A stretch of DNA of 64,000 nt, taken from assembly GCA_002205965.3 (NCBI GenBank), contig NADL03000011.1:620001-684000 (forward strand). Reading direction: 5' to 3'. The notes under the pieces were generated by a model. The model saw nothing but the letters and a program-made list of their open reading frames with translations. It was not told where the DNA came from and made no database searches. Position 1 is the stretch's first letter. Each line of letters opens with the position of its first letter. The position numbers and the translations under genes were made by a program. The DNA is from Kappaphycus alvarezii. Lineage: Eukaryota > Rhodophyta > Florideophyceae > Gigartinales > Solieriaceae. This document shows positions 1 to 64,000 of this stretch, piece after piece.

Positions 1-340
1 CGGCGGGGCCGTAAGTGTGTCATGCTTAACGCGCGACGGGGGCGAGCGAGGCTCTTCAGGGGATTTCTGCCCTCCCAAAGGGTGGCGCGAACGCCTCAGT
101 TCTCGGCTACGGTCCACCGATGGGGACGAAAGGGTACACAAACGCACACGCGCCGGGAAAAGGGAAGGATAAAAGGGGCGAAGCCTCGCGGTAGATCAGT
201 CCGGAGGGCTACAAGTGGGGACCAGAGAGGATGAAGCTAGCATAGCTACTGACGCGGGAGCCGCGTAGAGGGAAACCCGGGGTACGAAAGATAGGAGTAA
301 ACTTCAGAGACTATCCGCTGGTGCCTTTAATGTAGCGGTT
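1..340. other. GC-rich block at the window edge, unassigned
   Basis: The first ~330 bases are clearly richer in G and C than what follows. They hold one 70-codon open frame (22-234, +) that is Arg/Gly-rich and resembles nothing I know. Around 262-292 a short hairpin can be drawn (CGTA...TACG enclosing GGG-AAA-CCC). The block could be the end of a gene or repeat that starts outside the window. No function is proposed. Confidence 0.3.
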
Positions 341-1775
341 TGAGGCCTATAGAGTTTTACTCCGCGAAAATGTTCAGCAATGAGGTTAAGGAGTGTAGAG
401 TCTGAATATGAGATGGATGTCATTCGTAGGTTCCTCTGATCCCTCATTCGTCCAACTTTCTCGTATTGCTCGAATTGAGCGACATAAATGAGCTGCTTGT
501 AAAATTTTTAATGGCTCAAGTCACCAGAATTTTGTCTGCTGCAAGGATCAAGAGCCCAGGATAATCCAATAACGGCGGACTGAAGATACTCAATCTTGTG
601 CCTTTCTGAACGGAAATGAGGTGGTGCTTGGGGAGTGAGCTTGGATAATTCCTCGTGGACTTTCTCGGTAGCATCATTCAAACTACAAGTAGAAGAAATA
701 TAATGGCTGACATGATGTTTCGAAGGTACGCAGTAATTCTGTTTTGCCTAGAGACTGAGTTATATTCACTTTCGAGAGCTTTTAGAGCTTGATAATAATG
801 CTAATACACACCTCCCACAATCGTTACGTAGATTCTTTTCGCATTTACTGTAAGAAATGGTAGAGATACTTGAGATTTTGTTCGTCGTTGAGCATATAAT
901 CCTGGCAGGCATACTTGAATTCAGCTATGAATTCGTTCTAACATTGAGCGAGGCTACCATAAATTTTATTATTTCCTTTTCTGAAGCACGTGGAAATGTA
1001 GTGTGAGACCTTGTCTTCTGATTGTGCCGGAGGTTGGGTGGACACTGGAGTGGAACGTATGGAGTTTTGGGAGACTCTAATCGGTGATCCAGTTGGTGAC
1101 TCGAGAGTAGAAATATGCATCAAATTGGTTTAATGCTTTGCTGAGATCAGCATTGCGAAGAATAGTTGACGCAAAGGTCTTCGAAAGCACAGAAGATTCA
1201 TGGCGGACGGTTGGCACATTGGGTATGCGTGAAATACAATCAACTTTTGAATAATCGATAGATTGCTCAGAATATGTCCCGAGGAAAGCATGAGGATAGG
1301 GAAGTACTCATGGAACCAAGTCCTTAATTTTATCACCAGAGAGCGAACTATCCTCAACCTTACCTTTGACGCAGTCCGCTAGAGACTGTTGCAATTCTGT
1401 AGTCTGCCTAATCCCTTGACCGAAAACCATATTAATATACCCATTTACAAGAGCAAATTAATGGTGATTTAATGCTTCGAAATTATGGACCTTTTAGTGG
1501 TTTTCTTTATTATACTAGTATACGCTTCTATTTTTTTGTGGGTGACCTATTATTTTCGCGCTTCTTGGTTTTTCTTTGATCCCACTGTAAACCCTTTATT
1601 CCAATTTTTTTTGTTTCCGAATTGTTTTTAATTTTTTCAATCAAAAAACTGAAAAAAACTGAAAAAACTGAAAACATTTTAATTGAAAATTTTCAATTTG
1701 TAAGCAAGAATTAAAATCAATTTGAAACTCAATTTTCAATTTCTTCAGAACAAGAGATGAGATACAGACCTAAAA
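341..1775. other. AT-rich spacer, no gene seen
   Basis: Only short frames without recognisable motifs occur here. 1490-1745 is strongly AT-rich, with long T and A runs and several GAAAAAACTGAAAA-like units around 1640-1675. Nothing here can be supported as coding. Confidence 0.5.
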
Positions 1776-2540
1776 TTAAACTAGCTTTACCTTATTACTG
1801 ACAACCTTGAGGTAATTTTGCTTAGATAGATGGCGCTGTAAATTCCAGTGACTGCCAAACTTGTGCTTACATTCAGCACAGTGAGGGGGTCTTTTTTCGC
1901 CTGTACGCTTTTTAAGGTGTTTTTTGCTTCCGACTTGGTCAAAAACGTATTTGACGCATCGCAAGTGACGTTGCGCAATTCGCCTGTGCGTTTTCTCGCG
2001 ACGACGCATGTCTTTTTGACTTAAAAGCACCTTTCTTCTCAGCCAGTCGGTGGTCGGCTTTGCGCCGTAGCCATAGAGGTATTTTTTCCATCGTCAGCAG
2101 CTGTAAGGACCGCGGACTCTGTAAAGTCAATAACTGACATAGACGGCGAGGTAAAGCAGGTCAGTCCGATCTGAACTTGAGAAGGAACTGAAACGAAGTC
2201 GGTAGAACCTGAAACTGAAGCCTTAGAGACAGCTGTCATTTTTTGATTGTCTTCGCAGGTAGATTCCGATTGTTCTGGATCAGCGATACTGGTTTTCACG
2301 TGTATAGCTTTGATTGTCTATCTGTCCACTTGGCAAGACGTCTTTGTTCCCAGCAGAGGGCGCACCTGGCGGAATCGGTGTGGCTGACGTGTTTCGAGGT
2401 CTGACAGTAGGGGTAAGAGGGTATTGTACAGTACAAGTTAGCTTACAGGGCGCTGATCTGGATTCCAGTCTCGTTTTGGATCCGCGCGGGCCAGGCTGGC
2501 TACCTGGCCTCGCGAACATATCGCTGTTAATACTGGCCAC
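1776..2540 (-). pseudogene. C2H2 zinc-finger-like gene relic
   Basis: On the minus strand a Ser/Pro/Thr-rich stretch (2540-2040, two frames) runs into a basic segment (2030-1776) that reads like two worn C2H2 fingers. It has a linker-like TGEKR, then PPHCAECKHKFGSHWNLQRH, which supplies CxxC, the hydrophobic core Phe and Leu, and the first His. The last zinc His position is replaced, and the preceding finger (CVKY...KKHLKKR) has lost one Cys and one His. Three reading frames are needed to connect the parts. The resemblance rests on finger spacing and the TGEK-type linker; DNA binding is an inference. A decayed transcription-factor gene or a transposon accessory gene are both possible. Confidence 0.4.
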
Positions 2541-2549
2541 TGCATAGTG

Positions 2550-3560
2550 TTAAAAAAAGATTTAGGAAAAATTCGTATTGTTGCTATTCAACGGCTTAAA
2601 CGTGGCTCTAAACAACTCAGAAATTGAACAAATAGGTATTTGCAATACCGAATAGCAAAAAGACTTCTTAAATTCCCCGAAAGCCCGTAAATAAAGATTG
2701 TTACGAAAATGCAAGGGTTAGAGCAGAAAAAAGCAAACAGGCGAGGTCAGCGGCGAGTCTGAAAAAAGCGTGGTGGTATTTGCTTAGGGTAGGTAAGTTG
2801 AGTAGGTTGAAAATAAAATTGTAGATGCTACTTTTTACTTCAGTGCGCAAGGCGGCGAGGCCTTCTACAGAAAATGGATGCCGTTAACTATACCAGAACA
2901 TCTACTAGCTACTAGCTAATTTCCCTAGTGGACAGTCCTGCGGACGGTTCTAGTGACCCTTACACTGCAAAGGTCCTAACAGGCATCGCTGAAAGTACAA
3001 TAGGATAGAGAAAATATAGACTACGTAGGATAGAAGTAGTAGTAAGAGCAAATAGGTACACTACAGGACTGTAAATAGTACATAAATAAATTTTATGTAT
3101 TCTGTATTTTAAACAAAAAATTATTGATCTTTTTGCCTATAGCCATCAATATCTACAGACAAATCGGATCAACTAGGCTCTTCATGACCTTCGCAACTTT
3201 GCAGCTGATCGTCGAGGAAGTAATCCCTCTCTGGATTACGGAATATAAAGACATGTGTATCGGCGTTTTTTCTACGATACACCGCGGTCATTCTGAATCA
3301 TCGAAAGCAGCGCTCATAGTACCCACGACTTGACCTCCAGAGGGGGCTGATGCATGACCCCCCTGAAACTCTGTGAATAAACTGTAGCTTTTTCGCAAGA
3401 TCCAGCGACCGTAACATGAGAAACTTTACTGCATTAACATCGAGGGTCTAGTGCAGGTACCGGTTATGCTGCTATCTAAGTGCTAATCGGGTTGTCCACG
3501 TCGGTCAACGTGGACAGTTGTGCGGGACACGATAGCGTTCGCTAGTGTCTATTGGACCGT
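2550..3560. other. AT-rich spacer with small inverted repeats
   Basis: No convincing coding frame. An 8-bp inverted repeat GTCCACGT...ACGTGGAC lies at about 3493-3514, and a G5/C6 hairpin (AGAGGGGG...CCCCCCT) at about 3340-3363. The + frame at 3124-3333 has no recognisable motif. Confidence 0.4.
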
Positions 3561-3561
3561 T

Positions 3562-3597
3562 GTCCTCATATGAGGACATTTGTCCTCATATGAGGAC
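3562..3597. repeat. Paired 16-bp perfect palindromes (copies 1 and 2)
   Basis: GTCCTCATATGAGGAC, a perfect palindrome, occurs at 3562-3577 and again at 3582-3597, separated by 4 bases. Two more copies lie about 370 bases downstream. Possible roles include a dimer-bound operator site or a transposon sub-terminal repeat; nothing in the sequence decides between them. Confidence 0.8.
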
Positions 3598-3946
3598 TAC
3601 TTTTAGCACTTCTTTTTCAATACAAAATTTTTTTACCTCAGCGCATTTCTTATCCCTCCGCATTAGTTCATGAGTGTAGATGGCCGATCAAAACAAACTT
3701 TTCAAGATTGTTGACCTCGGTGAAGGCTAGACCAATTTTCCCTCACCAGCTTCCGCTCTTCGCAAGAAGTTGTGAAAACGACTTCATTTTGGAAGGTAAA
3801 ATAGTTCGTATTATCGTGGGGGTTTCAGAAACGAGGGCGCATGTACAGTAAAAATTACTGTACTGTAACTAAACATAAAAAACCTTTTTTCCAGTAAAAA
3901 TTTCGGGCTTCCAAAACATTTTCCTTTCCAAAATGTAACGGAAATT

Positions 3947-3984
3947 GTCCTCATATGAGGACAAAGTGTGCCTCATATGAGGAC
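3947..3984. repeat. Paired palindromes (copies 3 and 4)
   Basis: A third perfect GTCCTCATATGAGGAC is at 3947-3962. A fourth copy at about 3971-3984 keeps CCTCATATGAGGAC with the left edge changed. With the pair at 3562-3597 they bracket about 350 bases of AT-rich DNA that has no gene. Confidence 0.75.
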
Positions 3985-4820
3985 AGTGCGTGGTCGGATA
4001 GACACTAGAGACGGCCATATCCTGTAACTGATGCGCCGATAGATTCTCGCTCTGATACCAACAGCTGATGTATGAAGATCCTCCGCGATGCGCGGGAAAA
4101 TATCCTCTATGAAAAGGATAGTAGCGGGGAAAGGCGAATCCATGGAATCGAAAGCCAGTGGTTGGAAATCGAAGTTGGGGACCTGTGTGGGGTTGTCGGA
4201 GTCGACGCGAGAGTTTTCCTTCCAGGTCAGTGACCTTGTTGCGGTGCGCAACTGAAGCGGCACCTCCCACTTCTCGGGTAGCTCTTGATCTAAAGTCGGC
4301 CTTGAACGGTGATACGACGGTGCCTTCGCAGGCGATTGGGCGCTTCGCAGTTCCATGAGAGCTAACTGTGGCTGGGTGAGGATGTCAACTGGTCTTAGCT
4401 TAGTGTCTAGCATCTGGGGAGTAATCTCAAACTGGCAGTCCAGACAGCGGCATGGGCGATATAGCCGGCAAAGACGTTGCGTAGCGAGTCATGCCGGTTT
4501 TTGCGACCGAAACCAGAACAACAGAGGTCTACTGCGTGGTATCCTGCCTGGCCATGGGTCGTTTGCAATGCTCACATTCGGAAGGAGAAAGTCATCATAA
4601 ACAAACAGTCCAAGGTTGCGACGTGCAATGGTCTTCCAGTGTACTGCCGACACTTCCGTGTCGGTGATGAGATGCGCGGGGAGTGCACCGGGGCCTTTTC
4701 GGAATGCGAGGCCGTGTATCCGGTTCCTCACTGCGGCGAAAATGTGATCGTCTGGATTTGGCCAACCCAGACTTCGTCGTTCCGGTTTGCCTTAGCCAGC
4801 GCCTCCTGTTGCACACCCTT
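3970..4820 (-). mobile_element. Non-LTR retrotransposon C-terminal fragment, copy A
   Basis: Minus-strand frames carry the module that follows the reverse transcriptase in many non-LTR elements: a Cys/His region, then KLRPVDIL (the RPADI-type motif), a TVVSPF-like block, and the tail FQPLAFDS...PATILFIEDIFPRIAE...YRRIS. The same tail occurs at 25.7-26.1 kb, so both pieces belong to one family. The copy is split over at least three frames and lacks any recognisable polymerase core, so it is a dead 5'-truncated remnant. Family assignment rests on motif order; no exact clade is claimed. Confidence 0.6.
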
Positions 4821-4949
4821 TAGGAAGGTTTGCACGTGGGATGGTGTGCTCTATAGAGAGGGGAAGCGGGACGAAGGAACCCAGGTCGACAGAGTAGGGA
4901 TGGCAGGGTATGTGGAGGACAAACTCGCGCATGGAACAGAAGCTTAGCG

Positions 4950-7410
4950 GAGGAAAAAAGACTTATCTTGGCGGCATCGTGACGATAATTGACGACTGAC
5001 TACAAAGTCGAACGATCCGACGTTTACCTTTCTTTTTGCTGTCTCACCGGATGCACTTCAAGTCCAACTGCTACTCAGTACGTCTTAAAAAGTCTGCGGT
5101 CCTGCTCGTTTCACAAGCGATGTGAAATTCTCCTTAGTCTGGTTACCACTCGACTGACTCTCCGGTCGGGTGCTTGTTGCGCAAGCGTCGAGCAACCAGT
5201 CACTAATTAATTGCTGACGCTCGCCTGTTTGAATGAAAGACTTGTTCGTGCGTTGTTCTTTCGGTGTGCTCCTGGTTCAAGGGTGGTGTTCCGCTTCCTG
5301 AACGGGACAGCAATGCCCAAGCCGACTTGACAGCCTGTTCGTGTGATCTTTCACTCGAGACTTCAAAACAGCCTAAAAAATGTGGCAATGACTGTTCAGA
5401 CAAAATAGTTCTTCCAGAGAAAAGGAGCGAGACCATACCGGATTGCACAGCTGACGGCGTAATAAATACCGGAAGCACCGGTGCCCGTCAACCTGAATCG
5501 GACTCCACACACTTGACTGTCAAAGACAATATCTCAACAATCGAGAGCCAGAGAGGGCGGTGGAGCGTGGTCAAAGATGTGCCTCGGACCTGGCACGGGC
5601 AGGTGCTGCATAGATGAGACTTGTGGCAGCGGCACCGTGGAGGAATAATTCGATAAGTGAGAAGCCGAGACCACCAAGTCCATACCCCAGAGTGGTCGTT
5701 TACGCCAATTTTCAAACGTGACTTCCAGGACCATTTCAGGTTCCAATTCAGCGAGAAGCCTGACAGATAAAAAAAGTTGCAGGCTGCAGCCCTTTTTGGC
5801 CGATCTTGATGTTACAACTATGTTCCCTCTGGGCATCAGAAGGGTTCATAGGGCAAATTTTGCCTTCGCATAAATAATGCGATAGGCGATGAAGTATAAA
5901 CCCCCTTAGATGATGTAAATGGGCCAATATTAACATGGTGTGAGGAAACATTTTGATTCACAGCGTTTTGAGGTACTGGGGCGAGAACTGTCCATCCGTC
6001 TAGATTCAGTCTCAACTTGGATGTAATAGACATTACCACACGTTGAACATCTTTCCCACCACGCTACTGTTCAATGGAGTTAAGAAGCGTGGGCTAGTGC
6101 GGTATTTCAATCATACTGACAGCAAGCGAATTAGTGTCTTTGTGGAATTGCGCTGAGTCCACGTGCATTTTTGCTTTTGAAATCGCAACGACTGCCCAGA
6201 CCCAAAAAGAGCAAGGCAGGCTTCCCATCTGATGTTTTCGAGAATTTAAATAACCAGCGGCAACTCAAGTGATCAATGTCGTGAATTCCATGGTAAAAAG
6301 CGCATAGTGGCGCTTGCGGGCGACTATGAAAAAAACAGAAGTGTTTATGCTAGCTGGGTCTGAGTTGAAGATGGATGAATTGGTTGCTCCCTTTACTCAC
6401 CGGAGTGCGGCAGTCGTATTACTTATACATAATCCCGGTACCGTCGACCAGCCCTAGTATGCGCGAGAGGTTGTGTATATTAAGATAAAAATCCTTCTAG
6501 AATATCCATAAATATCTTCTGTATTAAATATCTATAGATTCTAGGCATGGTTAGAAAGAAAAATAGATAGAGATATCAATTTAATATCTACTGTACAGAA
6601 AGAGTAGAATTAAACCCTCATAAAAGGGTACAAGGGCGAGGGCTATAGTATGCTGTAATATACGCGCAAGATGCATATGCGTAGATTTTTTCTATACCTA
6701 GGGGCCACAACCGACCATATCTTTCAAATATTAAAGCACTCCATATTCCCCCGTTTCCTCTCCGTACATTTGCATGAAAAAATTAGGTTTGTCCGCCATC
6801 GAACATAATTCAGTGCTCCCATTTTTGAGAGAAGGCATTTTAAAGGGAAGGAACAATATGAGAGATCGTTTTTCATATATCAAAAGAATAGTGAAATATA
6901 AACTGCTCAAATAGATACCTTTAGTCAATTTGCGAGCTCCGTAAAATTTTCTGCAACCAACATCACAGTAGTTTACCTTAAGGTGTGTAAGTTCAATAAT
7001 CTTCGGCACACAGGCCCTTTCTACATTTTATAATGCTCTTGATTCGAGAAAAAATGCTCCAGCCAGTAAATTTCAACAAGCGATTGAAATATGTGGAAAG
7101 CTAGTCAAAATATTATTATTTTATATGAGCTACTAGTTCACCACAAATATTTCTCGACAATTCGTAGAACATGGACCGCCTGGCAAATAGAAAATCTTTC
7201 GAACCCTACTTCAACTCTACTCTACTAAACGCTGGAATAGGTATTTTCCAGCAATAATCTTCTTTTCTTCAATTCGCTTAGAAAAATTCTACCAACAAAA
7301 TAAGCGTTAACATGCTAATTCCAATCTAGGCATTTATTCAAATATTTCGTGAAACTTGGTAAATAGCATTGTAATGTAAGAATGAGACTATAAAATTAGC
7401 AAAGGTGAAA
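4950..7410. other. Unassigned region, no gene recognised
   Basis: 5000-5840 has a more balanced base composition, and overlapping open frames run on both strands (for example 5264-5617 + and 5534-5836 -), but no motif is recognisable. It may be older retroelement sequence. 5840-7410 is AT-rich and contains nothing I can support. Confidence 0.4.
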
Positions 7411-7424
7411 ATTACTCCCTCGAG

Positions 7425-7643
7425 ATGAAGGCTGCGGGGGCCTTGACATTGCTATCCCCATATCCACCCTTGGAGGCTGTCATCCAGAAGCGTGAGGTGC
7501 TAACCGACGCTGTGAGAAACGTGACCGGTAGAGCGATGGAGACCTACGGGAAGGTTAGAGCGGTGCTAACCCAGTGGTATGCTGTCGCGGCCGTCATGTC
7601 TAAAGCGGCATTCCTGCTCGCTGGAATCGAGCCGGTCCTGTAA
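7425..7643 (+). other. Short GC-rich coding-like islet
   Basis: A 72-codon frame starting at an ATG stands out by composition from the AT-rich flanks. Its translation is soluble and Ala/Val-rich (MKAAGALTLLSPYPPLEAV at the start) and its codon use resembles the host gene island. No family is recognised. It could be a fragment of a host gene or of a retroelement. Confidence 0.25.
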
Positions 7644-7645
7644 GG

Positions 7646-8640
7646 AATGTTATATAGTGTTACTCAGTGACGACTTGTCTCGCACGACGCACTCCCAGCG
7701 GGGTGGATATAATCGACCACATCTTTCATACGCAAAAATAACCCAGAAAATTCCTCGCTTTGACTTTTAACGGAGCATTCCTTTTGAGGGAATCTAATTT
7801 GGTTCATCCAAAAGCCCTTTCAGTAAATTGGAAATTATTTGGTGGAAGGGGAAGTTAATACAAAGTACTGTAATGGAAATTCTGACTACGATTACCTGTT
7901 GACAGCATTGTACTCAACAATATCCCCTATCTCATGATGGGGAAGCGGTGACTTTAAAGAAAAAATAAGATGGGGAAGAAGCTGTCTCTTCAACACGATG
8001 GGCAAACTGCTATAAGCAGAGAAGGAAAAGTGAATTTGGAAAAGAAAAAATGTCCTTCGTCACTCAAAGGGATGCATATATCAAATTCAATGGCGGATAA
8101 GAGGATTTTTTCGTCACAGGAATTACCGTAATGAGAATATTTGTAACGCTCTGAAAGATCCGTAATGTAGTTGGCAGCTTCTGCTGCAACGCTTCGGGAG
8201 ATGTGGCGGCAAAAGTGTGACAGTAATGCATGCGGCGATAGCGCTTGTGTGAAGACCGTATGTACCCAAAATATAGTTTTCAAAGCGTAGTAAATGTGAT
8301 TTTGATGAAAGGAGGGAATTGGAATCATGGAGCGGGAGCGAAATAACCGATAAGGACATAGATACTAACTTACCTCCTTACAGAAGCCGGCGAGAATGCT
8401 GGGAAGGATGTGACGCCGTTGAACCTCGCTTTCTCTCTACTTGCAGGTAAAAATTTGCTGGCTGCGTGGATCCAAGATGGACACGGCGTCGAGGTGCACA
8501 CATCCTCCTCCTCTTTCGATTTCTCTTCGCTCAAACACCTACTTCATACTTCGTACTTCAGGCGCCTGAATTTCCTGTATTGTAAATTGTAGTTGATTTA
8601 GGGACGTGTATTCTCCGTATCTTCAGATATCGACTTGAGG
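7646..8640. other. AT-rich spacer, no gene seen
   Basis: Several short frames on both strands lack motifs. The minus-strand frame 7990-8328 is Cys/His-rich but does not match a known finger spacing. Nothing is supported. Confidence 0.4.
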
Positions 8641-8649
8641 ACTCACGTT

Positions 8650-9130
8650 ACTTTCCAATCCCAATCTCTGTCTGCCTTTACCTACCCGATCTGAATCCTC
8701 TGCCGTGCTTTCTCCTGTATAGACTTCCCTTCCGTTCCCCTAATTCGAGGCCTCGCAACGCATTCCTTCCTTTCCGCGTATCATCAGCCTCCCACTCACC
8801 TCCCACACCGACATCTTCCCACTCATCGTTCCCATCACGCTTTTCAAAGCTCCTCCCATTCCTCTCCCGCCCGCTTATCACCTTTCCCCATTCATACCAG
8901 CCATCCCCCAGTTAACTCCCCCTCCTATCTTATCTCTACTTATCATCCATCTATCAATCCTTTCCCATCCTTTCCCATTCACATTTCTCCCGCTTTCCAA
9001 TCTTTCTATCATTCTTGTCACCTAGTCCATCACGACCCTTTCACTCCGCCAATCAATTCCATTCCATTTCTTCTCCCCTGCTCATTACATCCCCTGCTAT
9101 TCCCTTCCCACCTACCTAGCCCTTTTCAGC
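8650..9130 (+). other. Pyrimidine-rich tract
   Basis: About 480 bases of the + strand are strongly C/T-biased. Host genes later in the window have shorter but similar C/T-rich leaders just upstream of their ATG. No gene start follows this tract within a useful distance, so it may be a decayed promoter or leader, or simply low-complexity DNA. Confidence 0.5.
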
Positions 9131-10000
9131 TTTTCTACGACAATTGATGTCACGGTCCTCACTTGAATATATCCTCACACCTGGACGTATAAGCCGCTTG
9201 AGCTCTGTGAGAGGAATTTTTCTAGACTCCAGTATTCAACGAAAGCGTGAAGTCCCACTGAATTGTACTCTTCTGCTATACTCTTTAGGTCATGCTACTT
9301 TGACTTGAATTCAGAAGTCCGTGTTCTACTAGGCTAGTCTCGCACAGGAATGGTGAGATACTTATCGGGATATTCGAACTCCCAATGCTAAATTAACTAC
9401 CTTCATGTCTGAATTATAGGGATGCATGTGCATCCACGATATACTTCTAACTTCCGGTCCATCCCATCAAAATTCCTCATGGAAACTGCGCATGGTACAA
9501 GTTTGCCCCACCAGCCACTGCAATTCATCTGGACCATTCACTTCTCTTGATACTACGTCCCATAAAATGATCAGAAATACTGGATGCAAAGGCATTCAAG
9601 TAATCTGATATCTTATATGATAACAAGGAAAAACGGATTTCCATATCTTTCGCGCGATTCTCATATCTTCCCGAAAGCTGGACAAATATCTGTTGAGGTC
9701 CTCATTATTTTGAACTGTCAACCTTATTTAGAGATCATTAGCCCTTGTATGCAAGTAATGGCTATAAATTTCCTGTTATTTTCAAGTTCCTTCAAGCAAA
9801 TATTTTCATAATTATGTTCATATCATTGATCAATCACTATCCACCCTATTATTTAACTAAATGCAGTGGACACTTGTTAGTTACAGTTAGGAACCTGTGT
9901 GGCGCTCCAACTCGCCGAAAGGATTGCATTGTAAAATTTTTGAGCGCTTCGCATGCTGCGGAACGAGGCATGAATTCGCACCGTTCAGTCCATAAGTTTG
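9131..10000. other. AT-rich spacer, no gene seen
   Basis: Short + strand frames of 60 to 93 codons overlap here without any recognisable motif. Confidence 0.4.
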
Positions 10001-10029
10001 TAATTTTCATAACATTTGCGCATTAATCT

Positions 10030-10865
10030 TCCGTTCCACTGATGTTTCCCTGACAAGTTCATCGGCATGGAAAAAGTGGGTCTTCTCCAATGATTTCACG
10101 TTTAACTCATCGTTTTCCTTAGAAACCCAATGGTACAGATCTGTAAATGCACGACTACCAAGTTCATCTTTGATTTTGTACAGAGCTTACTTTAATCCAT
10201 CCGTAAACCGTTCAATTTCATGGTTTCTCACCATGATGTCAATGTGCACAACATCTTTTTGTTCAGTTCTTGCATTTCCACATCTTCCCTTTTCGACTGA
10301 ACCAATTCATCAATCTGTAACCATAAATCAAATCGAAGTGCAGTTGCGGCCAGTATGTATGCTGATTGTAGGGATTTTGACCGAATATGAAGGCCTACTC
10401 TATCATCCTTTCCATGTATTTGTAACGGAAGGGAACGGCCCTCTTATACCAACAGTTTTCTTGCGCCGCTCGTAAAAAACAATTCATGCGTCGATGTCCA
10501 TAGAATAGTTTGCGTTTCTCTTTAGTTCTCCTATTTGGGAAACCGCGCCATCTCTCCCTTCCAATGAACTACCCTGTAGATACCTTCCAGAGCGTGGCGA
10601 AAGTTTACAACCTCCTCCGGGTCACAGCCGAGTCCCTCCACTTTATAATGGAAAAATCGACAATTTTGCCTACAATGCATTCACTTGGCTCCCCATCCAC
10701 TTCTTTGTTTATCACATGAGTACCTGGGATAGTTTTGTTAAGAAAAAAGGGCTGAAACTGCTTCCATTTACGGTCGTATACTTCCTGGCTGGAATCCATT
10801 ACGAACGCTCTCATCGCTCTTTCCCCTTCTGTCCTGCGCTCTTCTGCCGTCATTAACTTTACCAT
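10030..10865 (-). pseudogene. Unrecognised broken gene with a host-type leader
   Basis: A minus-strand ATG at 10865 opens an 86-codon frame beginning MVKLMTAEERRTEGERAM and containing SSQEVYDRKWKQF. The second motif resembles the SAM-like N-terminal domain of tyrosine recombinases, but the match is short. Coding-like stretches continue in other frames down to about 10.1 kb. Upstream (10900-11160) the minus strand is strongly pyrimidine-rich, the same pattern as just before the ATG of the clear host genes. This suggests a real, now or apparently frame-broken gene. Function is unknown; a Crypton-like recombinase is a weak possibility. Confidence 0.3.
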
Positions 10866-10899
10866 TTTTGATTTACGGCAGTATTTATCGGTTGCTGGG

Positions 10900-11160
10900 G
10901 TGGGTGGTGGGGACGAGAACAGATTAAATTAATAGCAGCGGTAAGTGGACAGCTCAGAGCGCATGGATTGATGTGGGACGGGAAGGGATATGATTTCGCG
11001 GAGGGAAGGGACTGAGAGGAGGGTTGGAAAGCGGGGGGGAAGCAGACGGGGGAAAGAATAGGAGATAGTCTTTAGGCGGGGGAGAAAGGGATGCAACGGG
11101 GTAGATAGGCGGGGTAGAAGCGAATGGGTCGGGAGGAGTGCAGCGGTGGATGGATGTGGA
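10900..11160 (-). promoter_or_regulatory. Pyrimidine-rich leader of the 10.87 kb minus-strand frame
   Basis: Read on the minus strand, this is a C/T-dominated stretch ending close to the ATG at 10865. It resembles the leaders before the clear host genes (BED fusion, triple-CBM20 gene). Promoter function is inferred from position and composition only. Confidence 0.35.
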
Positions 11161-13770
11161 TAGAATTTTTTCCTTCCTTTTCATGCGTTGGCTGTCAGAA
11201 CACTCCAAACACGGAAGTAATAATCATGGTTTTGTATCAATGAATAATTTAAGCCTGCTGCGTCAGAAAAACTTCTGTCCGGCCAGTATCCTCGTAGTAA
11301 GGATCACATTTTCCCAACCATGCACTGGGTAGAATATATATACAGCATACTTGGGTTTGCAAGAAAAGGGTCGAGAGGATGTCGTCACGTACAGTAATAT
11401 CTACATATCGTACTACCAGGACAAACCATATGCAGAGGAAACGTGTCAGCTGTCTTGTATGCGATGAGAAAATATAAGAATCTAGCGCTACCAGCGAGTT
11501 TTTTTGGCTCGGAGTGGGAGGGAAGGAAGAGGGAAAAGGTAGGTTTCTTTAATCAAAGTAGTTTAATGGTTGAGATATAGTAAAAGCAACTTCCTGGAGA
11601 ATGCAAAAATTCTACCCGAAGCTCGCGTTTGCGCTTTTCATCTCGAGGTAAATATTAGTAACTTTAATCATATAACTGAAACTTTTGACTAACTGCCGGA
11701 GACCTCAGTCCAAGACCTTCGAGGGAGTAGCCCACGAATATTCATTCCTCCGTATACAATAGTTAATAGCAAGGGAAGTGTACTCAAGAACTGTTGCACT
11801 TATTTCGCGTAAAGGGATTCGCTCTACTTGCCATTAGGGCACCTCAGTTGTAGAATCCATCTCTTTCGCTCTTCTTTTTACAATAGCTTGAGCTTATAGG
11901 CTCACCAGGTCTGTATTTGTGACTTCAAAAGCATAAAATTACATATAAAGTGTGGTATTTCAGGAAGTCTTATATTTGTATTCTAAGGGACTGACCAGTT
12001 CCGAGAAGAGATTTTTTGCGTCCCTTGTTTAGTTTAGGAGCACTGTGGCAGCGTATGTGCATCCGAAAGCGATATCCAGTGCCACCGTTTTCTGTATATT
12101 CACATATGTGCCAGTATGAATGTTTAGCTTAAAGAGAAGGTAGGGAACATGGTTTGAGCCTCCAGTAAAGTGCGTCAGTTCGTATGTGCATTGGAATGAT
12201 GGTTGTGATCGGCAGTAAAAATGAAGGCGTCGGTCCGTCGAAGGTTACTGAAAAGTCTTGTGTACACTGTGCCACCGTGATTACAAGCAATGAAGAAGTC
12301 ACCCATGGGTCCAAGTACTCAGCTTCCGGATTGCGTTCACTTCTTTTGTCCGGATCAGTTTTTCTGGACTTTCATACTGTAAACTGAACTATGTGCAGCA
12401 TTTATCAGCTTCTTTTGCGATGGAGGATTATTTGAGTAAAAGTTGATGATTGAAGGCTTTTCAGAAGAAGGACAGAGCCTAATACACAGAATCGATGGAT
12501 TCTGGGCGTCAGAATAGGTATCCAGACTGCTGAATGTCCTCGGCGACCATCTTTGCCTACGATGTTCGCCATGGCGCTCGAGGGTAATAAGGATGCCGCT
12601 GTGACATTTTTGTCTGATGATAGGTCAATCGCCGAGAGGAGCTACCGATTACGGCTGCTGGGATCTTCTCTACACGAAATTTTCGAAATCTGGGGACGTT
12701 ATCAAGCTTAGTATTGTACAGTTCCTCGGTCTAAGCGGACAAACACTGATGTTCAACTCACAGGAATGTGTGCCATGGAGCCTGTGCCAAGGTTGACTTC
12801 ATTTATCTTTATTTTATTTATCCAATCTTTGAAGTTATCTTTGAACGCGATATATCCAGTTACTTCAACTCAGGTATTCTTTTTTTCAGTTATCACAGGA
12901 ATAATTGTAAATAATGACATGAATGGATCTGCTGATACCAGCAATAGACCCCACCAGTGAAGTATCATAAGCGGCATTTGAGTTGAGCGTCGGCTTTTTT
13001 TCATCGGCTTGTTTTTGCGGCACCCAGAAGAGGGCTTCCTAATGGCCCATTACAGACAGATCGTTGCCCATCCCCGTGCTTGAAATAACTTCACAACTTT
13101 ACTCGCGATCACATTTTATCCTGTCAATATACACATATGGCTCTCTCTGGAATGTAGTGTTGGCAGCAAATGAAAGAGTAGGACGTCGTGATTGGGGCAT
13201 TATACTTGACTTCATAAAGGTAAGAACAGCGCTCAAGGAGGTCTTACGGAAATAAGATTAGGTGCACCGCTTAAGGAGATGAGGTGAAAAACAGTTTCAA
13301 GGGCAAAAAAACGCTACTGAGATGGCAAGGGCAAAAAAGTTCAGTTCTGCATGGATGCTAATGTAGTGCACCGAAAGAGATAGCCTGTGATCTTTATACT
13401 AAATGATACAATGGCAGGCCTACTCGGGATCTAGAAAGTAGAGGAAAGGTCGGATTGAGCATCGCCTCACATAGCCAGTAAAATTAATCAGGAGTAACTT
13501 CAACCAACATTCGAGAGATTTTTTTCGGTTCGATACCGATGCAGAAGCGCAGAATAATACACCACACACCGAAAATCTATGGGCCCAGGGATTCAAAATA
13601 TCTTGACCAACAAGTTGTTCCAAGCTCCGAGGCTTACCGCAAAATTAGACAAGTTCTAGTGTAGGGGAAATGAACTAATGTGAATTGTAAGAGTAAATGT
13701 ATTTGCATACGGGGAGAAAAATCATGCAAAAGGTATTGCGAACCCTTTTGGACATAATCCTTACTCTAGT
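11161..13770. other. AT-rich spacer, no gene seen
   Basis: No frame here has recognisable domains. The short frames at 12184-12387 (+) and 12766-12960 (+) lack motifs. The region probably consists of old, unrecognisable repeat sequence. Confidence 0.4.
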
Positions 13771-14719
13771 ACAATATGGACCCAGCTACCCAGAAGATTA
13801 TTGAATTAAAGATTCAACTAGGCGAACTATCAGCTGCATCAGCTGCATCAGTAGAAAATGAAGTATTATAGCGTGGAGGAAAGTCTACCGGCAAATAATA
13901 TTCAATTGATTCTGCAAAATATTTCATTTTATACTGTAGAAGGGTCCGTTTATTCCTAGGGCACAAAGAAGAGACAAATTAAAACTTAGCTGAACGATTT
14001 CATGGAGTAACTTCAGAACATTTCAAATGTTTGGACATGACCTGAAGTAACAAGAGAATGAGCACGTATCTTTGAAACCAATTGATATTGCGGAGGTCAA
14101 AGAAACTAAATATAACAAACTTCTGTCCATACTCAGTAACAAAGCGAGAAAGTCGGTTACTCCGAAGATTAATTAGGAATTAGTTTTAGATTCCGAATCT
14201 AATACTTCTCTCGGACTCATCTTATCATCTATAGCAACACTGTAGATATATTTTGATACTCACGATTGCGAAGAATGGAACTTTTATTTATAGACACTCA
14301 AACATGCTGTAACATTTGAAAAAGAGGCATTGTCGCCACTTGCATCACGCTGCAAAAATTAAAAACCAGATGAAGCCCAGCAGATGAACTTTAACTTAGT
14401 GGATATAATTGATACATCCGAGAATATAGGAAATTTACATGTAGAAACAAAACGAGCCCCATATGAAACACCTCAAAATCTGATATAAAGCTTAACTGAC
14501 AATCAATGATATCGATATATGCGAAAAAACCACTCAATCGATCGGAAAAAAGAAAAATTCAAGCACAGTTTGCGCTGCGAGGCTTTTGTAGCGGAGGGGA
14601 ATCTAGTGCGTGAAAAGCAGCGCGCAATAAATGAAAAGAACTGTCGCTCCAATTTAAAGCGTCAAGAAAACCGGATTAGAATCTTGAGAAGCCGGGCAAT
14701 GTAGAGAAAAATAATCATG

Positions 14720-17700
14720 GAGGGAACCCAGAATCAGAAACATTCGAGGAACTGATAGAAAAAGATTTCTGAACTGAACCATTCTGGTTATCTTCAAACT
14801 AATCAAAATAAGGTTCAACCTTCTCTGTAAAAAAAGTAATAATTAAGCTGGTATTTTTGATTGGTTTAGAAGAAATAATCAGCATGATCAAAACAGAACG
14901 CCATTTCATCCAAGTATTGGGGAAGAAAGGGCTCGAAACCCAAAATATCATCTCAATTTGTGATTTCATGGTCCCGACGACGATCATCAGCTATATATTT
15001 TTCCTTTTTATCGCTGCCAAATAGCTTCCAAGATTGCTTTTAAGACTCGATGTAAGTAATATTCTATCCAAAATTTCATGACTGATACTCCTTTCATTAC
15101 GCTATAATGCTTTATGGATTCAAAATTCTGTAGTTTGGAACTATACCAGCATTTATTATTGGAAGATATTGAAATTCTAGGAATCCAGCTGATATTGATA
15201 TGCCGCTCATAAAATATTTTAAAGTGCTTATTTACATCGGTATTATCGATAAATCGAACCAAATAAAAATCCGTAGTATTCGCAAAGAAAGCCCTCAGAT
15301 TAACTTACGCACCAGCGGATGAGATCAAAGGGTGTGTGAATGACCGTAAATTTTACGATTATCCAGAAATGGGCAGGATATTTGTTTTTGTAATAAAGGT
15401 CTTAGAGACTTTCGAAAGAACTACAGCATGCAAAAAGAATTTATTCACAAATATTAAGGGAAGTTTTATTGCAAAGCTTCATATTTGCATAAATTTCGAA
15501 GGAATATGGAAGTAGAGCCAGAATATGCTGGCAATTATAGAATACGAAACAGTTTAAGCAGAAGCAGATATATTAATTGGTGTTGAAACCGAGATTATAT
15601 AAATTAAATTACAGAAAAGTTTAAAATTCAGACAAGGAGACCTATTTTAGGTCTCAGCAGACGAACAACTAAATCATGGAAGTTCCTCTGCAAGCGAAAA
15701 GCCGAATAGCTTAGATTTCAAGGCCAAAGCCTTCTCAATATATAAAAGGACTTGGAAGAAGACACCTTGAATTTAAGAAAACCTCCTGATTTTGATGACT
15801 ACGTTTTGTATATGCAAGATAAGTTTTTTGACATGAAAAGGTATAGATGAAGATAAAATTTTGAAATATGAGAGATGTAAAGCCGTTGTGACTGCAGTAT
15901 CTACCTCGACATGGAATTTTACTGAAAACGTGTTAATCTTGTCTTCATAAGCATAAACTGAAGGAAGATGAAGTCACCAAAGCAACGGGTAGAGAAATAA
16001 ATCAATGTATTACTTTATGTTATAAACCAAGTAACGGGGAAAAATTGGTCTTGTCTCAAGCAAAAATGTCAGTCCCCGCTTTTTTGCACCCCTTTCGACG
16101 GATCATCATGGCTCATTTTGTAGATGAAAATAAGATGAGAGAGCTATAAATGAAGTTTGCGAAGTTTATGTCGTGCCAAGTTACAGATTATCCGCGTGAC
16201 GTGAAGCTCGGCAAATTTTCCGATGTGGTTCACTTAGAGTTCAAGATTTAGAATAGAAGGGATGATGATTATGTCTCGTAACGGGAAGCGGGATGGAAAG
16301 GAGACCTATTTTACAAAACTGTTTTCACGGAGGCGTAACCGCGTTAGTCGTTCGGATTTCGATGCTGAGATATTGGTGTCAGCGTCCTTCAACGACAGGG
16401 ATTGGTACTAACAAAATGCAATGCACACTCTGTGTTCCCGAGATTCATTTGGAAAAAGAAATAAATACGGATTCTAAACACGTTGTGCTATAGGATAAAG
16501 AACCTAAAGGAAGGCAGATACTATCGACTGAGAAAGGCGATCCAACTATCAGGAAATAATCTATAGGAAAGGCACGGAATTTTTTTCGATGAATCATGGC
16601 AAGACCAATATTGTCAGAGGCAATGATGATGAGGAACATAAATGTATGGGTAAGGTTCAAACAGGCTTTACGCGAAGATAGTAGACAGAGATGAGTTATT
16701 AAATCATGGTTACTCTTCTCGAGCACGGAGTAAACACCACGACTACACGGACTGTTACTGAAACATAATTATGTTGTCTTTAAAACGGATCTTTTTGTGC
16801 CTGTAGCTAAATAATGCATGAGGAACTCATCACTTCATCCAAAAGACCCTTTCTCATGTAATTAAGATTAAGTTCGAGGTTAGTAGTAATACTAGCGATT
16901 AATCATTGGAAGATAAATAGAGTCTGCAATAGAAGTGAGATGTGGATCACGAGATTTAGGGGTATTGAATAATAACACTTCTCCTGAGAGGAGCACGGTA
17001 AAACCTAAAATGTTGACACTCATTACAAACTGTTCCAAATCCTCCTTTCCAATCGGCATCTTTAGTACATCGAATAATCGGCAAAAATATATTCCAGGCA
17101 GCGTCAATGCTCTCTTTGAATCCTTTGAAAACAAATTTCAAATTCTTTCAGTTAAATATTGATTATTATGATGCCCTACAGTCCAACAACTACATGCAAA
17201 ATTGTTTCATAAAGCTTCAATTAATGCCTAAAATTGGCTCTAATCAAGTTGAAATTTTTAATTCTCTTTCACTGTTTCATTTCTTGCTCGAAGTATTGAA
17301 TAAATCTGAATAACAGAAGCCTTCAGATTCACAGGTGTAATGCAATTTCAATCAAGATATTAGTTATCAGCAATAAAGTTTTCATTTCCGTCCAGATATG
17401 CGCGTTTTTGACCTTAATATTGGTAAGTCAGTAAACGAGCCACAAGGGAAATATTCAATACACCAAACAATATCTCCCCATTGAATTGGTGGCCCAATCT
17501 CATATCATAGCCCTAGACTACTAGCCGTGTGAGAGTACTACAGCAAACTGAATGGATCTGTTTTATTATCTCTGCAATCAAATCAATCCAATGAATACTA
17601 AACATCTTTAGACTTTTTTCGATGTAATGCGGTGACATCAATTAAACATTGAGAGAGAAATAATTATCTAGTTCGAACCTCGAAGTGAACTCGGAGGTTA

Positions 17701-18240
17701 TCGACAGACTCTGTCACTTGAGCGAGAGGAACTTGCATGATAATAATAATCCTTAAATCTTACCTATAATTTTGCCTAGCAAAGTTTACCAATTTGGACC
17801 TTTACGTTCATGGCAGAATAGCTTTTATGAAATTAAATCTAACGTTTTACACACTATACTCCCACACAGTATCAGACTAAGGTTCCCTTTACAAACTCCC
17901 TGAACTAAATAGCTTCAGAGACCATAGAGAGTACCCCAATTATCCTTCGTTCTGGGGTAAGCCAAATAAGCTGAATAATTCAGCTTATTTGACTTACCCC
18001 AGACACAAGAGAACTTTTCGGGTGCTGCTAGTAAATAATGGGTGGAAGATATGATAACTGTCAAGTATTCTATTGTCCTTTGCCTTGAGTCAAGTTCTTT
18101 TTTTCAACTCTGCTCCATAACAAATTTTGTTGCATGTACAGATACATGTTTTTAGGAGGTTATTGCCGGGTTGTACACTTCCGACGCCCAGTCCATCTTG
18201 AACTGTTAAATGAATTGGAATCACTTCTGTTCAGAGGGGA
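14720..18240. other. Extra DNA inside the copia relic, content unclear
   Basis: This ~3.5-kb stretch separates the gag/zinc-knuckle part from the pre-integrase part. It is AT-rich with short frames on both strands. Minus-strand frames at 16892-17141 could be retroelement-derived but do not match a named domain. A nested insertion is the simplest explanation, but its edges are not visible. Confidence 0.3.
17951..18003. repeat. 53-bp near-perfect foldback
   Basis: Two 26-base arms pair with one mismatch around a single-base centre. The outer stem is 11 bp (TCTGGGGTAAG with its complement), then a C/A mismatch, then a 14-bp inner stem (CAAATAAGCTGAAT). A second foldback at 21229-21272 has the same 14-bp inner stem length and similar outer ends but a different inner sequence. 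It could be a miniature foldback element or a small hairpin RNA source. Confidence 0.8.
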
Positions 18241-21228
18241 GGGTGGTTGAAAATTGCATAAGGAATCATGCTATGAAACCTTAAGGAAGCTGGATTCGTG
18301 TGAGTCGCCCCTAAAGGAAAATAAACTGCTTCGAAATTTTTACGTTTTGTGCCCAAATCATTTGCGCCTTTGTCAGTGGCTGCACAAACAAGTGGAAAGA
18401 GTTGGCATTTTCATTGAAGGAGATCTGATGAGGAGTTCAAGTAAGGTTGAGGGCGAGAATAATGTTGATGTAGCGCCTGAGGAAAGTTCCGTCAATCATG
18501 GGAAGACTGATGGATCCGTGATCAAGAAATGGTTTGTCGACACAAGAAAAGAACATTGAGATTTTGAGAGGTTACTTTTGTGTAGCATTAGATTACTATG
18601 CTAAGGAATTCTGGTAAAAGCAATTAGATGGAAATTTTTCGCACTTTAGAGGACGTGTGTAGGTATGAGCTTCTCCAGAAGAGGTCATGGAAGAGTTTTT
18701 ATGCACGAAATATGGTTTGGAAGAGGATTTAGAAGGGACTTTCACCATTTTAAAAATAATCAGGGCCAGCAATGTGGTAATTTAGGCAACCCAATCCAGT
18801 CTACCAAACCCTTGTATAGATGAGGTTGTCAAGAAATGGATGAGAACGACATGTTCAGAGTCACATAGCTTCAGGAAAAGGAATTAAAATCGTCGAGGGT
18901 CTGTAAATAAATGCGTACTATCGGTTAGCATAAATTTCTGAGTTACTTTAACACTTACGGCGAACGAAAGCCAAAAATTTCGTTAGTTGATTTGGTTCGC
19001 TCACCCAACTTTGGTTACAGCAAGATCTCCTTCCTTTAACAATCCGAAAATTTTGAAAGAGCAGTGTTTTAAAGCATTCAGAACGTCTATAATTGGTGAA
19101 AGGGTTTAATTCTTGTTACTACGGATTGTTGGGCATACAAACAAAAAATTGTTGAGAACTTTGCAACATCACTTTTACTGCTGAACATTTTGCTGTCAAT
19201 GGTGTCAGCATGTTTAATTTTAAGCAGAATAACAGAAGCAAGTTTTTTTATCAGACTCATATTGATAATAGATTGTACAAGATTGGACTTGTTGTTTCGA
19301 ATTCAATTTATGCATACTATGCTTCGCCTACTTTTACATCAGCTGTGTAAATTGTATCAAAGAAAATTCTTCAAGGGTCGGAGCTTGCCCTTGAATGGAA
19401 AAAATGGACCAGATACTCAAGTTCAGAAAGGTATATGAAACTGGTAACTCGAATCCAATGTATTACGCATTTCTCTGCAGAAATACTTCGAAACATATTC
19501 TTTATTCCCTTTTAAATATGCAATGAAAACGGAACCTACATATCGTGTTACGAGAATGAAAGAAAACCTTTGGAACTAATTCATGTTGATATTCTCAAGC
19601 CTATGTCACCTCCATCCATCTCTGGGTAGTAAATATGCAATACTTGTAGTCAATGACTGCATTGCAAAGAGTTATTTTTTATTCTCGAGGGAAAATAGGG
19701 AATTTATGGATTTCCTACTTGGCTTTCAGGCAATGAAGAAGCGAGCTACGGACAGTGCTTTCAAAACGTCAGATTCGATGGACAGGGTAGAACGGAAAGT
19801 TCATAATTGAAAAAATCATTCCCAAATTTGCGATATAACCTTGATAACTTCCGCGTTACGATCCGCAGAGCAATGAAAGTTACTGAAGGGATTGTGCAAA
19901 CTTAATCTTCAGAGTCCTTCTTTTGGGAGGTTCAAAGTTGGAGAAGTCCTTTTGGAATGACGAAATGCGACATGATAGCTGGATACGATAATTTTTTTCA
20001 GTACGAAAGAACTAAAGTTCTTATCGCGGTTCTGGATTGGTATCCATTGACAAGATTATCGTTTGACAGGATACCAAAATTTTTTGAAAAACTTTTTTAA
20101 TGTGTACATCTTTAAAAAAGCCAAGAAGAATTCTTTGGGTTGACCAGTTCTTATATATCTTGGTGGGGTCTATGGAGATAAGTGTTTATTGAGGTTTTAC
20201 ACTCCGGAGCCGAAGAACATCAGCTCAGTCAGAAATGCTTACTTTCGTTCTGCTGGTAACTCTCTGCTTCAGACGATTGAAAATTTTCCAGTTGGAAGTC
20301 CGAATACGTCTTTGGTGGAAACAGAGGATGAAATGGATGGTCAAGGTGAGGAGGGGCTTCAATATACTCCCAAGTGAAATATTCATTGATGCGGCTATTT
20401 GCCTCAAAGGAGAGAATATTTTGATGCACGAATTTTCGCTCCTATTGTGATGCTTCTGGTCTGAAATTACTGCAGGAAGCGATTGATCTGTATTATAACC
20501 ACTTGATCGCAATAATTTGTGTAATTAAATACTTCGCACAAGCTGAACTAGATCTTATAAATATACCTAGGTGTTTTGACTCAAGCACATGAAAGCTCAT
20601 GGATGGGAATGATTTCAAAATGTCAGATGTTGCGCCATAGGTGACCTCCAAGATCTAATCTCCGATTTTGATCAGACGCCTTTGTACATTGCTTTGGTAT
20701 CTAAATCGTTCATCCGCATTCTTTTTCCATAGCGGCTTGGGAGAAATTAATCGTAGAACTAGCGTATTTGTAAAACGCATAATTTTTTGGAAGATTGAGT
20801 ACCCCGTCATCATGGAAAAGTCTGATCAAGTTTTTCAACTTACGAAATCAAAAATAGTTTGTGAAAGAAAGGAAAGATTCGGAGACCACCTTTGTATGAC
20901 ACTCTTTTTAAGTTGACATTACGTATTCCGCCTTACAGATTTAGAGAACAAGCTGGTGTCGATTGTAAAGCCTTTAGATTGTCACGAAAAACGTCTGTTT
21001 CTACTCCGTAGCTTAACAGAATATCTTGAAGATGCAGCAGACGTGACTCGAGAACTAGATAGGATTGGCTCGTTTCCGCTTTAGTATTAATTAAAAAGGA
21101 AATTTCTCCCTACAAAGATCGCGACATATTTCAGTACTACTAATTCTGCCATATCCACAAATGGAAACCTTTCAACAAAAAAATTATAACCACTGTGCGC
21201 GTAAGGGACATATCAAGTCGGAGAAGTG

Positions 21229-21272
21229 GGATAAACTAGACAGTTCAGTCTACTGAACTGTCTAGGTTATCC
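21229..21272. repeat. 44-bp near-perfect foldback
   Basis: GGATAA, an A/G mismatch, a 14-bp inner stem (CTAGACAGTTCAGT), a 2-base loop, and the complement. The layout matches the foldback at 17951-18003, and the right flanks are alike (CCAGACA-type). The inner stems are unrelated in sequence. Confidence 0.8.
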
Positions 21273-23199
21273 AGACAAGATATGGGCCTTTTGAGGTTTT
21301 GGGGTTCTTTACCTGGATTATTTAAGAAAGGGAATGAGTTCATAGAATACGTTAAAATAGACCCAACCATTACAAAATCGATGGTATTAGATATTAAAAT
21401 TCAGTTCAAACTGGCTACGCAGTGAAACTGGCTGCGTCACATTCATTACGAAATATCTTAGTTATGGTCTTGGCGAAATTGGTATCATCAAAAATAATTC
21501 ATACGCTCATTCCGATGCAATGGAACATGTAACTACCGATTTTTATTTTCATTGAACCTGAAAAATTAAAGTTGAAAGCTCTGTTTCTGCGGGTAACAGG
21601 AAGTAGAAAAGGTTTGGAAGTAATATAAACTGTAGAATAGCAGACTCCAACTCATATGTAAATCAATAATATCGAAAATTTTAAGACATTACCCGTGGTT
21701 CTGCTACCCTTTGGAAAGAAATTAATGATAAAAAATTTCTTTTTCCACTAAATTAGATAAAAGAAGACATCAAGCCCGCTGTCGTGAGCGATTAGTGTCA
21801 AAAGGCTTGTAAAAACTCTTTTCCTACTATTACGAAATATTTGCCCCGTTTTCTGCCTATGAATCATTCCAGCTTGATTTTTTAGCTATGGATTAAAAAA
21901 ATGAAGGTAGATTTAACTTGACTTCAAGTCTGCTTTTCTGAATGGGAGACGTCATGAAGAAGTTTACACTATGCGATCAGGAGTTTTTTGATCCAGTTCT
22001 CAAGGATTGGGCTTGTGTCTTTCATAATTCAATTTAAGATCTAAAATAAGCTTCTTTGTGCCTGAAAAATATATATGAGAGGACTTATTCACTGCTATTC
22101 GCTTTGTAGCATGATTGTCTCACCTTTTATATAAAAGTATGTGAATAAGGCAGATAAGAACAGAACTTTTCTTCACGTATATTTTTATTAAATAAGTGTA
22201 TCTGGATGAAACTAGGGCTTGATTCATGAATTGGGTAGCTAAATTTCAATTAACTTGAATATTCAGACAGCAGATAATGTAGCAAAAATCCCCGTGTTTT
22301 TATTGGACGAGACGAACGAAAGTTACTCTGAAAGTATCAAGTCCTCACCCTATTTTTCTAATAGTGTATGGATTTGTTGGTGACGGATTGCAAAACTGGT
22401 GGTGTCTCAAATTCTCCAATTCGGATGTAAAAATCCGTGAAATAAGGACTATTTGAATGTACATATCTGCTTCACGTTATATGCGAGGAAAAAAGTAGGG
22501 CAACATTTGTACTTAGCAAACTCATCTCGCTCTAACATCGCATTCCGATTGTTGTTATTATCTTATTATATGCATGACCCGAACATGTTCCATTGGAACA
22601 CTACGAAAACCATCCTTAGTTACTTGAAGGATGGAAAAATTCTAATAATCTATTATGCAAAAGAATAGATTTCGTACTTGGTTCTCAGTCGCAGCATTTT
22701 CTGTAGATGAAACTATTGCAAGTTGGCCAGTACTTTCGTCATCATGAATGCAGGAGGAGCGTAGAAATGAAGAAGCAAGAGAGGGTCAGTATTTGCTCAG
22801 TCATATATAGAAGCCGATTATGTGGCCACTAGTTACAGCTTTCTTGGAGCAACCTATTTTTCAGGTATGTTCTTATGATTTTTCTCTGATTATTTGAACA
22901 ACAGAATGTCATATTTCAAAATATTCTTAGATGATAAAGTTATCAGCTGTGATTAAGCTTTTATTTAATGATTTTATAAAGCGGAAAATCAAACATATTT
23001 CCGTCAAGTACCATTTCTTGAATGAGCACAATCTCATAGCATAATCAAGCTTTAAATAGTCCAGCTGACAAGAATGTCTCAGATATCATGACTAAACTTC
23101 TCTTGATGATCAAAGATCAAAACAATCTGCAAAAGTATGGGAATTGCGAACTACACACTTGGGCTCAAGGGAAATTGTTACAGTATATGACCTCAGTGA

Positions 23200-25700
23200 A
23201 AATTGGTTCCTGATGAATTTTTGGTTTGTTGCAGTATCTGTATGTGTGTGCACACCATCAGGGATGAGACACGAAATTAACGTAATCAGTCTAATGTGGT
23301 GCAATTTACCATAATAGTAATCCACCGTGATTATCAAGGACTGATCGCGATTAATGTGAAATTTTCATAGGAGCTGTACAGTAATGCTGTAATTGCTGTA
23401 AGCCTCTCGCGATGCTATCCTTTAGTGTTCCATATTTCCAGATTTTTCCTTTATTTTTTAGATTCTATTGCGCGATTCTAGTTATGTTGTTCTGAGTGAA
23501 AGATGCATAAAGGTTTTGCGGACTTGATCCTCACACCCGAGAGATGTGAGGGGGCAGACACAGACAAAGAGAAACACTTGCAACTCATTCATAGCATCCC
23601 GCGTCGGGATGCAGAAAAGAGCTGCTGCAGATACCGGTCGTCGTATCATCACTTTGTCCCAGAGTATCGACAAAGACAGCCGGAAGTCAGAAATCTCTCA
23701 TCGAATGTTTCATGTATTGTTCGAAATCTACTTAAGTAGGGTAGTTTTCTGTTTTAAAAATGATAATAACCTCTATCTTCTTTATCCTTGTGTATGTGTA
23801 GAAAATAACACATAATATATGTTGAATTGACTTAATTACTTTATATAATGGCAAAAACCTTCGTATTGTGAACAATTAGAAATATGTACGCAAATAGTTT
23901 TTTACATACTTCTTCTTGGGAAAACGTTTCTCTATAAACATTTTATCCGTAAATCCTTAATTCCATCAATGTACCCCTTTTGAGTGAAGAAACATTCCTA
24001 ATTTCTCAAAATAACGCAACCCGTACGTGCTTTTCCATTACAAGCCCGACTATACTGTGCAACTCGGTTTCTATTTTGAGTTTTGAAATTTTTTTGCTTC
24101 AGCTTTTTGAAAAGTTACCTTTCAACTAGTTGTCCACTTCTTCCACTAAATTACGGTCCAGAACTTTTGTAGAGCGTCATGTTATCATGACCTCAAATCA
24201 GTGATAACTCGCTAGCGCAGCAAGGGAACATATCTTTCTACTAAAGCAAGACCTTGAAATATAATATATTGATAAAAATTACCATTTCCAAAAACTGCGA
24301 GTAGGGCATTCATTCAAGTTTCAACTGATACATAACAACCTTTTCAATTCACACATACTCCCCCTTCCCGTTCCATCCACAGGACGAACCTCCAGTTGTC
24401 CATTGCAATCAGGAGTGAATTAGGATGCCATCCTATATCACCAGTTTAATTTTAGTACTGCATGAAACAAGTGATCTCGAATAATAACTCAGAAGAATTT
24501 AACAATAAAGGATGGGGAGAAGGTTCCTCGTTTATTTCATGTGGGAGCAGAAGAAGATTGAGGAAAGCTCAGGGAGTATGAAGGACTATGTTTATCCTCG
24601 GGTTACGTTGGAATATAGCCGCGCTGAGTATACCGATGAAGTCTGATGGGATAGGTTGAGGAAAAAGAGGACTACATTATGATCTTGGGCTCCTCGGGTG
24701 GAAAAATGATATTGGGCATTTAAGGAAGAATTTGAGAAATTTGCATGTCATTGTTCTGAGGAAGAAATCTGCATTTATGAGCCGTTCGCAGAAATTTGTA
24801 GGATCTTTACGGATCCACTGGATATCTTAAATTAACCGCTTCGTTCCAATTCAAAAAAAGGTTGGTTCGAGAAGCGATCCAAATATGTATCTGCAGATTA
24901 TCTTCACTCTAGCCGTTCTTCTACATACGATTTATTTGATAGTAGTTTATTGATTTTACAAGCTGGTGTTGTTGAGACTTCATGGTAGCCAAAAATTTCT
25001 TCGAACGATTACTAAAGTGCTTGTTCCAGGAGAGACACGCAAGTTTAGAGACAACTTATGGTTCAGGATCAGGATGTACCAAAGTTGGATGTTAACGTAA
25101 GACCTGAGACACGTTTGGGTTACATTACGACGCTGAGTACGGGTGGAAGAACCACCGCTTTGACCTAGATTCGCCGACCGTCAGTCTGTCTCCCCTTCAA
25201 AATTGTGTTTCGACATATATTACGCATAGTTGGTCTTAACTCACTTTTCTTAACTCTTGAAGGAATCTTTTTCCTAGTCGACTTCGGTGCCCTCTTTCCC
25301 TCTCAGTTGAAGCAACGGTCCGTCCGGGTTTATTTGCTACGCCTATCGATGTGAAGTGTTATCTGTTTTGATTTTGGTTAACTTTTCAATCCATTATAAA
25401 ATCGAATGAGAGTAACCATGCTCTGGCGTTGATGAATGGCTTCGAACGAGCACTTGCTGTTGGAGTATTTCGTCCGAAAGGTCGTCACAGCGAAAGACTC
25501 ATTATACCGAGAATGGACAGATGTCGAATGGGAGTTTAGACACTCCTTTTTGTTTTCATGTTACTGTTTCTACCGTCACGGAAAAAATTTACCGGTGGGA
25601 ACTCACTGGCCTACATAGTCAAAACGATACCGTCTGGGATTACTAGTGACGTCCTAGAACGTCAGCAGCTTTGTGGACTTACACTTAGGGAAAGTCTATT
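23200..25700. other. AT-rich spacer, no gene seen
   Basis: No frame of convincing length or motif. 23503-23815 (+) has two overlapping frames without recognisable content. A short TACAGTA/TACTGTA-type cluster lies near 23375-23400. Confidence 0.4.
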
Positions 25701-25719
25701 CTAGAAGAAACTTTACTTC

Positions 25720-26680
25720 ATTGAGTATCTACTGTGTACACTGCAGGTCTGACTACACGGCTAAGAACTAACCGGATGTTCCACGTTAGGCACATGCAGT
25801 GGGCTCGAGATAGAATCGCCATTGCAACAGAAGACCACAGTGTGCAACTTATGCGCTGATAAAGACGTCTGCTGATCACTCCTGTGGTTGTGTTAGACTT
25901 CTCTGCGATGCGCAGGATGAAGTCCTCTAGGAACAGAATATAGGCGGGGGATGGGGCACCCACAGAATCGAAGGCCAGGGGCTGAAACTTGTAGTTTGAT
26001 TCCTGGAGGGCGTTGTGCGAAGGGGGCGGGATCCGGCGTACTAGTTTGCGCTCCAAGTCTTCGACTTTGTCTCGGTGGGCAATGTCGGCGGCGCCGCCGG
26101 CCATTTGCGTGGCCCATGTGCGCACGCCTTGTTTGAACGGAGAGACAACGGTAAGGTCGCAGGCTATGGGGCGGACCTGTTGGCCAGTGGGCAGGGGCGG
26201 GGGTTGAATGAGAATGTTCGCAAGGCGGATATTCGTTCACGGGACAAGAAGCAGGACCTCGTATTGGTAGTCCAGGCCCGCGGCGCGGGCAACGTAGTAG
26301 GCGAAAACGTTGCGTAGGGAGTTGTGGCGATGCGGGCGACCGAAGCCGGCTGGGCAGAGGTCCGCCGAGTGGTCGCCGAGTGCGTCCATAGTTTGGTTAC
26401 AATGGGCGCAGGTGAGCGGGCGAGAGTCGTCATATACGGGGAGGCCGAGGTGCGGCGAATCATGATCTCCCAGTGGGCCGAGGACACCACCGTAGCGGTT
26501 GTGGGGTGGGCGATGAGAAATGCGGCGGCGGGGCTGTTCAGGGCTGTTCTAGCATAGAGTGTGATCTGTAGTTTACTTAAACCCGAGTAGCGGGATAGTT
26601 TCCGAACGAAGGCAACGATCAACGGTAACCAAACAGCTCGCTTACCAAGACTTGCGAAAACACAGACCAAGTTGCCATGA
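25720..26680 (-). mobile_element. Non-LTR retrotransposon C-terminal fragment, copy B
   Basis: This is a better preserved relative of the fragment at 3970-4820. In order on the minus strand: a CxxC then GDH...C region near 26.40 kb, an RPHRHNSLRNVFAYYVARAA block, RLANILIQ (RPADI-type), a LTVVSPF block, an Ala/Glu-rich helix region, and FQPLAFDS...PAYILFLEDFILRIAE. These follow the reverse transcriptase in many algal and protist non-LTR elements. Parts lie in different frames, so the copy is broken. No polymerase core is present upstream, which indicates 5' truncation. Confidence 0.65.
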
Positions 26681-26689
26681 ATTTGAATA

Positions 26690-27840
26690 AATTACGCTTG
26701 ACGAGCGATGAGTAGGATCGTCCCATACTTTTTGGTCATTACTCGTCTAGTAGAAAGATTTTCCAGGACACCTTTATTACGAAGTTATCTTAGCACATCC
26801 ATTGGAAAGCATACAAGGTTGCTTTTATTGCTGAAATTGGCAAGGAGCTTTATTTCAAGGACCTGGTGCGGCAGATGTTCAGAGAATGGTTAGCTGCAGG
26901 ATCGAAGGCGATCCCAGCTTCACTGCAGCAGTTAGGATAACATTCCGTTTACATTTTGCAGATGAGCTTTAAAATTTTGCTAGGGATGGATAGGACAGGT
27001 GCGTGCACTGTGTCATTCCTCTTTTCATAGTTGAGGAAAATGAGGTGTGTTTACTGCGGGAGCTCGGAAGGCTGACGACCAGGGGATTCTATGGGCAAGA
27101 CGTTGTGTAACAAAGGAGATAGTTGGCCAATGCTAGGAATAGTTAGGCTGCAACCTGCAAGAGATCGAGTAAATTGCACAAACAAGGTGTAGAACATGGT
27201 ACTCCCCGGCCGCTGAACACCACTGCTCGTTCTCTTTACTCGGTAAGCACACAAACAGATATTATGTAGCAAAACCTATGCATATAAACTAGTGCATCCG
27301 AAGGGACATAAACGGATGCCGTTACATATAACAAAGCAGACGGTCGCATCATGAAGCAAGCACCAGATGCCAAGTAATATAATTTAACTTCATAGGTGCC
27401 GCATGATCCCTGAGGGTATCCGGATCCATGTTAATTCCCTCGCTTTCTCTCATGAGGTTTGCTATGCCGCGAAGAGGGAAGAACCATGGAGGTTCAAGTG
27501 TACATTGGGTCTGGTTTATGAGATACAATAGGTTGGGGCATTTTGGTTTCTTTCTTGGGAGTTTCAGTTTTTAGAGTCCAAAATGTCCCGACGCCTGACT
27601 GTAAAGTACAATACTGTAGAAATCAAAAGCCGACTTTACCTGATTGTGCCTGTTGCACCAAACAACACGTGGACAATATCTTTGGCGATCCAATCAGCTT
27701 CTAGCCCACTCATGCAATCCGATGTGAAGAAATCGCCGATCGCCGTTCCCCCAATACCAATTGATCATCCACGCCGTCAAGTCACATCGCAGCGAAGCAA
27801 ACGAAACACAACCTTCATCAGATACCTTATCGCCACACGA
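26690..27840. other. Spacer upstream of the succinyl-CoA ligase gene
   Basis: No gene recognised. A TACAATACTGTA-type site at about 27605-27618 lies some 270 bases before the ligase ATG. The + frame that opens at 27583 runs into the ligase gene in another phase and is only partly real coding sequence. Confidence 0.4.
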
Positions 27841-27884
27841 CCCATTTCTCTCCGATCCTGTTCCCCAATCCCCCCACCTAACCC

Positions 27885-28814
27885 ATGGCGTCAGTCGCCG
27901 TTTCCCGCGTCTCATCTTCCCTGCTCCGTCCGGCCCCTTCGGTCTCGCAGCCACCCGTGTTCTCTTCCAAGGTTTCACGGCAAGCAAGGCACCTTTCACG
28001 CGGAGCAAGCTATTGCGTATGGAACCACTGTTGTTGGCGGTACCAATCCCAAACGTGCCGGCCAGACGCATCTTGGTCTCCCTGTTTTTGCTACGGTCGC
28101 GATGCACGTGCTGACACCGGAGCTGATGCATCTGTGATCTTTGTGCCGCCGATGGGCGCGGCGGATGCTATTGTGGAGGCGGTGGAGGCGGAGATGCCGT
28201 TGGTTGTTTGTATTACGGAAGGGATTCCGCAGCGGGATATGGTTAAGGTCAAGAGTGTGATGAAGGACGCGACAAAGACAGGTTGATTGGGCCCAATTGT
28301 CCGGGGATTATCAAACCCGGTGCATGCAAGATCGGTATTATGCCGGGCATATTCATCAACCAGGCAGTATTGGAGTGGTTTCTAGATCGGGAACGTTGAC
28401 GTACGAGGCAGTGCATCAGACCAGTGAGGTTGGATTGGGGCAGAGTTTGTGTGTGGGTATTGGAGGCGATCCATTTAATGGCACAGATTTTGTTGACTGC
28501 TTGGATTTCTTTTTAAAGGACGACGATACCAAGGGCGTGGTCATGATTGGTGAAATTGGAGGGCAAGCGGAGGAACAGGCTGCCGAGTTTTTAAAGCAGA
28601 ATCCCGTTAAGAAGCCGGTCGTAGGGTTTATTGCAGGCGTTACGGCCCACCTGGTAGAAGAATGGGACATGCGGGCGCAATCGTAGCAGGCGGCAAAGGA
28701 ACTGCGGAGGGGAAAATCGAGGCAATGGAGGCTGCCGGTGTAACAGTGGTTAGGTCGCCGGCAAAGCTGGGAGTTACAATGTTGGAGAGGATGAAGGAGG
28801 GAGGATTGGCCTAG
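27885..28814 (+). CDS. SUCLG1: Succinyl-CoA ligase alpha subunit, mitochondrial (frame-broken in this sequence)
   Basis: Interconverts succinyl-CoA and succinate with nucleotide phosphorylation in the TCA cycle, as a heterodimer with a beta subunit. The start ATG has a C/T-rich leader and begins a short Ser/Arg/Val presequence fitting mitochondrial import. Family blocks follow in order: LFQGFT then [87 protein letters not shown], and RRMGHAGAI with the phospho-histidine. Length (~310 codons) is close to the family norm. At least six one-base frame changes are needed, each equal to a missing base in a doublet or short run (for example near 27985, 28105, 28280, 28346 and 28652). No inactivating substitution is seen. 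It converges with the PIF1-type gene, stop to stop, about 215 bases apart. Confidence 0.9.
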
Positions 28815-29030
28815 CATCCACAAAACACAATGCGGCATACTGTCGTCGGAATGACTGCAGTTGTGGGTTTGCTGACATTTAAACTGATTTTCATCTTAAT
28901 CCTAGATGGTGCCACTAACACTTTGGTAAGACGGACTGTCCTTGCCGTTTCGAGCTGCCTCCGACATCGTTGACGGGCCGCGAGAGAATCCAAAGTCTCT
29001 TTCGGATATGGCAACTACCATTGTCTAGGG

Positions 29031-31050
29031 CTATCCTGTGACATTTTCTGCGCCTCTTCTGCTCCAACTCTCGTAAAAACTGACCACTTTCTCATGTGTT
29101 TTCACTCTTAGCATCAAATGTCCTCAATCGTAACTTTTGAATTGAAGTGGCTCTCGACAAAGCAACGTACACTTGTCCGTAATCAAAAGCATTTCCTAAA
29201 TCCGTTTCCACATCTTCCAAGGTCATGCCCTGGGACTTGTGAATTGATAATGCCCAACCCAAAATGAGCGGATCTGAGTGCGAGTAGCGATCACCTGCCC
29301 ATCAATGCCCTTCACTTCCCAAGTCACCGGACCCATCACGCAGTACCTCTTCTTCCCGCTGCTCGCATGCCGATCAAACACCACTACGGGCGATATACAA
29401 TGTAAGCGATCGCAAGGAAGAACAGTTTCCCCAGTATTAATCCCAGCATTTTGTAGAGATAGCTGGATCTCTTCGTGGTCTAACTGCATCACATCTCCTC
29501 GTCCAAATCCAAGCTGTCATACTCCTCAGGGCTGGCCTTCATTCCGCGTCTTCCTCCGTGACAAAGCGTCGGAAAAGGTAAGCACCATCCGACAACTTCC
29601 CCCGCTGCCCCATTACAAATTCCATTTGCTGTATCAATATTTTTCACACACAACACTCGACACCCCGTTTTCAACTCCACCGACGGCAAGCATGTAGTGC
29701 CATTTTCCAGCATCTGCCGTGCAATGCTCACCGTCAGAGTTCCCAAGTTGGACCTCGTAATCTCATCTCGTGCCACATATCTGACGCCTTGATATCTCAA
29801 CTTCCTTAGCTGCGTATCGTTCTCTATTGCTACCTGCTTCCGGAATGAGTACAGTTTTGTAAAATGAACTCTCTCTCCATTCTCATCCGCCTCCTCCCTT
29901 TTTCCATACCCAATCGAGCAAGCATCAATTACTTTTTTCGTCCAACCTGTAACGACCCCTGTCGAATCTCATTCAACAATCCCACAAACTTTCTATCCCC
30001 TTGACGATGAACAACTCTTAGAACAAATGTATTGCGTATAGCTTCTTTCCATGCCTTTGATTCGAAAGCAAAATACTTGATATTACTATCCCGATATCCA
30101 TACTCTGACACCTTTACCGGAGGCAACTGAAAAAAATCACCGCAACAATAACTTGCAAGCCACCAAACGGGACATCACGGTATAACTCTCCCTTCTGAAA
30201 AACGTCAATCCTCCTCCTTTTGTTCCCTTTAGAACTTGCAAGTCCTAACCCGGATCCCTCGCCTCTTTGATAACAGCCTCAATCTTATCAAACAAGAAGC
30301 TGTCAATCATGGACACCTCATCAATGACCAACGTATGCAATTTTGGAACCTCTCTCGCAAGCGATTATCGTTCCTGCCCTTTGCCCTCAACCTTTCAATA
30401 GGATCCAGTCCGATTCCAATGGCAGCCAACGAATGAATGGTACTACCGCCGACACCAACGGCCGCACAGCCGGTGCTCGCCGTGACGGCAACATGCTTCC
30501 CCTGCTGACGCAATTGACGTATGATTTGTTTAAGGACATAGCTTTTACCAGTCCCCGCACTACCGGTAAGGAAGAAGCTCTGGCCTGATAGAGCGGCTGC
30601 CATTGCCTCAGCTTGGTAGGGATCGGCTGGAATTCGGACGGACTGGCCTGCAGTGTGGAGATTTCCTCAGATTTGGATGGTGCTTCGGAAAAGTTCATGG
30701 TGATAAATCGATTGACAGTCGGAGTTGGTACTGGAACGTTGGTTAGTGGATGCAGACGAGGTGGTGTAGTGTTGAGGGTTGGTTTGGCGGAGGGTAGGTT
30801 GCCAGCCGGCGAGGGCACGATCGATGTTGGAGATGATAGTCCGGCGGCGCTGCTGGGCAGCGTGTAGGTCATCGGATTGATTTTTGTTTTGATTAATCAA
30901 GTTAGAAATGTCCTTTAAACTGGGGGAGCCGGGGGGAGGGCCAGTCTGGGTGGCGAGGGCGTAAATTTCAGGGCTTTCGAGGGCACGGAGAAAGTCCTCA
31001 TCTGTGGGTTCGTATGTTGGTTGAGGAGTGGCCGATTGTAACTGGGTCAT
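29031..31050 (-). CDS. PIF1: PIF1-type DNA helicase (frame-broken in this sequence)
   Basis: A superfamily 1B 5'-3' DNA helicase, whose relatives act in telomere, replication-fork and mitochondrial DNA maintenance. A ~150-residue polar N-terminal region opens at ATG 31050. The core follows: Walker A GSAGTGKS (30541-30564), TASTGCAA, a [11 protein letters not shown] motif, Walker [10 protein letters not shown] (about 30304-30330), VIVA-(G)DFFQLPPV (about 30115-30150), a LKTGCRV...KNID...NG...G block (about 29580-29660), [12 protein letters not shown] (about 29230-29265) and YVALSRA. Total about 670 codons. About eight frame changes are required; most equal one missing base, while two (near 30.7-30.8 kb and at the 3' end) have the opposite sense. 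The motifs are intact, so a functional gene with sequence errors is preferred over a pseudogene. A transposon-borne helicase is less likely because no Rep domain is present. Confidence 0.85.
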
Positions 31051-31116
31051 GGTTGAGAGGATGAGGCTGTTGAGCTTGAGATTGGTGGTGGCAATTGATT
31101 TCGAGAGTGGTCAATA

Positions 31117-31167
31117 GAACAAGTCAAAGAGCAGGTCATCGAGCGGGTCATCGAGCGGGTCACCGAT
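31117..31167. repeat. 12-bp tandem repeat between divergent genes
   Basis: About four imperfect copies of a 12-base unit (CGGGTCATCGAG type) lie head to tail. They sit 70-120 bases upstream of the PIF1-type ATG and about 530 bases upstream of the BAR-type ATG, so they may fall in a shared promoter or 5' leader. The repeat is seen directly; a regulatory role is inferred. Confidence 0.7.
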
Positions 31168-31499
31168 CGGCCAAGTTCAGTACCGGCAAGGAGATTAAAG
31201 CCGATAAAAAATTCCATGCCCGCTGTAGCCGTTCACTGCTTCCCCCGCTTCCACAATGTATATTGGCACGGACTTGAGTTAGTTTGGATGCCGTATGGTT
31301 TGGGTTCACTTTTGGAGGGAAAAAAATATTCCGACACGTATACAAGTGTTTCAAATGAAAATACATTCTGTGTAATGCAATTAACCTCGGTTTCTCCCAA
31401 GAGCAATTACTTGATGATTGCTGAATGGTAACGAATCACCAATTAAAAAGCGCCAAGTTTTTAGGTCGGTCCGTAATGCGTTTGGTGTTTCGCTGTCTC

Positions 31500-31696
31500 T
31501 GCTCACTCCCTAATCCACGTGTCACATACAGTACTCTAGCCTCTTCAGCCAACATCACCTGTTCGCCTCCACCCCTCACTCGCTCCGAACCATCCCGTCC
31601 CCTTCCAACCCTCAACATTCCGCTCACTGTTCCCCCTTGTATTCACTCCTTCGTTTCCGCAGGAACCGTGCTCCACAAACTCATAATTCCTCCACA
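31500..31696 (+). promoter_or_regulatory. C/T-rich leader of the BAR-type gene
   Basis: A pyrimidine-biased stretch runs almost to the ATG at 31697, with a TACAGTACT site at about 31526-31534. The same combination is found before other host genes here. A TATA box was not identified. Confidence 0.4.
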
Positions 31697-32686
31697 ATGG
31701 CTTCCTCTTGGATGAAAGACCTCCAAGACCGTATGAAACGCGCCTCAAATGACGTCAACGTCGCCCTTCAACCCCGCGTCCAAATGGCCAAACGTTCCCT
31801 TGAGGCCTCGTTGCAACAAATCGGACTCAAACCTGGTCGTGAAATCTACCAAGATGACCAGCGCCTCTTAGACGCCGTCGTTGAACTCGACCTGCTTCGT
31901 TCTTTACTTCAGAAAATTTCGTCGGCTGTCGAGCAGCACCGTACACGTCTGTTAGATGTCGCTCGTTCTGAGAACGCCCTCGCTACTATTCTTTCCTCTC
32001 CAAATGATAATTTGCTCACTCTTTTGCGCAAACAACTTTCACCAGGCAGAGTTGATGTTCAATTGTCCCTGGGCGCTGCACAACTCAGCGCAAGTAATGC
32101 CGTGAGTCGCTTCGCCTTGGATATGTCACTCCCATGGCCGACTTGTCCCGCACCTTTGATGAGGCCTACACAGGAAAGATTACACCTTTACTGAAACGCT
32201 ATGTTTCCCAAAAGAGTGAATATCTAAGGTTCATAAGGCAGGCAAATGCCGCCGAAGATCCTGTCCGGAAGGAAAGTTTGAACTCCATGGCACAATCAGC
32301 CGTCCCGATGTGGAGGGCTACCAGCGATACGTTAATGTCTGAGATTCAGAGTTTGCTTTCGTATACCACTATGCATTTGAGTGAATGGACTTTGAATGTC
32401 GCACAGGCAGAGGCAGAGACCTATGGAAGGTCAGCTAGGATTTTCGAGCAACCGGCAAGAGAGGCAGAGACCGCCCAGAATGAGTCGTCTTTATGAGCAA
32501 CTGCATGCCTTCTATCACGGGTATGCCTTGGATTTACATGAATAGACGGTGCTTGGTGCAGCGTGTATATTTTGATAGGTTTTTTTGTTACTGATGCAGG
32601 TGTTGCTGCGAGATGACTTGAGGATCGCCGCCGAATTCATGTCGGCGATGGAGCCCATCGGTGGACGGAAGAGAGGAGTGTTCTAG
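31697..32686 (+). CDS. Probable BAR-domain protein
   Basis: The product (MASSWMKDLQDRMKRASNDV...) is almost entirely charged, heptad-rich helix. The pattern resembles BAR domains that dimerise into curved membrane-binding bundles: an N-terminal amphipathic helix, a long helix rich in Leu/Gln/Arg, and a central ITPLLKRYVSQKSEYLRF helix. One frame change at about 32132 (CTCCC before ATGGCC; one C short) joins frames 31697-32130 and 32134-32496. The frame stops at 32496, but a coding-like continuation RLYEQLHAFYHG precedes a possible 79-base intron (32521-32599, GTATGC...GATGCAG), then VLLRDDLRIAAEFMSAMEP and a stop at 32684-32686. The splice joins in phase only if another base is missing. A generic coiled-coil protein remains possible. 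Confidence 0.5.
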
Positions 32687-32927
32687 CGGGCAACTGGGCC
32701 GGTAGCGTTAGTTATTGATTGAGAGCGCGTATAATGGGAAATATTCCACTCCTGAGTTGCCTACATACGGTCAACAGAGATAAACGCGTCGCGTTCATTG
32801 TAAATACCTCGTGTGTAAGGACGGCATGGAAATGATTTTGTCTTCAGAAATTGGACGAGAACTTTGAGACCACCTCGGCATGGTTTTAATAGCTGATTGT
32901 CGACAAGTTGGGTTTTTCCTGTGCTAC

Positions 32928-35069
32928 TTAATTTTTTCCGCGAGGCTTAACTGACTTTCGCGCATTTGCTCTTACGTCATGCTTCCCACGGCAAGTCTTC
33001 ATAGAATCTAGGTTTGATTCGCGGGCCGGTTGCCCTTTTTTAGCTAGTCGCAAACGTAATCGGTTTCCAGTGAAGTAAGCGAGTGCAGCTCGCCAACACT
33101 CTCTACGACATATCCCCGCTAGAACCAGTTCCAACACTTCATACGACGTTACCATACCATCTGTCGATTCATCCGGTAACTCAGAAGGATGAAGGGAGCT
33201 AGATTTGGATACTCCCGGAGGAACCATGGTCCCGTTCTTTTCCTTCTTCGCAGCCTTGGCCGCTTTCTTGGCCTCTCGCTCAGCTTTCTCCTCCAAACGT
33301 GCAGTTGAAGCCCGCACCTCATCACAAAACTCTCGAAGCATTCTTAAAACGTCTTCTTGTCTCCCTCGAGCCGCTTTATTGCGCTCTCCAAAATGCGCCT
33401 GCATTGACTGCAGTTTGTCCATCATCAGTGCTCTAAGGGACACAATTTCTTCGCGAACTTTGACAGCTTCTTCGGAAAATGCCACCATATCTTCTCTGAA
33501 TTGAGCGAGCATAGGATCGTCACCAATTTGCTTAATTTGCTCCCCAACATTAGTTACACTGTCTAGAAGACTTTGGACATCCTCACCAATCGCATCGAGA
33601 GATATTGTCGCGCTCCTCTCCAGTGTGGGCATGTCATCGATTGGGAGAGCCCATGCCTGATCCTCTGTGCAAAATGCGGACTAGATAGTCTAATAAAGAA
33701 TCACCTTTTGCATCTTTAACAGTGGAGAGCATCGCCAATGCCTCAAGTTTGAACCATGGGCACCACCACGGCCAGTTCCCGAATTGAGAAAGTTTCCGAG
33801 CACAAGGATTGTTTCCAAGACTTTCTTCAGCTTGCTTGAGTTCATAACTTCCACTGGAATCATTGCATACGTATCCATATTCCGAATGACATCCACCGCC
33901 TCTTCATTGAATGTTTTCGCAGCAAGTGCACATATGAGTTTTCCTCGGAGTCCGAAAGAGTTGCTAAATCCATCATATACGCATCAGTCTTGTCGACTTG
34001 GTCTCGAATATTCTGATGTTGCAGTAAAAGCTGCTCTTCCTCAGGGGTCGGACAAATGAGCAAGAGTGCTTGCAATGTCCCAGTGTCAAGCCCCTTGTAT
34101 GTTGGGACTCTACAACATCCTTAATCTCTCCGCAGACATCTTGAGGTTAGCAAGTAAAATGTTAATATTGTGCTTCCTCTTTGTGCCAAACTTCTGGCTT
34201 CGCTTCCTCTGCTTCAACCACAAACTGAGCAGCAACATCCACTCCGAAAGTTCGTCAATTTCGTCCTCGTTCAATTGGACAACGCCTTCCTCCAATGTCG
34301 TCCAAAATGTGCCGTTGAGTAGATTCTTAGGCACTTTTGCCCATGAAGTGGTTTCTTCTTGCGTCCTCGTGCCTCATTATTTTTAGCAGCAAGCGCTCCA
34401 ACAGGGGGCTTCGGAACAGGAGGAGCCGGGATCAATCGCGCCAGGGCCTGCAATACCAGTTGGTGAGGACTTGTCTGAATTTGGACTGCTAGCAAGTCCC
34501 GCTGCCGCTCTCTTTTCAGCAGCAGCCTTTGCCACATCGGCGGCGCTGGGTGAACTTGCGTTACTCCCATCTCCGCCGGGCGCCTCCTTTTCCGCCACCT
34601 GGTCCTCCTCTCCGCTTCCACCGCCGCCACTACCACCTTCCGTTCCCAGTGCCATCTCCCCGCCATTTCCGCTGCCCTCACCACTACCACCCCCATTGCC
34701 CTTTCCTTTCCCACCTTTTCCTTTTCCCCGCCCCCGCCCCCTACCCCGTCGGCATATGCATCGGAATTGATACAAGTTCTCCGTTTTCAGTTTTTGTTCC
34801 TTTGTTCTTCGGGTCTACACCAATCCACGCTGTAATGACATTACCATCCTTATCGACACCGCTACAACCTTCCTTCGACGTCCTCTTCCAAGGGGGCCGA
34901 CTTGCCTTTGCCTAACTGCGTACCGAGCGGGATCGATATAGAACCCAAATTGACCCTTCTCGAAACGAACGAATTCCCCCGCCATTGTCTCAAGCCTCTT
35001 AAGAACATCCGGACCAAGCCTCTCTTCCAAAGTGATGCGAGCATCATCTCTTTTTGCGCGACGAGACAT
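32928..35069 (-). CDS. Formin (FH1-FH2 actin nucleator; frame-broken in this sequence)
   Basis: Formins nucleate and elongate unbranched actin filaments. The ATG at 35069 is the first in its frame after a stop. Order: N-terminal domain (SRRAKRDDARITLEERLG, then a GFYIDPARY block, then a DKDGNVITAWIGVDP-like stretch), a Gly/Lys-rich low-complexity linker (~34740-34620), a very short FH1 (PAPPVPKPP, ~34410-34440), then FH2: LNGTFWTTL, KRKHNINILLANLK, ICPTPEEEQLLLQHQN, the hallmark GNFLNSGTGRGGAHG, KLEALAML, LLDYLVRIL, and the C-terminal helix down to FGERNKAARG. A coiled, Lys/Ala/Glu-rich tail follows. Several one-base frame changes interrupt it. The FH1 has only one short Pro cluster, fewer than usual for profilin recruitment. 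It converges with the BAR-type gene. Confidence 0.85.
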
Positions 35070-35129
35070 TGCTTGTTGCTCTTCTGACCCACCTCTACTA
35101 GATTTCAGGAGATCCTTTCCACCTCGCAA

Positions 35130-36132
35130 CTCACTCAGCCTAGGAAGCTACTTCTGCGCTCCGAGCGTGAATTGTTCGCCAGAAATCGAGAAGCTTGACC
35201 AGACGCGAAACTAAGAATAGGATTCCAAGCTAGAATGAGAAATGGAATTGCTCCACAACAAAAGCTACTTTGATTTAACGCTGAGCAAAGAGCTCGATAT
35301 CGTCATTAGACAAAACAGCTTATCTGCAGAGGAAAGACATTACGCCTAACGTTCTCAACACTGAAAATATGTAAACTGGCAAAATATATGGGAGCGTATA
35401 GAACGCTCGTTTCCCTGACACACGATTGAATTGGTGTCAGTTGCAAGCCTGATGGATTACTGATATATTTACAAAGAATGCTGTTTGCTTTTGGCAGGGC
35501 GACAGAAAAATTTTGGACACGTACGATATTCACGGCGGGAGTAATGCGAGTCCGAGAGGACTTCAAACGGGTGCGGCATGGTTGTGAAATGAAAGGACAG
35601 AGGTTTACACCCCATTGATACCAACGTCCTTATTGAAATAGAAAGATTGGTATGTTCTTTACGGAACTTTGAAACCTAGCTTTCAATTGCGTCCTACATT
35701 GCTCTAGAAAATTAGGCCGATGATTTACAGACAAGTGCTTACTACTCCAAACTACTCCCAACTGATAAGCTTCCCGCTGCGGGTGCGCACATTGTTGCAG
35801 TATTGGCGAAGGCGTAGACCAGAGGTTAGAAAATAACCCCTGCAAATTTCAGACCATTGTTTATTCTGGGCGACATGGCGATGTAGAGAGAACAAGTTTT
35901 ATACTTGCCTGGCTCTCTATTCTACGGAGAAGCCTTAGAGGGTATGCCACGCTAAACATATGGTGACCTTCACCGCAAAAGATTGCAATAAGAATAGCTA
36001 GCGGAGTGTACAAAGATTCATCGACCCCTCTATGATTGTAAAACATCCTCACACAGTGTTTCGAGCCTTACTCCCTCTTGCACGGTCCTGAAGCTATCTA
36101 ATCGTCATCTGCTTACAAAAGCCTCACTCTAA
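35130..36132. other. Spacer between formin and WD40 genes
   Basis: About 1 kb that must include the formin promoter and the WD40 3' region. Short minus-strand frames (35306-35566, 35630-35845, 35861-36052) show no motif. No element is recognised. Confidence 0.4.
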
Positions 36133-37676
36133 TCAGTTAGTTGCAATCATAGCGTCCAGTCGTGCAGCAAGAGCACTCAACTGATCTGACACTGCACTAA
36201 TCTTGTTCACCGGTTCCTCATAGTCCAACGCCGTATCCACCTTTCTCGGATTTGCAGCTAACAACGCGCGAACGTTTGCCGCATTCACCAAGTTCTCTGA
36301 CGCCTCAACTGCTTTTTCAAAGTATCAACCTCAACATCCTTCGCTTTCAATTTTGCACTCAAACTCTCTAGTTGCTCTTCAGCCATCGCCTTTTTCTCCG
36401 ACTCCGCGAGCAACTCTTCCAAATCTTTTATCCGCGTTATGGCATTCACTAACTCCGCGGCGACTTGTCAAATTTGGGGAGCTTGTCTGCACTCACCGCC
36501 ACTGCCTTCTTCAAAGTCTCTGTATCCACAGGCTCTTCCTTTTCCCCTGGCGACTCGAGGTGTACTGCTTCTGAAACCACCACTTCCTCCACTGGACCCA
36601 AAGGGACAGGGGATCGTCTTCTCATCTCATTTGGCTCGGCTTCCTTCTCTGCTATCAGTGGCTCCGCATCTAGCGCCTTGGGCACCTCTCCGTGCTCTTC
36701 TCCAACTCTTGTCCTACATCGATCAAGACCCCTTCCACGCCAAGTTCGCATCTGCACCGCCAATGTCCCACAAGAAAACCCTGCCATCCTCACATCCCGA
36801 TACCACCAAACCCCCCTTCTTCGCCACATCTACCGCCAAAACGGTATCACCATGACCCTCCAACACTGTTCCCTCTCCTTTATCCAAATCCCAAACCCTA
36901 ACCGTCGCGTCAGTACTCCCCGACACAGCAGTTCCATCCGCAGTAACTGCGACATCCCAAACTCGATACTCATGTCCTTTCAACACAAAACGCTCCTTCA
37001 TCATGATCAAATCCCACACGCGCACAGTCTTATCACCACCGCAACTCACAACCACAGGCTTCCCGCCCCCTGCCATGTCCACCGCATGAACCCATCCGGT
37101 ATGTCCTTTAAACACATGCACGGCCGTCGACGCCGTGGCACGAACATCCCACAATCGAACCGTGCGATCACGACCTGCAGACGCAACAAGTGTAACCGGC
37201 TGATCGGCGTCTAATGACGCGGCGACGGCAATGTCGCGAACTTCATAGCGATGACCGGCCAGACGTGCGATGGAGTGGCGGGTTTCCGCGTCCCAGACAC
37301 GGACAATTCCATCCTTTCCTGATGTGGCAACTGCACTTGAGGAGGAAATGGCGGCAATGGCAGTAATTCTTCACCTCCATGAGCTGCAGAGACGGTGTAG
37401 GATGGGGAAAGAGAGGGCGTTGTTGTAGAGAGATGTCGAAACGTTTGAAAGAGCCACGAGAATCGGAGTGTAGAGAACTGTGGGAGCGGGAAAGGAGATA
37501 GAAGTGAGGGAAGGGTTTGGGAGAAGGTTTTCAGGGGATGGCAGAGGGAGGGGGGAGTTGGAGAGGGCGGGGAGGGGGATGAGGGAGAGGTTGTGGTGGC
37601 CGGCGGCTGCGGCCAGGTGTGTCGCTGACGGGCTCAGGGAGAGGCAGGGGATGGGGTGGGGGGAGAAGGCAGTCAT
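36133..37676 (-). CDS. WD40-repeat protein with C-terminal coiled coil
   Basis: A beta-propeller scaffold protein. At least five canonical WD repeats are readable: GKDGIVRVWD, GRDRTVRLWDV, GGDKTVRVWDL, STDATVRVWDL and EDGRVFLWDI, each preceded by GH-type turns (LAGHRYEVRDIAV, FKGHTGWVHAVDM, LKGHEYRVWDVAV, LEGHGDTVLAVDV). The N-terminus from 37676 (MTAFSPHPIPCLSLSPSAT) probably forms one or two weaker blades; an alternative in-frame start lies at 37733. After the propeller come an acidic, Pro/Glu-rich linker and a Leu/Glu/Lys coiled coil ending at 36133. Propeller plus terminal coiled coil recalls coronins, but no coronin-specific signature was recognised. About three one-base frame changes interrupt it (near 37375, 36720 and 36330). 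It is divergent from the BED fusion gene (~470 bases between ATGs). Confidence 0.8.
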
Positions 37677-38075
37677 GGCGGGGGTTGGGGCATGAGGAGG
37701 AGAAGAAGTGACTGCGATTCGGGCGATGAACAACGCTTAAACACCACTTGCGGTGGTTGAATTTAGAGTAGGGATTGGCGACGAAGGCGGGACGGGCGAT
37801 AGGATCAGTAATAAATTAGAGCCGCAGGGGGTCTGGTGCGGAATGCAGTCAATTGGTCATGTAATTACCTCTGGCTTTTGACTAATTAGTATATACCAAT
37901 TGTAATTGAAACTGTGGATATAGCACGACGTAACGCAAGTAATTATAAGAGAAGGAATCCGAAGGTTTCGCTGAGTCCTGATGGTCTGTAGAGAAATTCT
38001 GGCCTAAATCCGAGTTATCGCCGACTGATTTATTGGTCTGTGATCTGTGCGAGGCGACTTTCAGCCTGTATTACC

Positions 38076-38145
38076 TCTCCATCATCACCTTCATCCCGTC
38101 GCCGTCCTACACCACCCCTCTCCACCTGTCTCTCTCCCTCTCGCA
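38076..38145 (+). promoter_or_regulatory. C/T-rich leader of the BED fusion gene
   Basis: A nearly pure pyrimidine run, rich in CTC/CCT, ends directly at the ATG. The same feature precedes the triple-CBM20 gene ATG at 62791. It may act as a core promoter or translation leader; this is inferred from recurrence. Confidence 0.5.
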
Positions 38146-40078
38146 ATGTCCCCGCAGCTTCCTCCTGCGGGTCTGCCCGCCTCTCAAAATCCTTCACCCC
38201 CACGTCCCTCCCACATAAAACCCCCCCGCGTTATCATCGAAAACTTCGATCTCTCTACCTACAAAATCGATCTCTCCCAAGGTTACGTCGAAGCCGACTG
38301 CCGTCATTGCGGCCACACCATCAAGGGTCAAAAAAATGTCACCTCAACTTTATCCAACACATGCGCCGTCGTCATCCGCACGCCTATGAGCTCTTCTCCA
38401 AGACCTCCACACCTCGTGCGAAACGCCCGCGACTTTCCAACCCGTTCAAGGCCACGATCCAGAACCAAACCCAAACACCCCATCCTGTCACTTCTGCTGC
38501 CAATCACCCGCCAACTGCCGCCCTTCCTGCTGCATCCCCGCCTTTAAATCATACCCCCTCCGTACCCGCAGCTTCCGCGGCACCCATTGCCGTTCCCATC
38601 GCCCCCGGTGCTAACCCTCAGCCCTCCAAACCTACACCCGTCCAACTCCAACTCAAAACGCTGCTAATCTCACCCCACCTAACATGCTGCTCGAACTTGC
38701 TCTCGTCTCTGCCACATACAGAGCCGCTCTACGCACCCCGTGTACATTTGCCCCTTCTCTTTCTCACCGAACTAGATGTCAATTCTATCTCAAACGTGAG
38801 GATCAGCAAATAACCGGTTCTCCCATCTTCCGTGCCGCTTACAACTACCTTTCTACCATTCCCACTGCCGCAACGGTGTTCTTGCCGTCGGTCCCTCTGC
38901 CTTGCCGGTCGCGCCGCCGCTGAGAAACATGGAAAATCTTGTGTCGTTGTGATCCCGACCAATGCTACTCAGACCGTTAGAAGGTTGTTGAAGTCCTACG
39001 GTGCGAAGATTGAGAATGGTTCAGAAACGTTAGAGGAGTGCATGGCGACAGGAGCGGCGAGGGCTGCGGAAATGCATCGTACTTTTGTCGATGTCGCGTG
39101 TGGAAAGCTCCAGCGTGGAGCAGGAGATGCCGTAGTGGGGTATGCAACACTGGGTATGGAGATGTTGCAGCAGTGCCCACATGTAGGGAGGGTGTTTGTC
39201 AGGGGGGTAATGCGATGCTGGTCAAGGGTGTGGCTGCAGTCTTGGGCAGGTTGGGCAGGGGGGTGAAATTGGTGGGCGTCGTGATGGAGCAGGAGGCGGG
39301 GGGGAGTGGGAGGGTTTGTAGATGAAGTGGTCAGAGTGGGGTGGGGGGAAGTTTGTGCGGCGGTGGGATGGGTGTTTGAGGAGGGCGAGGGTGGGGTGTG
39401 TTGGAATGGGCGGGGTCCTGGCGGTGGCAGGAGCTGTCAAGTATGTCAGGAGGGGGGCGTGACGCATGAGAGAGTGGTTTGCGTGGTAGACGAACCGTGC
39501 CGAAGTTGGGAGGCTGTAGGGAGGATGGGGAGAGCCAGTTGGAAGGGAGATGGGAGCAGGTGTTGGTTGTGGTTGACTGGGAAGAGTGGCCGAGAGGCGG
39601 TCTTGGAGAGTTGATGAAGGAGTTGGCTGGAACAGTAGGAGGCGGTGTGAAAGTGACTGGGTTGAGATGGCGCGGGGATTGGCCTATGCTATTGGGGCTG
39701 AAATGTGATGAGGAGGTGACGGGGGTGATGCATGTGGGAAATCTTATGGCACTGGGCTACGAGGTCGAAGATGTGACTGGGAGGGATTTGGGGGTTGATG
39801 AAATGTGGACCTGGGGAGACGAAAATGAGCAGGGAGCGGAGGGGGCGTGGGCGGTGTTTCGAGTGGAATTGTGGGAAACGACGGATGCGGTGCTGAAGTT
39901 TCTGAGTGAGGAGCGGATTGGAGGGGAGGGAATTGTAAGAAGAGTGTCGTTTACTGAAGGGGAAAGAGGGCTTACGAGGCTATTGGTAGGGGGATGGGGG
40001 GCAGAGTGGCAGTTGGGGGAACTGGAGAGATCAATGAGGGAGGTGGCGAAGGGCGTAAGGAGGATTGACGGGACGTGA
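38146..40078 (+). CDS. BED zinc finger fused to an inactive threonine-deaminase-like protein
   Basis: Residues ~45-85 form a BED finger: CRHCGHTIKGQK, a frame change in the A7 run at 38331-38337, then KCHLNFIQHMRRRHPHAYEL (CxxC...HxxxxH). A basic NLS-like PRAKRPRLS and an Ala/Pro-rich linker follow. From ~38680 the fold-type II PLP region of threonine deaminase appears: a TPPNMLLELALVSATYRAAL helix, YLKREDQQITG, a Rossmann-like CVVVIPTNATQTVRRLLKSY, and GYATLGMEML. The C-terminal regulatory part shows two ACT-like repeats (LGYEVEDVTGRDLGVDEMW; AVFRVELWETTDAVLKFL). The PLP lysine is absent: the SFKxRGA position reads SPIFRAA with Ile. The SxGNHA loop reads GPSALP across uncertain frames. About six one-base frame changes occur. 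The product should not deaminate threonine; a nuclear, possibly amino-acid-sensing DNA-binding role is inferred. The next acidic frame may belong to it. Confidence 0.7.
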
Positions 40079-41068
40079 AAGGTCTGGTGGTACTTGGAAT
40101 AGGAGGACGAAGGAGTCAGGAAACAAGCAATGGCGTTGTGCATATGACCTGCGAAGGAGAGGCGGGGAATGGGGACGGGACTATGGAAGTTGCCGAAGAG
40201 GAAGTAGATGGAGGGGAAGACGGTGGTGTGGATATAGCGATTCGGTTTGGGGAAGCTGAGGCGGGAGAGATGGAAGTGGATGGGGCAGAAAAGAGAGGAG
40301 GGGAGGTGGAGATGGAGGACGACGCGCACATGACGCACGTGGAGGTTGAGGGCGAGCACGGAGGGATTGAGGGGAGGGCAGCAAGTGCATGGTGGTGTGA
40401 GTGGGGAATGCAGTTGAACATCAGCGGACAACGAATAGAGGTGCAGATTGAAGGGCACATGGAGGAGGTGAGGGAGAAGAGGAAGACAGGATTGAGGGAG
40501 AGGAAAGGGAGGTGGATGTCGAAACAGTTGAGAGGCTGAAAAAGTTGAACAACAGGAGTTGGAAGTGGAGGTTGGTGAGGATGGAGAAAGGGAAGGAGAG
40601 GGTGGAGATGGGGTGTAGATGATGGTGATGGTGAGGTTGATGAGGAAGTTGAGGATGTACATGTGGTAGTAGATGAAGGTGGACATATGGAAGAAGAGCA
40701 TCTGGAAGAGGTGGAGGTGGGTGGTGGAGAGGAGGAGATGTGCATGGACATGTGAGGAATGCGAGGAAGTAGATGACGGACATGATTGTGAAGGTCATGA
40801 GGATGGGGGAGGAGATGCAGGGACAGGAGAAGGAGACATGGAGATAGTAGAGGATGAGGAGCTGGAGGTAAGGGCGGATGGGGTTGAGTCAAAGAAAGGT
40901 GAAGCACCTTGTACAGGGTCGGGATCAACTAAGTCAGAGCTGGGTTTGGCACCTGCGTCAGCATTGGCTTCAGTATCGGCGTCGGCGCCCACAGTTGTGG
41001 AATCTGGCTCTGGATCAGTGCCCGCAGAGGCAGGGTGTGGGCAAGAGCAGGGGGTGGGCGGGTGCTGA
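40079..41068 (+). CDS. Acidic Glu/Asp/Gly/Val-rich protein, or acidic tail of the BED fusion
   Basis: Right after the BED fusion stop, the + strand stays coding-like but switches to an acidic, low-complexity product: EMEVDGAEKRGGEVEMEDDA, later HMEEEHLEEVEVGGGEEEM, then a Ser/Ala/Pro/Glu-rich end (frame 40673-41068). Three frames are needed (40075-40539, ~40600-40750, 40673-41068). The first ATG after the BED stop in the first frame is at 40144. No domain is recognised. It is either a separate small gene or, if the stop at 40076-40078 reflects another missing base, a C-terminal acidic region of the BED fusion, where an activation-domain role would make sense. The long minus-strand frames over the same DNA are artefacts of the purine bias. 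Confidence 0.4.
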
Positions 41069-41690
41069 TCGTGACGGTTTGTTTGAACGTTGACTGTTTG
41101 GGGAGACAGCTCTCTGAGCTATTTTCGACTTGCTTGGCATAAACTTACCTCTTAAGTACTACCAAAGAAATAGAAAAACACTGATTTTGAAGTTGCAAAA
41201 AACAACTGATTCATCGAATCGACGTCGTTGCTGCAAAGCGCTCAAGAAATGTGTAACATCTGTAGATCAAACGTTGGACTGGTCTGAGATCTAAAATGGA
41301 TGTACCTATCGGCGCATTGGTTGTACAATCTGGTCGTCGATCGCACAATCAGTTTTTTCGCGCATTTCGGTGGACGTGGCCGACGTGGACCACCTGGTTA
41401 GCCTGTACCTACCTTCGTCGGATCCTGCAGCAGACACCCGTCATACTGTACAGTACTGTAATTAGGCCGTAGAGTTATCAAGTAAAGTTCAGTTCTGTTA
41501 TTACTTTACTGTACTTCGAAGTTGCAAAGCGCGGACAGGACTGTTGCACTGTACAGTACAGAACTTCCAATCACTGATGCCTCACTGGTCTCGGAGACCA
41601 GGTCACGGGCACTTTTCATAGACCGCAGAGGAGCACTACTGTAATTTATATCCAAACTAGATACGTTGCTGACGATACACTACGGTGCGT
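41069..41690. other. Spacer with TACTGTACAGTA-type repeats
   Basis: No gene. It contains a cluster of TACTGTACAGTA-type words at 41444-41460, about 41506-41516 and 41547-41563, plus a GTCTCGGAGAC palindrome at about 41590-41600. The Harbinger-type transposon begins right after. Confidence 0.5.
41444..41563. repeat. TACTGTACAGTA-type palindrome cluster
   Basis: TACTGTACAGTACTGTA at 41444-41460 and CTGTACAGTACAG at about 41549-41561, with a TACTGTA word in between. Similar clusters are at 46420-46480, 62506-62528 and 62641-62674, and single copies are scattered elsewhere. Confidence 0.65.
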
Positions 41691-41694
41691 GTTA

Positions 41695-41732
41695 GAGCAT
41701 CTCCACCCATCGAGGTCCAATCCAAATTTTGA
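41695..41732 (+). repeat. Left terminal inverted repeat of the Harbinger element
   Basis: GAGCATCTCCACCC followed by a CCAATCCAA block; it pairs with the complement of 44742-44777 with a few mismatches and a small gap. TTA immediately precedes it. Confidence 0.75.
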
Positions 41733-42317
41733 GAAAACTTGGATATGGACCGCGAAACTCCTACCCACCCATCAGTTTCAACCAATACGAACACTGGTGC
41801 AATTTGGATATGGCCTCAAAACATCCACAGGAAAATCCAAATCCGGCGTATTTGGAATTTGCTTTGGATATTACGAGCATAGGTTCAACAGACGGGATTG
41901 CAAAACAACACACAATTTTGGCGCAATGCTCTGGACCAATACGCCATATGCCGGATTTAGACAGGTCATCAACCTGTTTCAGATAGGTTTGCAGCAGGCT
42001 CCCATACTGCTTGGCGCGAAACCATCGCGCCAAGCCGAAAAACAAACCAGATAAACACACTGCGCCCACAGTGCGCGCCTTTTGCCGGGGTCAGCACCGC
42101 CAACGAAACGTCTAGCTGGACTGAAAGCGCGCTTCAAAAGCGGCGGACAAAGGATCTACTGTGCTTGGCGCCTGAGAGCGCAACGACAACGCAGCTGGAG
42201 AGAGCGACGAGATCAAGCGCCACTACCATCTTGCGTTGCGTTTGATGCTACAGTTTAAATGGGTTCTGGAAAAGCATAAAGTCAGGAGGAGAGTGCCGGG
42301 ACATGTGAGGCGTATTT

Positions 42318-43121
42318 TTGGCTTCTGAGGATCCAAGGAAGGATAGCGGTATCAAGCGTGATGCCTTTGTCGCCGAGATTTTCCGGCGGTACAAGCGCTT
42401 GTTGGAGTTGGCGGTTCGAGAGTCTGAAGACGCAGTGATTTGTGAGGGACAAGTGAGGCAGTTTTATTACGTTATCGCAAGGCGAGATGCGAGTGAATCA
42501 AATTTGAGGGTATCATTGGGAGTATTAAGGCTAAAAGCCCCATGGATCTCCGACGCTCGAAGACATGGACAGGGCGGCTTTGGCGGTGTACAATAGGGAA
42601 GCAACAGTCGCCAATATGTACAATTTCTTTTCGGACAAAGATATAGCGTGGGAAACGAGTTCCTTTCTCGAAAGGCGCTCGATTTCTTGCGGGGAAACAC
42701 AAATGTAGCAGTGCGTCTCGCTCTCTCGGGATGCACAGAAAGAGAAGAAGAAATGATTGGGTGTAATAGCGCGTCATAGACCGGGAAGATTATAGACTCA
42801 TCAAGAAACGGGGATGGGGACGCGGTGGATGGTTTGGTTTCCGGCTCTGCGGCAACTCCCGTTGATGTGGTCTCAGTTAAAAAAGGTCCCGTTGGTACGA
42901 AGAGGACCCTTGAGATCTCTAACAGGTGGCAGCGCTCCACCGTGGCGCCGATGGCATTGAGAAGCTTGCCGAGGCCGCGCACAAGCGAACAAAGATGGCG
43001 GAAGAGATGCTCCGAATTGATAAGCAGCAATCATGATCGCGCTTTTTTCAATGCCGGGAACCGATCCTCTTTTGCAGGCGCGATTTGTTCGTTTGTCGAG
43101 TTGCAGGCGCTGTCTCGTTAG
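42318..43121 (+). pseudogene. Harbinger accessory (Myb/trihelix-like) gene, broken
   Basis: The frame opening at 42318 reads ASEDPRKDSGIKRDAFVAEI, FRRYKRLLELAVRE and EGQVRQFYYVIARRD: a basic, helix-rich DNA-binding style. In other frames there follow IEGIIGSIKAKSPMD, a Trp-rich KTWTGRLWR stretch, and at the end LAEAAHKRTKMAEEMLRI, a helical tail typical of proteins encoded beside Harbinger transposases. The partner protein normally helps the transposase bind DNA and enter the nucleus. At least three frame changes break it. Identification relies on position inside the element plus this general layout. Confidence 0.5.
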
Positions 43122-43440
43122 AGGAAGAGGTAGGAGACCAGAGTAACAATACTGCAGATGGTAGCGAGAAAATTATAGACCCCGGCTCTGGGTGCTGCTA
43201 GTTTATCCTCGATTCTGAACGTTAAAATGCTATCATGTCCAACTGAAACATTGACCCTGCAACTCCCCTCCCTGCGCCATAGTTGTCCCAAACATGTTAA
43301 GTAGGGAAGACATAAGGGACTGTGCAAATTTTTAAGTTTCACGTCATCGCCTATGTGCAACTGACTCTGCAGTAGTTCCGGCCAGAGGGCAGTTGAGCGA
43401 AACGATTTCGAGGCATTGGCTACCTGTAGCCGGGTCAATT

Positions 43441-44704
43441 AAACTCCTACCATCAAAAATCCATCACGCAGTACCCGAACGCCTCTCCACCCACTACGTT
43501 GTGCAAGCAAACCGCCGCCCTTTCATCGTTCGCATTGACCAAAATCACTCGCAATGAATAGGAGTTTGAAGCGACGAAACAGCACGCCAAAAACACGTTT
43601 TACAGCCTTTCTCACGCCCTCTTGGACTTATAGAAGAAGATTTCTTTCGGCTGCTTGGCTGACGGAGAGTTTTAACGAAGATCTTCCAGTAGGGATAAAT
43701 CGTGTGTGGATAAAACCAATCGTAATCCTTCCCATCTATTTTATAGAGCGGATTGATGGGAGGAATTTTCCGGACACCACGCGCTGAAGTGTGAGCTCAT
43801 TTCCAGTATATTCACGTCATTGAAAGACCCAGGTAGACCTGGACTGAAACCCCAGATCCATAAATTAATTGAGCAAATCACCTCCATCCTTACTGAGGGC
43901 CACCTCTTTCCCCGTCATGAGACCTTGCAGTGCTTTGGGACAATTCATCCAGTCCCAACTTGCACATCCAAGATCCCAACGCAACCAGGGAAACCTAGAC
44001 GAGCAAAATCCCTTTCCACTCTTTTGATATCGTCAACTGTCGGTTCTCGTAGATAATCACCTGCAAAACTGCGAGAAACCGCAAGACAGAACTCCTCCAA
44101 GCATTTTGCTGCCGTTGTTTCGGAGACCTCAAAAATGTCATCGGACAAGTCGGCGGGGATTCCACATTCCACAGGCGAGTTGTCGCAAGACTGCAATTGC
44201 TTTTATCAACGGCGAGAGGCCAAGCCTACCCTTCACATCAACTCGCAGTCCCTGTCTGAAGTATTCTGATTCAGCCACAACTCCGGCAATTACACTGGAA
44301 AAAATTGCACGGGACATCCGAAATCTCCTCTGAAATTCCGCCTCCCCTTGCTGCTGACATTTCTGATTTGTTCCGGGGCGAGCATGTCATGCGGCCAGAA
44401 GTACTTTGCCATGTAGAGTGTGGAGCGCTATGATAAATGCGCTGCAAGTTGCGCTTTTCCCCAGCACAGAGCCCCCGTGAGGCCTCGCCGTGTCTTCGTG
44501 TATGGCAATATTTTCCATTTGCAGCCAGAACATGGCGGCTGTGCTATTATGGTCGGATGTCTGAAATTCCTCAAGAAAAGATCGCTTCTTTGATCGCGAC
44601 ATCATGGTTGGAGCCACCACCGCCTGCATATGGCTTGCCGTCGCCGGTGGGTAGAATCTAGGTTCAACGGCGTGGTATGACCGGGAAATTTGGACTTGGT
44701 CCAA
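43441..44704 (-). pseudogene. PIF/Harbinger DDE transposase, broken
   Basis: Minus-strand pieces match the DDE_Tnp_4 family in order: an N-terminal region from 44704, a block near 44270 leading to LRQL, GIPADLSDDIFEVSETTAAK, CLEEFCLAVSRSFAGDYLRE, DIKRVERDFARLGFPGCVGI with LDV (first catalytic Asp region), ALQGLMTGKEVA, a PGSFNDVNIL-type block (second Asp region) and QEGVRKAVKRVFGVLFRRFK (third acidic region). The enzyme cuts and pastes the element by DDE chemistry. Several frame changes interrupt it, and the last block has lost the usual Glu (VKRVFG for VERAFG). It is no longer functional as sequenced. Confidence 0.75.
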
Positions 44705-44741
44705 TTATTTTATCTACCAATCAGCAGAGATGCTTTGGAGG

Positions 44742-44777
44742 TTGGATTGGATTAAATCAGGGTGGGTGGAAATGCTC
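44742..44777 (-). repeat. Right terminal inverted repeat of the Harbinger element
   Basis: The complement reads GAGCATTTCCACCC then a CCAATCCAA block, matching the left end. Three extra bases (TCT) separate it from the next TTA, so the exact target duplication is uncertain. Confidence 0.7.
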
Positions 44778-44789
44778 TCTTTACCGCCT

Positions 44790-46500
44790 TCCGCTTTCGC
44801 ATGGCAATACAAGTGAGTTGCTACATTCCAATTGATCCTTAACATTCGCACCTTGTATACTCGCTTTTTTGTAAAAAACTTGAACAAAAAAATTCAACTT
44901 GGACAACAATACAAAATTGAAAAACGAAAAATTCATAAATTGGCGCCTGCACCTCCACCATCGTCTCTACTACTGAATCGCCCCGACCCCTCTGTCTTTT
45001 CTGCTTTTCTCCATCCTCAGAGCCAATTATTATCATTGTATTGTAGCTCATCCACCACCACCTGACTTGACCAACCAGCCCTTTTTGTTTCCACCTCACC
45101 TGATTCACAAACACAACTTCTTCCATGTCTTTCATCTGCTCGATCAAATCCCAGCATCGGCTCGCGATTTTACAGAAGTAACCTCTCCAACCTTAGCGTC
45201 TTCTCCAACGCCATTTATAATGCCGCCAACGCATCCCGGGATGCCTCCCGTGCTTTTGTCTGGAGTCCTGGGATTTTGCGCCTCAGCCTTCCAAGTTGGC
45301 AAACCACTACAGCGTACAAACCAACCCCATCAATAGCCCCAGAAACCCTAGTGCGTCTTAGACAGCCTTATTTGACAGGGTTGTAACGTTTTTCATCTTG
45401 TCATCTTCCAACTCCTTTGTCAATCTCCCTCCCAACTCATATATCCTTGCGTCGTCTTTTATAGACCCAAGCTCCCCTTACGCGCTTCCCCACTGCGTTC
45501 CATATTTCGACCTATTCTCAGTCTTGTCCAATTATGTACCGACCCATAAATTCCCGAATTATTTACCAAAAAGGCGCGCACCTATCTTTCTACCCCTGCC
45601 CGACACTTCTCTGGACCCCCGCGGAAATCTTCTTGAATATTCGCTTTGAATCTGGATGTATCACATTTGACGGATCTAATCTTCCGGCACGCTTTTCCAA
45701 TCCGCCGAAGCCTATTTTAATGCGACTAGACAATCTTTGCCCCCGACTTTGGACTCGAAAAGATATAAAATCGGCCCAGCGGCAACGAGAGTTCTACGAA
45801 GAACGAGAGTTCTACAAAGAACTCTTGTATATTTTATATGCAACATGCAGTGGATATTAGCTGCAAATCCCTTCCATATCTCTCATTTGGTAAGCTTTAT
45901 CTCGAGATAGCCCAATCCGATGACTTCTTCTCGTTTTTCTCGCAACATACCGACCTTCAGAGAGCTACTTACATCTACTGACTTTCCCAGTAAGTCCTAA
46001 ACTTCGTTTAGGGCGGTCCTGATAACTTATATTTTCCTGCGAGTTTCTTCCATTATTTCTAAAGAAAAATGACTGTGTTTTGATATGTCTTATGCTTTGG
46101 TTCCGGAGTAACATCCTTCAAAATGTCTGACACAGCCATTACTTTATGATGGGAGTGGAACTATAGGCAGTAAGGTGGTAGGTAGGTTGGTTGCCCCCGT
46201 TTATTGTGGTCGGAGCGTTTTGTGTTTCGGGCTATTCACCCAGCACACGAGCGCTCTGTGGCCAGGAATCGTGAGTTCTACTGTTCCAAACTTGTAAAAT
46301 AAATAAAAAGTAGCAGGTCAAAAGATAAAAAGTATAGTAGCGAGTTGTATAAAATCATCATAGATAGCCCTAAAATACCCTTAAATTCACCTTCTAGCAA
46401 ATGGTTTCAACACGGTTTTTGTACAGCACAGTACTGCACTGTATATGTATGTACAGACAGATCAAAAAGTACAGTATAAGTAATGTAGATACTATTCCGT
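44790..46500. other. Unassigned region with one possible broken gene
   Basis: Frames on the + strand between 44832 and 45860 are longer than chance neighbours and Pro/Ser/Phe-rich; 45534-45860 ends in a repeated REFYEEREFYKE motif. I recognise no family, and the frames do not connect cleanly. 45860-46500 is AT-rich, ending in a TACAGTA-type cluster (46420-46480). Confidence 0.3.
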
Positions 46501-46530
46501 AAAGGTAACCGATGCCCCAAGTCGACGCTT

Positions 46531-46635
46531 TCGGTCACTGCCGCCAGCGAGTCGGTATTTATAGAGTTAAAGTCGTTGTATCATACTGTCAGGTTCAATA
46601 ATGTCTCTAGACTAAGGTGCAATACAGTACATATG
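46531..46635 (-). repeat. LTR remnant (3' LTR of the minus-strand copia element)
   Basis: Shares TCGGTC, GCCGCCAGCGAGTCGG, a TATTTA-AGAG box, a TGTCAGG block and ATGTCTCT in the same order and spacing with 51079-51195. On the minus strand it contains TATAAATA, a plausible LTR promoter. Exact LTR edges (TG...CA) were not resolved. Confidence 0.65.
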
Positions 46636-46669
46636 TCGGGAGGAAGTTATGGTGTGTCTACAGCCTTGG

Positions 46670-49600
46670 GTAAGTACTAGATTGCCTGCGTTAAGCTGAG
46701 ATTTGCACGGTATCTCAGAAACTGGTTCGGTGAAAGCGGCTTGGTCAGGAGGCCAGCCTGTAACTTTGCGGATGGTGTTCGTACGAGCTTTATGTTGCCG
46801 TCCTCCACAGTTTGCTGCGTGTGCTGGTACTTAACTTCGATGTACTTAGAATGCTTTGTAGCGGAGCTGGCCGGTCCAATGGAGATGGACGCTTCATTGT
46901 CAATCTTGTGGAGGATGGTTTTGGGGTTTCCAGGTCTGCGGCCTTCAAGCAGTTATTGTATCCACTTTGTGTGCCGAATTATGTTGATGGCTGCGATGTA
47001 TTCGGCTTCTCAGGTGCTGTTGACTACAGTTCGTATCTTGACTGAGCACCATGATACCAGGTCCCCGGCGTGGTAAAACAGGGAGGCATAGGCGTACTGA
47101 CGGGTATCTGGGCAGGAGGCGTAGTCGGCATCGGATTGCGCTTGGAGCGAATCCGGTCCCGTTCTGTAGAGAAATCCCATGGTGGCCGTATGTTTGAGAT
47201 ATTGTGCCATTTGGTTGAAGTCTTTTCAGTGCCTCATTGTTTGATTAGCTGTGTATATAGCCAGTATACCCGTGATATATTCGAGGCCGGATCTTTTCGA
47301 ATCCAAGAGATACCTCAAAATTCCTCGTATGAAACGCTTTGTGTCCGGGTGTTTCTTCGTGTCCTTGATGGAGGATATAGTGCCCTGATAGGTAGAGAGT
47401 TTTGTACAGCTTTCATTTTTGAAGCGGGAGGCTGTTGATGACCGTCTGTGTGAGACGTGGTTGTGAGATTTGTGGAAGCCTCTTTTGTTGGTCCTGCTGT
47501 ATTGTCCATCCAATGATTTTTGTGGCTGCTTAAAGGTCCTTCACCTCGTACTTTCTGAATGGTGCACGGAGGAGCTGTGTATACATTGTCTCGCTTGTGG
47601 AGGCCGCTGCAAAATAATCTATTGTGACGGCGAGGATGATTTTATGTTCTTCGTGGACACGGACGTGGAAATTGCGGTTGCTTTCGAAAGGACGGTAGCC
47701 ATTCTTTGAGGGAAGCCTGCATGCAATTGTAGAATGTCTTAATTGATTTGGGGTTCCATGTATGTTCTTGACAGCTTGAGCGACCGTGTCCGTGTTTTCC
47801 CTATGTCCATTGAATGGGGGTAGTTTCGCAAGGTAAACGGGTGACTTACCTTCGTATTTTTCATGGATAAATGCATTCTTGAGGTCGATGTGTTTTATAT
47901 TCATGCCGTGCGATGTTGCAATGGATATGAGGAGGCGCATGCTGTCCCTGTCTGCGGTGTGAACCGCCAGCTCAGCAGGATCGAAATGCTTACCAGGTTC
48001 GAGTAGGCGACCAGAGTATTTGATGCGGGCTCTGTGCCCCGAGATATTACCCTGCGCATCATACTTGTGTGTAAAGGTGACAACAGGTTTGTACACTTTC
48101 GCATTTCGCGGCAATTCTAAGTGTATATGGCGGGAAGTGCCATAATGAGTGTATATGCGGACTTCGTTTTAGTATGCACTACGCTAAATGTCGGAATCCA
48201 GACTAATTACTGCCTCTCTTAGATTGTGTGAAGGTGTCATGAGGTAGTCCTCTCGTGATGCCGTGGGTTCTTCTTCACCCGTGAGTCTATTGGCATGTGC
48301 TTGAGACGGTATCACATGTTGCGCATTGGTACGTTGGTGGTGGGTCCCGTGGGGTGGCAAGGTGTGGAAGTGCAATCGTTGGGGGTCGTAGTTCTGATTG
48401 TAAGGTTTGAAATAAGTTACCCTTGTCGTGAACAGTTAAGCGTTGGTTGCATCTATGACACGGTAGTGTTTTAAATCAGGGGCGCTGAGGCAACGCATCA
48501 ATATTGCCCAGGGTAATTGTTGCTTCTGGATTTCAGTCAGTATTGGAATGTGGCCGTATTCCACGAACATCTTGAATTGCTCAAGCGTAAGTGATCTGGT
48601 GGGGGATGTGAATATAGTGTGCGTAGATACTCCCAAAGTCGTCGAGGAATGTATCAGATGGTTCAATCGAGGGTGGCGTTTGTTTTTGTGGCCATTCCAG
48701 TAGGCATTAGGTCCAATATTCAGTGAATGGCATCTTTACCGTGTGCAGTGTTACTCGGACGTGTGATATTAGGGTGCGTTTGAGCCTTTCCGCGAAGTTC
48801 TTCTCGTCTGGCATTTTGGAGTAGTTGCGTCGATGCGTGTGGCTCATGTCCTGTAGTGCTTGGGAGTACCTTGGTATTGTAACCATTGGCATTATCGCAT
48901 CTTATTTTCACGGCGTTATTCCAACTGCGTCACTGTGGTGATGATCTAGAGCTCGGCCTCGTTCCGGTGCTTGAGTAATGAAACAATGCTAATGCGCGTG
49001 TGGAGATCCGAAATGAAGTGAGGTACCTGTGTCCCGCCGCTATAGTATGGAATGGTCCTGCTGTTTCTGTGACAATGGTGTGTCCGAGGGGTGGTCTGGG
49101 AGTATGTAATTTGTAAGGCACATGATGGAACTGTCTGAGTGAGCAGCTTTGACAGTGGTGCGTGTCAGTGGGCTGGGCTAATATCGTTGGTGAGCCGAGT
49201 CGTAGCGATATGTGCGCCATTTGAGTGAGCTCGGCTGGGCAAAATTGTTTGGTCGTAGGTGCCAGTTACGTGCACAGTCTATCTGCTGCCTCCGGTGTGG
49301 TGGTATGTCCGGGAGGTGGTACAGATACGCGAGGTTTGTGTTATTGCGCCTGATTTGGCACCGTGCGGCTTTGGCGGTGTGTGTCGCAGTTGTTTCGTGT
49401 ACATATGTAGTGGCTGTATTTCGAACATATGTTGGGGTCGTGGTACCGTCTCCGGCAGGGTTATTACGCGCGGGACCATGGAAGTTTTGGGTTTGTTGCG
49501 GATGTGCCTGTCCATAGTGTACCGTGGGCTCCGTACATTGAGTGCTTGCATTTGGTGCATTTGCTGAAGTTACAACCTATAGTTGCCGTCAACTACATCT

Positions 49601-50793
49601 ATGTCTACTATGATAGACCTATGTTACGGGAGGTCTTGCATCTTAGTGATATAAGTACTATCAGGCAGGAGAGTTTTAGCCCAATTGTTCGCCTTAGCCA
49701 TCTGCGGACTGAGAGTAGGTTCATCTCGAACGCGGGTAAGTGAACCAGCTTTTGTATCTTGAGATCATTGTTTCCAATGGTACGCATAGTTGCTAGTACG
49801 TTTCCGGTGGTGTGAACAATTTTTCCATCCGAAAATTTGACGTGTGACATGCGCTCTTGTCCGTGGTACGGTTTTTTGTGTTCTTAGGATGGATAACAAG
49901 TTCAGCCGAGAATGTACGAGTCAGTCACTCAGTCTAGAATGTAGAAGTCAAAGTTGGCTTTATTATTTTCGACGGACAGGCGAGGATCGGTAGAGTTGTA
50001 GACATATGCGGCAGGTGCTAATTTCTTCTGTTCTTCATCGTTTTCATCCTCGTTGTAATTCGTGTGATATGGATCCGAGAGTTTTGGCGTATTGCGTTTT
50101 GCACTTCTTCGATATTTTGCATGGCCTGGATTGCGTTGGTTTTCAAGCCCGTGAGGTTTCTGTCTGGGATGCATTTGATTGTGTATTGATTTGAGTACCC
50201 TGCATTCGTCTGTTGTGTGCATGCCTTGTTGTTGGTTGTATGAGAACTATTTGGATTTGGGGGCGTGTGGTTCCTGCGTTGTGGTTGCCATGAGCTGTCA
50301 CGACTGAGACGAACGTTTCCATCTGTGCTTGTAAGGATAGGAAGGACTCTTGATTCTGCGTGTGTAATGGAGTGACCTGTGAGGTTAACTTTGGATGTGT
50401 TTCCAAGCCTCTGATAACGTGGTTAACTGAGGTGCATTAATGATTGAGGAGTGGTACTCACGCACCTATCATTCTGGGTCCTAGCTTCATATGGGTTCGG
50501 ATGTTGTCTTTAAGCGTAAATCTGGAGTCGTAACGAAGGTTGCGGGCTTCATCGATGAGTGACTTCTGTCTATCTGGGAACTGGTCTGACTTGGGGGTCG
50601 TGGCAATCTGGGTCATCATATCTTGTGTCGTCGTGCTGAGAAACCCTGAGTAGGTCCTGTCTAATATCTCAGGGGAGAGTGTTGTGCCAATGATTCTCCT
50701 AGATTGCAGTCCGGGCTCGGAGTTCAGCCGGCATAGGATCAGGTAGAGGTACATTCTGTGTGAAAATGGTGAGCAGTTTGTGGTTTCTCCCAT
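46670..50793 (-). mobile_element. Ty1/copia retrotransposon polyprotein region, degenerate
   Basis: In order on the minus strand: gag (50793-50458), zinc-knuckle tail HTTDECRVLK (~50210), pre-integrase LVHLPAFEMNLLSVR (~49700), integrase zinc finger CQSCSLRQFHH and AGPFHTIAAGHRYLTSF (~49000-49160), integrase core RCDNANGYNTK and FAERLKRTLISHVR (~48780-48910), capping region EYGHIPIL (~48550), reverse transcriptase (48114-47530) with a HIDLKNAFIHEKYEGK block, and RNase H with SDADYASCPDTRQ and SWCSVKIRTVVNST (47210-47010). Order is the copia order (integrase before RT). The RT catalytic pair reads TIDYFA, so the second Asp is Tyr. Frames change repeatedly. Flanking LTR remnants support one ~4.7-kb insertion, now inactive. 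Confidence 0.8.
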
Positions 50794-51078
50794 TTTTTTT
50801 GATGTTTAAGTGCCTTATGTTGAAGCTATCGCCTGTGAGGGCAGGGGTCTGGAGTTGCAGTTATTGATCAGCCATCGTGCGTTCGTGATCATCTCCCTCT
50901 TGTGCGATGGAAGCTGTGCGCGTGACCTAATCAATGTGGTAACATAGTGAGTATCGGCTGCTGCGTACACTTTGGTGTTTTTGCGCCAGGTCGTCGGTGA
51001 TCGCTCGAGGTGTCCGTGGGATCTGTGCGTAGCAGGCTCATAAGCTATAGAGGTGAAAGATGTCCGCGGTTGTCTCGG

Positions 51079-51195
51079 TCGGTCGCTGCCGCCAGCGAGT
51101 CGGGTATTTAAAGAGGTAAAATACTAGCATTGAAATGTCAGGTGCTATGATGTCTCTACAGATACCGTGTGCAAAATTGACATACAGTTCTGTAA
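51079..51195 (-). repeat. LTR remnant (5' LTR of the minus-strand copia element)
   Basis: The partner of 46531-46635: TCGGTCGCTGCCGCCAGCGA, a TATTTAAAGAGG box, TGTCAGGTGC and ATGTCTCTAC occur in the same order. Divergence between the two LTRs is clear by eye, so the insertion is old, or the sequence is error-rich, or both. Confidence 0.65.
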
Positions 51196-51199
51196 GCAA

Positions 51200-54100
51200 A
51201 CATGCAAGAGTTGCCCTACTGTACCACTAGTAGCATAAAAGCTGACAAACTGAGGCTGTTATCGCCAGAAATATTTTGTTAGAAAAAGACATTACGCTGC
51301 TGTAATTATTGTAGAAATTTTATAGACACGTAGCACAAGTCGAAAAGTTGTGAGAGGTGCAGGAAATGAGTGCGAGAAAGAGATAAATAAACTCATGCAA
51401 ACGATCGTTTGTGCGAATACCCTTTCGCACAAACTAACTACTGTCCAACGCCTTCACCAACCGAAACCCCTACCGCCGAATTCCTCTTCTGCCGAAGCCT
51501 TCATCCACAGGCAACCCCCCCCCGGCCTCATCTTCTGACGTTCTTCTAGTCCTCGCATTGCGATGAGCACGCAAACTCTGATGCCAACACGGTCACCGAT
51601 TTGGAGGCCACAACATATGAAGCAGCGACCTTCCTCCCCTTTGTGCCTCCTTTGAATGAATATAACGAACTCAAAACAATTTCCGCTATTCCACCCCCCA
51701 TGGAACATCTAAAAATGAAAGTAGCGCGCCTTCGCTTCTCTGACATGTAAGATTTGTTCATGCTTCGTCTCTCACAGGATGTTTCCAATACCTGAAGATC
51801 TTAGACCGTATTATAATGCCTACAAAAACCTTCGTGCCTGTACAGAGAAAATATCAGACCTCAGGGCGAAATGACGGCCTGTTCGATAAAGAAATGAATG
51901 TGCTTGGGATTGTAGTTGCACACGCGCTGATTCGCTTCATACAAACAGGGACAAATGATCTTTATTTTATTGGAGTTGATAAATCCGAGGCAGCTGTTCA
52001 ATGGAGCCCCTGCGTCTTAAATGTCGATTGAGTATACGACGGCTCTGAATCTTTAAAATATGTGCTGTAAAGTAGATAAAAAATGACGTGAGAATTTCCA
52101 AAAGTGCTCTGCTAGCTCCCAAATATTTCACTTTAGTGAGAATATCGAATGCCAAACATCGATTAGACTATGTACGCGCGGAAGAAGACAATGGAGTAGT
52201 ATACGAAAAGAAGTTAACGGATCGCAGCGATACATATTCCGAGCAGTCCTGCCAGTACCTTAACTAATCACTTCGCTTATGCGACCAAAATCTCGCTTTC
52301 TGAAACGAAAGCTAGCTAGTGTCTGCTTTTCTGAATAATTGTTCAGATCGAAGAAGGCATTCGATATGAAAAAAAGAGCTTCGATGTGTCTAATTTCGAC
52401 GCCCGACTATTGCGCTCTCTGCGAGAGGTATATGGATATATCCTCCCGAGAATCTGTCGTCACCCCCATGCAAAAATTCAGAACGCTGCGGTGCCTTCGG
52501 GTAAGCCTTCGACCAATACGGTATTCTTTTTAGCGAATCATACCTTATCATTACTTTGAACTGCAGTGCGGTGATAATTCGAAGGGTTGTACTTATGGTT
52601 TATGAAATACGTGAAGGGGTATATACTAGTGTAAAGATTTCTCATATTCCAAAAATCTGTTTAACTGGTTTAACTTTTCTTCAGCGTTGACTCTCTATCT
52701 GAAGAAATTTCCTCTAAAGACCTTATTAAATGCCTAAAACTCCCTAAATGATAGCATTAACCATAGTTACACGAAATACTATATGACCAACCGCAGGTAT
52801 ATACTGTACTACTGCACTTCTCAAAGAAATTTAATACATCTAATACTTCATTGCACCCCTTTTATTCTCTATAAACTTAATTAAATTCTTCGGGACCCAT
52901 GAATACAGAGATTAAATGCTTTCTGGTTCAATTCCAGCCAATGAATAAGTTACGCCAAACAAAGCTCTTATAGTTATTTAAACTGCCTTGATACACGATA
53001 AACGCGGCGTAACTGATATAAAGCCGAAGTTCTAATAATGGTCAAGTCGGGGATATTCAAAGGCCAACGGAAAACTGGGACGTAATTTGGTCTAGCTAAT
53101 TCAAAATATGTTTAAATGTGGATAAAGCTCCGTTTTCATGCTGAAATTCAGCCTTCTACTAAACTAACAGCAGTGAACGGCTTAATTTCTTCTCACTATA
53201 AGTCACAGTATATCTCAGAGTTCATCTTACTATTAAAGTCTGTAATTAAATGCGTTGTGTTCAGTTTTTCCCGTCTAGGCACTAAATCATGACAGACAAT
53301 GAGAAAAACAACACATACAAATCAAGACTCACAGGGTGTTCGCTGTCCCTCATTTTCTTTAAGCACCTGTGGTGCAGTAGCAAATCTCGCCGACGGCGAG
53401 ACTAAGTTGGCGTGGTAGAGAAGGAGAATTACCTTTGACTGATGGACTGTATAATTTTCCTCCTGGTTGTAAGGCCGGAACGTGATTCCCATAATGCTAG
53501 TACCTTGAGAAGAAATCGATAAAAATAACAGAAAACAAGGGGCGTAAAAACAGGCGAAAAGCGGTCAATAGGCGAATCAGCAGCTGTGCGTATCTTCTTT
53601 GGAAGTAAAGGTGTTATCATCAACGAAAATTTTAAGTTCCTATTTGTATATAGACGTAGGAGTCCGGGGTTGCACGGCTGAGCAAATATCAAAGACGAAC
53701 AACGAAATGGATAGTATAATATGCGATAAGGAGGGGAAATTAGAAGGGGTACCCTGGAGAAAAACGTTACTATAGACAAAGTCTCCGTTGGTATAGTTGC
53801 TGCAAAGGCGTAAATTGAGAGTAAAATTTAGTGCCAACATTGGGGTGGCTGTTCATTCCGATATCATAGTGGCGAGGTAAGTGTAAGTAATAGTTAGATA
53901 GGTTAGGGAGTTATATGGAGGCGTGGTAAGTAAATTAAATGCCAGCCAAGTAATAAATATCCAAGGTATAGAGGTGTACATCCGAAACTTGGCCAAATAA
54001 GCGCCAGTCAACTGGGATAATATATGAGTGCAAGTTCGGGCTGCGATCAGCGTGAAAGCCCTCAGTCCCACTCAGGTGATTATACAATACAAAGCCCAAT

Positions 54101-57100
54101 GGTTGGCGACAATCGAAATAAAATCGTTACAGAATAAACCTCGGGCGTTAATTTTTTGTTGTTCATTGCTTCAAATATGACGTTTTACCCCTAAATATGC
54201 ATTTCGAGAGATCTGCAAACAAATTTGTAGCTGCACTAATGTCAATTTTGCATAATGTATGTAAATATACGTATCTAAATGTATTGTAATTTTTTACTTA
54301 TGCTTGTACAGTATACCTAGGTTTATGCGTATGAATCATACCATATATGGATAGAAGGACCGAATATTTCAATTAGTCAAATAATAGGAAGTGTCGGTAT
54401 ACTGCACAGACATAATTTGAACTAGAAGTACTGAATTTATTGAGCGCCATTTGTACAAAATAAAACGGATCCAGGAACTGGTCAGATTAATTAGTTTGCA
54501 GTCGGCCTAGAGCCATGAAGCAGTGCATATGGTTTATGGTGGACATAGGACTATAATATTGGGCAGGAATCTCCATTTTATCGAAAATACGCATCACTTC
54601 TGGCTGTTGTCAGTTTCGGGATGGTCATCTGAAGCAACCAGAGTAGGTTTTTTTCGATCTGTTTTTCATAATTTCTACTAAAAACGACGAATAGTTTCTG
54701 TTAAGGTCCATTCTTGTACAGGAGTTATCGATTAAGGACATAGAATTCGCCAAATAAATGAAGTGTGCAGAAGCTGAGAATAACCAGAAGCGGATGATTT
54801 CATATCCTACCATAGTTCGTCGATACCAAGGTGACAAATAGTTCGAGCGCATATGTCATCCGAACGAAAAAGTGACAAACGGACGTTCAACGGAAGGTTC
54901 TCTGAGCATGGAGAGTTGCCCTTTCGAAATGGTATCAAAATTACACATCCGTATGACTGCGGCATACAAGTATGAATTACACCTCATAGATAAAGCTGGT
55001 TACTAGATATGTTTCATTCAAGCGATTATATAAGTTCAGCATGAGGCCCTAGCAGAAAAGAAAACCTAAAAAGCGGAGTTGTTTGATTTGTTGCGCTACC
55101 ACAGCTGTCATATATGGATTTAGAGACCTAGGTAACGTAGCGGATTTCCGTGAGCCAGTAGTGAAGGATAAAATTTACTGAAATTTTGTTCTTTCAAGTC
55201 TCGAGCAAAGGAATGACGTCCTAGTTACCAATATTCTAAGTTCTAAGAACAATTACTTCTCAATTACTCTCGTAATACTTCAAGTTTCTCTGAAATACCC
55301 TTATTTACAAAGTAAAATGCATATTTTTGGAACGAACTTTCGGTATCGCGATGTAGCTCAACCTGAAAGTACAAAGAATTCAATAAAAAGAACTGAGAGT
55401 ATCCATCAGTCAGAAAGAGTAGAGACTAGCTACTCATTCTGAGTAGCTTATTTAGTCTTCGGGAGTAGTAAAACCCTCGTACAGCCGAATAAGACCTTAC
55501 TGCTCTTCCCCATATGATATCTATCCTCTAGCGGTGTCAATTGTCTCTAGTTCAACGATAATCGGTTTGATGAAGTACTAGAATCAAAAATTACAATTCA
55601 CTGAAATTCTTCTTGATATGCGAGGCATGAAAGAGAAAAAAAATGCGAAACGTAATCCTGCATCAAAAAAATAACCCATAAGATAGTTAAGTTAGAAATT
55701 TTCCAAGTAGCACCTATAAAGTTTTTCCAAATAGTACCTAATTTTTCGATGCTGACTAATTTATTAGCAAAAAACCGGCAGAAACCAGAAAGCACACAAA
55801 AATTTAAATTCGACTGACTTCGTCGTTCCCAAGCCAGTAACCGTTGCTCAAACTTCCTTTTACTTTTCGCAGAGAACTACTCTACGACCAATAGATTTAT
55901 TTCGCTATCTATATAGTAGATAGTAGCAAGAGGTTGGATAGTTTTAGAATTGTAGAGCAGTTTTAGTTACAAGACACTTAGGTAGTGTACAGTAAAAAGA
56001 CAGTCAACGCTGTTGTATTAATTGATCACAGAATTGTCAAATTTCCGTGAAAGTCCAGAGAACGTTCTTCAGAAGAAACTCACAACATCATCACAGTGTG
56101 TAAATGCTGCAGATAATGAGAAGAAAGCTTAGCTAGATCGAGATTCCATTCATAAGCACCGGGAGCTTATAATATCTTTTTCATGACAATACTTTTATGT
56201 CGAGCTTACTGGTGGGAAAAGTAACCATATGTGATATCAGAGCGACGAAAAAGATTTAGCAATAGTACCGCCCTCGGCGATAATTAGTAGACACAGGACC
56301 TCAAAGCCCGATATAGCACGGCACACAAAAAATCACCGAAGCTTAGCTCCAGATTTGCCGCTTCGACATTCGCTGGAGGGCACTTCAATTCTGAATCAGT
56401 AACCCAAAAACTGAGCTTCCATCCGGGACGAGGAGTACGGTTTCCAGAGTTTCTGCATCCCCCGTAAGCTTCCAAAGCGAAAGATCACAGGGCCATAATT
56501 TATTCGTAATTTTTGTGTTGCATGAAGGAGAAGATAATCTTGCCTGTAGGATTATCCGGATACAATCCGATAATCGAAACTCCAAGTAACTCGGATTTTC
56601 AATAAACTAGATCACTGTTTGATCATAGAATTACTATCTTGGACCGATTCCGTTCCGCAAAATTTCGTCTTGAACCGTTTTTGTTTGAGACATTGTTAAA
56701 TGCAACCGATCCTGATCAAGGGTTTCCCTTAGTTTATTTTTTGAAAAGACCACATGAGAAAAGCAAAAATTTGTACTATGACTCTGTAGATAATACTACT
56801 GAATTATGACGTACAACAGACCCGCGTTCCTATTCGCATAGTCTTCAGTATCCACATCAAAAGAGATGGTGAAGCTAAGAGGATCATATGAGTTAAGTTC
56901 TGGAACAGAAGATCTTCAAGAGATTAATACGATGCTAGCGGTCCTAACTGAAATCACGCTAAAAATTGAGATATCGCGACGAGTCACGAGTCAGGATAGA
57001 TTTTTGGGGTCCTATCTTCTTTGGAAATGCTTCCGAACAGTCACGGGCCGTTTTGACTGTCTCTGTACCATGTAATTATTGCTAAAAACATCTCTTGTAA

Positions 57101-57380
57101 ATTTCGTTCAGATGACAGAAGGATTTTTTTGCTATCTAATTTAGCAGCCCCAGTTTGAAAACCTGTCTATTGGATGCAAACAAGCCTTGATACTGATATG
57201 GTGTCGGAAAGAGACCAAGATACGAGCGATGTGAGCAGTGCTAAAGCAATTAGACCGATAATTGAGAGTGAAGGATGAGAAATTATTAAATAGCACGTGT
57301 AAAGGATTGAGGTGGATGAATAATAAATCAAAAAAGATATGAATAAAGACAGAAAGGATTTGATCGAAGAATATTTTTTA
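51200..57380. other. AT-rich region, no gene recognised
   Basis: Only short frames without motifs on either strand. A 34-bp two-step hairpin (AGACTA...TAGTCT around CTACTC...GAGTAG) lies at 55424-55457. Most of this block is probably very old repeat sequence. Confidence 0.4.
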
Positions 57381-57394
57381 TTGGGTCATCATGA

Positions 57395-57778
57395 ATGGAG
57401 GACGGAAGCGATAGAATAAGGGACGACTTGAAGAATGAGAAGTTTCGCCAGAAGCTCCCAAGATTGCGGGCATATGGGCCTGTTAAACGGTTCGCGCCCC
57501 AAGTCCTTGACCGCGCAATCAGTAAGGTTTCTACGTCTAAATCTGTTAAGGTGCTTAAAATCAGAGCAGATGTAGCTGGTGCAGCGAGAAGGCATGAAGG
57601 CATGACTTGTTGCTGGAACTCAGCCACGTTGAAACCTCCTTATCGAATTCACCATCATTTTCCAAACTACTTCCAAAACAAAGAAAAAAAAAAGGCGAAA
57701 GGCTTCTCGATAGTCAAGCTACAGCAAGTAGGCGGAGAAAAAAGAGATCACCCGTTTACCACGCGAACCTCTAAGTAA
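57395..57778 (+). other. Unrecognised frame, diverged copy of a local repeat
   Basis: A 127-codon frame, basic and Lys/Arg-rich (MEDGSDRIRDDLKNEKFRQK at the start). Its first ~130 bases resemble 61530-61640 in DNA (shared blocks like GAGAA, GCCAGAAG, TCCCA) and in protein (QKLP...APQVLDR against QKFP...ARQVLNA). This suggests two copies of one unidentified repeat or gene fragment. No family is recognised. Confidence 0.3.
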
Positions 57779-57779
57779 C

Positions 57780-60700
57780 ATTCAAGAAACGCACGGTTAG
57801 CAGTCAAGTTCCCCTAAATTAGAATATTGTACCTTGAACTCCAAGCCTTGCCTATGCGTGATGCGATGAGCATGAAACTTGAGGTTTCGAACACCATGCT
57901 GAGTTCTTGTACAAATGAAAGCAGCGAGAATTGGAATTGTGCGTGCACTTGTGGATAGTTTGGATACACCTACAGCCCATTATACTTGCGGCCATACTAT
58001 TCATGCTGCAAAAAGCTTCATAGCGTAGGAATAGGTCAAACTCTCCCAAAATTGATTTTACAATAGGAGAGAAAGTGAGCCACGTGGCTGATTCCTAGCA
58101 TAATGCGGAAACGATGTTGAACGAAAATAAGGAAAAGAAATTTTGCTGGGATAAACGACGCTAAACCATCATCTCTTTCGTCGAGAAGAAACTGGCCAAT
58201 ATTGCTAATTTCCATAGAAAGAATGCTTTGGTTGTAGCGAGCGCAGCTGTAAACATCTGGTGGCGACAGAGCCAGTAAGGTCGCGACATTCTAAGGCCAT
58301 CTTTGGATCAATAGTTAGTTGTTTCCTTTCCTGGCCGGCTCGTTGGTAGCAAAGTGGGGTAAAGGAGTAGGTGCGACTGGTCGTCCAATTCGCGTGCGTG
58401 CGGTGACTTCGTTGTAGAGTTATTAATAACAGACGAAGCACTGACCTTATCTTGATAGGAAGACACCAAAATATCGAAGTGAAGAATTTTCAGAACCAGC
58501 AAAGATATATATTTGTCTTCTAAACAGAATTGGATCCACTTTCTTTAAAATATTTCGTTCGAACGCCAGGCGTTCAGGCGTTCAGGGCCTTCCACTTCAA
58601 CACGTGACTGTATCTCCACCCGATGTATGAACCATACCCGCTGCAGCCAGCTAAGTTTGCTATAAGGTGACAGCCAACGGCAGCGAGGGTGCTTCCTCTG
58701 CTAAATTTTCAAGGAGGAGATTTTCCAGGGTGGTGAAGCCATTCTCGGCAAAACTTAAGGGTGGTAAGTAGAGATCTCCTGCTTCAAAATCTGGGGCATT
58801 GCATATGCACAAGCAAGTATACCACTGGCGCACGAGCCGATACGGAGTAACCAGAATATCCTTGACGCGTTCGTGGCATATTTAATCACGACGAGTGGCG
58901 CACCTTGAGCAGTGGATTCCAGAAGTGATGTCTGTACTGAAATATTGTCTGAGTGCGTTGATCCCAAGTGAGCCAGGTGATGCTAATTAGCTGTTGAACC
59001 GGGTGCATATTTTTCCCGAACTATCGACGAAGCGGTAGATGGTTGTTGGAGAGTGAATCGAGAAGGGATTTCATTTCTTTCGTGTTGATTCCTTAACCTT
59101 CATGAGTTTATAGCCAAGGGAGCCTGTCCACGAACTTATTTACGGCAGGTGGGAGTAAGTGAAAGCACGATCGAGATGCCAAGTCGGTCGAGCAAGCTTT
59201 GCAGCACTAGTAGTTATTGCATGGGCGGTCTAGACTTGTCGTTAATTGCGTTTGAGATTGTTCCGACTGCTTGGTTTTCCATCCAAATCTTGAAATGTGT
59301 TCTTGAGCATAGAATAGTTGCGAGAGAACATATGTTGAAGTAACCGTGCGCAATTCCAAACTTTTTATTGGTTCCAACCGCAGTGCCAGGTCTCGTAGTT
59401 ACCTAGCTCACCAAGAACGCTGAGCCCCTGGCCGAATATGTGACCCCATTTCCCCCTTGCTCATAGTTTTGGATGCTTTAGAGTGGATAGCCATGGTAGG
59501 GAAGGGAGTAGACATTTGCCGTTCGGATAGATTATTTGCTTGATCCAGACAAGACTTGAGATCCCTAATTCCGGCGTGTAATAGTCGGACCTGATTTTTT
59601 GACTTCTCTTTTCGTTGCTTCGTGAAGCCGTACAGTGGTCGAGTTTAGAACTGGACGAGAGGCGTAGCGATCGAATACGAAATCGCAACCCCTACGAAGT
59701 GGCATAGCAGCTCGACGAAAATAAAAGTTTTTCCCGGCGGCTTTGGCTCAACATTTGCTAAGAAAAACCGTGTATTTATCCAAAAATCCAAGCATAATTG
59801 CAAAAACTCTTCGAGAGGTGTCAATTACGCTCTTAAGATGTTCGCTAGTGCCTGTTCCAGTCAACTTTCCATTTACTTCCTAGTGCAGCAACTGTCCGGC
59901 GTACATCAAGCGGTATATCTGTTTCTCGGCCTTTCTTGGTCGTAAGCTGCTTCCCATAGAGACGAAAAAATTGTCCATGTAAGTCTGTACACCAATCGAA
60001 CATGGTTTCAGATGTGACGAATCCTTAGGATCATAACCTTGACGAAGTAAGCAGGAGAACGCTTCCTGCCAAAAGAGATGGCGATAAATCGGAATTATCG
60101 AATGTAGACCTTAGACACAAAAAAATACCGTATGTTGTATGTAAACGGACGTAATGGCGTGCTTTGGCAATATCAAACGCGAACATGATATATAACCGCT
60201 TGAGTTCAAGAGCGAACCCTTTGAGTAATATCATCTAAGTGTAAGGGTCCCGAAACGGCGCTCATTGACGAGTAAAGCTTACAAAAAGTCGCTTTTCTTT
60301 CTACAGGGACAGCTACAAACGCGTCCGAAATTGGATAATATTCTCGGAGTAGTTTTCGTGCGGTTCCAGCTGTAATAATCTCTTAGTTCCCCGATGAAGT
60401 GTATTGTTAATTTCCAAGTCGAATAATTCCAGGTCTTGCGGCGCGATAGGAATCTGAGGGAGAAATAATTAGGTGTAGTCAAGGAAAGTTTCTGATGGGA
60501 GCTCCTTACATCCGTCCCAAAGGGCGTAGAATAGGAATCTAGAGGCGTGAATGCTTTTTGTTAAACGTCAGCAATTTTAATACGTTCTGTAGTACGTAAA
60601 AAATCAAAAGGAAAAGGTCATGAAGACGGCCGTTTTACTCGCAAGCGGTGTCTTCTTAGATTTCCTCCTCCATGGATATTTTGTCGTCCTCTAGAAGCCG

Positions 60701-61500
60701 CTTCGTGTTAATTTAATGCCTTTGAGTAAACAAAAGAGCTTAGCTCGGCAAAATAGTGCTGCGTAGAAAGATAGACCTCGACAAGAAGGGTTACTCGTTT
60801 TTGAGGATGCAATTCTAAAGAACAAAATCATCCTATTTTTCAAATTTGAGGTCGTCGGCAACGAAGCCCACTTGTTACAATACGCAATTGATAAAATCAT
60901 GAAATGGCTGAGCAACACGAAGGCTTCGATAAAAGTGTCAAAACTCTTTGCATTTCGAGCTTCTGTGACATTTTGAATGGCTGTGAGGGCGTTTTCACAG
61001 TTTCAATCGATGTTAAAGAGCAATACTGCTTCCCGATCGTTGCGAAAAAAAGCAAACTCATTCCTTCTGAACAACCATATATTTTTTCGTAACATATCAC
61101 TTTGCATGAAATGGTGGAAATAGTCGCCTTTTTTCCAACTTGGTGATTTCAAAGATGACAACGTACACTCGTCGTTCCTCAAAACTTCTGCAGCTTGTTT
61201 AGAGGAAATATTTGGCATTGAAAGCTGCAGACTTTACAATAGGAAGACATGTGCGGCAGACGGATATTTGTCGGCAAGCAATTCTGGCAAACCCTTTGTG
61301 AACCCTGCAGGTGAAGCTAGTGTCGCTGTGCCTGTGTTTTCAGACTCGACATTGAAGTGGAGGTTGACGAGGTAGGAGAGCGAGATTTCGATTTTGATTG
61401 TTCTTGAAAACGACTACGAAGAACTGAGAGAATAGTGCCGAGGAGGGCGGGCATTATTCATATTGTTGCTGTGATTGTGAGTATTGATCTAGAAGAGGAT
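57780..61500. other. AT-rich region, no gene recognised
   Basis: Frames are short and motif-free. At 58561-58588 a GAACGCC-A-GGCGTTC palindrome runs into a tandem CGTTCAGG. Nothing else stands out. Confidence 0.4.
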
Positions 61501-61690
61501 TCGCCTGGAGCTGGTTCGATGGCTACGAAGAGGAGGAGCAACGACTCGAGAAACGAGAATTTGTGCCAGAAGTTCCCATGTACTTGGTATTTCATCCCTC
61601 TTCAATGGATTGAGTGCGCACGACAAGTTTTGAATGCGCAAACGGTAAGCTGCCTATGTAGTGCTCTTTTGAGGTGCTTACATTAAAGTA
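61501..61690 (+). other. Second copy of the 57.4-kb repeat fragment
   Basis: A short stretch similar to 57395-57530, as described there. It is open for about 80 codons, but without a recognisable domain. Confidence 0.3.
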
Positions 61691-62505
61691 AATGCCGCTA
61701 GCTGAATCACAGCCGTTATAGCGTGAATTTTCGATAATAGTGGAACTACACCATGTCGAAGCCTTCTCTTAATGCTCAGCCATTATTTTTCCGATGATTA
61801 GTGTTCATGTTGCATCTGAATGGGCTTTGCGGTATAGAAATCAGTTGAACGTGGTTGTTCAGTTAACGGTGATCGATTGTGGCGTAGTATACAATCAGCT
61901 TGAGATTGTGCTTGATGCCAGAGCAGGAATCAGGAGAATCGAATTTGGGGCGTGTCTTTAAATCCGCGAAGCTGTCGACGAAGCCCGTATCAATTCTTGT
62001 TATTGTTGAGATGGACCGGTCACCGAAGAGTATGGTTTTTAGTGTGTCAGAGCAGTTTCGATTCCACAACTGCGCTAGGATAACGAGAGGCATGTGTGAA
62101 CCAAAGTTGCCAACCAATTAAACCTTGAATATTCCGGCAATGTGCTTTCCGCCACAGTTTGGCCAGATTTTTCGCAGACCGCGCTGCGCATCCAATGACA
62201 CCCCTGTTACGGTTGCCAATGAAGACCCATTACTAGCTACATATTGTGCGGAATGTTCCTCTGCCAGATAGTTGGTCACATCTCATTTCACAGGAGTACT
62301 GCACAGTACCGTATGCAGGGCAACTTTGACCCATTTCCGTGCGGGACCATGCCTACGGAGTTGTGACCTACGACGACGCGCATGGCTTACGGTACATTAC
62401 ATATGGGTTGTGGGGCATCGACGCTTTTAGTACTGTAATTAGGATTTGGATGACCGAGATTGTCATGAAGCGAGAGGAGGTTGGTGATGGATGAGCACAG
62501 TTCTC
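61691..62505. other. Spacer, no gene recognised
   Basis: Short frames only (for example 61863-62117 - and 61900-62121 +). It includes GTACTGCACAGTACCG at about 62294-62309 and TACTGTAATTAGG at about 62431-62443, the latter also present at 41454-41466. Confidence 0.4.
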
Positions 62506-62674
62506 TACTGTACAGTACAGTACTGTAGCTGGAAAGATATTTGTACGCCCCAATGGTTGTTGGACTAAATTATTTGTCCAACTCTAGATAACCAGATCCC
62601 GCCTCCAAGAAAATGTCAATCTCAGCATCAAAGAAACGCACTGTACAGTCAACTGTACAGTACAGTAACTGTAC
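62506..62674. promoter_or_regulatory. Two TACAGTA/TACTGTA palindrome clusters upstream of the triple-CBM20 gene
   Basis: TACTGTACAGTACAGTACTGTA lies at 62506-62527, and CTGTACAGTCAACTGTACAG followed by TACAGTAACTGTAC at 62641-62674. They sit about 115-285 bases before the ATG at 62791. Their dense, symmetric layout would suit a dimeric regulator, but the same words are scattered in non-genic DNA too. Confidence 0.45.
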
Positions 62675-62699
62675 AAACCATATTACCTGTACGCAATGA

Positions 62700-62790
62700 A
62701 ATTCTCAAGTCTTCCTCCTCTCCTCCCTCCCCTCCCTCTTCCCTCCTCACCACCCATCTCATTTGTTCATCCCTTCCCCCACCCTCACCA
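62700..62790 (+). promoter_or_regulatory. C/T-rich leader of the triple-CBM20 gene
   Basis: An almost pure pyrimidine stretch of CCTCC/CTTCC units runs directly into the ATG (context TCACCAATGC). It parallels the leader of the BED fusion gene. An in-phase-less upstream ATG at 62696 would enter this leader in another frame and is not favoured. Confidence 0.5.
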
Positions 62791-64000
62791 ATGCAATTCC
62801 GAATCCATCACCGCGCCAGCTACGGCGACCGTCTCGTCCTCCTCGGATCAACCGATGCACTCGGACAATGGGATCCAGACCATGCCTTACCAGCCACCTG
62901 GACATCCGGTGACATTTGGACAGTCTCTGATATTCCACGACCTCGTCTCCACGCCCCCACTCGATTCGAGTTTAAGTTTTGTCTCATTACTGCTTGCGGC
63001 GCCTTGGTATGGGAGCCCGGTGCGAATCATGCCGCACATCTTCCAATACACCCTGCATTGCCCATTGTACTGTCCATGGAATGGGGATCTCATGCTGTTT
63101 TGCATGTCGCCCCGAATCCGGCTCTCAGTCCGTTTTGTACTACGGAGCATGAGGCTATGTTTGTGTCCAGTCCACCGCCCACACCGAGCATGAAGTATGG
63201 TGTTTTGGAGGGTGGGGGGATGGCAATACGTTGGCTATGGCCGTGGAGAGAGTCAAGTTGGATAAGGCAAATGGAGAGGTGGCCAGGCTGCCTGTGGTCT
63301 TTCGCATGGAGTATAGTTTGCGGGAGGGGGATATGTTGTATGTTGGGGGGAGTATTCCAGAGTTGGGGGGTGGAATAAGATGCATAGTCCTATAATGGGC
63401 AGGAGGAAGGCCGGTGGAAACATATTTGAGGTTGCCATGGTGTTACCGAGGGATGAAAAGCATGCCTCCTTTGAATACAAATACTTTGTTCGGAGGAGTG
63501 ATGGGACACGTCGGTGGGAGGGCGGCGAGAATCGCGTTGCGCGTCCGTTTGATGCCGCGGTTTGTAAGGAGGGTGAGGTGATTGTGTGGGATGATCGGTG
63601 GGAGAGGATCAGCGTCGAGTTTAGTATTTATTATCCTACAAAGCCAAGTCAAGTAATGTGTGTCACTGGAGATCCAAAGGAGATTGGCGCATGGTATAAA
63701 CCGGGGCCCACGAAAATGGAGTTGGGAGAGGTTGAGATGCTGGAGACGGACGTCAAGGGCAGAAAGTGGAAGTTGAAGGTATGGATGCCGCCGTCACAGC
63801 CCTCGTTTTCGTATCGTTACATTGTGGTGGATGAGGAGAGCAAGGTAGAATTATGGGAGAGAGAGCCGAATCGACGGTGTGAGTTTGACGAGGAGGATGA
63901 GGAGCCTCTGTTAAACAGCGTGAGGCTGTTGAAGGATGTCAACTTTGTGTCGGGCCTCAACTTTGACGTCGTGCCCCAGATATGTACATTGGCCCGTACC
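62791..64000 (+). CDS. Triple-CBM20 protein, probably a laforin-like glucan phosphatase (5' part)
   Basis: Begins at ATG 62791 and continues past the window. Three CBM20 starch-binding modules follow each other: VLLGSTDALGQWDPDHAL...VWEPGANH (from 62830), MLYVGGSIPELGG then WNKMHSP...EYKYFVRRSDG...WEGGENR (from ~63330), and VMCVTGDPKEIGAWYKPGP...YRYIVVDEESKVELWEREP (from ~63655). Each has the GS/GD...LG-W binding-site signature. After an acidic linker comes VNFVSGLNFDVVP; allowing one missing C at 63974-63977, the next residues read DMYIGPYP, the usual opening of the dual-specificity phosphatase domain of laforin-type enzymes. Laforin removes phosphate from glycogen or starch. Frame changes lie near 63215 and 63370. 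If the phosphatase reading is wrong, a CBM20-containing glucanotransferase or dikinase remains possible. Confidence 0.7.

Follow-up and report, generated by a model that had tools for sequence, protein, structure and literature searches.

A likely fusion of a BED zinc finger with a catalytically degenerate threonine deaminase scaffold in the red alga Kappaphycus alvarezii

Does the red alga Kappaphycus alvarezii carry, within one gene, both a DNA-binding finger and the remains of an enzyme of amino acid biosynthesis, and if so, what might such a protein do? The question is raised by a 64,000-nucleotide stretch of contig NADL03000011.1 (the window), in which a forward-strand reading from an ATG at 38146 passes in order through a BED finger, the basic sequence RAKRPRL, a linker rich in Pro and Ala, a body resembling threonine deaminase, and an acidic tail (Table 1). 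A preliminary description had placed a gene at 38146 to 40078 with a BED finger, a basic stretch, an Ala/Pro linker, and a deaminase-like body; we see the same order on the forward strand, but the 3' limit has to be moved, as the coding frame continues to 41064. To judge from the sequence, the BED part and the deaminase-like part are likely to form one gene. The reading we favor, with slightly better than even confidence, is that this is a functional single gene whose product would be a nuclear regulator made from a retired IlvA enzyme and composed of a BED finger, a dead scaffold, and an acidic tail.

The gene has to be assembled from pieces, and no single open frame on the forward strand of the window covers all of the parts from the BED finger to the body. 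By our own reading, the window copy contains about 10 frame changes between 38146 and 40078 (11 segments up to 40069), and the protein discussed here is a joined reading in which segments are linked across frames with an X at each frame change. The open segments join in order from 38146 to 41064, and substitutions between two genomic copies of the locus hold codon phase to that point; a stop at 40537 to 40539 lies at the end of a segment, and the second copy reads through there. When the assembly (336 Mb in 884 contigs) was searched with the BED peptide, one PALP-like piece, and the ACT-like piece, none of the three matched anything at E values up to 0.001 beyond the locus and its second copy, and at that threshold this is therefore a single gene and not a family.

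Table 1. Features of the inferred gene, in window coordinates
Feature	Position	Strand	Basis or remark
Whole inferred gene	38146..41067	+	ATG to TGA, about 970 residues across frame changes
BED-type zinc finger (CRHCGH...NFIQHMRRRH)	38290..38396	+	Pfam zf-BED
Basic NLS-like stretch RAKRPRL	38412..38435	+	Read straight from the sequence
Pro/Ala-rich linker	38436..38680	+	Composition
Degenerate PALP (type II PLP) region, IlvA type	38690..39453	+	Profile matches, alignments
PLP-lysine position	38825..38827	+	Ile for Lys; SFKLRGA reads SPIFRAA (alignment)
GGGGL phosphate loop position	39206..39220	+	Reads GNAML (alignment)
First ACT-like repeat (probable)	39554..39805	+	IlvA profile, motif alignment, guided model
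Second ACT-like repeat (less certain)	39845..40066	+	Motif alignment, guided model; profile reaches only its start
Acidic C-terminal tail	40072..41064	+	90 D+E versus 24 K+R in 331 letters; beyond the end first reported

The second copy lies on contig C749, where pieces of at least 400 bases follow the same order as in the window over about 50 kb. Window positions 13786 to 64000 and positions 1566501 to 1626000 of that contig are 84 to 97% identical, with divergence uneven between stretches: several flanks differ by about 10% substitutions, versus 1.8% in the candidate gene. The second copy represents either an allele or a duplicated piece of chromosome, and two such uneven copies indicate that the genome is strongly heterozygous or duplicated. 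Because the little-diverged block also takes in apparently non-coding DNA at 35.3 to 36.1 kb, the argument for constraint has to be made from codon phase only.

Between 38146 and 41064 the copies differ by 52 substitutions, 12 of which lay near gaps or were clustered and were left out. The 40 retained fall at first, second, and third codon positions in the numbers 10, 3, and 27, and 26 are synonymous, compared to 27% expected (p 7e-7); up to 40078 alone, 12 of 20 are synonymous (p 0.003). By this measure, the body and tail are constrained coding sequence. The BED finger and linker contain three usable substitutions, one of them synonymous, which are too few to gauge constraint in that part.

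Comparison of the copies also bears on the frame changes. Gap bases between them number 24 from 38146 to 40078 and 43 up to 41064, and as most are single-base gaps that shift the frame in one of the two, they point to sequencing error. By our own reading, both copies have at least five frame changes in common, near 38346, 39202, 39298, 39400, and 39455. Past the change at 39202, however, third positions account for 8 of 12 substitutions (39206 to 40069), and because codon phase persists there, the shared changes are probably assembly errors too, as frame changes at this locus probably are in general.

A control is available in the genome's own threonine deaminase. An intact IlvA with two ACT domains, found elsewhere on contigs C466 and C29, keeps SFKLRGA, SAGNHAQG, and GGGGL and looks like the working enzyme. 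When aligned with E. coli IlvA, its two copies nonetheless carry 4 and 2 frame changes, so that indel errors must be usual in this assembly. One of these changes, just after the second ACT-like core (~4430 and ~4200 in reverse-complement coordinates), is common to both copies; shared frame changes are therefore no proof of a pseudogene, and the observation slightly supports the interpretation as error. Substitutions between the true IlvA copies are distributed 4, 2, and 11 by codon position, with 11 of 17 synonymous, and because the synonymous excess of the candidate matches that of this pair, we read the candidate as a constrained gene with erroneous frame changes. Additional PALP loci on contigs C541, C581, and C556 have a GC content of 0.59 to 0.60 and adjoining frames that look bacterial, and they are possibly bacterial contamination in the assembly.

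The same substitutions decide where the gene ends and which strand is coding. A gene end at 40078 was rejected because the second copy reads on in the same frame and because substitutions in the tail are biased toward third positions (16 of 20, with 14 of 20 synonymous); the stop at 40076 to 40078 is probably an artefact. The acidity of the tail could come in part from GA-rich DNA. A long antisense ORF spans 39760 to 40794, and over this interval the 21 retained substitutions divide as 11, 3, and 7 by antisense codon position versus 4, 2, and 15 by sense position. Given this distribution, the sense strand is the coding one, and the antisense ORF was discarded as a coding frame.

Profile and alignment data place the body with IlvA. 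The PALP family (PF00291) scored 80.8 bits on the joined reading, above its cut-off of 35, and 24.0 and 36.7 bits on the unjoined pieces. The top NCBIfam models for the joined protein are IlvA models (115 and 114.5 bits), and TIGR01124, which has two C-terminal domains, outscored the single-domain TIGR01127 by 114.5 to 63.4 bits, with all scores far below the cut-offs (411 for TIGR01124 and 379 for TIGR01127). When aligned with the algal IlvA by a frameshift-aware method, the candidate matches from 38690 to 39904 with 124 of 387 positions identical, and the catalytic part shares 58 of 195 aligned residues with E. coli IlvA. The hallmarks of the enzyme are absent in these alignments: the PLP lysine (residue 62 in E. 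coli IlvA) and the phosphate-binding glycine loop are missing, and SAGNHAQG reads VGPSALP. With the PLP lysine, SAGNHAQG, and GGGGL all changed, the candidate is, on its residues, a pseudoenzyme and no longer a threonine deaminase. Where a full threonine deaminase scaffold had been proposed, the IlvA-type succession of PALP and ACT parts stands, but the catalytic residues are gone and the PALP fold has lost about 35 residues near 39298, before VDEVV.

The regulatory half is more difficult to recognize. An IlvA profile HMM built from 81 sequences (79 of 80 bacterial loci, E. coli, and the alga) matches the candidate in two ordered stretches of 68.3 and 26.0 bits, the latter spanning the end of PALP, the first ACT, and the start of the second. 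The second half alone gave an E value of 2.5e-8, slightly flattered by the fact that frames in 39299 to 39455 were picked with the help of homology, and no match at E up to 10 was returned for any of 300 shuffles. The ACT pair by itself scored 3.3 bits versus 1.0 for the best of 200 shuffles, and among 197 window frames one scored higher (7.4) and one equally (3.3); in a global profile test it reached a z of 2.0, with 10 of 300 shuffles as good, and stood above all 35 decoys from window ORFs. Pairwise comparison of the region with the E. coli ACT part was dismissed as noise (30, versus 26 to 41 for 15 shuffles and 23 to 40 for 12 random window pieces). For the last 202 amino acids taken alone, Pfam returned nothing with an E value of 1 or below. 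The ACT-like part is thus significant as a continuation of the full IlvA profile and weak alone, and its sequence weakly suggests that two ACT-like repeats are present. Of the two ACT-like regulatory regions claimed earlier, collinearity with the IlvA profile into the second is significant, whereas a profile match of their own was not obtained.

Structure prediction gave a similar picture. A single-sequence AlphaFold model was set aside as too poor (pLDDT 38.9), while a model guided by 20 IlvA rows, which steer the result, contained two beta-alpha-beta-beta-alpha-beta units at a pLDDT of 68.1. In a Foldseek search that those rows likewise steer, the guided model matched five PDB chains at E up to 0.001 with TM-scores of ~0.3. 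Threonine deaminase (8y1j) and the glycine-cleavage repressor (1u8s) supplied two chains each, and the fifth was the regulatory domain from E. coli with isoleucine (9d2r; E 7.7e-4, TM 0.35). The E. coli enzyme has two ACT-like subdomains and is inhibited by isoleucine and activated by valine, according to one study (PMC3901761). In the candidate, TGLRWR stands in place of TEFNYR in the first repeat and RVSF in place of FHYR in the second, and a motif comparison with IlvA found the AKLHxRH linker motif absent. A report on yeast Ilv1 states that Tyr423 and Tyr526 recognise Ile and that the linker residue His480 affects allostery (PMC8904041); we infer that the NYR and HYR motifs contain these two tyrosines. 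As the effector motifs are altered, sensing of isoleucine or valine, as suggested by the preliminary description, is unsupported. It is possible that the ACT-like part senses an effector by way of another ligand or a mode other than the conserved isoleucine motifs.

At the other end of the protein, the zf-BED (PF02892) score depends on where the reading is joined. Profile searches of the joined protein, aimed at the three proposed domain types, placed PALP, gave the finger 18.0 bits (shift in the A-run) or 33.5 bits (shift a few bases later) against a cut-off of 20.6, and returned no match to PF00585 at E up to 1, nor did PF00585 hit the locus in a genome search. The unjoined piece scored 14.7 bits against the same zf-BED cut-off. 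The linker that follows, with its basic part counted in, contains 22 Pro and 18 Ala in 102 letters. Nuclear localisation and DNA binding are putative. Elsewhere in the genome there are 50 zf-BED matches, many equal in score, which are probably a repeated, transposon-borne BED family; in the genome search, the candidate finger peptide did not match this family.

These parts suggest a possible history. An IlvA threonine deaminase would have been duplicated, and the duplicate would have lost its PLP chemistry, been placed behind a BED zinc finger, and acquired an acidic tail. The finger would bind DNA. Threonine deaminase is a tetramer, and the pseudo-deaminase body may serve as an oligomerising scaffold or a partner-binding surface, while the tail might recruit other factors in the manner of acidic activation domains and chromatin proteins, making the whole a putative regulator of transcription or chromatin.

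Other explanations have to be weighed against a functional nuclear regulator. The locus could be a decaying threonine deaminase pseudogene beside a BED fragment, with real frame changes, and the roughly 10 such changes that the window copy shows as far as 40078, together with the lost catalytic motifs, are what a pseudogene would display. Shared changes in particular, at least five in the candidate pair versus one in the true IlvA pair, count against a functional gene. Codon phase is nevertheless kept across and beyond the shared changes, and the true IlvA pair is likewise phase-biased while also carrying frame changes, one of them shared; on the strength of this bias and the matching control, a pseudogene was ruled out as the main reading, and we consider it unlikely. 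We attach equally little weight to a division into two or more genes, a small BED protein plus a deaminase-like and/or acidic protein. The length and low complexity of the linker speak for such a division, as does the scarcity of usable substitutions in the BED finger and linker, yet once the two copies are compared the reading from BED to PALP contains no stop, and the linker is the sole spacing between the parts.

Slightly less probable again is an amino acid sensor-regulator in which isoleucine or valine, bound by the ACT-like part, would adjust DNA binding. Such a protein would be collinear with the regulatory part of IlvA, as the profile indicates, and would resemble 9d2r, as the guided model does, but that model was steered by IlvA rows, and TEFNYR, FHYR, and the linker His are all changed. 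The most far-reaching form of this idea, and one we hold to be similarly doubtful, is that a BED finger captured a whole feedback-regulated enzyme that is now dead and acts as a transcription regulator, with its ACT-like part reading a small molecule, possibly a new one. If true, isoleucine synthesis would have given the alga a metabolite-to-gene switch within a single chain.

Returning to the regulator built on a dead scaffold, its nearest known counterparts each share a part of it. Like the biosynthetic IlvA of E. coli and of the alga itself, the candidate has the order catalytic fold, first ACT, second ACT; unlike them, it has altered catalytic and effector motifs, the deletion in the fold, and an added BED finger and acidic tail. 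Many BED zinc-finger proteins derive from hAT transposases, and with zf-BED proteins the candidate shares C-x2-C ... H-x4-H near the N terminus followed by a basic stretch, but its body is an enzyme scaffold, and no transposase part was seen in it. Enzymes turned regulators are known, as in the case of yeast Gal3, which similarly keeps a catalytic fold after catalysis was lost; the fold is different there, and the candidate carries a fused DNA-binding domain on the polypeptide itself. To our knowledge, few regulators have been characterised in the red-algal lineage.

The preliminary description had held the architecture to be undescribed, and a literature search covering few subscription journals and preprints agreed, finding no paper on a BED zinc finger combined with a threonine dehydratase. 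Searches for a threonine deaminase pseudoenzyme and for zf-BED in red algae found no papers, and one combining BED domain, ACT domain, and transcription gave only papers unrelated by title. Two papers on red algae (PMC8304369, PMC12115072) do not have BED as a whole word in their main text. A DNA-binding finger and a complete, catalytically dead allosteric enzyme in one chain is thus an architecture found in no paper searched, and if DNA binding is real, it would offer a direct test case for an allosteric enzyme scaffold becoming a transcription regulator.

Several pieces of other genes lie in the window. Upstream of the candidate, in the opposite orientation, a WD40 repeat gene piece (36726-37370, reverse strand, 119 bits) seems by our own reading to be broken by frame changes too. 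Also on the reverse strand are pieces of a Pif1 helicase 2B domain (29492-29968, 34.4 bits), a formin FH2 domain (32931-33680, 35.9 bits), and an RVT_2 reverse transcriptase (47533-48168, 51.9 bits) that we take to be of the Copia type, and a CBM_20 starch-binding domain is encoded on the forward strand at 63317-63997 (70.6 bits).
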